NCBI GenBank assembly: GCA_018064825.1
Contig: JAGHUL010000081.1
Location: 1-57,759 of the forward strand
DNA length: 57,759 nucleotides
Direction: 5' to 3'
From: Candidatus Colivicinus equi
GTDB taxonomy: Bacteria; Bacillota_I; Bacilli_A; Erysipelotrichales; Erysipelotrichaceae
Shown here: positions 1 to 57,759 of the stretch, piece after piece
How positions within the stretch are numbered: position 1 is the first letter of the stretch
Layout of the letters: the number at the start of each line of letters is the position of its first letter
Translations under genes and position numbers: made by a program
The notes under the pieces: model-generated
What the model saw: the letters and a program-made list of their open reading frames with translations, nothing else
Databases searched by the model: none
What the model was told of the DNA's origin: nothing

Positions 1-1071
1 ACCTAAACGATTTGAAGTTCTTCTAATTTGTGCATGATCAAATAAAGCTGCTTCAATAATTAAACCTTTAGTATCATCTAAAATCTTTGTGTTATCTCCA
101 CCCATAATTCCAGCAATACCAATAGGTTTATTATCAGAAGTGATCATTAAATCACCTTTTTCAATAGTATATTCAATACCATCTAACGCTGTATAAGAAC
201 CTTCATAATCATCGACAACAGTAATATTCTTGTTAGGATTAGTTCTTAAATCATAGAAATGCAAAGGCTGACCTGTTTCTAACATTACATAGTTAGAAAT
301 ATCAACTAGATTATTAATAGCCTTAACACCATTGGCTTTCAAATGTGCCTTTAACCATTCTGGCGATTCTTTAATAGTTACATTGTTAACTACTTTAGCT
401 AGAAAATGAGTACAATTACTAGAATTAGAAGTTAATTTAAAATCAGATTTAGTACCAATATTTGACTTATTCTTATATTCAGGCAATGTTACTTTCTTAT
501 TTAAAATAGCTCCCATTTCATAAGCCATTGCAAACATTGATAAACAATCAGGTCTATTTGCATAAATAGAAACGTCAAGGATAACATCATCATATCCAAG
601 CTTCTTCAAAATTTCAGTATCACCAACTTCAAAACTGTCATCAAGTTCTTCAATACCGTTAATGCTTGGAGAATTTTCAGGAAGCAAGTCTTCTTTTATA
701 CCTAATTCCTTTAAAGAACATAACATACCATTAGAAGCTTGTCCTCTAATTACACCAGCTTTTATTTCGCCACCAGGAAGTTTTGCGCCAACTTTAGCAA
801 CGATAACCTTTAAACCTGCTCGGCAATTAGGAGCGCCACAAACAATATCAAGAACTTCAGTTCCAATATCAGTCTTAGTTAAGTGAAGATGATCAGAATC
901 GGGATGAGGAACACACTCTAAAACTTTTCCAACAACTAGATTTGTAGCATCAGAAAGTTTATCGATAGATTCAACCTCGAATCCACATTTAACCATTTGG
1001 TCAACAATTTGATCTAAAGTTAAATCACTTATATCTATAAAATCAGATAACCAATTTAAACTTAATTTCAT
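1..1071 (-). CDS. pheT: Phenylalanyl-tRNA synthetase beta subunit (N-terminal 357 codons, cut by window edge)
   Basis: Reading the minus strand from an ATG at 1071 gives an uninterrupted frame of 357 codons that runs off the left edge, so this is a window truncation and not a broken gene. The protein begins MKLSLNWLSDFI, typical of PheT. An EMAP-II/OB-like tRNA-binding domain follows at about residues 40-155 (VCGAPN, KVGAKLPGG, GMLCS motifs), then the B3/B4 editing region with NRPDCLS, and RPDC-type and LHFYDL motifs near residue 275. With PheS it forms the (alpha-beta)2 enzyme that charges tRNA-Phe; the beta subunit also edits mischarged Tyr. It lies 10 bp downstream of pheS and is surely co-transcribed from the T-box leader. 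Confidence 0.97.
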   Translation of the reverse strand, partial: MKLSLNWLSDFIDISDLTLDQIVDQMVKCGFEVESIDKLSDATNLVVGKVLECVPHPDSDHLHLTKTDIGTEVLDIVCGAPNCRAGLKVIVAKVGAKLPGGEIKAGVIRGQASNGMLCSLKELGIKEDLLPENSPSINGIEELDDSFEVGDTEILKKLGYDDVILDVSIYANRPDCLSMFAMAYEMGAILNKKVTLPEYKNKSNIGTKSDFKLTSNSSNCTHFLAKVVNNVTIKESPEWLKAHLKANGVKAINNLVDISNYVMLETGQPLHFYDLRTNPNKNITVVDDYEGSYTALDGIEYTIEKGDLMITSDNKPIGIAGIMGGDNTKILDDTKGLIIEAALFDHAQIRRTSNRLG

Positions 1072-1081
1072 ATTAATCCCC

Positions 1082-2110
1082 CTATCTCTTAAATCCTTTT
1101 AAGAATCTAACATCATTTGTGAATAAATCCCTTATATCAGAAACGCCATATTTTAACATTGCAATTCTTTCTATACCTGCACCAAATGCGAAACCTGTAT
1201 ATTTTTTAGAATCAATACCAGCCATTTCTAATACATTAGGATGAACCATACCAGAACCTAAGATTTCAATCCAACCAGTTCCTTTACATGTTGGACAGCC
1301 TTTACCACCACAAATATGACAAGTCATATCTACTTCAAATGATGGTTCAGTAAATGGGAAATATGAAGGTCTAAATCTAATTTTTGCATCCTTAGAGAAT
1401 AGTTCATGAATCATTAATTCAAGAGTACCTTTTAAGTCGGCAACAGTTATATTTTCACCAATAACCAATCCTTCACATTGCATAAATTGATGTGAGTGCG
1501 TAGCATCATCATCATCTCTTCTATATACTTTACCAGGGCATATTACTTTAATAGGCAAGTTATTAGCTTCTTTTTCTAGTACACGCATTTGAATAGCTGT
1601 AGTTTGTGATCTTAATAAATGAGTAGGATCAATATAGAAAGTATCTTGCATATCTCTAGCAGGATGTCCTTCTGGAGTATTTGCACGAGTAAAATTATAT
1701 AAATCTAGTTCAACTTCTGGCCCTTCCGCAACGTTATAACCCATGCCAATGAATACATTCTCTAATTCTTGTTTAACTAAAGATAAAGGATGCATTGTAC
1801 CTAATTTTGGATTGTAAGCATCTAATGAAATGTCAATCTTTTCGCTAGCTAGTTTTAAATCTAAAGCTTTATTTTCTAATTCTTCTTTTTTTGCTTCTAA
1901 AGCCTCAGTAATTGCTGATTTAAGAGTATTAACTTTAGCGCCAAAAGTAGGTTTCTCTTCAGGTGACAAGTCTCTCATTAAAGACATAAGTCCTTGTACT
2001 TTACCTTTTTTAGATAAATACTCGATTCTTAAATCTTCTAATAACTTAGTGTCTAAACACTCATCAATGGCTTTTAAAGCATCGAGTTTAAGTTGTTCTA
2101 AATCTTGCAT
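1082..2110 (-). CDS. pheS: Phenylalanyl-tRNA synthetase alpha subunit
   Basis: 342 aa, the usual PheS length. An N-terminal coiled coil (about 1-85) that contacts tRNA is followed by the class II catalytic core. Motif 2 is seen around RSQTTAIQMR and VYRRDDDDATHSHQF, and a CxxC-x2-CxxC zinc-like cluster (CHICGGKGCPTC) precedes GWIEILGSGMVHP; motif 3 is GFAFGAGIERIAMLKYG. The enzyme makes Phe-AMP and transfers Phe to tRNA-Phe in the cytoplasm. Start ATG at 2110 follows an AAAGGGG ribosome site. It is the first gene after a Phe-specific T-box, so expression should rise when uncharged tRNA-Phe accumulates. Confidence 0.98.
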   Translation of the reverse strand: MQDLEQLKLDALKAIDECLDTKLLEDLRIEYLSKKGKVQGLMSLMRDLSPEEKPTFGAKVNTLKSAITEALEAKKEELENKALDLKLASEKIDISLDAYNPKLGTMHPLSLVKQELENVFIGMGYNVAEGPEVELDLYNFTRANTPEGHPARDMQDTFYIDPTHLLRSQTTAIQMRVLEKEANNLPIKVICPGKVYRRDDDDATHSHQFMQCEGLVIGENITVADLKGTLELMIHELFSKDAKIRFRPSYFPFTEPSFEVDMTCHICGGKGCPTCKGTGWIEILGSGMVHPNVLEMAGIDSKKYTGFAFGAGIERIAMLKYGVSDIRDLFTNDVRFLKGFKR

Positions 2111-2125
2111 ATAATTTCCCCTTTC

Positions 2126-2318
2126 AAAATAAAAAGGTGGTCACAAGGTCGCTATAGCGAGGTACCACCTTAGTTTATTACTTAAATTCTTAACGCGAAT
2201 TAAACGTGGATGATTGGTCCAACTAAGAAGTGAATTCGTTATCTAGTTATTAGAATCTTGCACCGACCGATTCTTCTCTAAAATAACATCGATAATTACT
2301 ACTCTTCTATCAGCGTAC
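2126..2318 (-). promoter_or_regulatory. T-box leader (tRNA-Phe sensing) of pheST
   Basis: On the minus strand the leader carries the T-box core AAGGTGGTACC (2161-2171 region), which can pair in an antiterminator. It is followed by an intrinsic terminator whose arms are 2136-2140 and 2165-2169, with a T-run at 2131-2135. The base of stem I pairs AGAAG (near 2304-2308) with CTTCT (near 2226-2230). The exposed triplet TTC at 2232-2234, followed by A, is the best specifier codon and matches Phe. GGTGCAAG apical elements lie near 2255-2262. Uncharged tRNA-Phe is expected to stabilise the antiterminator. Stem boundaries are drawn by eye. Confidence 0.9.
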
Positions 2319-2324
2319 CTAAAC

Positions 2325-2330
2325 ATTATA
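2325..2330 (-). promoter_or_regulatory. -10 element of pheST promoter
   Basis: TATAAT on the minus strand sits about 7 nt before the inferred start of the T-box leader. No convincing -35 is seen, and the upstream region is occupied by the rplKA terminator hairpin. Confidence 0.5.
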
Positions 2331-2332
2331 AC

Positions 2333-2363
2333 ATAAAAAACTCTTTGAATAATCAAAGAGTTT
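2333..2363 (-). terminator. rplKA intrinsic terminator
   Basis: An 8-bp perfect stem (2341-2348 with 2353-2360, loop ATAA) is followed on the minus strand by six T residues. It lies just after the rplA stop and before the pheST promoter. Confidence 0.9.
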
Positions 2364-2372
2364 GTTTAGAAA

Positions 2373-3053
2373 TTATAGAGTTTCAACTTTAATTGCTGGA
2401 CCCATATTGCTAGAAATTGTAGCAGATTGAACGTAAACGCCTTTTACAGCAGCAGGTCTAACTTTTAATAGTTGATTATAAATTGTGTTATAGTTTTCAA
2501 CTAATTTGTCAGTATCGAATGAAGCCTTACCAAATAGACAGTTAATATTTCCTTCCTTATCTACACGGTATTGAACTTTACCTTTCTTAATTTCGTTAAC
2601 TGCTTGAGCAATATTAGGAGTAACTGTACCAGTTTTAGGGTTTGGCATTAAGCCTTTAGGACCTAAAATCTTACCTAATTTACCAAGTTCACCCATCATA
2701 TCAGGTGTAGCAACGATAATATCGAAATCGAACCAACCTTCTTTAATCTTAGCTAGAATTTCTTTATCGCCAACATAATCAGCACCAGCATTCTTAGCTT
2801 CTTCAGTCTTAGGACCTTGAGTAACTACTAATACTTTTTGAGATCTACCAGTTCCATTTGGAAGAACTAATGCTCCACGAATTTGTTGATCAGCTTGACG
2901 TGGGTCAACGTTTAATTTGAATGAGCATCTTAATGTAGCATCATACTTAACAGTTGTAGTCTTTTTAGCTAATTCACAAGCTTCAGCTACAGAATATTTT
3001 TTACCTTTTTCGATTAATGCTTTTGCATTGTTATAAGCTTTTGAACGTTTCAT
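2373..3053 (-). CDS. rplA: Large-subunit ribosomal protein L1
   Basis: 226 aa, the normal length for L1. It shows the family signature [14 protein letters not shown] (about residues 130-143) and the N-terminal [17 protein letters not shown]1 binds helices 76-78 of 23S rRNA, forms the mobile L1 stalk at the E site, and in many bacteria represses its own operon by binding the mRNA leader. The ATG at 3053 overlaps the rplK stop (TAATG), which indicates translational coupling. A strong terminator follows at 2333-2363. Confidence 0.98.
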
Positions 3054-3466
3054 TAGTCAACTACCTCGATTCCCATATTTTTAGCAGTGCCTTCAATAAT
3101 CTTCATAGCGGCATCAACATCATTAGCGTTTAAATCAGGAAGCTTGTATTCAGCGATTTCCTTAATTTGAGCTTTAGTAACCTTACCAGCTTTAACTGTA
3201 TTAGGAGTACCTGATGCTTTTTCAATACCAGCAGCCTTCTTTAATAAGAATGCAGCAGGAGTAGTCTTAAGAACAAAATCAAATGATTTGTCTTCGTAAG
3301 CAGTGATAATTACTGGAACAACATCACCTGCTCTGTCCTTTGTTTGATCATTGAATTGAGTGCAGAACTGAGGCATATTAATACCTGCAGATGCAAGTGC
3401 TGGACCTGGTTTAGCTTGGCCAGCTTTGAATTGTAGTTTACAAACTTTTGCAACTTTTTTTGCCAT
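3053..3466 (-). CDS. rplK: Large-subunit ribosomal protein L11
   Basis: 137 aa, typical of L11. The N-terminal [20 protein letters not shown]-type region (residues about 9-28) and the C-terminal RNA-binding domain with [23 protein letters not shown] are both present. L11 forms the GTPase-associated centre with 23S rRNA and is needed for RelA activation. The start at 3466 is preceded by AAAGGAGG. In many Firmicutes nusG lies directly upstream; here a membrane-protein gene takes that place and rplK has its own promoter. Confidence 0.98.
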
Positions 3467-3484
3467 AGAATTTCCTCCTTTTGG

Positions 3485-3521
3485 TTGTGGGTATAGCGGA
3501 GTAGTTGCGCTCCTTCCACAA
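3485..3521 (-). promoter_or_regulatory. Structured rplKA leader, possible L1 autoregulatory site
   Basis: The short 5' UTR folds into two helices. The outer helix is TTGTGG/CCACAA (3516-3521 with 3485-3490) and the inner is GGAG/CTCC (3510-3513 with 3498-3501). A strongly asymmetric internal loop of 2 nt versus 7 nt separates them. L1 operators in bacteria and archaea generally are two short helices around an asymmetric loop copying the 23S L1 site. The geometry fits, but no alignment was possible. Confidence 0.45.
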
Positions 3522-3529
3522 GCCTTTAT

Positions 3530-3558
3530 ATCATACTATAAACTATAAATAAATGCAA
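3530..3558 (-). promoter_or_regulatory. rplKA promoter
   Basis: Minus-strand -35 TTGCAT (3553-3558) and -10 TATGAT (3530-3535) are separated by exactly 17 bp. It lies immediately after the stop codon of the upstream membrane-protein gene at 3563. Confidence 0.75.
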
Positions 3559-3562
3559 TATA

Positions 3563-4042
3563 CTAGTATCTCTTATAATAGCATTTATCATCAAAAGCTA
3601 GGATGCATTTGAAGATTGGGTTTAATAATATCAATCCAATGCCAAACCAAAACTCTTGAGCGAAACATTTAGCTTTTTTGAATTCTAGAATAATTGAGAA
3701 TAAAGCCAAATAAATAATAATGACAACAACAAGGATAACTAATATTAAACTAGTTAAAGATCCATTAATAAATGCTGCAATAAAAAGGATTGATAACAAA
3801 ATAAATGGCGAAAAGAAAGCAAACCAGAAAGCAGTAGTCGTCCAATATAACTTATACTCAATATAGTGATTATAAATTGGAATAAATTGTTTCCAACCTC
3901 TTTCACCTGCTTTTTCTAAAATACGCCAATTTGCAATAATCATTACAGCTGTAAATGCAAGACCAATTAACCAATGATCTCTAAATATTCTATTGAAATT
4001 TAATATTAGTTGATCAATGGAATCAAATTTATAGCTTAACAT
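3563..4042 (-). CDS. DUF5684-like small membrane protein
   Basis: 159 aa with about four hydrophobic segments (roughly residues 27-43, 73-90, 92-115 and 130-150). The hallmark LEKAGERGWKQFIPIYNHY (about 46-65) resembles the 'EKAG..GW..iIPiYN' motif of the DUF5684 group, often found next to signal peptidase-like or stress membrane proteins. Function is unknown; the protein is inferred to sit in the cytoplasmic membrane. The start follows an AGGAGG site 12 bp after the yhaM stop, so it is probably the last gene of the long ftsA-led run. Confidence 0.7.
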   Translation of the reverse strand: MLSYKFDSIDQLILNFNRIFRDHWLIGLAFTAVMIIANWRILEKAGERGWKQFIPIYNHYIEYKLYWTTTAFWFAFFSPFILLSILFIAAFINGSLTSLILVILVVVIIIYLALFSIILEFKKAKCFAQEFWFGIGLILLNPIFKCILAFDDKCYYKRY

Positions 4043-4053
4043 AACATTGCCTC

Positions 4054-4983
4054 CTATTTATGTTTATAAAATACACGATTATCTAAGGCGAATATTTTTT
4101 GTGTAAATTCACCTTCATTAATTTCACTAAGTGCTTTATCAAGAATATTTATTCTAGCATCAATATTATCAATCATGAATAATAGTTCAGCTTCTAGAGT
4201 TTCAGGTCTAACTGGAGAGCCAAACTCGTATTGACCATGATGAGCAAGAATCATGTGTCTTAGCACAAGTAATTCTTCACTATCTTCAAGTTTAAGATCT
4301 TTTCCAATCTCTAAGAGTCTAGCATCCATGATTGAAATATGACCAAGTAATTTGCCTTGATTTGTATACTCTGTAACTACTGGAGAAGATAATTCTTCAA
4401 TTTTTCCTAAGTCATGAACGATAATTCCAGCAGTCAAATAATTGCGATCAATATTTGGGTATATCGTACAAAGACAATCCGCAATTTTTAGCATTCCTGA
4501 AACATGGGTTGCCAAACCACCAATGAAATTGTGATGTATTTTACTAGCAGCAGGATAACTATAAACTTTATCATCATAGTAATTTAAAGCAGCTGTAACA
4601 ATTTTGGCTAAATTTTCATTATCAATAGTATTAATACCCTTTTGGATACTGTCTCTTAATACTGAAGTAGGAATTGATGATCTAAATACATAATCATCGT
4701 AATTTATATCGTTTTGTGATACAGGCAGAACCGAAATAACTTTGCATTGTAAGTTACTTTTGTACTTAATAACTTCTAAATCAAAATTGTATACTTTACC
4801 AACTTCAAGATTTTTCTCAATCTCAGGTTTTACATCCCATAGTTTTGCATCAATTGCTTTACTTGAATCTTGTAAAGTTAATGTTAAATAAGGTGCTCCT
4901 GAATTAGTTGCGCCTTTAACTAAACTAGAAATAAGCAGTTTGATTGAAACATGTTCACCTTCTTTAAAATCTTTAACTTGCAT
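4054..4983 (-). CDS. yhaM: 3'-5' exoribonuclease YhaM
   Basis: 309 aa, close to the usual ~314 aa of YhaM. An N-terminal OB-fold (about residues 1-95; LTLTLQDSSKAIDAKLWD) precedes an HD domain. HD-type metal ligands are seen in HHNFIGGLATH, IVHDLGKIEE, and HMILAHHGQYEFGSPVRP. The enzyme trims RNA, and single-stranded DNA in some species, from the 3' end with Mn/Co ions. Its start overlaps the end of recX by 11 bp, showing tight coupling with the recombination regulator. Confidence 0.92.
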   Translation of the reverse strand: MQVKDFKEGEHVSIKLLISSLVKGATNSGAPYLTLTLQDSSKAIDAKLWDVKPEIEKNLEVGKVYNFDLEVIKYKSNLQCKVISVLPVSQNDINYDDYVFRSSIPTSVLRDSIQKGINTIDNENLAKIVTAALNYYDDKVYSYPAASKIHHNFIGGLATHVSGMLKIADCLCTIYPNIDRNYLTAGIIVHDLGKIEELSSPVVTEYTNQGKLLGHISIMDARLLEIGKDLKLEDSEELLVLRHMILAHHGQYEFGSPVRPETLEAELLFMIDNIDARINILDKALSEINEGEFTQKIFALDNRVFYKHK

Positions 4984-5803
4984 CTTGTACCTCCATAATA
5001 CTTTTTATATCGTCCATTTTGAAACCTTTTGATAATAAGGAACTCATAATGTGTTTATTCAAATCATAGTCTTTATATTTTTTACTATATTTAATATATA
5101 CTCTAGAATATTCCTTCTTTAATAATTCATATTCATTATTAATATTCAAATCAATCTGATTAATTACATCATTTACAATATCATAATTATAACCATTTAC
5201 GATTAATTTATTAATAATGCTTTGTTTTTTAGCATAAGACGATTTATTTTTAATAATTGATGAATATTTATTAGCTAATTGCAACGCCTTATCAAATTCA
5301 ACATCTTTATCTAAAGACATATTGGCATTAATAATTTCTTCAGATATACCATCTTTCAATAGTTTGTTCTTAATCGTTTTAAATGAATAGTTTGCATTAT
5401 TTAAATAATTAAGTCGATTTATACAATATCTATTATCATCAATTAAGTTATATTGTTTTAGATTATTAATAATTTTATTGATTAACTTAGAATCCAAATC
5501 AAATTTAAGAGATAAAAAATCTAATAATTGTTTTTCACTAAAATCTTTAATTGAAAGCTTACGCAGACAGCTATTATAAGCACTTATATATTTATCTTCT
5601 TGCTTAAACAATAAATACGTTTCTTCATCAATACCCTTTAAATTAGAATATTTAATATAAGTATCAAGAGAAATCCTTATTTTTTCATCGTTGTCTAAAT
5701 ACAAAAGAAAATAATTATTACAATCTTTTATTTTTTTAATTAAATAAGTATATTCAGTAATTTCAATTTTGTGATTTGTTAAAAAAGAGTTGATATCCAT
5801 CAA
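4973..5803 (-). CDS. recX: RecX-family regulator of RecA
   Basis: 276 aa, in the range of the longer Firmicutes RecX proteins. It is built from RecX three-helix repeats: FSEKQLLDFLSLKF...LIDDNRYCINRLNYL (about 85-130) and SFKTIKNKLLKDGISEEII (about 135-155), with a third degenerate copy near the C-terminus (LLSKGFKMDDIKSIM). RecX binds the RecA filament groove and tunes recombination. It is very rich in Asn, Lys and Ile, as expected in this AT-rich genome. recA itself is at 33028, so the regulator is not linked to its target. Confidence 0.85.
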   Translation of the reverse strand: MMDINSFLTNHKIEITEYTYLIKKIKDCNNYFLLYLDNDEKIRISLDTYIKYSNLKGIDEETYLLFKQEDKYISAYNSCLRKLSIKDFSEKQLLDFLSLKFDLDSKLINKIINNLKQYNLIDDNRYCINRLNYLNNANYSFKTIKNKLLKDGISEEIINANMSLDKDVEFDKALQLANKYSSIIKNKSSYAKKQSIINKLIVNGYNYDIVNDVINQIDLNINNEYELLKKEYSRVYIKYSKKYKDYDLNKHIMSSLLSKGFKMDDIKSIMEVQDAS

Positions 5804-5815
5804 TAATATTTTACT

Positions 5816-6583
5816 TTATTTATTGAAAATATTAACTAAATCGCGACTTGTCTCACGCATAAAAATTTCAAAATCTGGCACGTATGTATCATGTCCTGCA
5901 AAACATATAATAAATGGATGCTTTGCATAAACAATACCGATATCATTTGTTAAGTTATCATCTTCACCAGTTTTATGAGCTATTTTAATATCATCTACTA
6001 TATAGCCAGGAATTTTGTGATTAACTTGTTGTTCAGATAAACAATTATTAATATATGTTGAATATTCTTCATTAATAAATGTCTTATCATAGATTTGTTT
6101 TAATAAAGAAGCTAGCTCTTTTAAACAAATCTTATTTTCTAAACCTTTGCTTGCTGCAACAGAATCAAACAATAAACGATAGATTTTTGTTTTAACTAAT
6201 CCCATTGAAGCAAATTCATTATTCAATTTGTCCATGCCAAAATGTTTAATCAAAACATTAGTAGCAGTGTTATCGGATAATCTGATCATCAAATTACATA
6301 ATGATTCAATATCAATTTCAACATCGCCAGTAAAGCAGTTTAAACCACCACAACTAGGAAGCTTATCTTCACTCTTAACAACAATTTTTGTATTAAAAGA
6401 AGCTTCATTACGTGATACAAATCGGCAAATAGATAAATAGATTGGAAATTTAATAACACTAGCTGCCAAAAATTCATCATCTTCATTAAAGCCATGAGTT
6501 TCGTTAGTTAAACAATCAATAAAGTAATATCCTACATGTCCTTTAAGACTTTTGATCTTATTTTCAATTTCAGTAAAAATCAT
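5816..6583 (-). CDS. Class A beta-lactamase-fold serine hydrolase (PenP-like, no deacylating Glu)
   Basis: 255 aa. The penicillin-recognising fold is clear: SVIK (SxxK, about residue 42), LSDN (SDN, about residue 103) and HKTG (KTG, about residue 202). In the omega-loop position, where true class A enzymes have RxExxLN, this protein reads RLLFDSVAASKGLEN, so the Glu166 equivalent is absent. No signal peptide or lipobox is seen; the N-terminus is polar, which implies a cytoplasmic or unconventionally exported protein. A D,D-peptidase, esterase or amidase role is more likely than resistance. The ATG overlaps the stop of the deacylase gene by 4 nt, so the two are coupled. Confidence 0.8.
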   Translation of the reverse strand: MIFTEIENKIKSLKGHVGYYFIDCLTNETHGFNEDDEFLAASVIKFPIYLSICRFVSRNEASFNTKIVVKSEDKLPSCGGLNCFTGDVEIDIESLCNLMIRLSDNTATNVLIKHFGMDKLNNEFASMGLVKTKIYRLLFDSVAASKGLENKICLKELASLLKQIYDKTFINEEYSTYINNCLSEQQVNHKIPGYIVDDIKIAHKTGEDDNLTNDIGIVYAKHPFIICFAGHDTYVPDFEIFMRETSRDLVNIFNK

Positions 6584-7926
6584 ATTCTTATTGCCTTTCC
6601 TAAATTATTTTTAATAATCTCGCCATCTTTCAAAGCAATTTCTCCATTAATAATTACGTAATCAATGCCTTTTGGAGCTAATAAGTCTTCATCATAAGTA
6701 GCACAATCTTCGATATTATTTAAGTCAAATATTGTTATATCCGCATCAGATCCAACCTTCAAATTGCCTTTATTTATTAAGCCTATCTGTTTAGCGGCAA
6801 AAGTAGACATTTTGTTTATGCCATCTAATAAAGAAAGTTTATTAGTTTTAATATAGTCTTTTATAAACTTAGGGAAACAACCGGAAGCGCGTGGATGTCC
6901 ATGTCCATCATCTCTTGTACCATCTGATCCTACACATATATATTCTTTTTCATATGCTAGATCAATATCTTCATCATTCATAAAGAAACCTATCGCTTTA
7001 GTTTCAGGATAATTATTTCTAACTAGTTTAAATAATTCTTCATCGCAATACTTGCCTCTATATATTCCTGAAGATAGATATACATGAGAATAATCGCTAT
7101 GATATCGATCTAAAAAGTTTCCATCGTACGTTGTTGAACCAATGCTTGTACAAAACGCATTATATGGATAACAATCACAGCTCATATCAATTCCTTGATT
7201 ACGATAATCATCAATTTGTTTTAACAATTGAGGCATTTGCGAATATCCACCCATAGAACCAATATGTGAAAACTCTACACGAACTTTTGCTTGTTTAGCA
7301 ATTTCACATAATTCTTCGCATGCCGCAAATACTTCATCTTCATCTTGTCTAACGTGACTTGTAACTAGTTTATTTGAATCATGACATATAGACGCAATCT
7401 TAACTAATTCAGAAGTTGTAGAACCAGGAACATATTTAACACCAAACGATACGCCAAGAAGACCTTGATCAAGATATTCTTTAGCCATAATAGCCATCTT
7501 GTCTATAACATCATCAGATGCAGGGCAATATTTATTAATATCGAATTTTTCTCTAAGTGATGAATGGCCAACAAATAAACCCAAGTTTACATAAGAGCCA
7601 TATTTATCTAGATATTTATAATATTCTATTGGATCATAATTGTTATCACCACAATTGCCTCCAATATCAGTAGTAACGCCCATCAATAACGCTGACTTCG
7701 CCATTGAAAAAGTTGGCTTTCCATCAACAAAAGGATCTTCATGCATATGAATATCAATAAATCCAGGAGATACTATTTTATTAGATGCATCAATAACAAT
7801 ATCAGCAGAATCAATATTGTTGTCTAATGCAATAATTTTACCATCATCAATTAGAACATTAGTTATAACGTCTAAATTTTGACTAGGATCTACAACTCGA
7901 CCATTTTTAATGAGTAAACTACTCAT
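6580..7926 (-). CDS. Amidohydrolase, N-acyl-D-amino-acid deacylase-like
   Basis: 448 aa. Amidohydrolase landmarks are present: GFIDIHMHEDPF (HxH metal motif, about 56-67), GVTTDIGGNCGDN (the GNCG motif typical of D-aminoacylases, about 88-100), SHVRQDEDE (about 193), EFSHIG (about 221) and GSDGTRDDGHGHPR (catalytic Asp, about 335). It probably hydrolyses N-acyl-D-amino acids or D-amino-acid-containing peptides to free D-amino acids. It overlaps the 3' end of the permease gene by 8 bp and the next hydrolase by 4 bp, so transport, deacylation and a penicillin-recognising enzyme are made together. Confidence 0.85.
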   Translation of the reverse strand: MSSLLIKNGRVVDPSQNLDVITNVLIDDGKIIALDNNIDSADIVIDASNKIVSPGFIDIHMHEDPFVDGKPTFSMAKSALLMGVTTDIGGNCGDNNYDPIEYYKYLDKYGSYVNLGLFVGHSSLREKFDINKYCPASDDVIDKMAIMAKEYLDQGLLGVSFGVKYVPGSTTSELVKIASICHDSNKLVTSHVRQDEDEVFAACEELCEIAKQAKVRVEFSHIGSMGGYSQMPQLLKQIDDYRNQGIDMSCDCYPYNAFCTSIGSTTYDGNFLDRYHSDYSHVYLSSGIYRGKYCDEELFKLVRNNYPETKAIGFFMNDEDIDLAYEKEYICVGSDGTRDDGHGHPRASGCFPKFIKDYIKTNKLSLLDGINKMSTFAAKQIGLINKGNLKVGSDADITIFDLNNIEDCATYDEDLLAPKGIDYVIINGEIALKDGEIIKNNLGKAIRI

Positions 7927-9295
7927 CTAAAGTTTTATACTCCTTACCGTTATTCTTTTTCTTATAGTATAAGTAAACAATATAACCAATTAAAGGAACT
8001 AATAAACCAAATAAAGCAGATCTAGGGTCTTCAATAAACTGATTAATTACTAAGATAATAAACAATATGGAAGTGATAATAACCATAGGAATACCACCCC
8101 ATACTTTATAAGGTCTATTTAAATTTGGATATTTTTTACGATAAATAATTACAGCAATAATACATAAAACATTCAGCAAAGAGCTAAGTGTTATTAGATA
8201 GTCAGTTAATTGTTGCAAATCATTAAAGACAACCAAAATAATAGAAATAATACTAGATGCAATTGTTGCTTCAACTGGAACACCTGTTTTTTCATCAACA
8301 TTCTTGAACTTCTTAGGGAAGTAACCTTCTTGAGCCATAGCATAATATGTTCTTGGGAATACCAATATGTCTGTAGCAGTCATACCGATAATGCCAATAG
8401 TCATACCAGAGACAACAAGAATATGTCCAAAGTCACCCAAGTATCTTTGCGCTACTTCATTGCCGACATATAATTGACCAGCTTCAATCATAGAAATAAT
8501 TTCATCAGCTGGAATTAAACGATAAATTGCATAGTTAAATAAAATATATACACCAGTGATTAATAACATTGAGAAAATAATTGAACGAGGAATATTCTTT
8601 TCTGGTTCAATTATTTCTTCACCAACAGTATTTAAATTAGTCCAACCATCATATGCCCATAACGAAGCAAATGTTGCATAAGCAATCATAGATATAATTC
8701 CAACTATACCTTTTCCATCAACGCTAGTTCCTGCAAATGAAATTGATAAATCAGGATTATATTTGCCCATAAATACACCTAAGAAGATGATTAAGAACAA
8801 AGGAATTAGTCTTAATACCATAGTGATATTAGAAACAACAATACCATATTTAACACCTAATAGATTGACGATTGTAAAGAAAACGATGATAAAAATAGCA
8901 GCCATCTTAATTCCTAAATCAGATAAACCAAATATTGAATTAACACCAATAACAGCAGCCATCGCAAGTGAAGCAATAGAACCTGAATTATTTAGAATAA
9001 AAGAACTGAAACCATTAATAAAACCTAATGCAGGAGAATATGCTTCAGTTAAATATACAGTCATACCACCAGAAACTGGTCTAGAAGCTCCAAGCTCCGC
9101 AAAACACAAACCACCAAGTGTTGAAATTAAACCACCAATAAGCCAACAAACTAAAGCTAAACCAAAGCTATATTCTGTTCTTTGCAAAACATAACTACCT
9201 AAATAGTAAACACCAGAACCGATAACCATACCAGCTACTAAACTGATACCGCTAAAGAAACCGATGGATTTCTTAAATTTCGTATTTTTTTTCAT
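7919..9295 (-). CDS. APC-superfamily amino acid permease (LAT-like)
   Basis: 458 aa with about 12 membrane segments. TM1 carries the APC signature GMVIGSGVYYLGSYV (about 22-36), TM2-3 hold GGLCFAELGASRPVSGG (about 61-77), and TM6 has YDGWTNLNTVGEEIIEPEKNIPRSI (LAT-type YDGW motif). It imports or exchanges amino acids at the cytoplasmic membrane; the substrate cannot be read, but the downstream D-aminoacylase-like gene suggests N-acyl- or D-amino acids. It starts 13 bp after the PHP gene stop and overlaps the deacylase start. Confidence 0.88.
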   Translation of the reverse strand: MKKNTKFKKSIGFFSGISLVAGMVIGSGVYYLGSYVLQRTEYSFGLALVCWLIGGLISTLGGLCFAELGASRPVSGGMTVYLTEAYSPALGFINGFSSFILNNSGSIASLAMAAVIGVNSIFGLSDLGIKMAAIFIIVFFTIVNLLGVKYGIVVSNITMVLRLIPLFLIIFLGVFMGKYNPDLSISFAGTSVDGKGIVGIISMIAYATFASLWAYDGWTNLNTVGEEIIEPEKNIPRSIIFSMLLITGVYILFNYAIYRLIPADEIISMIEAGQLYVGNEVAQRYLGDFGHILVVSGMTIGIIGMTATDILVFPRTYYAMAQEGYFPKKFKNVDEKTGVPVEATIASSIISIILVVFNDLQQLTDYLITLSSLLNVLCIIAVIIYRKKYPNLNRPYKVWGGIPMVIITSILFIILVINQFIEDPRSALFGLLVPLIGYIVYLYYKKKNNGKEYKTLDE

Positions 9296-9307
9296 AAATT
9301 TGTACCT

Positions 9308-10036
9308 CTAAAAATTAATATACTCTCTTAACTTATCATAAGAATAATTTACAACTAGCTCATCTGGGAAATTTATTTCTTCTAGCAATTCTTTTGAAGC
9401 AGCAAAATCTCCTATTTCATATTTAATATGAGCATCAGAATTTACAATAATTGGACAAGAATATTTTATACATAAAGGAAGAATAATATTTTTATCTATA
9501 TCTCTTGCGCCAACTCTAAACGCTCCTGGAACAATTGAAGAATTATTCAATTCTATCAATTTATGATTCTTAGCCGCTTCTTTAATAACTGCTTCAAAAT
9601 CACATGCGAATGGTGAATAATCTATATGTCCAAGAATCGTAACATAATCAGTATTACAAGCCATTATATAGTTATCAGTATTCTGCTTAGAAGTATGGTC
9701 CTTACTATATACATACGAATGCATAGATGCAATTGCGTAATCTATATTTTTAGTAAATCTCTCACCATACTTAGCTACATCAAAATGGCCATCAAGAATA
9801 TTAAGCTCAACACCTCTTAATAATCTTGTTCCTTTATATTCTTTAGGAACTCTAACAATGCTGCCAACAACATGATGTGAAGCACCAACACCTACACTAT
9901 CATATTGATGCTCAGACATCCCAAGAATTTTTACTCCTATTGAATTTGCGTATTCAATATTTTCTGTTAAAGAACTATATGCATGACCTGATAAAACAGA
10001 ATGTGTATGCAAATCAATTGAATTAAGTTTATTCAT
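9308..10036 (-). CDS. PHP-domain phosphoesterase (YcdX-like)
   Basis: 242 aa from the ATG at 10036. The PHP metal motifs are DLHTHSVLSG (about residue 7), GMSEHQ, ASMHSYVY, LGHIDYSPF, IELNNSS and VNSDAHIKYEIG. This order matches YcdX-type phosphatases with a trinuclear metal site. A longer reading from a GTG at 10063 exists, but that start lies inside a hairpin, whereas the ATG at 10036 has GGGGG 5 nt upstream; I prefer the short form. The substrate is unknown. It lies 42 bp after ftsZ in the same direction. Confidence 0.8.
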   Translation of the reverse strand: MNKLNSIDLHTHSVLSGHAYSSLTENIEYANSIGVKILGMSEHQYDSVGVGASHHVVGSIVRVPKEYKGTRLLRGVELNILDGHFDVAKYGERFTKNIDYAIASMHSYVYSKDHTSKQNTDNYIMACNTDYVTILGHIDYSPFACDFEAVIKEAAKNHKLIELNNSSIVPGAFRVGARDIDKNIILPLCIKYSCPIIVNSDAHIKYEIGDFAASKELLEEINFPDELVVNYSYDKLREYINF

Positions 10037-10052
10037 AAACCCCCACAAAAGT

Positions 10053-10077
10053 AAAATAAGCACTAAGTGCTTATTTA
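10053..10077 (-). terminator. Hairpin between ftsZ and the PHP gene (weak terminator or attenuator)
   Basis: A perfect 11-bp inverted repeat (10055-10065 with 10067-10077) begins 1 nt after the ftsZ stop. On the minus strand it is followed by an interrupted T-rich run (TTTTACTTTTG), so termination is probably partial. Confidence 0.55.
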
Positions 10078-11184
10078 CTATAACCTATTTTTGAAGAAAT
10101 CAGGAACGTCGTCATCCTCGGATAAGATTTCTACAACTTCTTTCTTTTCTTCAGGAATTACAATCTTATTATCCTCGATTACAGGTTGTGCAGTTCTTTC
10201 AAACATGATGTTTGAATTGGCTGTATGTTTAGTATTTGGCAAATCAAAACCAGTAGCAATAACTGTAACAATAATAGATTCACCAAGAGATTCATTAATT
10301 GCAACACCATAAATAATATCAATATCATTACCAGCAGCTTCTTTAATAAATTCAACAGCAATAGAAGAATCTTGCAAAGAAATATTTGGACCACCAGTAA
10401 TATTGATGATTGCGGATTTAGCACCTTTAATTTGAGCTTCAAGCAATGGAGATTTAATAGCTCTAGAAGCAGCATCTCTAGCTTTATTTTCGCCTTGAGC
10501 CATACCAATACCGATTAAAGCAGTGCCCTTGCCAGACATTACAGTCTTAATATCAGCGAAGTCTAGGTTGATGAATGCAGGAACAGCAATCAAATCAGTT
10601 ATAGTTTGAACGCCTTGTCTTAATACATTATCAGCTTCTTTGAATGCTTCTTGCATTGGAATCTTACCGATAACATTTAATAATTGATTATTAGAAACAA
10701 TAATCAAAGAATCGCAATATTGTTTAATTTGTTCAATACCAACATTTGCTTGATCCATTCTCTTACGACCTTCAAAATCAAATGGTTTTGTAACAATACC
10801 AACAACTAAAGCACCAATATCTCTAGCGAGTTTCGCAAATATAGGAGCAGCTCCAGTACCAGTTCCACCACCCATACCACAAGTAATGAAAACCATATCA
10901 GAACCTGCTAAAGCTTTCTTAATATCTTCTTGAGACTCTAAAGCAGCTTTTTGGCCAACTTCAGGATTTCCTCCTGCACCAAGACCCTTAGTAAGTTCTT
11001 TACCTAAAACGATCTTGTTAGAACATTTTGATAAATTTAATTGTTGAATATCAGTATTACATACATAGAAATCAACGCCTCTAACACCATCGTTAACCAT
11101 ACGGTTTACGGCATTACATCCTGCGCCACCTACGCCAAACACTTTAATTCTTGCTACTTGATTATATTCAGGTTTAATTGTCAT
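10078..11184 (-). CDS. ftsZ: Cell division protein FtsZ
   Basis: 368 aa, a typical length. The tubulin signature [12 protein letters not shown] is at about residues 103-114, with [13 protein letters not shown] near the N-terminus and the T7 loop NLDFADIK. The C-terminal peptide [10 protein letters not shown] is the tail bound by FtsA. FtsZ polymerises with GTP to form the division ring. It follows ftsA by 12 bp with a GGGGGA ribosome site, so both are made from the ftsA promoter. Confidence 0.99.
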
Positions 11185-11196
11185 ATTGCATTCCCC

Positions 11197-12435
11197 CTAA
11201 TTAATATATTGAATAAATAAATTCTTAATTTTTGTCGTAATTGATTCACCTTCTACATCAATCTTCTTATGATCTATTACATCATCATATTCGAACAAAT
11301 CGATGCAACTTATCGAGGTGTTATTTAATATTTCTTTTTCTTTATAAACAACAAAAGAACCAAATAAATCAGTGAACGACGAATCTCTAATGCCAATGGT
11401 ATCAGGATAATAATCTTTAACCTCAGTGCCAGAATTCATCTTAATGCTATCGACTAAAGCCTTCATGCCTTGACCTTCACCAGCTATTACAATCTGTGTA
11501 TCACCTTGATCAATAATAGGTTTACACATTGTTAATAGTTTATCTACAAAATTAGCCAAGATATCTTTTACAGCATCATTAACATCTTTCAAAGTGATAG
11601 ATGTTTGATTATTTGAATAGATAATATTGTCTTGATATTCTTTATTAAAATTAACTGCATATTTAACCATTCTAACAACATCACTATAAGGAATATTATA
11701 TGAATTCTTAACATTATCGACCATTTGATTAAGACCTTCAAAAATAACTTCAGTAGACAAATGCTTTCCTTTAGACAATAGCGTTAAGAATGTTTCTTGC
11801 ATACCAATATCTAATAAAATGACATTTTTCTTTAATGATTCTTCAATCAAACTAGCCTCTTTACAAACAGCATAAGTATTTAAGCAAATATCTAAAACTT
11901 TAATGCCAGCAGACTCAAGAGCATCAACATACTCATAAGCCATTTCTTTATCACAACACAACAAATCTAAATCAATCAAAGCCTCAGAACAAGTTTCATT
12001 TTCTGGTAGTCTTCTAGTAGCAAGACCATTAATGGTATATTTGTTAATAACGGTATTAACCATCATAACATCATAATCAACATTAGAACGCAAAGTATTA
12101 GCTACAGCTCTAGCTACATCTTCTTTCTTTAAGATACCAGTACTAGGAACAACAGTACTTCTTAAAGCAAAACGTTTAAAGTTATATGAAGGAAGTACCA
12201 AAATAACTTTTTCAATTTTAGCACCTAATTTTGAAGAAGCTTCACTAATCACCTTTTTAAGGTCTTGAACCAATAGTTCTTTATCAGCAATCTTAAAACC
12301 ATTAAAAGCCATTGTTTTAGATTTTAAAGTCTTAATAATATTAAAACGAGTATTAAAATACTCTCCAACAAGTAATTTAATTTCGTTATCGCTCATTTCT
12401 AAAGAAACGTAAATCTTCTTTACTGAATTGCTCAT
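11197..12435 (-). CDS. ftsA: Cell division protein FtsA (membrane tether of FtsZ)
   Basis: About 412 aa from the ATG at 12435. The actin-like fold is indicated by KKIYVSLEMSD (phosphate 1), a SHS2 insert (about 80-160), NVILLDIGMQETFLTLL (phosphate 2, about 205) and IVIAGEGQGMKALVD (adenosine motif, about 330). The C-terminal KIKNLFIQYIN resembles the amphipathic membrane-targeting helix. It anchors FtsZ filaments to the membrane. The reading can extend two codons to a TTG, but ATG is more likely. There is no Shine-Dalgarno, and a -10 box lies only 8 nt upstream. Confidence 0.9.
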   Translation of the reverse strand: MSNSVKKIYVSLEMSDNEIKLLVGEYFNTRFNIIKTLKSKTMAFNGFKIADKELLVQDLKKVISEASSKLGAKIEKVILVLPSYNFKRFALRSTVVPSTGILKKEDVARAVANTLRSNVDYDVMMVNTVINKYTINGLATRRLPENETCSEALIDLDLLCCDKEMAYEYVDALESAGIKVLDICLNTYAVCKEASLIEESLKKNVILLDIGMQETFLTLLSKGKHLSTEVIFEGLNQMVDNVKNSYNIPYSDVVRMVKYAVNFNKEYQDNIIYSNNQTSITLKDVNDAVKDILANFVDKLLTMCKPIIDQGDTQIVIAGEGQGMKALVDSIKMNSGTEVKDYYPDTIGIRDSSFTDLFGSFVVYKEKEILNNTSISCIDLFEYDDVIDHKKIDVEGESITTKIKNLFIQYIN

Positions 12436-12443
12436 ACACAATT

Positions 12444-12452
12444 ATTTTAGCA
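12444..12452 (-). promoter_or_regulatory. Extended -10 promoter of ftsA (near-leaderless)
   Basis: Minus-strand TGC-TAAAAT, an extended -10, ends 8 nt before the ftsA ATG. That places the transcript start 1-2 nt before or at the start codon. No good -35 with 17-bp spacing is seen. Confidence 0.45.
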
Positions 12453-12572
12453 TATAATCATTTTTCAATGTAAAAATCTTACATATCACCCTAATATGAG
12501 TAAATATTTATATAATATATCAAAATAAGAGTGTCCTTTCATATAGAATATGCTTTAAATGCAAAAACATAG

Positions 12573-12601
12573 TTGCAATATATTAGTATTTATGATAAAT
12601 T
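12573..12601 (+). promoter_or_regulatory. rpmB promoter
   Basis: -35 TTGCAA (12573-12578), a 17-bp spacer and -10 TAAATT (12596-12601) precede the rpmB ribosome site by about 20 bp. Confidence 0.45.
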
Positions 12602-12635
12602 AATTAAGCATAATTACGAAAGGGGGCAATCCGGT

Positions 12636-12824
12636 ATGTCAAGAGTATGCGAAATAAGTGGTAAAAGACAATTGTCAGGAAATAATCGTTCACATTCACT
12701 TCGTGCTACACGCCGTAAATGGAATGTCAATCTTCAAAACGTTACTATGATGGTTGATGGAAAACCTAAGAAGGTTCGCGTTTCTGCCCGCGCACTTAGA
12801 ACTTTAAAAAACAAGGCAGCATAA
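12636..12824 (+). CDS. rpmB: Large-subunit ribosomal protein L28
   Basis: 62 aa, the normal L28 length. The start is the ATG at 12636 ([11 protein letters not shown]), preceded by AAAGGGGGC; a longer upstream reading would add 21 unrelated residues and is rejected. The sequence is strongly basic with [17 protein letters not shown] and [13 protein letters not shown], as in L28. Only one Cys is present, so it is a zinc-free form. It is divergent from ftsA and convergent with rpe, whose cluster it also neighbours in Bacillus. Confidence 0.97.
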
Positions 12825-12830
12825 AAAATA

Positions 12831-12859
12831 AGAGAAATATTAATTTCTCTTTTTTTTTA
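12831..12859 (+). terminator. rpmB terminator
   Basis: An 8-bp stem (12831-12838 with 12843-12850) is followed by a run of nine or more T residues. Confidence 0.92.
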
Positions 12860-12861
12860 TT

Positions 12862-12890
12862 CAAAAAAAGATATCGCTAGGATATCTTTT
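12862..12890 (-). terminator. rpe terminator
   Basis: A 9-bp stem (12867-12875 with 12881-12889) is followed on the minus strand by seven T residues. The stem touches the rpe stop codon. Confidence 0.9.
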
Positions 12891-13539
12891 ATTTGCACTT
12901 TCTTAATATATCTAAATTGTTATTAATATCGCCTTTAAAGACAAATGATCCAGCAACTAATATATCAGCACCAGATTGAAGTAATTCATGAGCGTTTTTA
13001 TCATTTACTCCCCCATCAACTTCAATTAGATACTTTAAATCATGTTCTTTACGGTATTTATTCAAATACATAATCTTAGTATATGAATCTTGAATGAAAT
13101 CTTGGCCACCAAAACCAGGCTCAACAGACATAACAAGAACAATGTCTACTCTATCTAATAAAGGTTTAATAACTTCAATATCAGTGCCAGGTTTTACAGA
13201 AATACCTACTTTAATATATTTCTTGTGAATAGCATCAATTAAACGATCGCATTTAATGATATCGTTTAAAGATTCATAATGGAAAGTTATACCATCAGCA
13301 CCTGCTTTGATAAACACTTCAGAAAAATATGCAGGATCATCCACCATTAAATGAACATCCATAAACAAATTAGAACTTCTTCTAAAAGCTTTTAATATTT
13401 CTGGGCCAAAAGATAAATTAGGAACAAAATGGCCATCCATAACATCGAAATGAAGAAACTCCGCTTTTTTATTAAGCACTTCAATCTCTTCATTAAACTT
13501 GTCGTAATCAAAAGATAAAACAGATGGAGCAATAATCAT
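12889..13539 (-). CDS. rpe: Ribulose-phosphate 3-epimerase
   Basis: 216 aa, the normal length. TIM-barrel signatures are IAPSVLSFDYDKF, HFDVMDGHFVPNLSFGP (metal-binding His/Asp, about 34-50), HLMVDDPAYF, VLVMSVEPGFGGQ (about 137-149) and EVDGGVNDKNA. It interconverts ribulose-5-phosphate and xylulose-5-phosphate in the pentose phosphate pathway. It lies 3 bp downstream of prkC in the conserved prkC-rpe neighbourhood; rsgA, which often lies between them in Bacilli, is missing. Confidence 0.97.
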   Translation of the reverse strand: MIIAPSVLSFDYDKFNEEIEVLNKKAEFLHFDVMDGHFVPNLSFGPEILKAFRRSSNLFMDVHLMVDDPAYFSEVFIKAGADGITFHYESLNDIIKCDRLIDAIHKKYIKVGISVKPGTDIEVIKPLLDRVDIVLVMSVEPGFGGQDFIQDSYTKIMYLNKYRKEHDLKYLIEVDGGVNDKNAHELLQSGADILVAGSFVFKGDINNNLDILRKCK

Positions 13540-13542
13540 AAA

Positions 13543-15222
13543 TTAGTCCTCCTCATAATAATAGATTTCAACCATAAATGAATCGGTTTGTTCGTAAGTA
13601 ATTCCTAAACTTGGCGTTGTATAAACAACACAATTAGGATCGATATCATCTACATCAACTTCCGCAAAATATGATAAATCTTTCTTAACCAATTTATACT
13701 TAATGTTCATATCATCAAAGTAATCACAAACCTTATCAACATCAGCACCTTTTAATTCAAGTGGCAAAGTGATTTCTTTAAATGGTGAATAATTAATGGT
13801 CAATGTACCAGGATTACTTGGATCATATTTATAGCCAGCTTCAGGATCAGTAGAAACGACCAAACCAGCTTTCATCGATGATTCAACTTTATTAACTTTT
13901 ACTAAGAAGCCTAAATCCTCAAGTAGTTTTTTTACTTCTTCCATTGAATCACCAGCATAATCATCTAAAACAGAATATTTACCAGAAGAAACAGTAGCAG
14001 AAATCTTTGTATTGATTTCAACTTTAGTCTCAGGAGCTGGATTTGTAGAAATAATTACACCTTCTGCTAAATCATCAGTAAGTTCCCAAGTCAAATCTGA
14101 TGTATCAATAGAAATATTATATTGATCTAAAATATCACTAGCTTCAATAATGGTGTATCCTTTAACATCAGGAACTTCAACCATTCGATTGCCATTAGAA
14201 CCAATAACACCTGATAATATCAAAATAACAAATACTGCTAGTAAAGAAATAATGGCAATCAAGAATATAAATATCAACGAGAAAGCATTCTTTTTAGTTG
14301 CTTTCATTTTCTTTTTATCAGGAAGTTTATATTCGTTATTCGTATGAATATTAGAAACTTCTTTTTCTAATTGCCTATTTAGTTCTAGCTTAGGGCAGTT
14401 AACATACTCAGGCTTTAAACAATTGTTCAAATCTTGAATCATTAAAGCGATATTCTTATATCTATTTTCACAAGATTTGGCTGTAGCTTTAATCAAAATG
14501 TTTTCTACAGATTGAGGAATCTTAGGATCAAATCTACGTACACTAGGAATATGCCCTTTTAAATGTTGAAGAGCAACTTGAACCGCAGAATCAGCTTTAA
14601 ATGGAACATCACCAGTTAATAGCTCAAAAAATACAATACCTAATGAATAGATATCAGATTGCATCGTAGCAACTTGCCCCTTAGTAATTTCAGGAGCAAG
14701 ATAATGAACAGATCCCAATATCGAATCTTTAGAAGTAATCTGCAAAGCACCTTGAGCTAAAGCAATACCAAAATCGGTTAACTTAATAGTTCCATCGTTT
14801 TTAATTAAAACGTTTTGTGATTTAACATCTCTATGAACCATCTTTTTACGATGAGCTTCCATTAAAGCACCAGATAATTGTTTGATCATCCAAACAGCTT
14901 CTTTATATGGAATAGCACCGCGTTTTTTGATTAATTGTTTTAATGTATAGCCATTAACATACTCCATGACAATATAGTGTTTGTCACCATCATCACCTAC
15001 ATCATATACATCCACAATATTTGGATGAGATAGTTCAGTAGACGCAAGTGCTTCTCTTGAAAATCTTTGTAAAGCAACAGGATCAGATGATAAATTATCT
15101 TTTAAAATTTTGATTGCAACTTCACGATTAAGAATGGTATCCATTGCCAAATAAACATCAGCCATACCGCCTTTACCGATAAGTTTAATAATTTCGTATC
15201 TATTTCCTAAAATTTGAGACAT
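13543..15222 (-). CDS. prkC: PASTA-domain Ser/Thr protein kinase
   Basis: 559 aa. An N-terminal Hanks kinase (about 1-265) has GKGGMADVYLA, VAIKILK, HRDVKSQN and DFGIAL. A juxtamembrane linker is followed by one membrane helix (about 313-337), then about three extracellular PASTA repeats (DVKGYTIIEASDILDQ, DDYAGDSMEEVKKLLEDLG, LKGADVDKVCDYFDD). The kinase senses muropeptides or lipid II and phosphorylates division, wall and translation targets. It overlaps the phosphatase gene by 1 bp (ATGA-type junction), the classical kinase/phosphatase pair. Confidence 0.97.
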   Translation of the reverse strand: MSQILGNRYEIIKLIGKGGMADVYLAMDTILNREVAIKILKDNLSSDPVALQRFSREALASTELSHPNIVDVYDVGDDGDKHYIVMEYVNGYTLKQLIKKRGAIPYKEAVWMIKQLSGALMEAHRKKMVHRDVKSQNVLIKNDGTIKLTDFGIALAQGALQITSKDSILGSVHYLAPEITKGQVATMQSDIYSLGIVFFELLTGDVPFKADSAVQVALQHLKGHIPSVRRFDPKIPQSVENILIKATAKSCENRYKNIALMIQDLNNCLKPEYVNCPKLELNRQLEKEVSNIHTNNEYKLPDKKKMKATKKNAFSLIFIFLIAIISLLAVFVILILSGVIGSNGNRMVEVPDVKGYTIIEASDILDQYNISIDTSDLTWELTDDLAEGVIISTNPAPETKVEINTKISATVSSGKYSVLDDYAGDSMEEVKKLLEDLGFLVKVNKVESSMKAGLVVSTDPEAGYKYDPSNPGTLTINYSPFKEITLPLELKGADVDKVCDYFDDMNIKYKLVKKDLSYFAEVDVDDIDPNCVVYTTPSLGITYEQTDSFMVEIYYYEED

Positions 15223-15947
15223 TATTTCTTCACCAAAACAGCCGTTATATTATCAAAGCCGCCTTTCATTAAAGCAAGATCTTTTAAATCAACACATTTA
15301 TCATTAAGAGATTTACCATCCGCAAAAATAATATCTCTGATTTCTTCAATATCGCAATATCCATGCAAGCCATCTGAGCAACACAAATAATAGTCCATAT
15401 CTTTAACTTTATGTATATCAGCACTAATAGAATCAAATATGCCCATAGCTTTAGTTAAATAATGACGCTTAGGATGATTTATAGCCTCTTCAGCAGTTAT
15501 TTCTCCAGCATCTAACATCTGATTAATTAAACTATGATCTTTAGTTAAAGCGAAAGATTTGCCTTCTAAAAAGCCATAAACCCTTGAATCCCCAATATTG
15601 ATACTTAGTGTTCCGTGAGATGTGATAAGAACACCAGTAAGAGTTGTGCCCATACCAGAATATTCTTCATAAGATTTAGACAAATCATATATCTTTTGAT
15701 TAATTATAGAAATATGATGACTTAAAAAATTTGTAGCACTTTCTAGTTCATCAAATGGACCAGAATCTTTAAAGACAGTATCAAAATATTTGATACATTC
15801 ACTTGAAGCAACTTCTCCAGCTCTAGCACCACCTATTCCGTCAGCAACCAATGCTAAAACATCGCCATATTGATTAGCGATAGTAATAAACGCATCTTGG
15901 TTTTTTTCTCTTACTAAACCAATGTCAGTAATGCCACAATATTCCAT
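15222..15947 (-). CDS. prpC: PP2C-type protein phosphatase (PrkC partner)
   Basis: 241 aa, a typical stand-alone PP2C. Metal motifs are REKNQDAF (about 13-20), VADGIGGARAGE (about 35-46), GTTLTGVLI, NIGDSRVYGF, LTKDHSLI, and the C-terminal GGFDNITAVLV. It removes phosphates from PrkC and its substrates using Mn/Mg. It is the gene upstream of prkC on the same transcript, and lies 4 bp after rlmN. Confidence 0.96.
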   Translation of the reverse strand: MEYCGITDIGLVREKNQDAFITIANQYGDVLALVADGIGGARAGEVASSECIKYFDTVFKDSGPFDELESATNFLSHHISIINQKIYDLSKSYEEYSGMGTTLTGVLITSHGTLSINIGDSRVYGFLEGKSFALTKDHSLINQMLDAGEITAEEAINHPKRHYLTKAMGIFDSISADIHKVKDMDYYLCCSDGLHGYCDIEEIRDIIFADGKSLNDKCVDLKDLALMKGGFDNITAVLVKK

Positions 15948-15951
15948 AATT

Positions 15952-16983
15952 CTATTTTAGATTATTAGCCCTCAATTGACCACATGCCGCATCAATATCG
16001 TCACCCTTTTTTTGTCTAAGAGTAACAGCGACATTATTTTTCTTCAATAAATCATAAAAACGCAAAGCATTTTCTGCACTAGCAGTATGATAATCATTTT
16101 CGCTTACTTCGTTATAAGGAATTAGATTAACATAAGCATTTAGTCCAGATAATAGATTCTTTAATTCATCTGCCTCTTTTTTAGAATCATTAATGTCTTT
16201 TAATAGCAAATATTCAAAAGTTAAACGACGATTGTTGCTTGAAGCATAGTCCTTTAAAGCAGAAAAAAGTTCTTCTAGAGGATAAGCTTTATTGATTGGC
16301 ATTAATTTACTTCTAAGCTCATTATTAGGTGCATGTAAAGACACTGCTAAATTATATTGCTTATCTTCTAAAGCGAACTTTCTAATCATTGGAACAATTC
16401 CACAAGTTGAAACAGAAATATGTCTAGCTCCTATTTGCAAACCAAAAGGATCATTTATAATACTCAAGGCTTTCATAACATTGTCATAGTTATCAAAAGG
16501 CTCGCCAGTTCCCATTAAGACAATATTGCCCAAACGATTATCATTCTCATCTAATACTCTCTGAATGCTTAACGCTTGAAGAACAATTTCACCACAAGAC
16601 AAATCTCTTTGTTTCTTTAGTAAACCAGACGCACAAAAAGTACAACCCATATTGCAGCCAACTTGTGAAGAAAGGCAAGCACTGAAACCATAGTCAAAAA
16701 CCATTAATACGGATTCAACTAAACATCCGTCAGATAGTTTAAATAAAAACTTTTGTGTACCATCTTTAGATATTTGTCTCTTAACAACTTCTAGATTCCC
16801 AAAATAAAAATCTTCTTTTAGTTTAGCTTTTAAATCTTTAGAAATATCAGACATTTCATCAAATGTGGATACTCTTTTCTCGTATAACCATTTAAAGATT
16901 TGTTTAGCTCTAAAAGCCTTTAAACCATTATCTAAAAGATAGTTTTGAAGATCATTTAAATCATAATCATATATTAAATTCAT
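15952..16983 (-). CDS. rlmN: Dual-specificity 23S rRNA A2503 / tRNA A37 C2-methyltransferase
   Basis: 343 aa, a typical RlmN. It has the radical SAM cluster motif CNMGCTFC (about 110-117), GTGEPFDNYD for SAM binding, and the C-terminal DDIDAACGQLR with the catalytic Cys that forms the methyl-enzyme. It methylates C2 of A2503 in 23S rRNA and A37 in tRNAs through two SAMs. The second catalytic Cys is seen in CSSQVGC-like context (CLSSQVGC). It lies 8 bp after rsmB, in the normal Bacilli order rsmB-rlmN-prpC-prkC. Confidence 0.97.
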   Translation of the reverse strand: MNLIYDYDLNDLQNYLLDNGLKAFRAKQIFKWLYEKRVSTFDEMSDISKDLKAKLKEDFYFGNLEVVKRQISKDGTQKFLFKLSDGCLVESVLMVFDYGFSACLSSQVGCNMGCTFCASGLLKKQRDLSCGEIVLQALSIQRVLDENDNRLGNIVLMGTGEPFDNYDNVMKALSIINDPFGLQIGARHISVSTCGIVPMIRKFALEDKQYNLAVSLHAPNNELRSKLMPINKAYPLEELFSALKDYASSNNRRLTFEYLLLKDINDSKKEADELKNLLSGLNAYVNLIPYNEVSENDYHTASAENALRFYDLLKKNNVAVTLRQKKGDDIDAACGQLRANNLK

Positions 16984-16991
16984 CTCTTTAA

Positions 16992-18173
16992 TTATACCTT
17001 AGTCAAAACGCAATAATAAAAACAATCTCCCATATCATTAATGATGGTATCATCTTCGATAATTTTGAAATCTGGATTGTTCTTAATGAACTTGTCAATC
17101 TGTTTGCGATTTTCTTTCTTATTTAATGTGCATGTACTATACAATAATAATCCATCATCGCTTAATAAAGATTTAATACTCTCTAATAACTCATATTGGA
17201 GCGCTTGGAGTTCATCTAAAGATTCAGGTTTAATATGAAACTTTAAATCTGGCTTTCTGCCTATAACACCTAAGCCACTACAAGGAGCATCTAACAATAT
17301 ACGATCAAATTTTATATTGATATTATCTTTTAAACAACGTCCATCATAGTTTAAATAATTAATTCCTTTAAAGCCCAATCTATCAGCGGCCTTTTTAATA
17401 AGATTTATTCTATTCTCGTATAAATCATTTGCGTAACAATCAGAAGGATTTAAAACATCAAGGCAATTGAACAGTTTGCCACCAGGAGCACTACATACAT
17501 CTAATAATCTAATATTTTTTTGAAGTTTTAGGTGTTTATATAATTGACCACTGTTATAATCTTGAACATAATAATATCCTTTAGAAAATTCATCAGAATT
17601 TAATAAGTTCTTGTCTGATGTAAAGAAATCGTCATCAACTATGTTTGCCATGATATTGCCGATCTTAACTTTCGATTTATTGATTCGATAATATACCTGA
17701 GGAATTCTACGATATATCTTAACAATATTTTTTAATTCATCACTTGAATATTGAGATTTCAATAAATTATATATCCATAAAGGTAAACAATAACGAACAT
17801 TATCTTCTTGAGGTTCTTTCAGATAGTTTACTTTATGTAGCACGGCATTAACAAAAGCTTTATCAAATTTATTATTGCAAAGATTTACATATTCATTATT
17901 AATAACATAATCTTCTTTATTCAAATAAAACTTTTCATACGTAGCCATAGAAAGAATTAATTTATTTATTAAAGAGGTATTTTTTTCAATAAATTCATTA
18001 AATTGATATTGTAAAAATTCATAGTATCTTAATACGCCATTAACTAAGTTGGTACAAAAACTACGTTTCTCAATAGGCAATTTATTTAATTCTTGACGCA
18101 TTAAAAGATTAGAATACGATTCATCATTTAATGTTTTATATAAAATATTTAAACTAATCTTTCTCTGATTCAT
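16992..18173 (-). CDS. rsmB: 16S rRNA m5C967 methyltransferase RsmB
   Basis: 393 aa, somewhat shorter than the usual ~440. An N-terminal NusB-like helical domain (about 1-120) precedes a Rossmann methylase with DVCSAPGGKLFN (about 222-233), DAPCSGLGVIGRKPD (motif IV Cys, about 293) and YSTCTLNKKEN (motif VI catalytic Cys, about 345). It makes m5C967 in 16S rRNA. It begins next to the priA stop. In Bacillus, def and fmt lie between priA and rsmB; here they are absent. Confidence 0.94.
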   Translation of the reverse strand: MNQRKISLNILYKTLNDESYSNLLMRQELNKLPIEKRSFCTNLVNGVLRYYEFLQYQFNEFIEKNTSLINKLILSMATYEKFYLNKEDYVINNEYVNLCNNKFDKAFVNAVLHKVNYLKEPQEDNVRYCLPLWIYNLLKSQYSSDELKNIVKIYRRIPQVYYRINKSKVKIGNIMANIVDDDFFTSDKNLLNSDEFSKGYYYVQDYNSGQLYKHLKLQKNIRLLDVCSAPGGKLFNCLDVLNPSDCYANDLYENRINLIKKAADRLGFKGINYLNYDGRCLKDNINIKFDRILLDAPCSGLGVIGRKPDLKFHIKPESLDELQALQYELLESIKSLLSDDGLLLYSTCTLNKKENRKQIDKFIKNNPDFKIIEDDTIINDMGDCFYYCVLTKV

Positions 18174-18174
18174 A

Positions 18175-20328
18175 TCATTCTAAGAATAAAGGGTCAATAT
18201 CTACTTTAACACTAGATACATTTTTTAATTGTAAATATTTGTTGATAACAGAAGTTACGTCGTTTAATAAAGAAATTAAGTCTTTATCTATCAATAAAAT
18301 TCGACAACGGTAATTCTTCTTTAATTTAGGCAACTCGCAAGGTTTGTACTGTTTAGATTTTAATTCAGAAGTAAGATTTACAAGTTTAGATAAGGAAGAA
18401 TTCAATCTATCAGGATAAACATCAGTAAGTAATATCTCAACAATGTGTGAATATGGTGGATAAGATGTTTTGTTTCGATAATTCATTTCAATATTATAAA
18501 AATACTCATAATCCTGTTTTAAGACAGCTTTTAAAGCGTAATGATCAACATTAAATGCTTGGATTAATACTTTACCTTCCGCATTTGCACGACCACTTCT
18601 ACCAGATGCTTGCATTAATAAATCAAAAGTTAATTTCGCACTATTGTAGTCTTGATGCATTAAACCAGCATCTGCATTTAAAATACCTACCAAAGTAACA
18701 TCAGGATAATCTAACCCTTTCGCAATCATTTGTGTACCTATCAAGATATCGATTTCGTGATTTCCAAAACGATCAAGTATTTGTTTGTGTGCGCCTTTTT
18801 TAGATACATTATCGCGATCCATTCTTTCAATACTAGCCTCAGGGAAAATACGTTGTAATTCTTCTTCAACACGTTTAGTACCAAAGCCATAGAAAACTAA
18901 ACCATTTTCGTGACAATTAGGACAGTATTTAGGAATTTTATATACTCTAGAACATTGATGACATTTAAGAATATTCTGATCTTTATGATATGAAAGAGGA
19001 ATATCACAATCTGAACAGGTTAAAGTAGTTCCGCAAGATCCACACTTAACAATAGGAGAATATCCCCTTCTATTTAATAAAATAATAGCTTGTTTATGGT
19101 TTGATAAGCATATTTCTAATTCATCCTTAAGCCTATTAGATACTATATATGAATCGTTTCTTTTTTGTTTAGATAGATCAATAAGTTCAACTTCAGGAAG
19201 TTTTAAATTAATACGATTTTTAAGTGTTAATAATTGATAATCACCCTTCAATGCATGCGTATATGAATCTAATGATGGTGTAGCACTGGCTAATAAGACT
19301 TTAGCACCAAAAGTAATTGCACGTTTAAAAGCTACATTCTTCACATGATACATTGGAATATTATCTTGTTTATAAGAACTATCATGTTCTTCATCTACGA
19401 TAATTAGTCCTAAATTATTAAACGGAAGGAAAATAGAAGATCTAGTTCCCACAACAATCTTTACATCATTCTCTTTTACCCTCTTATATTGTTCATAACG
19501 TTCTTGATCTGATAATTCTGAATGATAAAAGATAACATCAGAAAAACGCTCTTTAACTCTAGAAATCATCTGAGGTGTAAGCGAAATTTCTGGAACGAGT
19601 ATCAATACTTCTTTTCCTTGCTTTAAATAATATCTTGCAAGATGTAGATATACCTCGGTTTTGCCAGAACCAGTGACACCAAATAATAGTGAAACCATTT
19701 TATCGGTAGAGATTACATTGTTAAAGACCGAATCTTGTTCATTAGTTAAATCTTTAAAACAAGTTATATCACTTGTCTCAGGAGTATATTCTGCTTCAAC
19801 AGAATATTCTTCAATAGCACCCATATTAATTAACTTACTAATAATAGAAGTGGACAATTTTCTTGCATCAGAACATAATATTCCTTCATAAAGTGAATCG
19901 TATATTTCTTTTTGCTTACTAGTAAATTTAAAATCACCCTCATTTTTGTGAAAATGTTTAACCATTTTGACATTTGAATCTATTTGCTTTGCTTTTAAAA
20001 CTTTTGGAAGCATACAATTCAAACATGAAATCAAAGGAGATATAGTAGTTTTTGATAACCAAAATGCAAGATCAAATAGTTCTTCCGAAATAATAGGCTC
20101 ATTATCGATAACTTCAATTATCGGAAGTAATTTGTACCCTTTCTCTTTGCATAAATCTTCATATTCTATATCAACAAATGTGCAATTAGATACAATTGCG
20201 CCAGTAATTTTATTATGAAAACTAACTTTTACTCTTACATATTTGGATATTTCATCTAACGAATAATAAGTAAATGGATAGTTTACATTTAAACTAGCAT
20301 TTGTTACGTATACTTCTATTAAATACAT
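18175..20328 (-). CDS. priA: Primosomal helicase PriA
   Basis: About 717 aa from the ATG at 20328 (MYLIEVYVTN); the reading could extend 19 codons, but family N-termini match the inner start. It shows Walker A GVTGSGKTEVY, the DEEH box, ATPSLDSY, and the zinc-binding Cys cluster CGSCGTTLTCSDC...CHQCSRVYKIPKYCPNC (about 435-485), then QMIAKGLDYPDVTLVG and QASGRSGR helicase motifs. It restarts stalled replication forks away from oriC. It heads the minus-strand priA-rsmB-rlmN-prpC-prkC-rpe operon and is divergent from the NlpC/P60 pair. Confidence 0.95.
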   Translation of the reverse strand: MYLIEVYVTNASLNVNYPFTYYSLDEISKYVRVKVSFHNKITGAIVSNCTFVDIEYEDLCKEKGYKLLPIIEVIDNEPIISEELFDLAFWLSKTTISPLISCLNCMLPKVLKAKQIDSNVKMVKHFHKNEGDFKFTSKQKEIYDSLYEGILCSDARKLSTSIISKLINMGAIEEYSVEAEYTPETSDITCFKDLTNEQDSVFNNVISTDKMVSLLFGVTGSGKTEVYLHLARYYLKQGKEVLILVPEISLTPQMISRVKERFSDVIFYHSELSDQERYEQYKRVKENDVKIVVGTRSSIFLPFNNLGLIIVDEEHDSSYKQDNIPMYHVKNVAFKRAITFGAKVLLASATPSLDSYTHALKGDYQLLTLKNRINLKLPEVELIDLSKQKRNDSYIVSNRLKDELEICLSNHKQAIILLNRRGYSPIVKCGSCGTTLTCSDCDIPLSYHKDQNILKCHQCSRVYKIPKYCPNCHENGLVFYGFGTKRVEEELQRIFPEASIERMDRDNVSKKGAHKQILDRFGNHEIDILIGTQMIAKGLDYPDVTLVGILNADAGLMHQDYNSAKLTFDLLMQASGRSGRANAEGKVLIQAFNVDHYALKAVLKQDYEYFYNIEMNYRNKTSYPPYSHIVEILLTDVYPDRLNSSLSKLVNLTSELKSKQYKPCELPKLKKNYRCRILLIDKDLISLLNDVTSVINKYLQLKNVSSVKVDIDPLFLE

Positions 20329-20384
20329 ACCTATATTATGCCTTAATATTTGTATAATTTCAGTTATATTACAGTTTTTTAACA

Positions 20385-20400
20385 TATAATATATAAGATG
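20385..20400 (+). promoter_or_regulatory. -10 box and start codon of a leaderless NlpC/P60 gene
   Basis: TATAAT (20385-20390) is followed by 7 nt and then ATG (20398), with no Shine-Dalgarno. The mRNA should begin at or 1 nt from the start codon. The -35 is poor. Confidence 0.5.
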
Positions 20401-21501
20401 GAAGAAAATAAGAAATCAAAAATATCTAGAATATTAATAGTAATCTTAATTATTCTTATGATGGCTTTTTGTGGACTATATTTTGGCGATAAACAAGCAT
20501 TACGCATCATCAAAAAAAATGAACAATTAGCGTTCGAAGCCGAAGAAGACAGAATTGATAATTTAGAAATAAGCAAAATTATCTATTTATGTCTAAATGA
20601 AAAGTACTATATTGACAATATTGATCGATATGATGATTCAATAATAGAATTCCATAGCGACAATGATAAAAACTATATAACAGCAACTAAAGTTGGAGAA
20701 ACCAAGGTATATGACATTGATAACGACCAAATGTATCTAGTTTCTGTTTCAAACCTATATGATTTGGAACAAATTAATCCTAATAAACTTCCTCTTCCTT
20801 GCCACAAATATTCTCAAGATGAAGCAGTATATTTAGATACAGTTCTACAAAATAAAATATATGATGCAGGATACAACACTAGAGCTGGTGTTGTCGCTGC
20901 AATGAGATTTTTAACATTACAATTTAAATATAAACTACTATATTTCTGTGAAAACGGTAGATTAGACACTAACACAGGACGAGAAATGTGTGATGGCGAA
21001 GGTAGATACTATCACGTTGGTTTATACTTAAGCGATGACAAATTTGATGATATTACTGTTTCAAAAAAAGGCCCTGCCATTTGGGGATGCGATTTATATG
21101 AGATTCCAGAAGCAAGAGATTACTATAATGGTATTGACTGTTCAGGATTAATAACATGGTCATTACTAAATGCAGGATATGATTGCGGAGATATCGGCGG
21201 AGGCTATGGTATAGAATCTGAAGGATTCGATTGCGTAGATCTAGGAAAAGCAGTTGAGATAAAAGATATCAACTATAACGAAATCAAAGCCGGTGACTTG
21301 ATTGGTTACTCAGGACATATCGGAATGATAATTGGTATCGATGGACAAAAATTATATGTAGCACAAGCATATTGGGAAAATGATTTAGAAGTAGTGACAT
21401 ATAATAATTATGATGAGTTAGAAAAATCTAAATGGGAATATGTTGTATTAATGGATGATTACTATATGCAAGATGGAAATTATACAGCAACTTGGTATTA
21501 A
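20398..21501 (+). CDS. Secreted NlpC/P60-like cysteine peptidase, paralogue 1
   Basis: 367 aa. A membrane helix at about residues 11-31 acts as a signal anchor. The C-terminal domain has the NlpC/P60 core: GIDCSGLITWSLLNAG (nucleophile Cys, about 247), then AGDLIGYSGHIGMIIG (catalytic His, about 306) and a following polar residue in AQAYWEND. A central region (about 140-230) with TRAGVVAAMRFLTLQFKYKLLYF is shared with the next gene. The enzyme would cut peptidoglycan peptides outside the cell. It is divergent from priA, with about 70 bp between the start codons. Confidence 0.78.
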   Translation: MEENKKSKISRILIVILIILMMAFCGLYFGDKQALRIIKKNEQLAFEAEEDRIDNLEISKIIYLCLNEKYYIDNIDRYDDSIIEFHSDNDKNYITATKVGETKVYDIDNDQMYLVSVSNLYDLEQINPNKLPLPCHKYSQDEAVYLDTVLQNKIYDAGYNTRAGVVAAMRFLTLQFKYKLLYFCENGRLDTNTGREMCDGEGRYYHVGLYLSDDKFDDITVSKKGPAIWGCDLYEIPEARDYYNGIDCSGLITWSLLNAGYDCGDIGGGYGIESEGFDCVDLGKAVEIKDINYNEIKAGDLIGYSGHIGMIIGIDGQKLYVAQAYWENDLEVVTYNNYDELEKSKWEYVVLMDDYYMQDGNYTATWY

Positions 21502-21503
21502 AT

Positions 21504-22646
21504 ATGAGTAAGAAGAAAAGAAAAGTAAATATAAAACATTTATTGATTGTCATAGGATTATTAGCTATCGCAATAATCATTTTGATTGTTGTAATAAACA
21601 ACTTCAAGATTGCTGTCGAAAAAAGAAATGAAGAAATTGAAAAACAAATTGAAATAGATAAACAAAAGCAAAGAGAAGAACAACTAGCACAGTACGAAGA
21701 TGGCGGTTTAATATGTATAGCTGTTAACGCAAAACAAGAGATAGGAAACAATTGTTTTAGCGAGGACGATAATATAGCTAAGGTTGATAATGGATATCTA
21801 ATAGGAATCAGTAAAGGCGATGTAATTATCTACAATGATGACACTAAGACTAGATATGAAGTATCAGTATCTGATTTATATTTGCCAGCTCATATAGATA
21901 ACAACAAGGAAAGTCTTCCATGTGAACAGTATACTTCTGAAGAAACAATATATTTAGATACGGTTTTAGAATCGAAGATTCTTAATGCAGGTTATAAAAC
22001 TAGAGCTGGAGTTCTAGCAGCAGCAAGATTTTTATCACTAGAATTTAAATATCGCCTACCATATTTCTATGAAAATGGTAGATTAGATGGTTCAACGGGT
22101 CATCCTTATGCGGATGGTGAAGGAAGGTTCTATCATAAAGGATTATATTTGAGTAAAGATAAATACGAATTAATAGATCCTAATGGAATAGTGTCGGGTC
22201 CTCAAATATGGGGTTGTGAAATGTTTTCTGGTGCTGGTGGTGTCATTCCTAACGGATTAGACTGTTCAGGTTATGTTTCTTGGTGTTTGTATCAAGCAGG
22301 CTTTGATCCAGGAGATGTAGGTGGTGGTGCTGGAATATGGGATGGCGCTTATAACCTTCCAGACTTAGGAGTCGGTGATGGAGGCGCAATTAGTACTAAG
22401 AGTGTCGATCCAGAAGCCATCCAAGCTGGTGACATCATTTGTTGGGAAGGTACAATCGCTCTAGTAGTTGGTGTTGATGATGAAAATATATATGTTGCCC
22501 ATCAATACTGGGATAACGACTTGGAAGTTGTCACAACGCCAAAAAATAATCTAGCTAATTCTGAATGGGAATATGTAACGTTAATGGATAATTATTATTA
22601 TGAAGAAGGAAATGGAGCTGGTAATTATTCAGCAATGTGGAACTAA
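21504..22646 (+). CDS. Secreted NlpC/P60-like protein, paralogue 2 (catalytic His replaced)
   Basis: 380 aa from the ATG at 21504, 2 bp after the previous stop. It has a signal-anchor helix (about 14-34), then the same architecture as paralogue 1, sharing TRAGVLAAARFLSLEFKYRLPYF and GLDCSGYVSWCLYQAG (Cys about 253). Where paralogue 1 has SGHIGMIIG, this one reads WEGTIALVVG, so the catalytic His is Thr; a His appears later in VAHQYWDND. It may be inactive, or may use a shifted His. No Shine-Dalgarno is evident, so translation is likely coupled to paralogue 1. A bidirectional terminator follows. Confidence 0.75.
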   Translation: MSKKKRKVNIKHLLIVIGLLAIAIIILIVVINNFKIAVEKRNEEIEKQIEIDKQKQREEQLAQYEDGGLICIAVNAKQEIGNNCFSEDDNIAKVDNGYLIGISKGDVIIYNDDTKTRYEVSVSDLYLPAHIDNNKESLPCEQYTSEETIYLDTVLESKILNAGYKTRAGVLAAARFLSLEFKYRLPYFYENGRLDGSTGHPYADGEGRFYHKGLYLSKDKYELIDPNGIVSGPQIWGCEMFSGAGGVIPNGLDCSGYVSWCLYQAGFDPGDVGGGAGIWDGAYNLPDLGVGDGGAISTKSVDPEAIQAGDIICWEGTIALVVGVDDENIYVAHQYWDNDLEVVTTPKNNLANSEWEYVTLMDNYYYEEGNGAGNYSAMWN

Positions 22647-22675
22647 AAAGAGATAGGAAACTATCTCTTTAATTT
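22647..22675. terminator. Bidirectional terminator between NlpC pair and XRE gene
   Basis: A 10-bp perfect stem (22647-22656 with 22661-22670, loop GAAA) is flanked by A-rich and T-rich runs. The TAG stop of the minus-strand XRE gene lies inside the stem. Confidence 0.9.
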
Positions 22676-23128
22676 TGTATCAACCCACATTGATAACGAG
22701 GCAATCGTCTTTGACATCTCATCGAGTTGCCTTTTTATTTCAACAAAATCTTTATGTTCATCATCACTTATTTGACCATCAACAGTTATCTCGATTAGTC
22801 TATTTTTTTGTAAATCTAAAGAATTTAAGATAGCTAACATCTCAAGAGTAATTTGAGATAACTCTTTCTCTTTAACTTCTGGAACATATTTCTTGCCTAT
22901 TGGGCATTCATGACTACAATAATAGTTTGCCAATTCAGGCTTATGATAAACTTCTGCCATCTTTAATACTTCTTCAGGTCGTATAGAAGTTTTGTCATTT
23001 TCTATTTTTTCAATACGATCATCAGAAATAAATTCCAAAAGATCACTAGCTTTTTCTCTAGTTAAATCTAATGATTCACGTAATTCTTGATATATATTCT
23101 TTTTTGTTTTTACTGATTTTCTTCCCAT
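22661..23128 (-). CDS. XRE-family helix-turn-helix regulator
   Basis: 155 aa. Residues about 12-65 form a Cro/C1-type HTH (YQELRESLDLTREKASDLL, then DRIEKIENDKTSIRPEEVLKMAE). A conserved tail YYCSHECPIGKKY with two Cys (about 88-96) and a helical C-terminus follow. This build (HTH, then CSHECPIG, then a coiled coil) occurs in stand-alone regulators of Firmicutes; the ligand is unknown. It is divergent from a tiny membrane protein whose promoter region holds an inverted repeat, a likely operator. An extended -10 (TGC-TATAAT, near 23144-23152) precedes it. Confidence 0.8.
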   Translation of the reverse strand: MGRKSVKTKKNIYQELRESLDLTREKASDLLEFISDDRIEKIENDKTSIRPEEVLKMAEVYHKPELANYYCSHECPIGKKYVPEVKEKELSQITLEMLAILNSLDLQKNRLIEITVDGQISDDEHKDFVEIKRQLDEMSKTIASLSMWVDTKLKR

Positions 23129-23186
23129 AATTTAATTCGCGATTATAGCAAAATAGACATGAATAATCCGCTTAATTTGCTCTTTT

Positions 23187-23250
23187 ATCGTATATGAACT
23201 AATTATACAATGAAAAATGTAAAGAATAGTGTCGATAACATATCGTAAAT
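23187..23250. promoter_or_regulatory. Divergent control region with repeated ATCGTAnAT sites and an inverted repeat
   Basis: CGATA-ACA-TATCG, a perfect 5-bp inverted repeat, is at 23232-23244. The sequence ATCGTATAT at 23187-23195 recurs as ATCGTAAAT at 23241-23249 in the same orientation. Such spaced sites between an XRE gene and its divergent neighbour suggest regulator binding; this is inference. Confidence 0.4.
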
Positions 23251-23280
23251 ATTCTAAACATAAACAAGGAGGGATACAAA

Positions 23281-23493
23281 ATGTTAGAGTTATTATTTGT
23301 AGGATTGATGATCTTGATTTTTGGAAGAATCGCAATATTCGCAATTAAACTTACATGGGGTTTTACCAAAGTGTTATTTGTGTTAATATTCCTTCCGCTA
23401 ATATTGTTAATTGCCTTAATAGTAGGATTAATTAAGTTAGCATTCCCTATTCTAATAATCATAGGCATAATATCATTATTTGCAGTAAGATAA
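23281..23493 (+). CDS. Small hydrophobic membrane protein
   Basis: 70 aa, nearly all hydrophobic, with two likely membrane helices (about 2-28 and 31-66). Few charges (Arg15, Lys23, Lys29, Lys51) separate them. Its ribosome site AAGGAGGG is one of the strongest in the window, and a terminator hairpin follows the stop, so it is a real gene. I do not recognise a family; short two-helix proteins divergent from an XRE regulator are sometimes envelope-stress effectors, but that is only analogy. Confidence 0.65.
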   Translation: MLELLFVGLMILIFGRIAIFAIKLTWGFTKVLFVLIFLPLILLIALIVGLIKLAFPILIIIGIISLFAVR

Positions 23494-23520
23494 ACGCTAC
23501 TTAAATGTAGCGTTTATTAT
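23492..23520. terminator. Terminator of the small membrane protein gene
   Basis: A 9-bp stem (23492-23500 with 23507-23515) follows the stop codon; the T tail is interrupted (TTTATTATTT). Confidence 0.75.
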
Positions 23521-23547
23521 TTAAAAGGTGCTAACCAATAGCACCTT
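23521..23547 (-). terminator. SUF operon terminator
   Basis: A 9-bp stem (23525-23533 with 23539-23547) followed on the minus strand by TTTT. The sufB stop codon at 23531 lies within the stem. Confidence 0.85.
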
Positions 23548-24934
23548 CCATATTAATCTTTAATAATTGATTTAATTCAACTGCATATTCCATTGGCAGT
23601 TCTCTAGTAAACGGTTCAATAAAACCTAATATAATCATTTGCGTAGCATCTTCTTTTGATAAACCTCTAGACATTAAATAGAATAATTGTTCTTCAGAAA
23701 TTTTAGAAACAGTTGCTTCGTGTTCAATAGTAGAAGTATTATTCGAAATAATATTAGTAGGAATAGTATCAGAACTTGATATCTCATCCAAAATCAAAGT
23801 ATCACATTCAACTTTTGCTTTTGAGTATAGAGCGTTTTTGCCAATAGAAACTAGGCCACGATAGTTGACCTTGCCACCAGTTCTTGCAAGAGATTTAGAA
23901 ATAATAGTAGATGAAGTATGTGGAGCTAGATGAATCATCTTTGCGCCAGCATCTTGAATTTGTTTAAATGAGCCTACAGCAATAGAGATACAAACGCCCT
24001 TTGCATGTTCACCAGCAAGAACGCAAGCAGGATACTTCATGTTTATATGTGAGCCAACATTTCCATCGATCCATTCCATAACACCGTTTTCTTCAACTAG
24101 AGTTCGCTTAGTAACCAAATTAAGAATGTTTGGTGACCAGTTTTGTACTGTTGAATAACGACATTTTGCATTTTTCTTAACGAATATTTCAACTACTGCA
24201 GCATGCAATGAGTCTTGTGAATATTTAGGGGCAGTACAGCCTTCAACATAATGTAAATCTGAATCTTCATCGCAAATAATTAACGTTCTTTCAAACTGAC
24301 CCATTTGTTCTGAATTAATACGGAAATATGATTGTAATGGTTTTTCTAATTTAACACCTTTTGGAACATAGATAAATGAACCACCAGACCATACAGCAGC
24401 ATTTAAAGCAGCAAATTTGTTGTCAGCGTAAGAAACAACTTTACCGAAATATTCTTTGAAGATATCTGGGCACATCTTTAAAGCGGTATCAGTGTCAAAG
24501 AAAAGAACACCCTTTTCTTCTACTTCCTTTAGCATATTATGATAAACAACTTCAGATTCATATTGTGTAGAAACACCAGCTAAAAACTTTTGTTCAGACT
24601 CAGGAATTTTTAATTTTTCAAAGGTATTCTTAATCGTTTCTGGTACTTCATCCCAAGACTTTTCGACTTTCTTGCTTGGCTTTTTGTAATATGTAAAATC
24701 ATTAAAATCAATATTTGACAAATCTGGTCCAAAGCTAGGAAGAGGCATTTCTACAAACTTATGGTATGCCTTTAAACGATATTCGAGCATCCAATCAGGT
24801 TCATGTTTAGCAGCACTGATTTGTCTTACTACTTCTTCGGAAAGACCTTTGCCCGTATTAAAAATAGTGACATCTTCATCTTTGAAGTCATATTTATACT
24901 CATCTTGTGATTTTAAAATGTCGTTATTTTTCAT
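23531..24934 (-). CDS. sufB: Fe-S cluster scaffold subunit SufB
   Basis: 467 aa, typical of SufB. Characteristic stretches are [13 protein letters not shown] (about 43-55), [26 protein letters not shown] (about 183-208), [10 protein letters not shown] and [21 protein letters not shown] (conserved His/Glu near 410-425). With SufC and SufD it forms the scaffold that assembles [4Fe-4S] clusters. It is the last gene of the sufCDSUB operon and overlaps sufU by 11 bp. Confidence 0.97.
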
Positions 24935-25352
24935 ATTCCTTTATTAAATCCTCAATCGCATGAATACCAATAGTACCACATTTAATCCTGTTTGCTTGTT
25001 GATAAAGAGTATCAAAAGCATTAGCTTCATCTAAAGCATCTTCATCAAAAGGTTTTTCATCTATCATATTGTAATATTCATTAATAATGTTTTTAGCTTC
25101 TGATAAAGATTTACCTGTTACTAAATCGCACATAATATCTGTTGATGCAGTGCAAATAGTACAACCAACGCCATCAAATTTTGTATCAACTATCTTGTCA
25201 TTTTCTACCTTCATAAATACAGTGATATCATCAATGCAAGAATCAGATGCATTATGAATACTCTTATAAGAAGGATCTTCAATAGTGCTTTTATTGTTTG
25301 GATTTGAATAATGATCTAACATTATTTCTCTTTTAATCTCTTTGTCCATCAT
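24924..25352 (-). CDS. sufU: Sulfur-transfer protein SufU
   Basis: 142 aa from the ATG at 25352. SufU motifs are DHYSNPNNK (about 13-21), [23 protein letters not shown] (zinc and active Cys, about 60-73) and [10 protein letters not shown] (third Cys, about 123). It carries sulfur from SufS to SufB in Gram-positives and needs zinc. The start overlaps the sufS stop as ATGA, with GGAGAG just upstream inside sufS. Confidence 0.96.
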
Positions 25353-26572
25353 AGTACACTCTCCACACATTTTTCGATTGTTGTGTCTTTAATAATTTCT
25401 ATAAATCTATCAATTTCCTCTTTAGTGTTATATAAATATAAACTAGCTCTTATAGTTTCATTAACGCCTATAACATTATGAAGTATCTTAGCACAATGAT
25501 TGCCACTTCTTACTGCAATACCTTTTGAACTAAAATAACTAGCAGCATCTTGAGCAAAAATGCCATTAAGATTGAAAGAAATGATACCTGTTGTGGTTTT
25601 TTTATTATAAATAGTAACATTATCTAATTGTGATAATTTATCAATAAAATAAAGGGTTAATTCTTTATCGTATTCTTCGATATTATCCATACCAATTTCA
25701 TTTAAATATTGAATAGCAGCATTTAAACCTAAAATGCCTTCAATACAAGGCGTTCCAGATTCAAATATATATGGAACTTTTTTTAAAATGACATTCCCTT
25801 CTTTGTCAAATCTAGCATTTGAATCTCCTCCATAGTATAAAGGATCCATCTTTTCTAATAATTCATATTTGCCATATAAAGCACCAACACCAGATGGACC
25901 TAACATCTTATGAGAAGAGAAAGATAAGAAATCTACATCTAAATCTTTAACATCAACTCTAATATGAGGAACTGCTTGAGCACCATCTAAAGATACAATC
26001 GCATTGTGTTCATGCGCAATTCTAATTATTTCCTTCGCTGGATATACGTAACCTAAAACATTTGAAATATAAGGCAACGAAACAACTTTAACAGCATCTG
26101 TGAAACAATCTATATATTTATCTAAATTAAAAGTACCGTCATCATTTAAAGGAATATATTTAATTAATGCCCCAGTTTCTTTAGCTACATTAAACCAAGG
26201 AAGGATATTTGATGCATGCTCAGTATATGTAAGCAAAATGACATCACCCTTAGTCAAATATTTTCTTCCATAGCCATACGCAAGTAAATTGAGAGCTGAA
26301 GTAGATCCATTAGTATAAACAATACTACGTACATCTTCTGCATTGATAAAATCAGCTATAGTTTTTCTGCAATCTTCATAAGCCTTAGAAACTTTATATG
26401 AAAGATAATAATCACCACGATGAACATTTGAGTTGTCATGAGTGTAATAATGATTAACAGCATCTATTACACATTGAGGCTTAAAAGAAGTGGCGCTAGA
26501 GTCGAAATATATTAAATCTGGATTGTTTTTAATCATAGGAAAATCATTTCTAATCTTATTAATGTCTAACAT
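25349..26572 (-). CDS. sufS: Cysteine desulfurase SufS
   Basis: 407 aa, a group II desulfurase. The fold-type I PLP enzyme has DFPMIKNNPDLIYFDSSATSFKP-like N-terminal residues, TYTEHASNILPW (about 119-130), DGAQAVPHIRVD, FSSHKMLGPSGVGALYG (PLP Lys, about 225) and RSGNHCAK (active Cys, about 360). It converts cysteine to alanine and enzyme-bound persulfide. It overlaps sufD by 7 bp and sufU by 4 bp. Confidence 0.97.
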   Translation of the reverse strand: MLDINKIRNDFPMIKNNPDLIYFDSSATSFKPQCVIDAVNHYYTHDNSNVHRGDYYLSYKVSKAYEDCRKTIADFINAEDVRSIVYTNGSTSALNLLAYGYGRKYLTKGDVILLTYTEHASNILPWFNVAKETGALIKYIPLNDDGTFNLDKYIDCFTDAVKVVSLPYISNVLGYVYPAKEIIRIAHEHNAIVSLDGAQAVPHIRVDVKDLDVDFLSFSSHKMLGPSGVGALYGKYELLEKMDPLYYGGDSNARFDKEGNVILKKVPYIFESGTPCIEGILGLNAAIQYLNEIGMDNIEEYDKELTLYFIDKLSQLDNVTIYNKKTTTGIISFNLNGIFAQDAASYFSSKGIAVRSGNHCAKILHNVIGVNETIRASLYLYNTKEEIDRFIEIIKDTTIEKCVESVL

Positions 26573-27294
26573 AAATGATTGACCTTCCTCTCAACTAATT
26601 CTTTAATAACATCGCCATCAATAAAACCATCATAATAATTGTCATTAGGCATCAAATAAGATCTCAAGATTAGACCTAATGCAGCTTTTTTATCTAAACC
26701 ACGAGAATTCATATAGAATAACACTTCTTCATCTAATGTGCCTGAAGATAATGAGTGAGACGCTTCTACATCGTTTTCATCTATATTTAGCACAGGTAAA
26801 ACACGAGCTTTTCTAGGGTTATCTAAAGTCAAGCAATGAGATTTTTGATGGCAAATACTTCTTTTAGCGCCCTTTTTAATAGTTCCAATACAATCTAATG
26901 AAAAATCTGCATTATCTAAACAAATTACATTATTAGTAATTTCAATAAGAGAATCAGAACCTAAATTATATAAATCAAAGATTATTTTTTTACTCTCAAC
27001 ACCCAAATATGTTGAAACAATTAATAATTGAGAATTCTTATTTACTTCAACATTGCTGTTTTGAATATAGTCAAAATTATTAAGTTCTAAATAATTAATT
27101 CTTACTACTGAATTAGTGATGCTCCCTTGGTCATTGATTATAACGTTGCTATTTGCATCATTAAAAATAAGGACATTGAATTCTCCATCATTTAAATCGT
27201 ATTTTATATTGACCTCTTCACTTTTAATGATTAACGTACATGATTCATTAATTTGGCAAAGAGAATTGTCATTAATTTCGATACGATTAGGCAT
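26566..27294 (-). CDS. sufD: Fe-S cluster scaffold subunit SufD (short form)
   Basis: 242 aa from the ATG at 27294 (MPNRIEIND), which has AAGAGG upstream; reading further back would run into sufC. It is much shorter than the usual ~430 aa: the N-terminal helical region is missing and the beta-helix core starts almost at once. The C-terminal SufD features are intact: DNPRKARVLPVLNIDENDVEASHSL-type segment (conserved His, about 195) and DEEVLFYMNSRGLDKKAALGLILRSYL. It partners SufB and SufC. Confidence 0.9.
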   Translation of the reverse strand: MPNRIEINDNSLCQINESCTLIIKSEEVNIKYDLNDGEFNVLIFNDANSNVIINDQGSITNSVVRINYLELNNFDYIQNSNVEVNKNSQLLIVSTYLGVESKKIIFDLYNLGSDSLIEITNNVICLDNADFSLDCIGTIKKGAKRSICHQKSHCLTLDNPRKARVLPVLNIDENDVEASHSLSSGTLDEEVLFYMNSRGLDKKAALGLILRSYLMPNDNYYDGFIDGDVIKELVERKVNHLC

Positions 27295-28111
27295 TGTTAC
27301 CTCTTGGATTTCTAGCACAAGTGCCTAACGAAAATACTAATGGTTTGTTTTCTTTTACTGGTTGAATCTTCAATTCATCGTATAACCAGTCATAACCATC
27401 GTTATCAATCTTCAATACTAGCTCACTATCTCCTTCAACAACTATCTTGCCATCAACAATTACATGAGCATGTGTTGGCTTAATAGATGTAAAGAATCTC
27501 TCATAATGAGAAACGACAATCAAACCCATATTTGTTTCGTTTTTCATATTGATTATCGAATCTGAAACAAGCTTAATAGCGTCAACATCTAATCCGCTAT
27601 CAATTTCATCTAACATAGCAATACTAGGCTTTAACATCATCATTTGTAAGATTTCATTACGTTTCTTTTCACCACCAGAGAAACCATCATTTACAAAACG
27701 ATGAGCTAAATCTTCCTTCATTTTTAGTGAAGAAATTCCCTTATCCATCTCTTTGATAAATTTGAATAAAGAAATATTCTTGTCTAAACGAGCATTGATA
27801 GCAGCTCTTAAGAAATCAGAATTAGTTACACCAGCAATCTCTTTAGGATATTGCATAGCTAAAAACAAACCTTTTTTACTTCTTTCATCGACACTCATCT
27901 TTAAAACGTCTTCACCATTAAAAGTTATAGAACCAGACGTTACAGTATAAGAAGGATGGCCCATTATAGTTTGTAACAGAGTTGATTTGCCATTACCATT
28001 AGGACCCATAATGGCATGTATTTCACCTTCATTAACCGTTAGATCGATACCCTTTAGAATCTCTTTATCATCAATAGATACATGTAAATTTGAAATAACT
28101 AAACTATTCAT
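27287..28111 (-). CDS. sufC: Fe-S assembly ATPase SufC
   Basis: 274 aa from the ATG at 28111, slightly longer than the usual ~250. ABC ATPase motifs are GPNGNGKSTLL (Walker A, about 35), FSGGEKKRNEIL (signature, about 144), SIAMLDEIDSGLD (Walker B) and VVSHYERF (switch His). A C-terminal tail with two Cys-poor extra turns (NKPLVFSLGTCARNPRGN) is added. The reading could start six codons earlier, but that ATG lies in the -10 box; the inner ATG has GGGTGA upstream. Confidence 0.96.
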   Translation of the reverse strand: MNSLVISNLHVSIDDKEILKGIDLTVNEGEIHAIMGPNGNGKSTLLQTIMGHPSYTVTSGSITFNGEDVLKMSVDERSKKGLFLAMQYPKEIAGVTNSDFLRAAINARLDKNISLFKFIKEMDKGISSLKMKEDLAHRFVNDGFSGGEKKRNEILQMMMLKPSIAMLDEIDSGLDVDAIKLVSDSIINMKNETNMGLIVVSHYERFFTSIKPTHAHVIVDGKIVVEGDSELVLKIDNDGYDWLYDELKIQPVKENKPLVFSLGTCARNPRGNNA

Positions 28112-28126
28112 ATTTTTCACCCATAT

Positions 28127-28135
28127 CATTATAAC
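28127..28135 (-). promoter_or_regulatory. Extended -10 promoter of the SUF operon
   Basis: Minus-strand TGT-TATAAT lies about 16 bp before the sufC ATG at 28111, leaving a short leader with GGGTGA as ribosome site. Confidence 0.55.
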
Positions 28136-28261
28136 ATCTACAATACTAATAGGACTAAATTACTATTCATTAACTATATGAAACTTAACTGAAATATCTC
28201 AATATAATTGAATATAAGTCGTTAAAAATTATATAATTGAATGGTTGAAAAGGAGAAAACT

Positions 28262-29269
28262 ATGGACAAAAAAGAATTATTTAAAAAGTATTGGTTTGTA
28301 GGCCTATTAGCCATAGTATTTTTAGTTTTTATTGGTGCATATACATATGATTCTATTAAGAATAGAGAAGTATTTGTAGCAAATAAACAAGTTGATGGTA
28401 AATATATTGCCTACAGTATCGATGGAGAAAATGTTACAGCAGATCAATTATATGAAGATTTATATAACGATGAATCTCAAGGTCTTAAAGCTGGCGTTAT
28501 AGCAGAGTACACACAATATCAACGTGCGGTATTGAATAAGGCAATCGAAACTACTGAACAAATGGAAAATTCAGCAAGTTACAATGCATATTCAGTAATG
28601 CAACAATACTCAGAAGACCAAATCAATTCTGATTTAAGATCATTTGGATTTGTGAATGGTTCTAAAGATTTGGCTGAATACTATATATTAGGATATAAGC
28701 AAAATCAATTAATGAAGGATTACTATTTAGCTGACTATGACAAGTATTTAAAACCTACAATTGATGAAACTAATCCAAGAATCATCTATCAAATCTTAGT
28801 TAAAGTAGCTGATATCAATAATCCAACAGATGAAGAAAAACAAAAACTAGCCGATGTTCAAGAAGCACTTAAAACAAAAGAATTTACACAAGTAGCATAT
28901 GAAATGTCAGATGATGGTTCAGCATCAAGCTATGGCTATCTTGGAATTTGTGACACAAGCTTCAATCCAGAAACAGAAGGTCAAACAACTAAGTACGTTA
29001 AAGAATTCTACGATGCTGCAATGGCTCTAAAAGATGGTGAAGTATCAGATGTAGTTACATCACAATACGGTTATCATATTATTTGGAATTTCTCTAATAA
29101 AGTTGAAGATTTACTAGATGTAGGAAGTTTCATTACAACTATTGAAAACAATTTCCCTTCTACTCCAGTAAAGGCTTTACAAGATAAAGCTACTGAACTT
29201 GGATTTGAAATTAAAGATCAAAACTTAACTGATTATATCAACATGGTGTTAGAAAGCGAGGCACAATAA
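28262..29269 (+). CDS. Membrane-anchored parvulin-type peptidyl-prolyl isomerase (PrsA/SurA-like)
   Basis: 335 aa from the ATG at 28262, which follows AAGGAGAAAA; an in-frame start 7 codons earlier has no ribosome site. A single N-terminal helix (about 11-31) without a lipobox anchors it. The parvulin domain is at about 175-290: RIIYQILVKV, SDDGSASSYGYLG, ALKDGEVSDVVTSQYGYHII. It should fold exported proteins at the outer membrane face. It lies 1 bp before the next lipoprotein gene. Confidence 0.88.
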   Translation: MDKKELFKKYWFVGLLAIVFLVFIGAYTYDSIKNREVFVANKQVDGKYIAYSIDGENVTADQLYEDLYNDESQGLKAGVIAEYTQYQRAVLNKAIETTEQMENSASYNAYSVMQQYSEDQINSDLRSFGFVNGSKDLAEYYILGYKQNQLMKDYYLADYDKYLKPTIDETNPRIIYQILVKVADINNPTDEEKQKLADVQEALKTKEFTQVAYEMSDDGSASSYGYLGICDTSFNPETEGQTTKYVKEFYDAAMALKDGEVSDVVTSQYGYHIIWNFSNKVEDLLDVGSFITTIENNFPSTPVKALQDKATELGFEIKDQNLTDYINMVLESEAQ

Positions 29270-29270
29270 G

Positions 29271-30119
29271 ATGAAAAAAGTATTAGTAATATTAATTTGC
29301 TTATTAGCTTTAGCTGGTTGTGCTAATTCAGCTGGATATTCAAAAGTTAGCGATGACAACGAAGTAATCTTTTCTGGTCCTGGAACAACATACACAAAAG
29401 CAGATCTATACTCAGTATTAAAGCTTACAGCTACTACTGCTATAGAAAATGAATTAATCGATCACATCGCTATAAAAGAAAACATTAAAGCTGAAGATTA
29501 TTTAAAAGAAGCTGAAGAATATACGCAATCAATGATAGATTATGGTATGGAACAAACTATCATTGCGTACTATGGTTCTAAAGAAGCATTTACTAAAATG
29601 TATCAAAACAATTTAGTTCAAATGGAAATAATCAAAAACTATGCAAGAGATCATTATGATGATAACGTAAGCATTGATAAACCAGTAAAAATTCAAAGCG
29701 TATACTTTGATAATGAAGAAGCTGCTAAAAAGATGATTGAAGACGTAAATGCAGGTAAAGATTTTGCGACAGCAGCAGCTGATAATGGCTATCAATCTGA
29801 TTGTTCAGAGTTCATTGCTTTAGATTCAGATGATATGGTTCTTGAAGTAAAAGAATATATCAACTCTACTGATAAAACTGGTATTTCTATAGTTATTGAA
29901 TCATCAACAGTGACAACAGATGCTGAAGGAAATCCTGTTGAAGCAAAACAATACAATGTAGTAAATATCATTGATAAGGATGTTAATAATTTCAAAGAAG
30001 ATTATATCGGCGTTAAAGCAGAAACTATTACTCTGGATTCAATTAAAGATGAATTAATTTCAACATTAAACGTTGAATACTATGATCAAGATCTATATGA
30101 TCTTATGGTTAAAGAGTAG
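29271..30119 (+). CDS. Lipoprotein, SurA/PrsA N-domain-like
   Basis: 282 aa with a clear lipoprotein signal: MKKVLVILICLLALAGC, lipobox LAGC, lipidated Cys17. The body has a charged helical region (about 40-130; DLYSVLKLTATTAIENELID) reminiscent of the SurA/PrsA chaperone domain, then a region with VKIQSVYFDNEEAAKKMIEDVNAGKDFATAA that looks like a parvulin start lacking the usual catalytic core. It is probably a chaperone partner of the upstream isomerase, with which it is transcribed. Confidence 0.75.
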   Translation: MKKVLVILICLLALAGCANSAGYSKVSDDNEVIFSGPGTTYTKADLYSVLKLTATTAIENELIDHIAIKENIKAEDYLKEAEEYTQSMIDYGMEQTIIAYYGSKEAFTKMYQNNLVQMEIIKNYARDHYDDNVSIDKPVKIQSVYFDNEEAAKKMIEDVNAGKDFATAAADNGYQSDCSEFIALDSDDMVLEVKEYINSTDKTGISIVIESSTVTTDAEGNPVEAKQYNVVNIIDKDVNNFKEDYIGVKAETITLDSIKDELISTLNVEYYDQDLYDLMVKE

Positions 30120-30127
30120 GAGCAATC

Positions 30128-30517
30128 ATGTGCATCTTTTGTGAAATAATCAAAGGAAATATTCCTTCTACAAAAGTATATGAAGATGATGAAGTATTAG
30201 CTATTTTAGATATATCACAAACAACATATGGTCATACACTAGTTATGCCTAAAAAGCATTATGATAATTTCTTATTAATGCCTAATGATGAATATGCTTC
30301 ATTAATGGCAAAAGCTCAAATTATCGCAAATAGATTACAAAATAAGTTAGATTGTAAAGGTATGAATTTGTTGATTAACACAAATGAAATAGCTGGACAA
30401 ACAGTTATGCATACCCATGTTCATCTAATTCCGAGATATGGTGAAAAAGATACAGTCGAGTTTAAATTTAATGTAAATAAATTCGATTTAAACGAAATAG
30501 CAAATAAACTTAAATAA
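30128..30517 (+). CDS. hit: HIT-family nucleotide hydrolase
   Basis: 129 aa, a typical Hint/HIT protein. Starts CIFCEIIKGNIPS with Cys zinc-like residues, KVYEDDEVLAILDI, GHTLVMPKKH, and the histidine triad MHTHVHLIPR (HxHxH, about 97-106). It hydrolyses AMP conjugates such as AMP-lysine or ADP-type dinucleotides. It begins 8 bp after the lipoprotein stop with TAGGAG as ribosome site and is followed by a strong terminator. Confidence 0.95.
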   Translation: MCIFCEIIKGNIPSTKVYEDDEVLAILDISQTTYGHTLVMPKKHYDNFLLMPNDEYASLMAKAQIIANRLQNKLDCKGMNLLINTNEIAGQTVMHTHVHLIPRYGEKDTVEFKFNVNKFDLNEIANKLK

Positions 30518-30527
30518 ACACAAATAA

Positions 30528-30563
30528 AAAGATTTGGAATCACATCATTCCAAATCTTTTTTT
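30528..30563. terminator. Bidirectional terminator, hit / ymdB
   Basis: A 13-bp stem (30528-30540 with 30547-30559) ends in seven T residues on the plus strand and TTTTTA on the minus strand. It separates the convergent hit and ymdB genes. Confidence 0.95.
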
Positions 30564-30578
30564 AAATCTTAATTCAAA

Positions 30579-31361
30579 TCAATATGGCCTAAATTGTAAT
30601 CTTTCAATAGATACAGGCTTTTTAAGTTTTTCATCAATTTCTATAACAACAGCGCACAATATAGCCTCGCCTTCAGCAATAGTATATTGTGAATGTTCTT
30701 TACTAATCATAGCATTAATAGATTCGCTTATATCTCTGCCTATTACCGAATCATAAGTTCCGCACATACCAACATCTGTGATAAAAGCAACATCATTGAT
30801 CATTCTTTCATCAGCAGTTTGAACATGTGTATGTGTACCAACAACGATTTTTGCATAGTCTTTGTAATATTCGGCAAATATACGTTTCTCTGCAGTAGTT
30901 TCAGCATGCAAATCAACAAAATAGAAATCAACATTACATTCAGAAGTTTCCTTCAAAATGGTATTCATTGAATCAAACATCGAACAATTAGATTCTCCCA
31001 TTAAAGCAGTTCCAAGAATATTGGTTAAGCAAATCCGCATATTATTGTAATCAATAAATTGATAATACTTGCCACAAGTTCTCTTTTCGTGGTTATAAGG
31101 GACAATCAATGCATCCATTTCATCAATATGAGTGTATATCTCCTTCTTAGAAAAAGTATGATTGCCCATAGTGATATAATCTACGCCATCGTTAATCAAA
31201 TGATTGTAAATCTTATAAGTAATTCCTTTTCCATGAGCACTATTCTCGGCATTGGCAATAACTAAATCGATATTATATTCGACTTTAAGAGAATATAAAA
31301 GTGAAGAGACAATGTCTCTTCCACTTTTACCTACGATATCACCAATAAATAGAATTCTCAT
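30579..31361 (-). CDS. ymdB: YmdB-type metallophosphoesterase
   Basis: 260 aa, the normal length. Metal-site motifs are ILFIGDIVGKSGRD (about 3-16), ANAENSAHGKG (Asn/Glu), TMGNHTF (Asn-His), DLHAETTAEK (His) and VGTHTHVQTADE (HTH). YmdB is a phosphodiesterase acting on cyclic nucleotides and affecting biofilm/motility in Bacillus. The ATG overlaps the rny stop by 1 bp, reproducing the rny-ymdB pair of Bacillus. Confidence 0.96.
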   Translation of the reverse strand: MRILFIGDIVGKSGRDIVSSLLYSLKVEYNIDLVIANAENSAHGKGITYKIYNHLINDGVDYITMGNHTFSKKEIYTHIDEMDALIVPYNHEKRTCGKYYQFIDYNNMRICLTNILGTALMGESNCSMFDSMNTILKETSECNVDFYFVDLHAETTAEKRIFAEYYKDYAKIVVGTHTHVQTADERMINDVAFITDVGMCGTYDSVIGRDISESINAMISKEHSQYTIAEGEAILCAVVIEIDEKLKKPVSIERLQFRPY

Positions 31362-32911
31362 TATTTAGCCGTTTCGTTAGCACGCATCTCACGAATAACA
31401 GTGACTTTAATTTGTCCTGGATATGTTAATTCATTTTCGATACGATCTTTAATATCCCTAGCAATCAAGAAACATTTAGCATCGTCTACCTTTTCAGGAA
31501 CAACCATTACTCTAATTTCTCTACCTGCTTGGATTGCATAAGCTTTATCAACACCTTCGAATTCATTAGCAATCTTTTCTAATGATTCTAGCCTATTGAT
31601 ATAATTTTCAATACCTTCATATCTAGCACCAGGTCTAGCAGCAGATAAAGTATCAGCAGCAGCAACTAAATATGAATATAAGTTATTAGGTTCAACGTCT
31701 CCATGATGAGATTCAATAGCATTGATTATTTCTGGTCTTTCGCCATATTTCTTTGCTAATCTAGCACCTAATTCAACGTGAGTACCTTCTTGTTCGAAAT
31801 CAACAGCTTTACCAATATCATGTAACAAGCCAGCTCTCTTAGCTAAATTTTGATTTAAGCCTAATTCAGCAGCCATTACACCAGCAAATGATGCAACTTC
31901 GATAGAATGTTCTAATCCGTTTTGACCATATGAATATCTATATCTCATACGACCTATTAATTTAACTAGTTCTTTATCCATCTTACCGATTTGAAGTTTG
32001 AAACAAGCATCTTCACCAAGTTTCATAATAGTAACATCCATATCGGCAGCAGTTTTATTTACAACATCTTCAATTCTTCCAGGTTGGATACGACCATCTC
32101 TGATTAATTGTTCTAGTGATAATCTAGCAATTTCTCTTCTAATAGGATTGAAGCAAGAAACTGTTATAGCTTCTGGAGTATCATCAATAATTAGATCAAC
32201 ACCTGTTGCTTGTTCAATAGCACGGATATTACGACCTTCTCTACCAATGATTCTTCCCTTCATTTCTTCTGAAGGAAGAGAAACAACTGATACAGTTCTA
32301 TCAATTGTCTCATCTTGAGAATATCTTTGAATTGCTGTAGCTATGATTTCTCTAGACAATTCTTTAGCGTGTTCTTTAGCATCTTCTTCTTGTTCGCGGA
32401 TGTAAGCAGCAACTTCATCCTGAATACGCTTTTCAACAACTTCCATGAGTTCCTTCTTAGCATCTTCTTGAGACATATTAGAAACTCTTTCTAAAAGGGC
32501 AATCTGACCATTGATACGAGATTGCAAATCTTCTTCCATTTTATCTAGTTGAGCTTGTTTGTCTTCAGCTTTCTTTAACTTTTCGTCTAATTTTTTCTCT
32601 TTTTGTGTTAAATTTTCATCGCGGAAATTAAGAGAATCTTCTCTTCTTAATAGCTTTGTTTCTTGGCTTTGTAACTCGCCTTTTCTTTCCTTGATTTCTT
32701 TTTCAGCTTGAAGCTTTAAATCATAAACTTGAGTTTTTCCATCTAAAACAGCTTGTTTAATAGTGTTTTTAGCTTGATTATTTGCTTCATCTAAGACTTT
32801 TTTAGCTTCGGCTTTAGCGTTATTTTTAATTACTAAATTAATTAAACAAACTGCCAATATACCAACAACTAATCCGATTAAAATGGAAGGTATACTAATA
32901 AAACTACCCAT
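31361..32911 (-). CDS. rny: Ribonuclease Y
   Basis: 516 aa. A membrane helix (about 6-28) is followed by a long coiled coil (about 30-200), a KH domain (GRIIGREGRNIRAIEQATGVD, about 215-235) and an HD domain (HSIEVASFAG, LLHDIGKAVD, ESHHGD). This is the main endonuclease starting mRNA decay in Firmicutes and anchors the degradosome at the membrane. A GGAGG site lies upstream of the ATG. The gene order recA-rny-ymdB is kept as in Bacillus. Confidence 0.98.
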   Translation of the reverse strand: MGSFISIPSILIGLVVGILAVCLINLVIKNNAKAEAKKVLDEANNQAKNTIKQAVLDGKTQVYDLKLQAEKEIKERKGELQSQETKLLRREDSLNFRDENLTQKEKKLDEKLKKAEDKQAQLDKMEEDLQSRINGQIALLERVSNMSQEDAKKELMEVVEKRIQDEVAAYIREQEEDAKEHAKELSREIIATAIQRYSQDETIDRTVSVVSLPSEEMKGRIIGREGRNIRAIEQATGVDLIIDDTPEAITVSCFNPIRREIARLSLEQLIRDGRIQPGRIEDVVNKTAADMDVTIMKLGEDACFKLQIGKMDKELVKLIGRMRYRYSYGQNGLEHSIEVASFAGVMAAELGLNQNLAKRAGLLHDIGKAVDFEQEGTHVELGARLAKKYGERPEIINAIESHHGDVEPNNLYSYLVAAADTLSAARPGARYEGIENYINRLESLEKIANEFEGVDKAYAIQAGREIRVMVVPEKVDDAKCFLIARDIKDRIENELTYPGQIKVTVIREMRANETAK

Positions 32912-32997
32912 CTTTATACCTCCATAGTATTACTTTAAATAGGTTTTACCCTTTACAATTTTATAACAAAATGCCTTTTATTACTAGTCCAAAATAA

Positions 32998-33023
32998 AAA
33001 CTCTATGTCGAAACATAGAGTTA
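32998..33023 (-). terminator. recA terminator
   Basis: An 8-bp stem (33000-33007 with 33014-33021) followed on the minus strand by five T residues and a T-rich tail. Confidence 0.9.
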
Positions 33024-33027
33024 ATAA

Positions 33028-34056
33028 CTATAGATCTTCTTTTGCGAATAATTTTTCTTTAATTTTTTCTGTAATTTCTTTATCAATTTCAGGATGAGCT
33101 AGCAAGAATGCTCTAACAGCTTCACTTCCTTGACCTATCTTTTCACCATTATATGAATACCAAGAGCCTGATTTATCAATTAATCCCATCTCGGTACCTA
33201 AATTGATTATTTCTGAAATATGAGATATGCCTTCGCCATAGTAAATCTCAATTGAACATGTTTTAAAAGGTGGGGCGACCTTATTCTTAGCAATTTTAAC
33301 GTTAACTTTATTGCCAATAACATCTTGACCATCTTTAATTGCTTCAGATTTTCTAACTTCCATTCTAATACTTGAATAGAATTTAAGAGCACGGCCACCA
33401 GTTGTTACTTCAGGATTACCAAACATTACACCAACTTTTTCTCTTAATTGGTTAATAAATATTGTTGTACAGCCATTAGAATTCATAGCACCAGCAAGTT
33501 TACGCATAGCCTTTGACATTAATCTAGCATGCAAACCGATGTTAGAATCACCCATTTCACCATCTAATTCAGCTTGAGGAACTAGTGCAGCAACAGAGTC
33601 AACTACAATTAGATCAATCGCACCAGATTTAATTAGCACTTCAGCAATCTCTAATGCTTGTTCACCGGAATCAGGTTGAGATAATACTAAATCATCGATA
33701 TCAACACCTAATGCCTTTGCATAACGAGGGTCAATAGCATGTTCAGCATCAATAAATGCTGCTTTGCCACCCTTCTTTTGACATTCTGCAATAGTTTGTA
33801 AAGCTAAAGTTGTTTTACCAGAAGATTCTGGACCATAGATTTCAATAATACGGCCTTTAGGTAATCCACCAACACCAAGTGCAGCATCAATTGCTAATGA
33901 ACCAGTGGAAATTGCATCAACATCAACATTCGCATGTTCACCAAGTTTCATAATAGAGCCTTTACCGTAAGTCTTCTCTATTTGCTTTAATGCTTCATTT
34001 AATAACTGTTCTTTTTTATCTTCACTAACTTCTTCGATTTCTTTTTCTTTTGCCAT
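33028..34056 (-). CDS. recA: Recombinase RecA
   Basis: 342 aa. Canonical motifs are GPESSGKTT (Walker A, about 68-76), [20 protein letters not shown] (Walker B and L1 region), [20 protein letters not shown] and ALKFYSS. It forms the ATP-dependent strand-exchange filament and triggers LexA self-cleavage. It starts 12 bp after pgsA with GGAGG. No clear LexA/SOS box was seen near pgsA-recA. Confidence 0.99.
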
Positions 34057-34068
34057 AAAGCCTCCATT

Positions 34069-34662
34069 TTACATCGATTTAAATATATATTCTTTTAATT
34101 GCATAAAGTAAGAATACCCACCAGCTACAGAAACAAAAGCAGTAAACCAAATCATAATTTCGTCCATTGGAATACCAGCAAGTTCAAAAGGTAAGTTATT
34201 CAATAAAACAACAATTATGGTAATCATTTGAAGCGCAGTTTTCAATTTACCAAGGATACCCGCTGAAACAACAACACCGTTTTGAGCCGCAATCATTCTA
34301 CAGCCATCCACAACAATATCGCGTGTAATCATCAACACACAAGGAACAACAGGAATCATATGTTTATATGCAAGAATAATAAACATTGAATTAACTAATA
34401 ACTTATCAGCAATAGGATCTGCAAACTTACCAAAAGTTGTAACTAAACCATTCTTTCTAGCAATTTGGCCATCTAATAAATCAGTGATAGAAGCCGCTAG
34501 AAAGATTTCTAAAACAATAATATTTAGTACTGGTAAACTAATAAATCCTAAGTTTAAATATCCAAATGAAAAATAAAAATTATCATAAGGAAAAAGCCAC
34601 AATAGGCATAAAATTGGAACCAAAAATATTCTCAATAATGTAAGTTTATTAGGTAAATTCAT
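34069..34662 (-). CDS. pgsA: CDP-diacylglycerol-glycerol-3-phosphate 3-phosphatidyltransferase
   Basis: 197 aa with about five membrane helices. The CDP-alcohol phosphatidyltransferase signature D-G-x2-A-R-x8-G-x3-D-x3-D is intact: LLDGQIARKNG...FGKFADPIADK (about 63-86). NLPNKLTLLRIFLVP at the N-terminus is typical of PgsA. It makes phosphatidylglycerol phosphate, the precursor of PG and cardiolipin. It is directly upstream of recA, as in Bacillus (pgsA-cinA-recA), but cinA is missing here. Confidence 0.96.
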   Translation of the reverse strand: MNLPNKLTLLRIFLVPILCLLWLFPYDNFYFSFGYLNLGFISLPVLNIIVLEIFLAASITDLLDGQIARKNGLVTTFGKFADPIADKLLVNSMFIILAYKHMIPVVPCVLMITRDIVVDGCRMIAAQNGVVVSAGILGKLKTALQMITIIVVLLNNLPFELAGIPMDEIMIWFTAFVSVAGGYSYFMQLKEYIFKSM

Positions 34663-34691
34663 CCCTCTTATTTTAACATATGAAAGTAAAA

Positions 34692-34717
34692 GAAAAAATG
34701 GTTATATAACCATTTTA
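34692..34717 (-). terminator. rnpB terminator
   Basis: Stem AAAATGGTTA/TAACCATTTT (34695-34716) followed on the minus strand by further T residues, immediately 3' of the RNase P RNA. Confidence 0.88.
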
Positions 34718-35057
34718 TTAATAACATTTAATAAGCCATGTTCTGTATTAGATAATCATTTATCTGTGCAAATGCACCTCCTGAATAACTTCGTTTTGTC
34801 TTCAGAAGTTCCCCTACCAAATTTGGGTTTCTCGCTTAAGGGGTTTATCACGTTCCACTCTTAATATTTCTATCAAGCTCGTCTCTTTGACACTTTTATA
34901 GGCTAATTCCATGAGATATCTTTTAGGAATATTGCCAGCCGTTAACTTTCGTTACCTAAGTTTATTGTTTCACTTAGCTTAATCACTACATCCATCGCAG
35001 GATGTGCGAGCATGGACTTTCCTCTAGTAATACTAGCGATTATCTTAATGTTATTTG
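34718..35057 (-). ncRNA. rnpB: RNase P RNA, Bacillus (type B) class
   Basis: On the minus strand the conserved 5' core GAGGAAAGTCCATGCTCGC (about 35000-35018) and the 3' core ACAGAACATGGCTTA (about 34732-34746) are both present, with GGTAACGAAAG-like and GGTAGGGGAA segments between. P1 can form from AATAACATT (35047-35055) and AATGTTATT (34720-34728). The RNA is the catalytic part of RNase P and matures tRNA 5' ends. Its 5' strand of P1 overlaps the gpsB stop region, so processing from a gpsB-rnpB transcript is possible. Confidence 0.96.
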
Positions 35058-35383
35058 TTGTTGCGATACATTTGTTCTTCTAAACGAGAGATTCTCTTTA
35101 AGATATCCAAAGAACTATATGATGTCGTATTAGACAAATCAAACGCTTTAGACTTACCTTCTAGTTCAACTTTCTCTGCATTAAGTGCTTTAATCTTATC
35201 TTGTAATGAAGCAACTAAATCTAATAATTCTTGAACATTGTCTTCCATCTTTTGATAGTCATCAAGAACTAAATCCAAGAATGCATCAACATCACTTGGT
35301 GTATAGCCTTTAAAATCAACATCAAACTGTTTGTTTAGAATTTCTTCTGGTGTTAAATTTAATTTTTCCATAGTATTCCTCAA
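35051..35383 (-). CDS. gpsB: Cell division adaptor GpsB
   Basis: 110 aa. N-terminal LNLTPEEILNKQFDVDFKGYTPSDVDAFLDLVLDDYQ is the DivIVA/GpsB lipid/PBP-binding domain; a coiled coil (about 40-75) and a short C-terminal helix with ILKRISRLEEQMY (trimerisation) follow. GpsB moves PBP1 between side wall and septum and stimulates PrkC in Bacillus. ponA lies on the other side of recU, and PrkC is also in the window. Ribosome site TTGAGGAA precedes the ATG. Confidence 0.96.
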   Translation of the reverse strand: MRNTMEKLNLTPEEILNKQFDVDFKGYTPSDVDAFLDLVLDDYQKMEDNVQELLDLVASLQDKIKALNAEKVELEGKSKAFDLSNTTSYSSLDILKRISRLEEQMYRNNK

Positions 35384-35388
35384 CGAAT

Positions 35389-35417
35389 ATTTTATCCTAA
35401 TTTATATGCACATTCAA
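35389..35417 (-). promoter_or_regulatory. gpsB-rnpB promoter
   Basis: Minus-strand -35 TTGAAT (35412-35417), 17-bp spacer, -10 TAAAAT (35389-35394), ending 5 bp before the gpsB coding start region. Confidence 0.65.
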
Positions 35418-35466
35418 GTTGATAGTAATTTAAATCGATATAATTTATAATAATAAAGAGGCTTTT

Positions 35467-36033
35467 ATGAACTATCCTAACAGCAACAAAAAGTATGTAA
35501 AGCCAAATATTTCACAAAGTAGAAGAGGTATGTCATTAGAAGATGATTTGAATCTCTCTAACAAGACTTACTTAGAAGAAGGAATTGCTGTAATACACAA
35601 GAAACCTACACCCATAACAGTTGTGAATGTTGACTATCCAAAAAGAAGTGCTGCTAAGATAACAGAAGCTTACTTTAAGTTACCTAGTACCACAGATTAT
35701 AATGGCATCTACAAAGGCAAATATATAGATTTTGAAGCTAAAGAATGTAATCTCGTTACATCTTTCCCCTTCTCATCTATACATCCACATCAAGTTAAAC
35801 ATTTAACTGATGTCATTAAACACGGGGCAATCGCATTCATAGTATTAAGAATGAATGCGCATGAAAAGGATTTTTTAATTAAGGGGAATGATTTCATCTC
35901 CTTTTATAATGATTGTTCAAGAAAATCATTGTCTTATGATTGGATAGTTAAAAACGGCCATGAAATAAAACACCGTGGTCTAGCGATACCTTGCGATTAT
36001 ATAAAAGTTATTGATAAAGTATTCGACTTATAG
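35467..36033 (+). CDS. recU: Holliday junction resolvase RecU
   Basis: 188 aa, typical of RecU. NRGMSLEDDLNLSN-like N-terminal stalk start (here SRRGMSLEDDLN), IHKKPTPI, a DYNGIYKGKYIDFEAKE catalytic core (Asp/Glu/Lys metal site, about 78-97) and IHPHQVKHL are seen. It resolves four-way junctions and modulates RecA. It is 10 bp upstream of ponA, the conserved recU-ponA operon of Bacilli. Confidence 0.96.
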   Translation: MNYPNSNKKYVKPNISQSRRGMSLEDDLNLSNKTYLEEGIAVIHKKPTPITVVNVDYPKRSAAKITEAYFKLPSTTDYNGIYKGKYIDFEAKECNLVTSFPFSSIHPHQVKHLTDVIKHGAIAFIVLRMNAHEKDFLIKGNDFISFYNDCSRKSLSYDWIVKNGHEIKHRGLAIPCDYIKVIDKVFDL

Positions 36034-36043
36034 GAGTTAACAT

Positions 36044-39000
36044 ATGGAACCTAAAACAAATAAACCAGAAGTTAAAAAGAAAAGAAAAGTAAATAAACTA
36101 AATATGTGGGCACTTATACTTTCATGTTTAGCTGCTTTAGCATTAGTTGGGGTTTGTATAGGACTAGGTGTAATTATGGTTATGTTAAAAGACAAACCTA
36201 CACTTAACCTATCAGATTTTGATCCACAAGAATCTTCGATAGTATACGATTCTAAAGGTGATGTAATTGCCGAATTAGGATTAACAATTAGACAAAACAT
36301 CGAATATGATGATTTACCAAACAGTGTTGTTGATGCCTTTGTTGCAGTAGAAGACTCAAGATTCTTTGAACACAATGGTTTTGACTTACCACGTTTCACT
36401 AAAGCATTTTTAGAAAATCTAAAAACTCTATCTTTCTCACAAGGTGGTTCTACCTTCACAATGCAATTAGTAAAGAATACTTACTTCACTGATGATGCAA
36501 CAGGAGAAGAAGCATCTAGATCTGGTGCATCAGGCGTTAAAAGAAAAGTACAAGAAATTTCTTTAGCAATGGACTTGGAAAGAAATGTTTCTAAGAAAAC
36601 CATCTTTGAACAATATGTTAATAAACTAAACTTCGGTGGCGATAGAAATATTAGAGGTATCGCCAAAGCAAGTGAATACTATTTCAACAAGCCAATCACT
36701 GATGTTAACTACATTGAAGCTGCAATGTTAGCGGGTGTTATCAATGCCCCTAACTACTACAATCCTTTCTACAATTTAGAAGCAGCTAATTCTAGAAAAG
36801 ACGACGTACTATATTTAATGCATATGCACGGATATATAACTGATGTTCAATATCAATTAGGATTATCAACACGTATTGAAGATTTGCTAGTCGATCCAGA
36901 TTCAAATGCCGTAAAAACTAATGACGGTGACGCTTCAAAAGCAATTCCATATCAAGCATATATTGATGCTGTTGTTGATGAAGTATACGACTTAACAGGT
37001 TTAGATCCTTACTCTACTACTATGCATATCTATACGCATATGAACAAAGGCGTTCAAGAAACGATGGATAAGATTGAAGTTGGAGCAGTAGATGACTTTG
37101 AATTCCCTGATGAATACTTTGAATGTGCTTCTATATGTATCAATAATCAAACCGGTGCAATTATAGGAATTCTTGGTGGAAGAAGCTACGCTAATGGTGG
37201 TCAAATGTTGTTAAATCACGCAACGAGTTTAAGTAGACAAGTTGGTTCATCTATTAAACCTGTTCTTGATTACTCTCTTGCATTTGAAAACTTAGGTTGG
37301 GCCACTTCCCACGTTATAACTGATAAACCAATATTCTATGCAGGAACAGATATAAGGATCACAAATTCTGATGGAACATATAAAGGCGATGTCACATTAT
37401 ATGATGCCTTAGGAAGTTCAATTAATACTTGCGCTATTCAAACATTACAAGCGGTAATAGACGCCAAGGGTGATGAATATTGTGTAGATTATTTACAATC
37501 ACTTGGATATGATACTACGATGGATACATTCGATATCCAAAGTGCTATTGGCGGATTTAATATGATGGCTTCACCAAAACAAATGGCTGCAGCATATTCA
37601 ATGTTATTGAATCTAGGTACATACAACGAGCCACATTGTATTGAAAAAATAGAATTCACCAATGGTAAATCCCCTATCAATGTATCAACAAAATCTAAAC
37701 AGATACTATCAGAAGCAGCTGCATATATGACAGACACTCTACTTTATTCGAATGTTCAAAAGTACGGTGGATCATATGATGTAGTTAAAGATACTTATCC
37801 TGTATACGCAAAGACTGGTACATCAACTTGGGAAGATGAAGGTGAATATTACGGTATCCCATACGGTGCAAGAAAAGACTCATGGCTATGTGCAGGAACT
37901 AGCGCATATACGGTATCTACTTGGACAGGTTACGATAAAGCTCAAGTAGGAAAACAATCTTATATTGCTGAAAATGTATTCTTCCAAAGAATTCAAGCAA
38001 GAATCACAAATCATATTCTTGATTCCACTGTTCAAAACTGTGAAGAAACACCTGTCAAGATTGAAAAACCTTCAACTGGCGTAACTACTATCAAACATAT
38101 TATTGGCACTTGGCCATATGCTCAAGTAATTGAAGGCATGGACGAACAGTATATAACTACTGGTGAAATCAAAACTGAAAACGCAAAACTAGTTAATCTA
38201 AACGCAAAAGTTGAAGATATGACTGATGATTTCGATGTTTATGTTGACCCAGTTGAACAAACTATATCTATTGAATGGCCTAAATATCCAGGTCAAAGTG
38301 ATGATGATGAAGATCATACTCAAGATTTAACATTAAAGAGATCCGACGGTTCAATTGCATGGGCTGGAAGAGGAAATAAGATGTTTGATGTTTCTTGGGT
38401 ATATGGAGACGTTGTATATAAAGCAGATGTCGAAGTTATTCAAGATGATGATGTTGTTTATAAAGACACAATTGAATCAGATGATGACGATTGCACTGAA
38501 GCTATTGAATTACCAGTTGGAGAGTCTACTGTGAATGTAGAAGTTTACTATGGTTTCTCAGGTGCAAAGATAAATTCTAATAAAGGCAAATGGTCTAAGA
38601 CTGTTTCGGTAGATGATACACTTACAATTCCAACTAATAGAACTGGTGAACAATTAAAAGACTGGTTCATAAGTAATGGAATGAGAGCTGAATTAGAGAG
38701 AAAAGAAAGTTCATCTAAGACAGGAATAGAAATAAAAGGATCAGATGGTAAAACTTATAAAGTAGGTCATAATGTCCAATCATCACGTGATATCACATAC
38801 TATATAACTGAGTATTATTCTCCTGAGGATGAATACTACGTAGAATTTGATGATCCACGCGAAGAAGGCGACCATTATGTAATCGAATACTATACAAACG
38901 ATCCAAAAGGATTAACATTCTCACTAAGTGACGATAAAGCTGTTTGGGAATACGATGAAGATGCAGTATACGTATATTCATTTAGCAAAACGAAATTAGA

Positions 39001-39067
39001 TATTACTGCAATATGCAAATCAAATGGTACTAGCGACACTGTAAGAATATCAAAACGATTATATTAG
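36044..39067 (+). CDS. ponA: Bifunctional penicillin-binding protein 1A
   Basis: 1007 aa. Short cytoplasmic Lys-rich tail, membrane helix (about 22-46), glycosyltransferase 51 domain (VEDSRFFEHNGFD, QGGSTFTMQLVKN, about 100-250) and transpeptidase with SSIK (about 398), SSINTC (SxN, about 462) and KTGTS (about 590). It polymerises and cross-links peptidoglycan. After about residue 660 an acidic extension follows, with a beta-rich stretch (EWPKYPG, MFDVSWVYGDVVYKADV) and a segment TGEQLKDWFISNGMRAELER that looks like a degenerate PASTA repeat. It ends with a bidirectional terminator. Confidence 0.97.
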   Translation: MEPKTNKPEVKKKRKVNKLNMWALILSCLAALALVGVCIGLGVIMVMLKDKPTLNLSDFDPQESSIVYDSKGDVIAELGLTIRQNIEYDDLPNSVVDAFVAVEDSRFFEHNGFDLPRFTKAFLENLKTLSFSQGGSTFTMQLVKNTYFTDDATGEEASRSGASGVKRKVQEISLAMDLERNVSKKTIFEQYVNKLNFGGDRNIRGIAKASEYYFNKPITDVNYIEAAMLAGVINAPNYYNPFYNLEAANSRKDDVLYLMHMHGYITDVQYQLGLSTRIEDLLVDPDSNAVKTNDGDASKAIPYQAYIDAVVDEVYDLTGLDPYSTTMHIYTHMNKGVQETMDKIEVGAVDDFEFPDEYFECASICINNQTGAIIGILGGRSYANGGQMLLNHATSLSRQVGSSIKPVLDYSLAFENLGWATSHVITDKPIFYAGTDIRITNSDGTYKGDVTLYDALGSSINTCAIQTLQAVIDAKGDEYCVDYLQSLGYDTTMDTFDIQSAIGGFNMMASPKQMAAAYSMLLNLGTYNEPHCIEKIEFTNGKSPINVSTKSKQILSEAAAYMTDTLLYSNVQKYGGSYDVVKDTYPVYAKTGTSTWEDEGEYYGIPYGARKDSWLCAGTSAYTVSTWTGYDKAQVGKQSYIAENVFFQRIQARITNHILDSTVQNCEETPVKIEKPSTGVTTIKHIIGTWPYAQVIEGMDEQYITTGEIKTENAKLVNLNAKVEDMTDDFDVYVDPVEQTISIEWPKYPGQSDDDEDHTQDLTLKRSDGSIAWAGRGNKMFDVSWVYGDVVYKADVEVIQDDDVVYKDTIESDDDDCTEAIELPVGESTVNVEVYYGFSGAKINSNKGKWSKTVSVDDTLTIPTNRTGEQLKDWFISNGMRAELERKESSSKTGIEIKGSDGKTYKVGHNVQSSRDITYYITEYYSPEDEYYVEFDDPREEGDHYVIEYYTNDPKGLTFSLSDDKAVWEYDEDAVYVYSFSKTKLDITAICKSNGTSDTVRISKRLY

Positions 39068-39100
39068 CTTATTCAATTCATTGATTATTATTAAACACAT

Positions 39101-39134
39101 AAAAAGAATTGCATTATATTGCAATTCTTTTTAG
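39101..39134. terminator. Bidirectional terminator, ponA / rsmF
   Basis: A 13-bp stem (39101-39113 with 39120-39132) with five As and five Ts at its ends serves both convergent genes. It overlaps the rsmF-like stop. Confidence 0.93.
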
Positions 39135-40423
39135 TTAGTTCTTCTTAAACCTTTTGGATATTTATTCTTTAGTTGCTTATTAGAACATTTTCCAAATCCT
39201 AGGGATAAGTCTTTATATGTTACTAAATAATAATGATTGCCTAGATCAACATTCAATTCATAACCTAATATATACTTATCATATTCCACATTAGATAATT
39301 CATAAGTATAAATATATTTACCTTTTAATGAATTTGAACGATAGAAACTATGATTTGGTTCAAAACGTTTATTTATAATATCTCCTACATATATCCCACA
39401 TCTAACAACATTATTCTTTAAATCAGGTAGTGGAATTAAAGACATATAATAACGATTATCATTTTTGTATAAATAATAATTATTTATTCTTAAGTTATCA
39501 TTAATGAAATCATCAACTATTTTTTCTTTAACAGCCTTTAATGGTTTTAACAAATTATGAATGTCCCCTTTTTTATGCATTAAACATATAAATTGACCTT
39601 CAGTATTAGTCAAAGGAGACAACTTAATTGTTCCTTTCAATGTTGAAGCATAACCTTCGCCTAAATCAACTAATTCCATATCATCATGTTTAGATAAGAA
39701 ATTGATAATTTGGTGCTCGTCTTCCTCAAATGAATATGTACATGTGCTATAAAGAAGTTGACCATCACCCTTTAATATTCTATATGCATCTTCTAATAGA
39801 CCTTTTTGAATATCGGCTAAATTGTTAATATTATTTAATGAATATTCTTCTAATATTTCAGGATATTTTCTAATCATTCCTTCTCCAGAACATGGAGCAT
39901 CTAATATTACTAAATCAGCGCAGTTTTCAAGCTGTTTAGAAAGCACATTAGTATCTTTAGAGGTAATAACTACATTGTCTAAACCTAAACGTTCAAGGTT
40001 TGATGACAAAGTTAATGCTCTTTTATAAGAAACATCGTTGCATATGCATAATGTATCAAAACTCAATTTGTTTAATACGTTAATTGTTTTTCCACCGGGG
40101 GCACTACATAAATCTACTACCAGTTTTACTCCATCAGTGTTAATCTTTGTCGATGGTATTGATGCAGCAATTTCTTGAGGATATATCAGTCCTAAATCAT
40201 AGGCTTTTGTTTTACCTATATAATCAATTGAATGATAGAAAGAATAATTTGTTAATGAAGAAGCTTGAAAATGAAAATCGATAATGTTAAATATTTCCTC
40301 CTTAGGTGCTTTAGCTGTGTTTAAAAAGAAACCTTGGGTACAAGGCTCATTTAATAAATCTAAGTACTTATTAGCGTCTTCTTTAAAGTATTCAATTACT
40401 CTTTGTTTAAACAAATCATTCAT
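39131..40423 (-). CDS. rsmF: RsmF/NOL1-NOP2-type rRNA m5C methyltransferase
   Basis: 430 aa. Methylase motifs are VDLCSAPGGKTINVLNK (about 98-114), VILDAPCSGEGMIRKYPE (motif IV Cys, about 172) and LLYSTCTYSFEEDEHQI (motif VI Cys, about 226). The C-terminal extension (about 290-430) contains PUA/RsmF-like LSLGFGKCSNKQLKNKYPKGLRR. It belongs to the YebU/RsmF group, but the exact 16S/23S target cannot be told. Its start overlaps the end of ribF by 8 bp. Confidence 0.88.
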   Translation of the reverse strand: MNDLFKQRVIEYFKEDANKYLDLLNEPCTQGFFLNTAKAPKEEIFNIIDFHFQASSLTNYSFYHSIDYIGKTKAYDLGLIYPQEIAASIPSTKINTDGVKLVVDLCSAPGGKTINVLNKLSFDTLCICNDVSYKRALTLSSNLERLGLDNVVITSKDTNVLSKQLENCADLVILDAPCSGEGMIRKYPEILEEYSLNNINNLADIQKGLLEDAYRILKGDGQLLYSTCTYSFEEDEHQIINFLSKHDDMELVDLGEGYASTLKGTIKLSPLTNTEGQFICLMHKKGDIHNLLKPLKAVKEKIVDDFINDNLRINNYYLYKNDNRYYMSLIPLPDLKNNVVRCGIYVGDIINKRFEPNHSFYRSNSLKGKYIYTYELSNVEYDKYILGYELNVDLGNHYYLVTYKDLSLGFGKCSNKQLKNKYPKGLRRTN

Positions 40424-41162
40424 TTTTAAATACTAGTATAATCTCATCTCCAACTGATAAATCTAAAATATTCTTAAAAAAGAAGTGATCAGAAAGAATA
40501 GTAATATCATCGTATGGACTTTCAATTGGTAAAACTTGATTCTTATCAACACAGATTGCTTCAGAAATCGATTCAGAGCCGTATTGAATAGAAAATTTGA
40601 CTTTAAGTCTAATTGTATACTCGTAACCTAAAAGTCTATTAGCAAGCTTAAAATTGCCCTCTCTTATAGCTTCTCTAATTCTTGTAGAAGAAATCTTTTT
40701 ACCGTAGTAAGAAACTTCGTCTATAACAACTGTATTTATATATTTAGACAAAGTATTGCTATTGCCCTTGCCCATGTTACCAAAGGTGAAATCATAGCCG
40801 CAAACTATAGTATCGATATTCATTTTTGATAAATAATTTACAATAAAATCTTTAGAGTTTAATTTCATCAAATCTTTAGTAAATTTAATAATACAAACTA
40901 TATCAATACCCAATGCTTCAAAACTACTCAATCTATCTTTTTTAGATAAAAGATGCATGTTTTTATTTTTAGGATCAATAACATCAACAGGATCAGGATC
41001 AAAGCAAATAACCATCGACTTTAAATTATTGCTATCAGCCAAGTATTTAGTGAAATTAATTAAAGCTTGGTGCCCTTTATGAACGCCATCAAAATAACCG
41101 ATACAAGCTACATTTGAATCAATATTAGGAATAACTCCATCTTTAACAACTATTTTTTTCAT
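40416..41162 (-). CDS. ribF: RibF-type FAD synthetase (riboflavin-kinase part short or lost)
   Basis: 248 aa; bifunctional RibF proteins have about 310. The nucleotidyltransferase half is complete: ACIGYFDGVHKGHQALI (HxGH-like, about 20-36), VICFDPDPVDV, DRLSSFEALGIDIVCIIKF, FIVNYLS, VVCGYDFTFG-type motif CGYDFTFGNMG, and SSTRIREAIREGNF. The C-terminal ~75 residues show neither the GxxPTAN motif nor the Asn/Glu of the kinase domain. It probably adenylates FMN only, or the kinase domain has diverged. It overlaps truB by 4 bp, a usual partner. Confidence 0.88.
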   Translation of the reverse strand: MKKIVVKDGVIPNIDSNVACIGYFDGVHKGHQALINFTKYLADSNNLKSMVICFDPDPVDVIDPKNKNMHLLSKKDRLSSFEALGIDIVCIIKFTKDLMKLNSKDFIVNYLSKMNIDTIVCGYDFTFGNMGKGNSNTLSKYINTVVIDEVSYYGKKISSTRIREAIREGNFKLANRLLGYEYTIRLKVKFSIQYGSESISEAICVDKNQVLPIESPYDDITILSDHFFFKNILDLSVGDEIILVFKNE

Positions 41163-42001
41163 CTTAGACCCCTAACACATTTATACATATCACCATCTTT
41201 TTGGTATACAGCATATAATTCATTATCATGAACTATAATTACTTTTTCAATATCAGTGTTTAATTTAATCCTTTTTCCATTCTCGATATCTTTGATAGGA
41301 TTATAATCACACGAAAAATATCTTCGAGACATAATATCTAATAAATCGTGTTTCTGATACCTTCCCGCAATAACATCCTCAAGATTGTCACATTCTTCAA
41401 TACATATATCATCAACCTTAGTTCTAGTTAATTCTTCAACAGTACCAATTACATTTAGTTTCATCAATATATCTCTAGCTAAGGCACGAATATATGTACC
41501 GGCAGACACTTTTGTTCTAAATGTAAACGAATCTTTATCTAAATCTAATAATTCAATATCGAAAATTTCTATATCGCGTATTGGTAATTCAATTTGTTTT
41601 CCTTCTCTTTGATATTCGTATAGCTTTTTTCCATCAATCTTTACAGCACTCGTCATAGGAACAACTTGTTTCTGTTTTCCTATAAATGAAGATAAAAGAC
41701 TAGTTATTACTTCCTTACTAGGAATTGTACATTCTTTCTCATCGATTATATTCCCATCAATATCCAAAGTATCAGTCTCGATACCAATTTTAACTTTACA
41801 TACATATTCTTTACTATCAGTCACTAAAAATTGATTAGCTTTAGTAGATGAATCAAATAAAACTATCATTACACCAGTAGCATTAGGATCAAGTGTGCCG
41901 GTATGGCCTATTTTTTTAGTATTCAAAACCCTTCTCAATTTATAACATACATCAAAAGAAGTTATTCCTTTAGGTTTATTTATATACAAAGCATATGACA
42001 T
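41159..42001 (-). CDS. truB: tRNA pseudouridine-55 synthase TruB
   Basis: 280 aa, slightly short, with an intact catalytic core: INKPKGITSFDVCYKLRR, KIGHTGTLDPNATGVMIV (catalytic Asp about 39) and SAGTYIRALARDI (about 165-177). It makes pseudouridine 55 in the T-loop of tRNAs. A small PUA-like C-terminus remains. No Shine-Dalgarno is seen and an extended -10 lies 9 nt before the ATG. It is divergent from the TtcA-like gene with only 35 bp between start codons. Confidence 0.96.
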   Translation of the reverse strand: MSYALYINKPKGITSFDVCYKLRRVLNTKKIGHTGTLDPNATGVMIVLFDSSTKANQFLVTDSKEYVCKVKIGIETDTLDIDGNIIDEKECTIPSKEVITSLLSSFIGKQKQVVPMTSAVKIDGKKLYEYQREGKQIELPIRDIEIFDIELLDLDKDSFTFRTKVSAGTYIRALARDILMKLNVIGTVEELTRTKVDDICIEECDNLEDVIAGRYQKHDLLDIMSRRYFSCDYNPIKDIENGKRIKLNTDIEKVIIVHDNELYAVYQKDGDMYKCVRGLR

Positions 42002-42010
42002 ACTAACAAA

Positions 42011-42030
42011 ATTATAACATGCGATATAAT
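42011..42030. promoter_or_regulatory. Back-to-back -10 elements of truB and the TtcA-like gene
   Basis: Minus: TGT-TATAAT (-10 hexamer 42011-42016, 9 nt before the truB ATG). Plus: TATAAT (42025-42030, 6 nt before the ATG at 42037). Each promoter's -35 would fall in or next to the other gene's start codon, and neither shows a good -35 hexamer. Confidence 0.55.
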
Positions 42031-42036
42031 TAGGAT

Positions 42037-42789
42037 ATGTCAGTAAAAAAGATTTTATCTTGTGTTAGAAAAGCCGACGAAATGTTTAATCTTATTGAAG
42101 AAAACGACAAAATAGGTGTCGGTTTATCAGGTGGTAAAGATTCAAGTCTTTTGCTATATGTTCTATATCTATATCAGTTTTTATATGAAAATACATATCA
42201 CAAAAAATTCGAAATAGTTGGAATACACGTAGACTTAAACTTTGGCGAAGATGACTTTTCTAAAATAACAGATTACTTTAAACAATATAATCTAAATATA
42301 GAAATAGATAAATCAAAAATTAAAGATATTTTATATCTAAATCTACACAAAGAAAAAATAGATTGTTCACTATGTTCTACGCTTAAAAAAGGTGCTGTAA
42401 TAAAAAAAGCCAAAGAACTTGGCTGTAATAAAGTGGCATTCGCTCATCACGCTGATGACGCTATAGAGACATTACTCATGAACATGATTCACGGTGGAAG
42501 AATGGCAACATTTGATCCAAAGATGTATTTAACAAATTCAGAAATTACTTTTATTAGACCTTTTAGTTTAACCTTTGAATCCGATATTGTTAAAACTTGT
42601 AAAGAAATAAATATTCCTATTGTAAAATCAGGATGTCCAAATGACGGATATACGCAAAGGCAAGAAATGAAAGATATGTTACATTATATCTATCACAAAT
42701 ATCCAGGCTCAAAACAAAACTTCCTTTTAGCTCTTTATAACAAGGAACAATTAAATCTATATTTAAATAAATTAGATCCTAAAGTTTAG
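42037..42789 (+). CDS. TtcA-family ATP-pyrophosphatase (tRNA thiolation-type)
   Basis: 250 aa. PP-loop VGLSGGKDSSLLLYVLY (about 28-44) for ATP pyrophosphatase activity, IDCSLCSTLKKGA (CxxC, about 108-120), FAHHADDAIETLLMNMIHGGRM (about 137-158) and a later Cys in SGCPNDG. This arrangement is that of TtcA/CTU1-type tRNA sulfur-insertion enzymes that hold an Fe-S cluster on three Cys. The exact nucleotide (s2C32 or other) is unknown. It has no ribosome site and probably a leaderless mRNA. Its 3' end overlaps the convergent DUF218 gene by 11 bp. Confidence 0.85.
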   Translation: MSVKKILSCVRKADEMFNLIEENDKIGVGLSGGKDSSLLLYVLYLYQFLYENTYHKKFEIVGIHVDLNFGEDDFSKITDYFKQYNLNIEIDKSKIKDILYLNLHKEKIDCSLCSTLKKGAVIKKAKELGCNKVAFAHHADDAIETLLMNMIHGGRMATFDPKMYLTNSEITFIRPFSLTFESDIVKTCKEINIPIVKSGCPNDGYTQRQEMKDMLHYIYHKYPGSKQNFLLALYNKEQLNLYLNKLDPKV

Positions 42790-43312
42790 TAAGTAATTCT
42801 TTTATTATTAAAAACTCTTCTGAAGGAATATGAATAATTTGATCAATTCCTAAAGATCTAGAACAAACAACATTAATCTTATATCCAAGCTTAGATGCAA
42901 CTATTTTGCATCTAAGAGCTTTATAATCGGCACAACATATTGCAATCTTCTTATCCTTATCAACTTTTGATAAAGTATTTTTCAATTGTTCTTTTAATCC
43001 ATTAGCTTTATCTTCAAATATAATGCGTGATGAAAATATTTTTCTTTCGTCCAACAAATCAGTCATTATACTAGCGATACTTAATTTACAATTTCCCTGC
43101 TTCGTGCCTGTAACCATTGCCTTGCATTCCCTATTATCATTCAAATACATTGCGGCTTTATTCGCGATTGATACAGTCTGAAAATCAGGAATGTCATTAT
43201 TTGCATTATTGGGAATAATAATCAAATAATCAGCGCCTTTAGCCTTAAAATCATAACTAAAAGCAATAATGACAACAGCATAAATAAGAATAAGAAGTAA
43301 TAGTATTTTCAT
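42779..43312 (-). CDS. DUF218 / YdcF-like protein
   Basis: 177 aa. An N-terminal membrane helix (about 2-20) is followed by one globular domain: ADYLIIIPNNAN, IANKAAMYLND, CKAMVTGTKQGNCKLSIASIMTDLL and IFEDKANGLKEQLKNTL fit the pattern of DUF218 (GG/SGG loop, sEa, S.nT.eN) in a diverged form. DUF218 proteins (SanA, ElyC, YdcF) act at the envelope; the reaction is unknown. A -10 TATAAT lies 9 nt before the ATG with no ribosome site. Confidence 0.65.
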   Translation of the reverse strand: MKILLLLILIYAVVIIAFSYDFKAKGADYLIIIPNNANNDIPDFQTVSIANKAAMYLNDNRECKAMVTGTKQGNCKLSIASIMTDLLDERKIFSSRIIFEDKANGLKEQLKNTLSKVDKDKKIAICCADYKALRCKIVASKLGYKINVVCSRSLGIDQIIHIPSEEFLIIKELLTKL

Positions 43313-43328
43313 AATATCTTAATTATAC

Positions 43329-43358
43329 AAAAAGAAGTGTTTTTAAGCACTTCTTTTT
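43329..43358 (-). terminator. Terminator of the P-type ATPase gene
   Basis: An 11-bp stem (43329-43339 with 43348-43358) ends in five T residues on the minus strand. The TAA stop at 43343 falls in the loop of the hairpin. Confidence 0.9.
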
Positions 43359-46060
43359 CTAGCAGATCTTCTTAATGCTTTACCTAATTCGAATACCGGA
43401 ACTGTAGTTAAAGCAAGAATAATCGAAATAATAAGTTCTCTAGTTTCAAATGTACCAGGTGTAATGCCGAATACAGTTTGTAAACCAGGTAGATATATAG
43501 CCATTAAGGTAAATGCTACAGAAACTAGACCAGCACCAACTAGCCACCAGTTAGTATTCTTGATCATATCTTTAGATAAGATAGAGTGTCTTTGAGAGCG
43601 CATATTAATTGCACACATAATTTCAGCAAAGTTAACAGTTAAGAAAGCCATAGCAATAGCATTAGCGCAGTCTTCAATACCAAAGATAGATTCAATACTA
43701 CCTCTTTCTAGATATAGTCCAATAAAGAATGCGGCTAATTCAATGATAGCTAAATAGATTCCTTGCCATGTCATATCAATACCAGCTCCATGAGCAAATA
43801 CGCCATCTGAAGAATTACGTGGTTTTCTATTCATTACATCACCCTCGGCTTTTTCCATACCTAAAGCTAATCCAGGAAGTGAATCAGTAACCATGTTTAT
43901 CCACAATAAATGAACAGGTGTTAAGATTGTAAAATTCATTAACGATGATAAGAACATAATGATAACTTCTGATAAGTTTGTCGAAAGTTGGAATTGAATA
44001 ACTTTGCAGACATTATCATAAATCTTTCTGCCTTCTTCAACAGCATGAACAATAGTAGCGAAATTATCGTCAGCTAATACCATATCGGCAACAGACTTGG
44101 TAACATCAGTTCCAGTTATACCCATACCAACACCGATATCAGCTGCTTTAATACTAGGAGCATCGTTTACACCATCACCAGTCATAGCTGTAACCATGCT
44201 TCTAGCTTTCCACGCGTTTACAATCTTTGTTTTATGTTCAGGTTGAACTCTAGCATATACCGAATATTTAGTAACTTCTTCAATCATATCTTGATCAGAG
44301 AATTTGTCTAATTCTGATCCAACGATTGCTTGTGATTCGTCAGTAATGATTCCTAAATCAAGACCAATGGCGATAGCTGTATCCTTATGGTCGCCAGTAA
44401 TCATAACAGGTCTAATACCGGCTTTTTTGCATTCCTTAATTGCATCGTAAACTTCAGGACGACAAGGATCTATCATTCCGACGATACCAATAAATATTAA
44501 ATCGTGTTCTAAATCTTCTGGTTCAAAAGAAGTTGGAAGCATTTCGTGTTCTTTATATGCAGCACACAAAACTCTTAGTGCTTTTGAAGCAAATTCTTTG
44601 TTCTTTGCTTCAATGTTATTAATTAACTCTTCTGTAATTGGAACAACTTTTCCATCAAGAAGATATCCTGTACACTTTGTTAAAAGAACATCGATAGCAC
44701 CTTTTGTATATTGAATATACTTACCATCTACTTCATGAATCGTAGACATCATCTTACGATTAGAATCAAATGGCGCTTCACCTTTTCTAGGTTCTATTTT
44801 TTCTAATTCATATTTAGGAAGACTAAGTTTATTTGCATAATTTACTAATGCTGCTTCTGTAGGCTCACCAGTAGATTCACTTTCACCTTCTTTGATAGTA
44901 GCATCAGAGCATAAAGCCATAGCTTTTGCCAAAAGATTCTTATCAGATGTGAATTCATCGACAACTGTCATCTTATTTTGCGTCAATGTACCAGTCTTAT
45001 CGGTACAAATAATGTTTGTACAACCTAAAGTCTCTACAGCTGTTAATTTTCTAATGAGTGCTTGTCTTTTAGCCATCGCACTAACACCTATAGAAAGAAT
45101 GATAGTAACAACTGCAGGCATTCCTTCAGGAATTGCAGCAACGCCTAGTGCAACTGCAGCAATAAATGTGTCTAAAGCAACATTGCCCAAATTTGCCAAA
45201 GATAAGCCTTCATTAGATGTGATTAACGATTCAATTACACCAACAGTGAAGACAATAACACAAATCCATATTACCAACTTTGTTAAAAAGTTAGATAATT
45301 CAGTCATTTTCTTTTGCAATGGAGTTAATTCTTTTTCAGCCATATTTAACGCTGAAGCAATCTTACCCATTTCAGTGTCCATACCACAAGCTACAACAAC
45401 AGCTTTTCCTCTACCGTAAACAACAGTAGAACCGTTATATAGCATATTCTTACGATCGCCCAATGTTACATCGTGGTTTTCAGTACACATTAAGATGTCA
45501 ATTATTTTATTAACAGGAACAGATTCTCCGGTAAGTGCCGCTTCTTCTGCTTTTAAACTGTGTGATTCAATGATACGACAATCAGCAGGAACAGTATCAC
45601 CTGCTTCAAAATAGATTACATCACCAACTACTATATCTTCTGCCTTAACTATCTCTATTTCGCCATCACGATAAACTTTTGATGTTGCAGCAGTCATCTG
45701 CATTAAGGCATCCATTGCCCCTTCAGCCTTGCTTTCTTGAACCAAAGACATAATTGTATTGATTATTACTACGACTAAAATAACAAATACGTCTGCAAAT
45801 TCAGAGAACTTAAAGCCATCTTTCATCTGAATAACATTTACAACAGCTTGAATAGCTGCAGAAACTATCAACATGATGATCATTGGATCAGTAATAGAAT
45901 TTAAAAACTTTTGAAGTAAAGTTTCTTTATCAGCTTGTTCTAAAACGTTTTTACCATTTTTTTCTAATCTAGTTTGGGCCTCAGCTTTACTAAGACCACC
46001 TTCACTACTAGATGTTTTAGATAAAGTGTCTTTAATACTAGTTAAATAATATTTTTCCAT
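43343..46060 (-). CDS. P-type cation ATPase (Ca2+/Mn2+-type, riboswitch-controlled)
   Basis: 905 aa from the ATG at 46060, which follows GAGGG; four codons earlier is a weaker start. It is a P2A-like pump: ten membrane segments, TGES, IPEGMPAVV in M4 (about 300), DKTGTLTQNKM (phosphorylated Asp, about 345), KGAIDVLL, MITGDHKDTA, MTGDGVNDAPSIK and NMVTDSLPGLALG in M6. Annotation would say Ca2+ ATPase, but the upstream yybP-ykoY riboswitch indicates Mn2+ export, as known for related lactococcal and streptococcal pumps. The stop is inside the terminator. Confidence 0.93.
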   Translation of the reverse strand: MEKYYLTSIKDTLSKTSSSEGGLSKAEAQTRLEKNGKNVLEQADKETLLQKFLNSITDPMIIMLIVSAAIQAVVNVIQMKDGFKFSEFADVFVILVVVIINTIMSLVQESKAEGAMDALMQMTAATSKVYRDGEIEIVKAEDIVVGDVIYFEAGDTVPADCRIIESHSLKAEEAALTGESVPVNKIIDILMCTENHDVTLGDRKNMLYNGSTVVYGRGKAVVVACGMDTEMGKIASALNMAEKELTPLQKKMTELSNFLTKLVIWICVIVFTVGVIESLITSNEGLSLANLGNVALDTFIAAVALGVAAIPEGMPAVVTIILSIGVSAMAKRQALIRKLTAVETLGCTNIICTDKTGTLTQNKMTVVDEFTSDKNLLAKAMALCSDATIKEGESESTGEPTEAALVNYANKLSLPKYELEKIEPRKGEAPFDSNRKMMSTIHEVDGKYIQYTKGAIDVLLTKCTGYLLDGKVVPITEELINNIEAKNKEFASKALRVLCAAYKEHEMLPTSFEPEDLEHDLIFIGIVGMIDPCRPEVYDAIKECKKAGIRPVMITGDHKDTAIAIGLDLGIITDESQAIVGSELDKFSDQDMIEEVTKYSVYARVQPEHKTKIVNAWKARSMVTAMTGDGVNDAPSIKAADIGVGMGITGTDVTKSVADMVLADDNFATIVHAVEEGRKIYDNVCKVIQFQLSTNLSEVIIMFLSSLMNFTILTPVHLLWINMVTDSLPGLALGMEKAEGDVMNRKPRNSSDGVFAHGAGIDMTWQGIYLAIIELAAFFIGLYLERGSIESIFGIEDCANAIAMAFLTVNFAEIMCAINMRSQRHSILSKDMIKNTNWWLVGAGLVSVAFTLMAIYLPGLQTVFGITPGTFETRELIISIILALTTVPVFELGKALRRSARKRSA

Positions 46061-46075
46061 AATTACCCTCAATAT

Positions 46076-46102
46076 AAATAAAACTCATGTTATCACATGA
46101 GC
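46076..46102 (-). terminator. Riboswitch-controlled terminator before the P-type ATPase
   Basis: Minus-strand stem of GCTCATGT/ACATGAGT type (46083-46102) followed by TTTTATTT. One arm can alternatively pair with the segment at about 46111-46118. Confidence 0.75.
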
Positions 46103-46133
46103 ATCTATATACTCATGCACAACAAAGTTACGC

Positions 46134-46212
46134 ATGAGTCTCGCTATTTAAGACAAACCAGGCATGGCCGAGATTGTTGGCGTGTCGCGCATCGCGCAAG
46201 CTACTCCCTCAT
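46134..46212 (-). promoter_or_regulatory. yybP-ykoY manganese riboswitch aptamer
   Basis: Minus strand: the 5' consensus GGGAGTAGC follows the P1 strand ATGAG (46208-46212), and the 3' consensus AGCGAGACTCAT ends with the P1 partner CTCAT (46134-46138). Between lie GCCAACA and CTCGGCC-type internal segments. This four-way junction class binds Mn2+ between loops L1 and L3 and is placed before Mn exporters. Downstream, mutually exclusive CATGAG/CTCATG segments form either a terminator or an antiterminator, consistent with an ON switch. Confidence 0.88.
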
Positions 46213-46219
46213 CGAGTAA

Positions 46220-46248
46220 ATATTACTATAATATAAGCACATTTTCAA
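46220..46248 (-). promoter_or_regulatory. Promoter of the riboswitch/P-type ATPase transcript
   Basis: Minus-strand -35 TTGAAA (46243-46248), 17-bp spacer, -10 TAATAT (46220-46225); the transcript should begin at the aptamer P1. Confidence 0.7.
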
Positions 46249-46271
46249 TTATCTAGATGTGCTAGTAGAAT
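46244..46271 (+). promoter_or_regulatory. Promoter of the radical SAM gene (leaderless)
   Basis: -35 TTCAAT (46244-46249), 16-bp spacer, -10 TAGAAT (46266-46271), then 6 nt to the ATG at 46278. The -35 overlaps that of the divergent riboswitch promoter. Confidence 0.5.
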
Positions 46272-46277
46272 ATAGAT

Positions 46278-47087
46278 ATGAAAAGGATATATCTAGAAAT
46301 CACTAATAGTTGTAATCTAAACTGTTCATTTTGTTCATATAAAAAAGGAAATAACTTTTTAACCATAGAAGAAATAGATAATTATACAACCCAAATAAAG
46401 GAATTTACTGATTATATATATTTACATATTCTAGGAGAACCACTATTGCATCCACAAATAGAGAAAATACTAGATATTCTTGATGCAAAAGATATTAACC
46501 TACAATTAGTTACAAACGGAACATTGTTATCCAAACATAAAAACATTTTAAATCATAAATGTATTAGAAAGCTTTCTATCTCTATACATTCAATCAATAA
46601 TCTTGATATTGATGATAATTATTTTGAAACTATAAACGAACTAATTGAAAACAATAATGATAAAACCATTGAATTAAGGTTTTATAATAGACAACAATTA
46701 TCAGACAAGTTAAATTCTTATTTAAGTACTCTAAAGAATAGATACTCTTTTTTAGATACAAAAAGAGATAACTCATACAGACTAAAAGAACATGTATACA
46801 TCTATTTCCAAGACTTTTTTAAATGGCCTGAAATAGATGATGATGTTGTTTCAACAACCGGCACATGCCATGGTGGCATAGATATGATAGGAATTAATAG
46901 CAAATCCGATGTAACGATATGTTGCTTAGATCCAAAAGCTTATAACAAATTAGGTAATTTAAAAGAAAAATCACTTAAAGAGATTCTTCAAAGTGATTTG
47001 TATGATCAATTCGTAACTAATTTTAAGAATCATAGAATAGATTCGGAGCTATGTAAAAGATGTACTTATCGTCTACGCTTTAAATAG
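46278..47087 (+). CDS. Radical SAM protein with SPASM/twitch-like C-terminus
   Basis: 269 aa. The [4Fe-4S]-SAM motif CNLNCSFC is at about residues 12-19 and a GEP motif follows (LGEPLLHPQIEKIL, about 54-67). The C-terminal part has CHGGIDMIGINSKSDVTICCLD and ELCKRCTYR, giving auxiliary Cys typical of SPASM/twitch domains that bind extra clusters. Such enzymes modify peptides, proteins or sugars; no peptide substrate gene is evident nearby. There is no ribosome site. It converges on the SpoU-like gene with an 8-bp overlap and lies opposite the Mn-controlled ATPase. Confidence 0.8.
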   Translation: MKRIYLEITNSCNLNCSFCSYKKGNNFLTIEEIDNYTTQIKEFTDYIYLHILGEPLLHPQIEKILDILDAKDINLQLVTNGTLLSKHKNILNHKCIRKLSISIHSINNLDIDDNYFETINELIENNNDKTIELRFYNRQQLSDKLNSYLSTLKNRYSFLDTKRDNSYRLKEHVYIYFQDFFKWPEIDDDVVSTTGTCHGGIDMIGINSKSDVTICCLDPKAYNKLGNLKEKSLKEILQSDLYDQFVTNFKNHRIDSELCKRCTYRLRFK

Positions 47088-47781
47088 TTTGATGATATAA
47101 ATAACTAAATGCAATAGAGCTTAATGAACTTAATGACATTTCATTAAGATTTTTGTGTTTAATATAATAACCTTCTTTAAATTCTTTACATAAACCACGA
47201 TACTCTTGAGGAATAATAACACTATATGGTTCAAAAGCATGTAATTCAGATAATTCGTGTCCACCATTAGGCACAAAAGGATAGATAAAATGTTCAGGAT
47301 AATCATTTATATAATCCATTAAGTTATCATAACGAATAATATTGCAATGAAAAATCGAACCCATAGAAGCTCTAATACAACGAGGATCAAAATAATCAAT
47401 GTCACTATTCACAATAACGATATCATGAAAATTAAAAGAAACAGCACTTCTAAAAATAGTACCAAGCTCCCCAAAATCATTGAATTCATATAAGACAATA
47501 TGTTTATTACTATCTAAAGTATTATAGAATTTATTAAAAATACCAATACAATAGCAGTTCTCTTTTATAGAAAGTTTTTCGATAATAGCATCGTCATAAA
47601 CAGGAATAATACTATTCAACTCACATAATTGTATTAGATATTCTAATTGATTATTTTTGTTTGCCTTAGAAGATAATACAATCTTTTCAATATACTTTGG
47701 CACATGTAAAAGTGCCTCTATAGTTAAAGACATACCTAAACAATATGAAGTTTTATCAGTAGTTTTATATGTTTCCATCAT
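47080..47781 (-). CDS. SpoU/TrmH-like RNA 2'-O-methyltransferase, diverged
   Basis: 233 aa. The SpoU fold is shown by DFGELGTIFRSAVSFNF (motif 1, about 103-119), FDPRCIRASMGSIFH (motif 2, about 136-150), but the third SAM-knot motif, usually like 'GNEGxGL', reads IPQEYRGLCKEF, and the final motif is NLNEMSLSSLSSIAF. An N-terminal L30e-like domain precedes it. It may methylate RNA weakly, bind only, or have a changed cofactor pocket. Its start overlaps the flavoprotein gene by 17 bp, so the two are coupled. Confidence 0.72.
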   Translation of the reverse strand: MMETYKTTDKTSYCLGMSLTIEALLHVPKYIEKIVLSSKANKNNQLEYLIQLCELNSIIPVYDDAIIEKLSIKENCYCIGIFNKFYNTLDSNKHIVLYEFNDFGELGTIFRSAVSFNFHDIVIVNSDIDYFDPRCIRASMGSIFHCNIIRYDNLMDYINDYPEHFIYPFVPNGGHELSELHAFEPYSVIIPQEYRGLCKEFKEGYYIKHKNLNEMSLSSLSSIAFSYLYHQTI

Positions 47782-49276
47782 TAATTATTATATTAGCAAT
47801 TCTAATTCCATCAAGGCAACACGACATAATGCCACCACCATATCCAGCGCCTTCACCCATAGGGTATAGATTTTTAGTATTAATAGATTGACCAAATTCA
47901 TCTCTTTTAATCCTAACAGGACAAGAAGATCTAGTTTCTGGTCCAACCATAATACCATGTTCAATAAAGCCTGGTATCTTTTTATCAAAATCTAATAAAG
48001 CTTCTTTAATTATTCTTAAATCCTTTTTAGAAAAGAAATTATTATAATCATACAGCACAGTACCCAAACAATATGTTGACGGAAATATTAATTCGTTAAG
48101 TTCGTTATTCATAAAATCTTTTATGTTCTGAGCTAAAGCTTTATAACTATTCGAATATGCATATGCTTTAGATTCGATCGTTTTTAAGTATATATATCCG
48201 TCATTAAACTCGCTCATTGGAACTTGAATCAATATAGCGCTATTCGCAATTCCAGAATCTCGTTTTGAATAAGACATGCCATTAGTAACAATAGTGTTTT
48301 TATCCGACATCGCTGGAACTACTAGACCACCTGGACACATGCAGAAAGAATAGACACCCTTGTCACCTTTGTACCTTAACAAATATTCATTAGCTTCTTC
48401 AATCATATTATTAGTTTGTCTTGTATCAATTAATGATTGAGGATGTTCAACTCTAAAACCTATCGCTATATCCTTTGGTTCAATATAAACGCCAATTTCT
48501 TGTAGTTTTACTATAGTATTATAAGCACTATGCCCAATACCTAATAATAAATAATCGCAAGCATATTCACCTTTTTTTGTAACAACCTTCTTAATACAAC
48601 GAGAATCGTCAAGTATAAAATCTGTTACTTCTTCAGAAAAATGAAATTCACAACCATTTTCAATTAGATAGTCCGTTATATTCTTTATTACTTTTCTTAT
48701 TTCATCAGTTCCAACATGAGGATGATGTTCATATTTGATAGATTGTTTGCATCCATGCTTAACAAAGACATCAAGAATATAATCGATGTATTGATTCTTT
48801 ATTCTGGTAGTAAGCTTTGCATCAGAAAAGGTGCCGGCTCCTCCCTCACCAAATTGAACATTACTATCTTCATCCAATATTCCTTCTTTAAAGAATTTTT
48901 CTACATCTTTAACACGTTCATTAATACGTTTTCCTTTTTCAAAAACAATAACCTTAAAACCTGCTTGAACTAATCTATATGAAGAAAAAATACCGCTAGG
49001 TCCATACCCTACGATGCAAACAGTTTTATTAGTATTAATATGTGGTGGATTCAAATCTGTTTTTATATATTTCTTTATCTTATTTGAAACATATTTATCC
49101 TCATTATCTACATCTACTATTACGCTATATACATATAACAGTTCTTTTCTAGCATCAAGAGATTTTTTCTTAATTTCATAAGAATTAATTTTAGCATGTA
49201 AAAGCTTTTCAATTTTTGTTTGAAGTTTATCTTCATTAGAATCGACACTTAATTTAATATCATTAACTAACAACAT
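47765..49276 (-). CDS. FAD-dependent dehydrogenase (COG2509)
   Basis: 503 aa. N-terminal ~85 residues form the small alpha/beta domain typical of this group. The FAD site follows: VCIVGYGPSGIFSSYRL (GxGxxG, about 88-104), VIVFEKGKRI, and VQFGEGGAGTFSDAKLTTR (about 140-158), then a C-terminal YPMGEGAGYGGGIMSCCLDGI. COG2509 proteins are widespread in Firmicutes but their reaction is not established. It begins 2 bp after the ABC permease stop and is co-transcribed with that exporter and the SpoU-like gene. Confidence 0.85.
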   Translation of the reverse strand: MLLVNDIKLSVDSNEDKLQTKIEKLLHAKINSYEIKKKSLDARKELLYVYSVIVDVDNEDKYVSNKIKKYIKTDLNPPHINTNKTVCIVGYGPSGIFSSYRLVQAGFKVIVFEKGKRINERVKDVEKFFKEGILDEDSNVQFGEGGAGTFSDAKLTTRIKNQYIDYILDVFVKHGCKQSIKYEHHPHVGTDEIRKVIKNITDYLIENGCEFHFSEEVTDFILDDSRCIKKVVTKKGEYACDYLLLGIGHSAYNTIVKLQEIGVYIEPKDIAIGFRVEHPQSLIDTRQTNNMIEEANEYLLRYKGDKGVYSFCMCPGGLVVPAMSDKNTIVTNGMSYSKRDSGIANSAILIQVPMSEFNDGYIYLKTIESKAYAYSNSYKALAQNIKDFMNNELNELIFPSTYCLGTVLYDYNNFFSKKDLRIIKEALLDFDKKIPGFIEHGIMVGPETRSSCPVRIKRDEFGQSINTKNLYPMGEGAGYGGGIMSCCLDGIRIANIIINDGNI

Positions 49277-49278
49277 CT

Positions 49279-52200
49279 TTATTCAACGCTCTTCAAAGAT
49301 TCTATCATATCCACTTCTTTAAGTGGCTTCCTCATACAGAATAATACAGCAATTGCAAAGACAATTGTGATTAAGAAAGCATAAACGAATGAAAGTGGTT
49401 TAATATTCATACCAAATTTTACCATCTCCATGTCAATAACATTCATGATGAAATGATGTTCAATAACACCTAAAGGTAAACCAATAATAGCACCAATAAA
49501 TGTAAGCAATATAATCTCCTTAAAGATATAAGCATTAACTTCGTTTCTTCTAAAGCCTAATACTTTAAGCGTAGCAATCTCTCTAATACGTTCAGAGATA
49601 TTAACTTGTGTTAGATTAATTAAAACCACAAGTGCTAATGAACCGGCCGCAATAATTATTACTGCAATAATCATATCTAGAGCAGAAATCATTTTTTCAA
49701 AAATATTCATTACACCAGAAAAATCGGTACACGATTCAAAATCTTCTATTTTTTCGACATCTTTCATTAAACTATCTTCGTTAATATTTCTAACAGCTAT
49801 AGCATTAGCGTGCATTGGTTCATCAAATATTTCTTCATAATAATTATCAGAAATAAAAATATAATGACTAAAATACATCTCACAAATATCATATATTTTA
49901 GCATCAGCTTTGACACCGTTAATAGATTCAATCGTTACAAAGTCTCCAGGTTTTAAATCGTTATTAGATGCAAATTTTTCTGAAACTATAACTCCATTAT
50001 TCGTAAGATTCAAATCGGTTTTCTTATCAGTTTTTCTTGTTCCAATTACATCCATATAGTCACGGCAATTATAAACTTGAACAGATGCCGTTTTATCATC
50101 ATCTTCCAAATACACTTTGGTCATATAAGACATAAATGGTGATATAGCTTCATTATCATAATTATTTTCAAGGATCTTTACATCATCATCAATGTGATAA
50201 TCATTTTTTAAATTAATTGTATAGTTATAATTGAAAATTTGGCCAAATTGAACTTCTAAAACTCCGGCAATAGAATCTTTAACACCCCACCCTATAATTA
50301 ATAAACCGGTGCAACCAGCGACACCAATTACTGTCATCAAGAATCTAGACTTATATCTAAGTAAATTTCTAGCGGTAATCTTACTAGTAAATGTTAATCT
50401 ATTCCATAAGAAATGAAATTTTTCTAAAAATACTTCTTTACCATTTTTAGGAGCTTTAGGGCGAAGCAATTGGCTAGGGGATTCTAAAATATTATTATAA
50501 GTTACTAGAGCAGTAACTAAAACCATTAAAACCATAAACGCAATAAAACAAATAGCTATGTCTTTTATTGGGAATAAAATCAATAATTGTGGTAAATCGT
50601 ATAGTAAACGCCAAGTATTATATATTACAGTTGGGAATAAAAACTGGCCTACTATTACACCTATTGAGCAGCCAATAAATGTAGCTAAAATAACATAAGT
50701 TACATATTTTCCAATAATTTGCCTTTTTGAAAAACCTAGAGCTCTAAAGATACCTATCTGACCCCTTTGTTCATCAATTAAACGCGTCATCGTAGTCATG
50801 CAAACAAGTGCGGCAACCAAATAAAATAAAGTTGGCAAAGCATATCCGATAGCTTGCATTTGACTACAAGAGGCATCATACATATAACTAGAAAAATGAG
50901 AATCTCTATCAGTTACAATCCAAGAAGCTTCTGGTAAATCAGCTAATTTTTGTTCCGATTTCTTGATTTCAGCATTTGCTTTCTCAATTTTCGTATTAAA
51001 CTCTTTTACAGCTAAATTATATTCTTCAAGACCTTTTTGATATTCACGTTTTCCATCTTCTAGTTCAGAGGCTTTATCATCGATTTGTTTTTGAATATCT
51101 TCGATATAGTCATAGCTTTTTTCTAGAGCTTTTATCGCAGCATCAACCGCTAAATTCTCAGCCGATATAGAATTAATAGAAGCAAAAGCATCTTCAACAT
51201 CATCGTAACCGAATGATTTATAATAATTATCAATTTCTACATTTTCATCTTCTATATTCTTATAATAGCCAGAATCAAAAAGTAGCTCAGCCGAAACAAT
51301 TTGACCATCTAAAACTAGAATCTGCTTCTGTAATTCATAGTATTCCTTGCTACCAGGTGTTAATTCTTTTAGCTCTTCACGTTTACTATTACGTTCCTTC
51401 TTTAAATTCTCAAGATTAGTTTTTGCTAATTCAATTGTGGCTTTATTAGTAACGTAACTTGAATAATCTTTTGCTAACTTTGTAGATATACTTTCAAAAT
51501 TATCGCCAAATTCTGTTTCGATATTGTCAATTAATATGTCATTTGTTTTCTTACGTTTTTCTAAAGAATCTTGAGTATCTTCAGCCTCGCTTTTTACCGA
51601 GTTAATTATGCCTTTATAATTCTCTATTTCCATTTCGCCTGCAACAATCTTGATATTAGCATCATCAATTTGTCTTTTAGCGTCTTCAAGTTTAGCTAAT
51701 CCTTCATTTTGCGCTTCGATAAGTTCTTGCCTACCCTTATCTAATTCTTCTTCATATTCTTTTAATATTTTGTCTTTAAGAAAATCTTGTTGTTTTGATG
51801 CAACATTATCAACACACAAAACATTATCATCAATAAAATCTTTGTAATTATTGGTATATGAGATTAACTCCTTGCTTCCATCTAATGTTAATAATATAGT
51901 TGTATAATAGTCAAAAACAAAGTTATTTCGAGGAACATAAATAACTATATCTAAATCTTTGTTATCCAAATTAGATGAACTAAATGACTTGCACAAATAT
52001 GCTGGGGTTTTTACATTTCCAACTATTTTAAAGTCTACATTCTTTAGATAATCTTTAACATCGCTATCTGAATCATTTAAAAATAGATGAAGTTTCTTTC
52101 CAATATTTAGATCAGTAAATATATCGCCTATTACTAAACATTCTAAATTATTGCTAGGCAATCTACCGTCGGTTAATTCAAATTGGTTAATTACTGGATC

Positions 52201-52521
52201 AGCTTCTAAAACTCTCGCAACGTATACTTTTCCATCTTGTGACTCACAATAAACATCAACTTGTTTACTTGGTTCTACTAAAGCAATGCCTTCTGCTTTC
52301 TTTAGCGCTTCAACATCATCATCACAAAAGCCATAAGTTGAGTACAACTGAATATCTTGTAAATTATAATCATCATTATATTTATCAACAGATTTCCTCA
52401 TTAAAGTAGGATTAGACATTAATCCCATCATAAAAGCAGAACTGATAAATACTATCATCAATAACGACAAAAATCGATTAAATGATTTTTTAATTAATCT
52501 AAGAGTATCTTTTTCAAACAT
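49279..52521 (-). CDS. FtsX/MacB-type ABC transporter permease with long coiled coil
   Basis: 1080 aa. An N-terminal helix (about 17-38) is followed by a large extracytoplasmic domain holding a long charged coiled coil (about 255-565: EEELDKGRQELIEAQNEG, then EDGKREYQKGLEEYNLAVKEF). Two FtsX cores come next: TMTRLIDEQRGQIGIFRALGFSKRQI (about 600-625) with helices to about 715, and a C-terminal one with ISERIREIATLKVLGFRRNEV (about 970-990). It probably uses ATP-driven shape change to export peptides or lipids, or to extract toxic molecules. It overlaps the ATPase gene by 1 bp. Confidence 0.9.
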   Translation of the reverse strand: MFEKDTLRLIKKSFNRFLSLLMIVFISSAFMMGLMSNPTLMRKSVDKYNDDYNLQDIQLYSTYGFCDDDVEALKKAEGIALVEPSKQVDVYCESQDGKVYVARVLEADPVINQFELTDGRLPSNNLECLVIGDIFTDLNIGKKLHLFLNDSDSDVKDYLKNVDFKIVGNVKTPAYLCKSFSSSNLDNKDLDIVIYVPRNNFVFDYYTTILLTLDGSKELISYTNNYKDFIDDNVLCVDNVASKQQDFLKDKILKEYEEELDKGRQELIEAQNEGLAKLEDAKRQIDDANIKIVAGEMEIENYKGIINSVKSEAEDTQDSLEKRKKTNDILIDNIETEFGDNFESISTKLAKDYSSYVTNKATIELAKTNLENLKKERNSKREELKELTPGSKEYYELQKQILVLDGQIVSAELLFDSGYYKNIEDENVEIDNYYKSFGYDDVEDAFASINSISAENLAVDAAIKALEKSYDYIEDIQKQIDDKASELEDGKREYQKGLEEYNLAVKEFNTKIEKANAEIKKSEQKLADLPEASWIVTDRDSHFSSYMYDASCSQMQAIGYALPTLFYLVAALVCMTTMTRLIDEQRGQIGIFRALGFSKRQIIGKYVTYVILATFIGCSIGVIVGQFLFPTVIYNTWRLLYDLPQLLILFPIKDIAICFIAFMVLMVLVTALVTYNNILESPSQLLRPKAPKNGKEVFLEKFHFLWNRLTFTSKITARNLLRYKSRFLMTVIGVAGCTGLLIIGWGVKDSIAGVLEVQFGQIFNYNYTINLKNDYHIDDDVKILENNYDNEAISPFMSYMTKVYLEDDDKTASVQVYNCRDYMDVIGTRKTDKKTDLNLTNNGVIVSEKFASNNDLKPGDFVTIESINGVKADAKIYDICEMYFSHYIFISDNYYEEIFDEPMHANAIAVRNINEDSLMKDVEKIEDFESCTDFSGVMNIFEKMISALDMIIAVIIIAAGSLALVVLINLTQVNISERIREIATLKVLGFRRNEVNAYIFKEIILLTFIGAIIGLPLGVIEHHFIMNVIDMEMVKFGMNIKPLSFVYAFLITIVFAIAVLFCMRKPLKEVDMIESLKSVE

Positions 52522-53225
52522 TAATACTCAATATCCTCAGCATCTATAGGGTTTTTGTTGATAACTACATCTTCAACCTTGCCAGATTTTATTTTAATAA
52601 TCTTATTACCCATTTTTGATAAAGCGCTATTATGTGTTATCAAAACAACTGTCATTTTATTCTTAAAACACATATCTTGCAAAACTTTTAACACTTGTTT
52701 ACCAGTTTTATAATCTAATGCGCCTGTAGGTTCATCGCATAATAATAGTTTTGGATTCTTCGCAACAGCTCTAGCTATAGCCACACGTTGTTGCTCTCCA
52801 CCAGATAATTGAGAAGGAAAATTACCAAGTCTATCTCCTAAACCAACAAGATTTAACACAAAAACAGGATCCATAGGATCTTTACATATCTGTAAAGCTA
52901 ATTCAACATTTTCTTTAGCGGTTAAATTTTGTACTAAATTATAAAACTGAAAAACAAAACCTATATCATTTCGACGATATTCACATAGATTTGCTTCATT
53001 GTATTTTGATATATTCTCTCCATCAACTAGCACATCACCAGAAGATGATGAGTCCATACCACCTAATATATTTAAAATAGTTGTTTTCCCAGCACCAGAT
53101 GCGCCAAGAATAACAACAAAATCACCTTTTTCAATTTCAAAATCAATCTCATCAAGGGCTTTTATTTCAACTTCGCCCATTGTATATACTTTAGAGACTT
53201 TTTTAAACTCGATAAAACTACTCAT
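52521..53225 (-). CDS. ABC transporter ATP-binding protein (LolD/MacB-type)
   Basis: 234 aa. Motifs: [18 protein letters not shown] (Walker A, about 39-56), [16 protein letters not shown] (Q-loop), [19 protein letters not shown] (signature, about 139-157), [12 protein letters not shown] (Walker B) and VVLITHNS (switch His). It drives the adjacent 1080-aa permease. Its start overlaps the end of tetR by 8 bp, so regulator and pump are one operon. Confidence 0.95.
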
Positions 53226-53856
53226 TACTATTTATTATATACTTTAATGTGTTTTCGTTATGCAAAAAAAGATATGATCTAAAATAAGTTTTTGCTATTC
53301 TAACTAATGACTCTTCGTCAAGATCTTTAAATTTAAATATTTCGATGAAGCCATAATGAAAAGCAACGGCAACAGAATTAGATAACACTTCAATATCTTT
53401 CGCATAGTTCTTATTATTATAAGAAATAGTAAGCATATCGTTGATTTGTCTAGCGAACCAACAAACAAATTCATTATTTAAACTAGAATTAATAGCAATA
53501 ATACTAAATTCAGTTTTATTGTCAACAAATACTTTTACAACTTTTTCAACCATGTCATCTAATACGGTTTCAAATTTTGCAGTATCGTATCTTACATCAA
53601 AAACTCTAGTTTCTAGTGAAAATGAATTTTTAGTAACATCTCTAACAATATCATTAAGTTTTTTTAATGTTGGCTCTACTATCTGACGATTTATCTCTTC
53701 TTTACTATCAAAATAACGATATAGATTTCCTACAGTCATATTAGCTCTTTTAGCAATGCTTCGCATCGTAGCAGCTTCATAGCCTCTAGTCAAAAACTCT
53801 TCCTTAGCGGAATCGATAATAGATTGTTTAACTTCATCTTTAAGCACTTGCGCCAT
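53218..53856 (-). CDS. TetR-family repressor of the ABC exporter
   Basis: 212 aa. N-terminal TetR HTH: SIIDSAKEEFLTRGYEAATMRSIAKRANMTVGNLYRYFDSKEEI (about 13-57). The C-terminal ligand domain (about 60-200) shows no known family signature. It is the first gene of the exporter operon, so it probably represses itself and the pump until an inducer binds. No ribosome site; a -10 lies 6 nt before the ATG. A palindrome with centre AACGTT (about 53874-53894) overlaps the promoter. Confidence 0.9.
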   Translation of the reverse strand: MAQVLKDEVKQSIIDSAKEEFLTRGYEAATMRSIAKRANMTVGNLYRYFDSKEEINRQIVEPTLKKLNDIVRDVTKNSFSLETRVFDVRYDTAKFETVLDDMVEKVVKVFVDNKTEFSIIAINSSLNNEFVCWFARQINDMLTISYNNKNYAKDIEVLSNSVAVAFHYGFIEIFKFKDLDEESLVRIAKTYFRSYLFLHNENTLKYIINSNE

Positions 53857-53862
53857 ATTAAA

Positions 53863-53894
53863 ATTATATCACAATAATGAACGTTTGTTTATTA
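53863..53894 (-). promoter_or_regulatory. Leaderless tetR promoter and possible TetR operator
   Basis: -10 TATAAT (minus, 53863-53868) lies 6 nt before the ATG at 53856. An imperfect palindrome of AATAATGAAC-GTTTGTTTATT type (about 53874-53894) covers the spacer/-35 zone. Confidence 0.45.
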
Positions 53895-54506
53895 AGCTGG
53901 ACGTAATATTTTTCTATATTATCAATTACATTTAATGGCAAGGTTACTCTACTTGTAACATGATCATAAATTTTTATTGCGCCTTTCTTTGACGTTTTAT
54001 TAATATAATATTTTTAAACAATTTTTTAATTTGCCCATTATTAATATCTATTTCAATTTCTATAGGTTCATGTATCTCTTCGTTATACAAATATTTTCCT
54101 TTTAGTTCATCACCAAAGAATACATTTTTTATATATTCGATTTAACCATTTTTTTATATAATAACTTATCTTTTCGAATCTCTTTAAGAAATTATATGGA
54201 TATAATATTGATCATCTTAATCAATTTTTTCTATTACAAACGTATTGTATTCATCACTGTATCCAATCAAATAAAGGTTATCGCCTTCTTTTGAAATGAA
54301 TATTTCATCTTCTCCATCATTCATATAACAAACATTGTCAGTATAAATATATATTGTTTTTTACCATTAGTTATCTCTTCTATAGTGTAATTATTGGTAT
54401 TAACATAATAATCAAGACATTCTTTATATTCTATAAAAGCATCATAATTGTTAACGCAACCCGACAATATTAACAATATTAAAATAACTATAAATACTTT
54501 TTACAT
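53864..54506 (-). pseudogene. Decayed lipoprotein gene
   Basis: On the minus strand from ATG at 54506 the frame reads M-stop-KVFIVILILLILSGC, a lipoprotein signal (LSGC) with the second codon turned into TAA. The frame then breaks near 54365 and resumes one frame over as NDGEDEIFISKEGDNLYLIG, breaks again around 54130-54210, and reappears as FFGDELKGKYLYNEEIHEP and, after another shift near 54005, as KTSKKGAIKIYDHVTSRVT up to a TAA at 53864. The single coherent protein needs at least three frame repairs plus one nonsense repair, so it is dead. Confidence 0.75.
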
Positions 54507-54840
54507 CAATCTTTTTCTTTTATATTTCCTGCAAGATTCCATTTACGTATATTCTGCATAGCAATATGATGAGTTATTAAAATGAATATCAATACAATGA
54601 TTGTTGTAAATAGTATTGGCCAGCACTTAAGGCGAAAGGATACTCTCTATAGCTTGTTGAAATGACTGACATGCTTTTTTAGAAAATAGCATTCCTGAAG
54701 ATAAGCCAAAAAATTAAACTATTTAATGTTTGCATCACTGTTTGAACTAGCTACATATTAGAAATATCTTTTACCTGAGAACCTATTATTCTTAATACAG
54801 AAAGTGCCTTCTTATGACAACAAGCAGTTATATGATATAT
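54506..54840 (-). pseudogene. Decayed C-terminal fragment of an FtsX-like ABC permease
   Basis: On the minus strand HKKALSVLRIIGSQVKDI (about 54765-54820) matches the FtsX/MacB motif; a stop (TAG) follows Met, then LVQTVMQTLNSLIFWLIF, a further stop, and in another frame LFTTIIVLIFILITHHIAMQ-NIRKWNLAGNIKEKD ends at a TGA that overlaps the lipoprotein ATG as TGATG. The last piece is a typical permease C-terminus. The upstream part and ATPase are gone. The stretch 53857-54847 holds nothing else I can support. Confidence 0.75.
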
Positions 54841-54841
54841 T
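54836..54841 (+). promoter_or_regulatory. Extended -10 of the zinc-ribbon gene (leaderless)
   Basis: TGA-TATATT (hexamer 54836-54841) is followed by 6 nt and the ATG at 54848, with no ribosome site. Confidence 0.45.
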
Positions 54842-54847
54842 AATAGT

Positions 54848-55381
54848 ATGAAGCTATATTGTGAACAATGTAAAAAAGAAATTACAGGCTATGTAGATAA
54901 AAATATAGACGATTACAAAGTTGGACAAGTATTATGCCCAAATTGTAATCACAAACAATCAAGATATATCTCAGAATCAGATTTGTTACTATATTTTGCA
55001 ATTAGCGAACTATTCTATTTAATAATCTCAATAATTACTATGCTGATGTTTAAATTAGCTCATAGCATTCTTGCAATGATTGCTATTGCGGTACCATTAC
55101 TAATAGTCGCCTATTTCGTTCAAAGAGAAATAATCCATAGAATTTATATAAATGCTTATGGAAAAGAAGATTTCAAAAATCATATCTTTAAGGAAGATAG
55201 TGAATCAATAAGAAAATCAATAAGTTGGCAATATATGCTATTCTTCGCTGTTGCTATAACATTTGTAACAATGGAAGATGTTAGAATATGGTTTGGAATA
55301 CTTAGTGTATTAGCTGTTATCTTATCGTTTGTAAAATATAAACTATGTCTTAAAAGAGAAAAACAAGAGCTACATAAATAA
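54848..55381 (+). CDS. Zinc-ribbon membrane protein
   Basis: 177 aa. An N-terminal zinc ribbon with CEQC (about 4-7) and CPNC (about 30-33) precedes about four membrane helices (about 46-68, 72-90, 125-140 and 145-165). I do not recognise a family; short zinc-ribbon plus helix proteins are common in Firmicutes and mostly uncharacterised. It is divergent from the decayed permease operon and ends at a bidirectional terminator shared with the PAP2 gene. Confidence 0.7.
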   Translation: MKLYCEQCKKEITGYVDKNIDDYKVGQVLCPNCNHKQSRYISESDLLLYFAISELFYLIISIITMLMFKLAHSILAMIAIAVPLLIVAYFVQREIIHRIYINAYGKEDFKNHIFKEDSESIRKSISWQYMLFFAVAITFVTMEDVRIWFGILSVLAVILSFVKYKLCLKREKQELHK

Positions 55382-55411
55382 AAACATTAGACTTCAAAGT
55401 CTAATGTTTTT
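55381..55411. terminator. Bidirectional terminator, zinc-ribbon gene / PAP2 gene
   Basis: A 12-bp stem (55381-55392 with 55399-55410) with A and T runs at its ends. The PAP2 stop codon (55401-55403) lies inside the stem. Confidence 0.93.
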
Positions 55412-56039
55412 CTATTACCGAATTATATGCAAGCAATAATGAAATACTCATCAATATAGCACCAACAATATCTGTAAACCAATGAACTCCTGAAAGTAAT
55501 CTTCCAATTATCGCTATAATTATCAATGTATTTAAAGTGATTTTAATAATCCTTGAAATATTATTGTCTTTAACATATTTAGAGATAATCATTGAAACAG
55601 AGCCAAAAACAACAATTGCTAACATTGTATGTGATGAAGGAAACGAAGCTTCAAGTTCTGTATCACCTGGAATTATTACAGGTCTTTGGTTGATTGTCAC
55701 AACGTTAAATAGTACATATAAACCAATAGTAATAATAAACAAAACACCTAAAGCTAATATTTCTATATCAACACTAAATAATTTTTTTCTATATATTAAC
55801 TGAAGAAAACCAATAAATCCAAAAACAACACAAAGTAGTATTGCAACTATGCCAAGAGTATCTGTTATTTCGTACCATAAGTAATTAACACCAGTTAAAT
55901 TATGAAAAGATTCATTAATAGAAGAAAAACCAACTAAAGTACCATTAGGTCCAATTGGCTTAACATCAACATTTTTAACTAATATCATTAAAACTATAAA
56001 TAGAAACAAAAATAATCCCGATATAATTCTCTTTTTCAT
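55401..56039 (-). CDS. PAP2-superfamily membrane phosphatase
   Basis: 212 aa, about six membrane helices. PAP2 motifs: NQRPVIIPG (RP of motif 1, about 117), SFPSSHTML (PSSHT, about 130-138) and GVHWFTDIVGA (His of motif 3, about 183-193). The Lys of the full motif 1 (KxxxxxxRP) is not evident. It probably dephosphorylates lipid carriers such as undecaprenyl-PP or phosphatidic acid outside the membrane. GGAGG precedes the ATG. Confidence 0.88.
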   Translation of the reverse strand: MKKRIISGLFLFLFIVLMILVKNVDVKPIGPNGTLVGFSSINESFHNLTGVNYLWYEITDTLGIVAILLCVVFGFIGFLQLIYRKKLFSVDIEILALGVLFIITIGLYVLFNVVTINQRPVIIPGDTELEASFPSSHTMLAIVVFGSVSMIISKYVKDNNISRIIKITLNTLIIIAIIGRLLSGVHWFTDIVGAILMSISLLLAYNSVIEKH

Positions 56040-56120
56040 ATGAATCCTCCAAAAGAATACATATATTATTGTACTTTAAATACACAAGATATCCAATTTG
56101 TAATGATTGCTATACACAAA

Positions 56121-56148
56121 AAAATACCGTTATATATAACGGTATTTT
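56121..56148. terminator. Free-standing hairpin upstream of the IS
   Basis: A perfect palindrome AAAATACCGTTA/TAACGGTATTTT (56121-56148) lies between the PAP2 start and the IS end. No gene in front of it uses it as a terminator, so it may be a relic or a transcription block. The stretch 56040-56360 otherwise holds only the left IS end and the transposase leader. Confidence 0.5.
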
Positions 56149-56185
56149 GATTAATAGTATCTAAAATATAAACTTGACTATTTCG

Positions 56186-56266
56186 GTAATGTGAACTTCC
56201 GTGGATTTGCCCATACAGGTTGAACTTCTGTGTGGGTGTTTTTATATATACAGGTTGTACTTTTAG
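56186..56266 (+). repeat. Iterated terminal motifs at the left IS end
   Basis: Three related copies of an ACAGGTTGAACTTC-like motif start near 56186, 56213 and 56248 (spacing of the ACTT cores about 29 and 35 bp). They are likely transposase binding sites. Confidence 0.5.
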
Positions 56267-56295
56267 GGATTTATGATGTTTGCTTAATAAAAAGA

Positions 56296-56342
56296 CCTTC
56301 CATAAGATTAATTATGTCTAGTAACTAATCAAAGGAAGGAGG
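56296..56342 (+). promoter_or_regulatory. Hairpin sequestering the transposase ribosome site
   Basis: CCTTCC (56296-56301) can pair with GGAAGG (56334-56339), part of the AAGGAGG ribosome site, and GATTA (56306-56310) with TAATC (56326-56330) inside it. Confidence 0.6.
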
Positions 56343-56360
56343 TTAACCTAAATACATAAT

Positions 56361-57635
56361 ATGATATTTGCCGATGTAAATGAAGATGAATTTGAATTAG
56401 ATAATGAATTTAGTAAAGGTGGAGTAATCTATAGAGAAGTAAGGCTTAAGAATAGAGGTTCAAGATGTTTAAACTGTGGGACCTTTACCACCAAAATAAA
56501 AGAATATCGTTTAAAGAAGATTAAACATAATATCTATAATAATATTCAAACTTATGTTCTCTTTCATCAAAGAAGGTTTATTTGCCCTAAATGTGGACAT
56601 ACTCAAATGGAGAAAGATCCTTTTAGAAGTGATGACAATAAGATATCTGATAAAACTATATGTGATATTCTGGATATGCTTAAAAGATATAATGTTCCTT
56701 TTAGACATGTGGGTGAATACTTTAAATTGTCTACTAGAGCTATCATTAAAATCTTTGATAAATATGTAAATATCAAAAGAAATGAATTAACTAATATCAT
56801 TTGTATTGATGAAGTGTATTTCTCAAGACATAGGAAAAAGAAATATGTCTTAGTTATTATTAATTTCTATAATAGAGCCATTCTAGATATCTTAAAGGAT
56901 AGAGATAAATCTACCATTACTTCATACTTAAGAAAACTAGACTTCAAAGAAAAAGATAGAGTTGAATATGTTGGGATAGACATGAACGATAATTATCGTG
57001 AACTAATCCCTATATTCTTTAAGAACGCCACGATAGTAGCTGATAGTTTTCATGTAGTTAAACATATATCTAAAGCTTTAGATGATGTTAGAAAAAGAAT
57101 AATGAGAAGATATGAAGACGATAAGAAATCTGATGAATATTATATGCTTAAATATCGAGATGAATTACTATTTGTCGAAGATACATTATCTAATGAATTT
57201 AAAGAGGTTAAAAGAAATCATCACTTTCACTATGATTTAAGTGAATTCAATCTATTAGAAATGATGCTTAAGATTGATGACGAATTAAGGAATGCTTATG
57301 AGCTATATCATGAGTACATTAGATTTAATAACACCGATTATGTAGATACTGTTAAAACACTTGATGATTTAAATGAAATAATTAACGATTATAAATTGTC
57401 AGGTATCAAAGAATTTATTGAAGTATCAAATACTCTAAATAACTGGAAGACAGAGATAGTTAATTCATTTATTAAGTATAAAGGTAAAAGAGTATCTAAT
57501 GGTCCAATAGAAGGAAGAAACTCTCTTATTAAGAAAATAATTAAAATAGCTAATGGATATTCTAACTTTAAGAGATTTAGAAATAGAGTAATGTATTCGC
57601 TAAATAAATATGCATCTCATTCATTTATGAAATAA
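56361..57635 (+). CDS. ISL3-family transposase
   Basis: 424 aa. N-terminal zinc finger CLNCGTF (about 33) and CPKCGHTQ (about 75), an HTH region (VGEYFKLSTRAIIKIFDKY), and a DDE core: CIDEVYFSRH (D), YVGIDMNDNYRELIPIFF...ATIVADSFHVVKH (D), and NGPIEGRNSLIKKI (E). It moves the IS by cut-and-paste. The ATG at 56361 is 18 nt after the AAGGAGG site, an unusually long gap. No stop or frameshift is seen, so the element may be active. Confidence 0.92.
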   Translation: MIFADVNEDEFELDNEFSKGGVIYREVRLKNRGSRCLNCGTFTTKIKEYRLKKIKHNIYNNIQTYVLFHQRRFICPKCGHTQMEKDPFRSDDNKISDKTICDILDMLKRYNVPFRHVGEYFKLSTRAIIKIFDKYVNIKRNELTNIICIDEVYFSRHRKKKYVLVIINFYNRAILDILKDRDKSTITSYLRKLDFKEKDRVEYVGIDMNDNYRELIPIFFKNATIVADSFHVVKHISKALDDVRKRIMRRYEDDKKSDEYYMLKYRDELLFVEDTLSNEFKEVKRNHHFHYDLSEFNLLEMMLKIDDELRNAYELYHEYIRFNNTDYVDTVKTLDDLNEIINDYKLSGIKEFIEVSNTLNNWKTEIVNSFIKYKGKRVSNGPIEGRNSLIKKIIKIANGYSNFKRFRNRVMYSLNKYASHSFMK

Positions 57636-57669
57636 TAGATAAAACTTATATAGTTACTAGGCCATAACG

Positions 57670-57718
57670 AAAAGATGATCCAAAGTTGATATCTCTATCA
57701 AAATTGAATCATCTTTTT
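57670..57718 (+). terminator. IS terminator with nested hairpin
   Basis: Outer stem AAAAGATGAT/ATCATCTTTT (57670-57679 with 57708-57717) encloses TTGATA/TATCAA (57686-57691 with 57696-57701), followed by T residues. Confidence 0.8.
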
Positions 57719-57759
57719 AGTGTTTTTAGTAATTCACCCACACGGAAGTCCAAACGTTT

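Follow-up and report, generated by a model that had tools for sequence, protein, structure and literature searches.

A probable yybP-ykoY-family Mn2+ riboswitch ahead of a P2A-type ATPase gene in Candidatus Colivicinus equi

The 5′ leader of a P-type ATPase gene of Candidatus Colivicinus equi is, very probably, a Mn2+ riboswitch of the yybP-ykoY family, one that switches on the transcription of a cation-exporting pump of the P2A type. The pump is itself probably induced by Mn2+ and, to judge from the sequences compared here, probably exports this ion, perhaps together with Ca2+. The window, by which we mean the whole 57,759-nucleotide stretch of DNA that was analysed, carries the leader at 46212-46084 on the reverse strand, the strand of every feature described below unless another is given.

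Locus and aptamer

The gene (43343..46060, with its ATG at 46060) codes for a 905-residue protein recognized by the Pfam families E1-E2_ATPase, Cation_ATPase_N and Cation_ATPase_C, and the sequence reads as a Shine-Dalgarno motif, GAGGG, at 46066..46070. A consensus scan places a sigma-70-like promoter, TTGAAA-17-TAATAT, at 46220..46248, and a like spacing of the -35 and -10 boxes is seen in the genus alignment; on this consensus the transcript would start just before P1, the first helix of the aptamer. The leader then unfolds as an ordered series of motifs (AUGAG, GGAGUAGC, a hairpin, a second arm with CAACAAUCU, AGCGAGA, CUCAU, GCAUGAG, CUCAUGU, ACAUGAG and UUUUAUUUAU), and its folding is more stable than that of shuffled sequences (z -2.4). 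The intergenic region is common to a divergent gene, 46278-47087 (+), whose product falls into no specific family of radical SAM/SPASM proteins. Elsewhere in the window, an Rfam scan recovers a class B bacterial RNase P RNA at 34727-35051 (-), with 267 bits.

The aptamer, matched at 46132..46214 by the two covariance models described in the next section, can be followed helix by helix. The 5′ strand of P1, AUGAG (46208..46212), pairs with CUCAU at 46138-46134 and encloses GGAGUAGC...AGCGAGA, the conserved ends of yybP-ykoY elements; P1 is paired in 100% of cells across 22 leaders of the genus, with little variation. It is followed at 46199..46207 by the loop L1, GGAGUAG, and the 5′ strand of P1.2 (GCU, 46201-46199). 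The L1 motif GGGAGUAG is unchanged in 30/30 aligned elements that lack P4, while P1.2 covaries, with C-G in 13 and U-A in 16 sequences. Both features by which a member of the family is recognized, the conserved L1 (GGGAGUAG) and the closing AGCRAGA strand with P1, are thus present. The P2 hairpin, GCGC-GAU-GCGC (46187..46197), is 98.9% paired with compensatory changes, and alignments and pair counts delineate at 46152..46186 the P3 arm, GACACGCC / GGUUUGUC with one C-U mismatch, the helix P3.2 (GGC/GCC) and the loop L3, CAACAAUCU.

Within L3, the CAACA at 46179-46175 is invariant both in the 22 genus leaders and in the 30/30 aligned P4-less elements. Members of the class have been described as making their Mn2+-specific contact through N7 of an adenosine that does not vary: A41 in Lactococcus lactis (UCA41AUUC) and A48 in Xanthomonas oryzae (ACA48UACU; PMC6754395). 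Because the window reads ACA-AUCU at this place (CAACAAUCU), the adenosine at 46175 would, by analogy with these motifs, be the equivalent Mn2+-sensing discriminator. A four-way junction, P1 to P4, was looked for in the alignments: P4 is absent, a UUAAAU linker standing in its place, so that the junction is a three-way one. P4 is, by analogy with the three-way form of Streptococcus pneumoniae mgtA as it is cited in PMC9495176, a non-obligatory feature of the family, and several leaders of the CCUUU type drop P2 instead.

This architecture is kept in the 22 same-genus leaders of the same ATPase, which align over their whole length. The fold proposed for the bound state (P1, P1.2, P2, P3, P3.2 and S3:S4, where S2 to S5 denote the switch segments described below) is paired in 95.6% of cells, and both partners have changed in 13 of its pairs, values reached by 0/500 shuffles; these shuffle statistics ignore relatedness, the compensatory changes being nonetheless spread over several helices. 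Slid controls of the same fold gave 16-55% paired. The fold proposed for the free state (S2:S3 and S4:S5) is 92.3% paired, both partners having changed in 14 pairs. In one leader of the genus (L022) another terminator stands downstream. The larger set of 30 P4-less aptamers, in which the order and Clostridia are represented beside the genus, has 17 pairs with both partners changed.

Family membership and target genes

A covariance-model scan had been named by the original prediction as the experiment on which the family assignment could fail, and its outcome depends on the model. RF00080 has no match in the window at its gathering score and none genome-wide, and a scan of 401 bases at E of 10 or less returned chance matches only. 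This null result has to be regarded as that of an insensitive test, since RF00080 (Rfam 15) gives even the validated riboswitch of Escherichia coli mntP a score of 41.6 bits, below the gathering cut-off of 45 bits, and since none of 18 riboswitch-like leader loci, mostly textbook GGGGAGUAGC...AGCAAGACC and with Clostridia leaders included, passes that cut-off. We can set against it a model, R1, made from 18 leaders outside the genus, E. coli mntP included: its sole significant match in the 1.69 Mb of the genome is the leader element (31.7 bits, E 0.0012; E 4e-5 within the window), the next best standing at 17.5 bits and E 2.2. An R1 match at 15253-15286 (+), with 16.9 bits and E 0.1, was dismissed as it skips most of the model. 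A second model, R2, was built from the 30 P4-less aptamers and is not independent for them, the window sequence, which scores 81.7 bits, being part of it; another R2 match in the same genome (C87:25039, 18.6 bits) lies inside a coding sequence, is devoid of the L1 motif, and was discarded.

The distribution of these elements is telling as to their role. R2 finds 82 of them in 50/61 related genomes, 39/82 standing 52-108 nt before the ATPase gene and 18/82 before mntP. Reciprocally, 58/72 close homologues of the ATPase have an R1 or R2 match on the same contig piece, which in 55 lies within about 300 nt upstream. In two genomes of the genus, G031 and G016, one copy of the RNA precedes the ATPase and another mntP. 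With RF00080 the mntP copy of G031 reaches 34.3 bits (E 4.6e-6), and the gene that immediately follows it codes for an MntP exporter (Pfam PF02659, E 3.6e-40). That this RNA also stands before Mn2+ exporters within the genus is the best evidence as to the ligand that sequence comparison would provide. The two kinds of copies in these genomes differ in L3 (L215/L010 and L216/L019), with CAACAUACU before mntP and CAACAAUCU or CAACAACCC before the ATPase.

Several other loci are of note. The mntP gene of the genome studied here (C55:2936-3385 (-), L186) has no R1 or R2 match nearby, which counts against the reading proposed here; a reading frame ends shortly before its start. A second yybP-ykoY-like subtype exists in the genus (L169, L170, L172, L173, L174 and L176, in G003, G013, G017, G031, G033 and G004), marked by GGGAGUAA and by CGUCA...CCGG in L3, directly before a SPFH/flotillin gene, the L169 protein having the Pfam domains Band_7 and Flot. 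Nine R2 matches (L171, L175, L177, L178, L179, L181, L182, L183 and L184) precede genes of other types: a Na+/Pi cotransporter with a PhoU domain, Na+/Ca2+ exchangers, a PHO4 phosphate transporter, CNNM-type proteins and a TetR regulator. At L105 the ATPase element has a second Mn2+ riboswitch-like element, 1748-1841 (-), as its back-to-back neighbour on the other strand, with 36.2 bits for R1 and 22.5 bits for R2.

One could argue that the leader is an attenuator built of terminator and antiterminator, unrelated to yybP-ykoY and responding to another signal: Rfam offers no match, and the CUCAUG segments alone could build such a device. This is highly improbable in front of the independent R1 match, of the association with mntP, and of invariant L1 and L3 motifs that are common, together with the covariation of P1.2, to the leaders of many Clostridia. 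On its sequence, the element is a yybP-ykoY riboswitch by every feature tested except the Rfam score and P4, and the original assignment to this class, with its consensus ends and its P1 of ATGAG/CTCAT, is borne out by the R1 match, by the covariation in the 22 leaders and by the presence of the same RNA before mntP in relatives.

It is worth placing the element among known systems. It is like L. lactis yoaB in its L1 (GGGAGUAG), its P1/P2/P3 architecture and its discriminator adenosine in L3 (RF00080; PMC9190785, PMC11087558), and also in having a P-type ATPase as its target and, in the mechanism proposed below, P1 as the switch helix and a transcriptional ON logic (PMC9190785). It differs in the sequence of P1 (AUGAG/CUCAU in the window), in the lack of P4, and in the way the signal would be relayed: in the window a distinct anti-antiterminator strand, S3, is in competition with the 3′ strand of P1, while in L. 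lactis it is the 3′ segment of P1.1 that enters the terminator (PMC11087558). S. pneumoniae mgtA, as described in PMC9495176 and PMC10543277, also has a three-way-junction aptamer of this family before a P-type ATPase. With E. coli mntP the element has in common P1, L1, a P3 with CAACA in L3, and the closing strand AGGCGAGA/AGCGAGA; but the E. coli riboswitch, described as translational (PMC11647493), has P4 and controls the MntP exporter, and the window element does neither.

The switch

Downstream of the aptamer core, the leader is organized as a chain of mutually complementary segments. S2, ACUCAUGCGUAAC (46127..46139), includes the 3′ strand of P1 (46138-46134) and can pair either with the 5′ strand of P1 or with S3, GUUGUGCAUGAGU (46111..46123). 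S3 in turn pairs with S2, as an anti-antiterminator, or, via GCAUGAG at 46118-46112, with S4, as an antiterminator. S4, CUCAUGU (46095..46101), is the 5′ arm of a terminator whose 3′ arm S5, ACAUGAG (46090-46084), continues into a U-rich tail (46074..46090 in all). The hexamers CTCATG/CATGAG occur four times within 55 nt (at 46133, 46112, 46096 and 46084) and 13 times elsewhere in the 57.8 kb window; about 0.01 such cluster is expected by chance. The four segments which had been predicted to follow P1 do exist, with the correction that one of them is the 3′ strand of P1 and that three follow it. The terminator predicted at 46083-46102 is the single site of the region in a terminator scan, at exactly 46102-46083, none being found in 50 shuffles. 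Computed energies are -14.8 kcal/mol for S2:S3, -9.0 for S4:S5 and -7.2 for S3:S4. In the 22 leaders S2:S3 is 93.0% paired; for S3:S4 the figure is 98.7%, and three of its pairs have both partners changed.

When the folding of the growing transcript is computed, the fold of lowest energy includes P1 while the polymerase is at 46132-46124; P1 gives way as soon as the whole of S3 has been made, which leaves a short time for bound Mn2+ to hold P1. We may then picture a scheme where, as the polymerase passes 46132-46124, the aptamer and the P1 helix (S1:S2) would be able to form. Mn2+ bound between the loops L1 and L3 would let P1 persist and leave S3 free; S3 would pair with S4, blocking the S4:S5 terminator, and the gene of the pump would be transcribed. 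Without Mn2+, a 13-bp S2:S3 hairpin would replace P1, S4 would pair with S5, and transcription would stop at the U-rich tail around 46083-46074. The induced pump would remove Mn2+, and possibly also Ca2+. In this scheme the binding of Mn2+, the polarity of the switch and the substrate of the pump are what we infer; the ON logic that had been predicted holds as far as can be read from the leaders, where both alternative folds covary.

The reverse polarity, that of a Mn2+ OFF switch, deserves consideration as five mutually complementary segments permit several pairings, and as a review terms Mn2+ riboswitches OFF switches (PMC11477304). Yet S2 is common to P1 and S2:S3, and S4 to S3:S4 and S4:S5, so that P1 favours read-through, and the yoaB switch of L. 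lactis is of the ON type (PMC9190785). We see very little chance that the polarity is inverted.

The pump, its ion and the compact branch of the family

The pump finds its best match in TIGR01116, of SERCA type, yet below the cut-off of this family, and its nearest solved relative is the Listeria Ca2+-ATPase LMCA1 (PDB 6zhf, E 1.5e-198). Residues E312, N695, E698, N722, T725 and D726 are kept in 73/73 homologues (the window protein and 72 others), and E813 in all those that are readable there. We take these residues to be the counterparts of SERCA E309, N768, E771, N796, T799, D800 and E908, in the established numbering. LMCA1, in contrast, lacks three SERCA-type ligands that the window pump has kept, with N, A and R at T725, E698 and E813. 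The two-site ligand set being complete, the sequence is no argument against transport of Ca2+; it would be compatible with Ca2+, Mn2+ or both. Several P-type ATPases stand under yybP-ykoY elements, L. lactis yoaB, S. pneumoniae mgtA and Clostridioides difficile CD2503 (PMC9190785, PMC10543277, PMC11477304), and among those controlled by the Mn2+ class YoaB protects against Mn2+ (PMC11477304, which also lists CD2503). S. pneumoniae MgtA is reported to move Mn2+/Ca2+ (Martin et al. 2019 NAR 47:6885, as cited in PMC9495176 and PMC10543277). We consider it likely that Mn2+ is a physiological substrate, and Mn2+ export, alone or with Ca2+, the likely function that the sequences suggest. Mn2+ export is probable, but the original prediction that the pump should be read as a Mn2+ exporter goes too far, given the full set of SERCA-type ligands and the Mn2+/Ca2+ precedent in Streptococcus.

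A rival reading leaves the aptamer within the yybP-ykoY type but has it tuned to a different divalent ion, Ca2+ being the most plausible, for the control of a pump that expels Ca2+; the ligand set, complete in 73/73 homologues unlike LMCA1, would agree with this. So would the base that follows the discriminator adenosine, a purine in 24/24 ATPase leaders of the genus and a pyrimidine in 18/18 mntP leaders of the order. Variants of yybP with a changed metal specificity are expected by Sherlock and Breaker (PMC7266159), and the S. pneumoniae mgtA aptamer reportedly binds Ca2+ more tightly than Mn2+, according to a review (PMC9495176). We nevertheless hold this tuning to be unlikely. The discriminator adenosine which donates N7 is retained, and L. 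lactis yoaB, an ATPase leader reported as Mn2+-specific (PMC9190785), has a purine at the next position (UCA41A; PMC6754395). Moreover, that base had been tried as a marker of target or ligand and was rejected: it separates the groups in the genus and the order but fails across Clostridia, where the other ATPase leaders carry all four bases (19 T, 5 C, 14 A and 12 G), so that it is no marker of the target gene. A narrower proposal would give a changed metal specificity to the ATPase-associated three-way-junction aptamers of the genus: these would sense Ca2+, or Ca2+ along with Mn2+, rather than Mn2+ alone, and the purine after the discriminator would be their mark, while the mntP copies beside them in the same genomes would remain sensors of Mn2+. 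This seems to us quite unlikely, a shade more so than the Ca2+ tuning. Our preferred reading remains that of a Mn2+ riboswitch.

The paralogous switches of G016 and G031, one before the ATPase and one before mntP with a different L3, make a clean test of metal specificity in the yybP-ykoY family, a question raised in PMC7266159. The consequence for annotation is of a more general nature. The Rfam model now in use for the Mn2+ riboswitch fails to recognize an entire branch of compact members, found in rumen and gut Erysipelotrichaceae and in many Clostridia, and the exporters of these genomes are therefore left unannotated as Mn2+-responsive; standard annotation would have lost the riboswitch described here.
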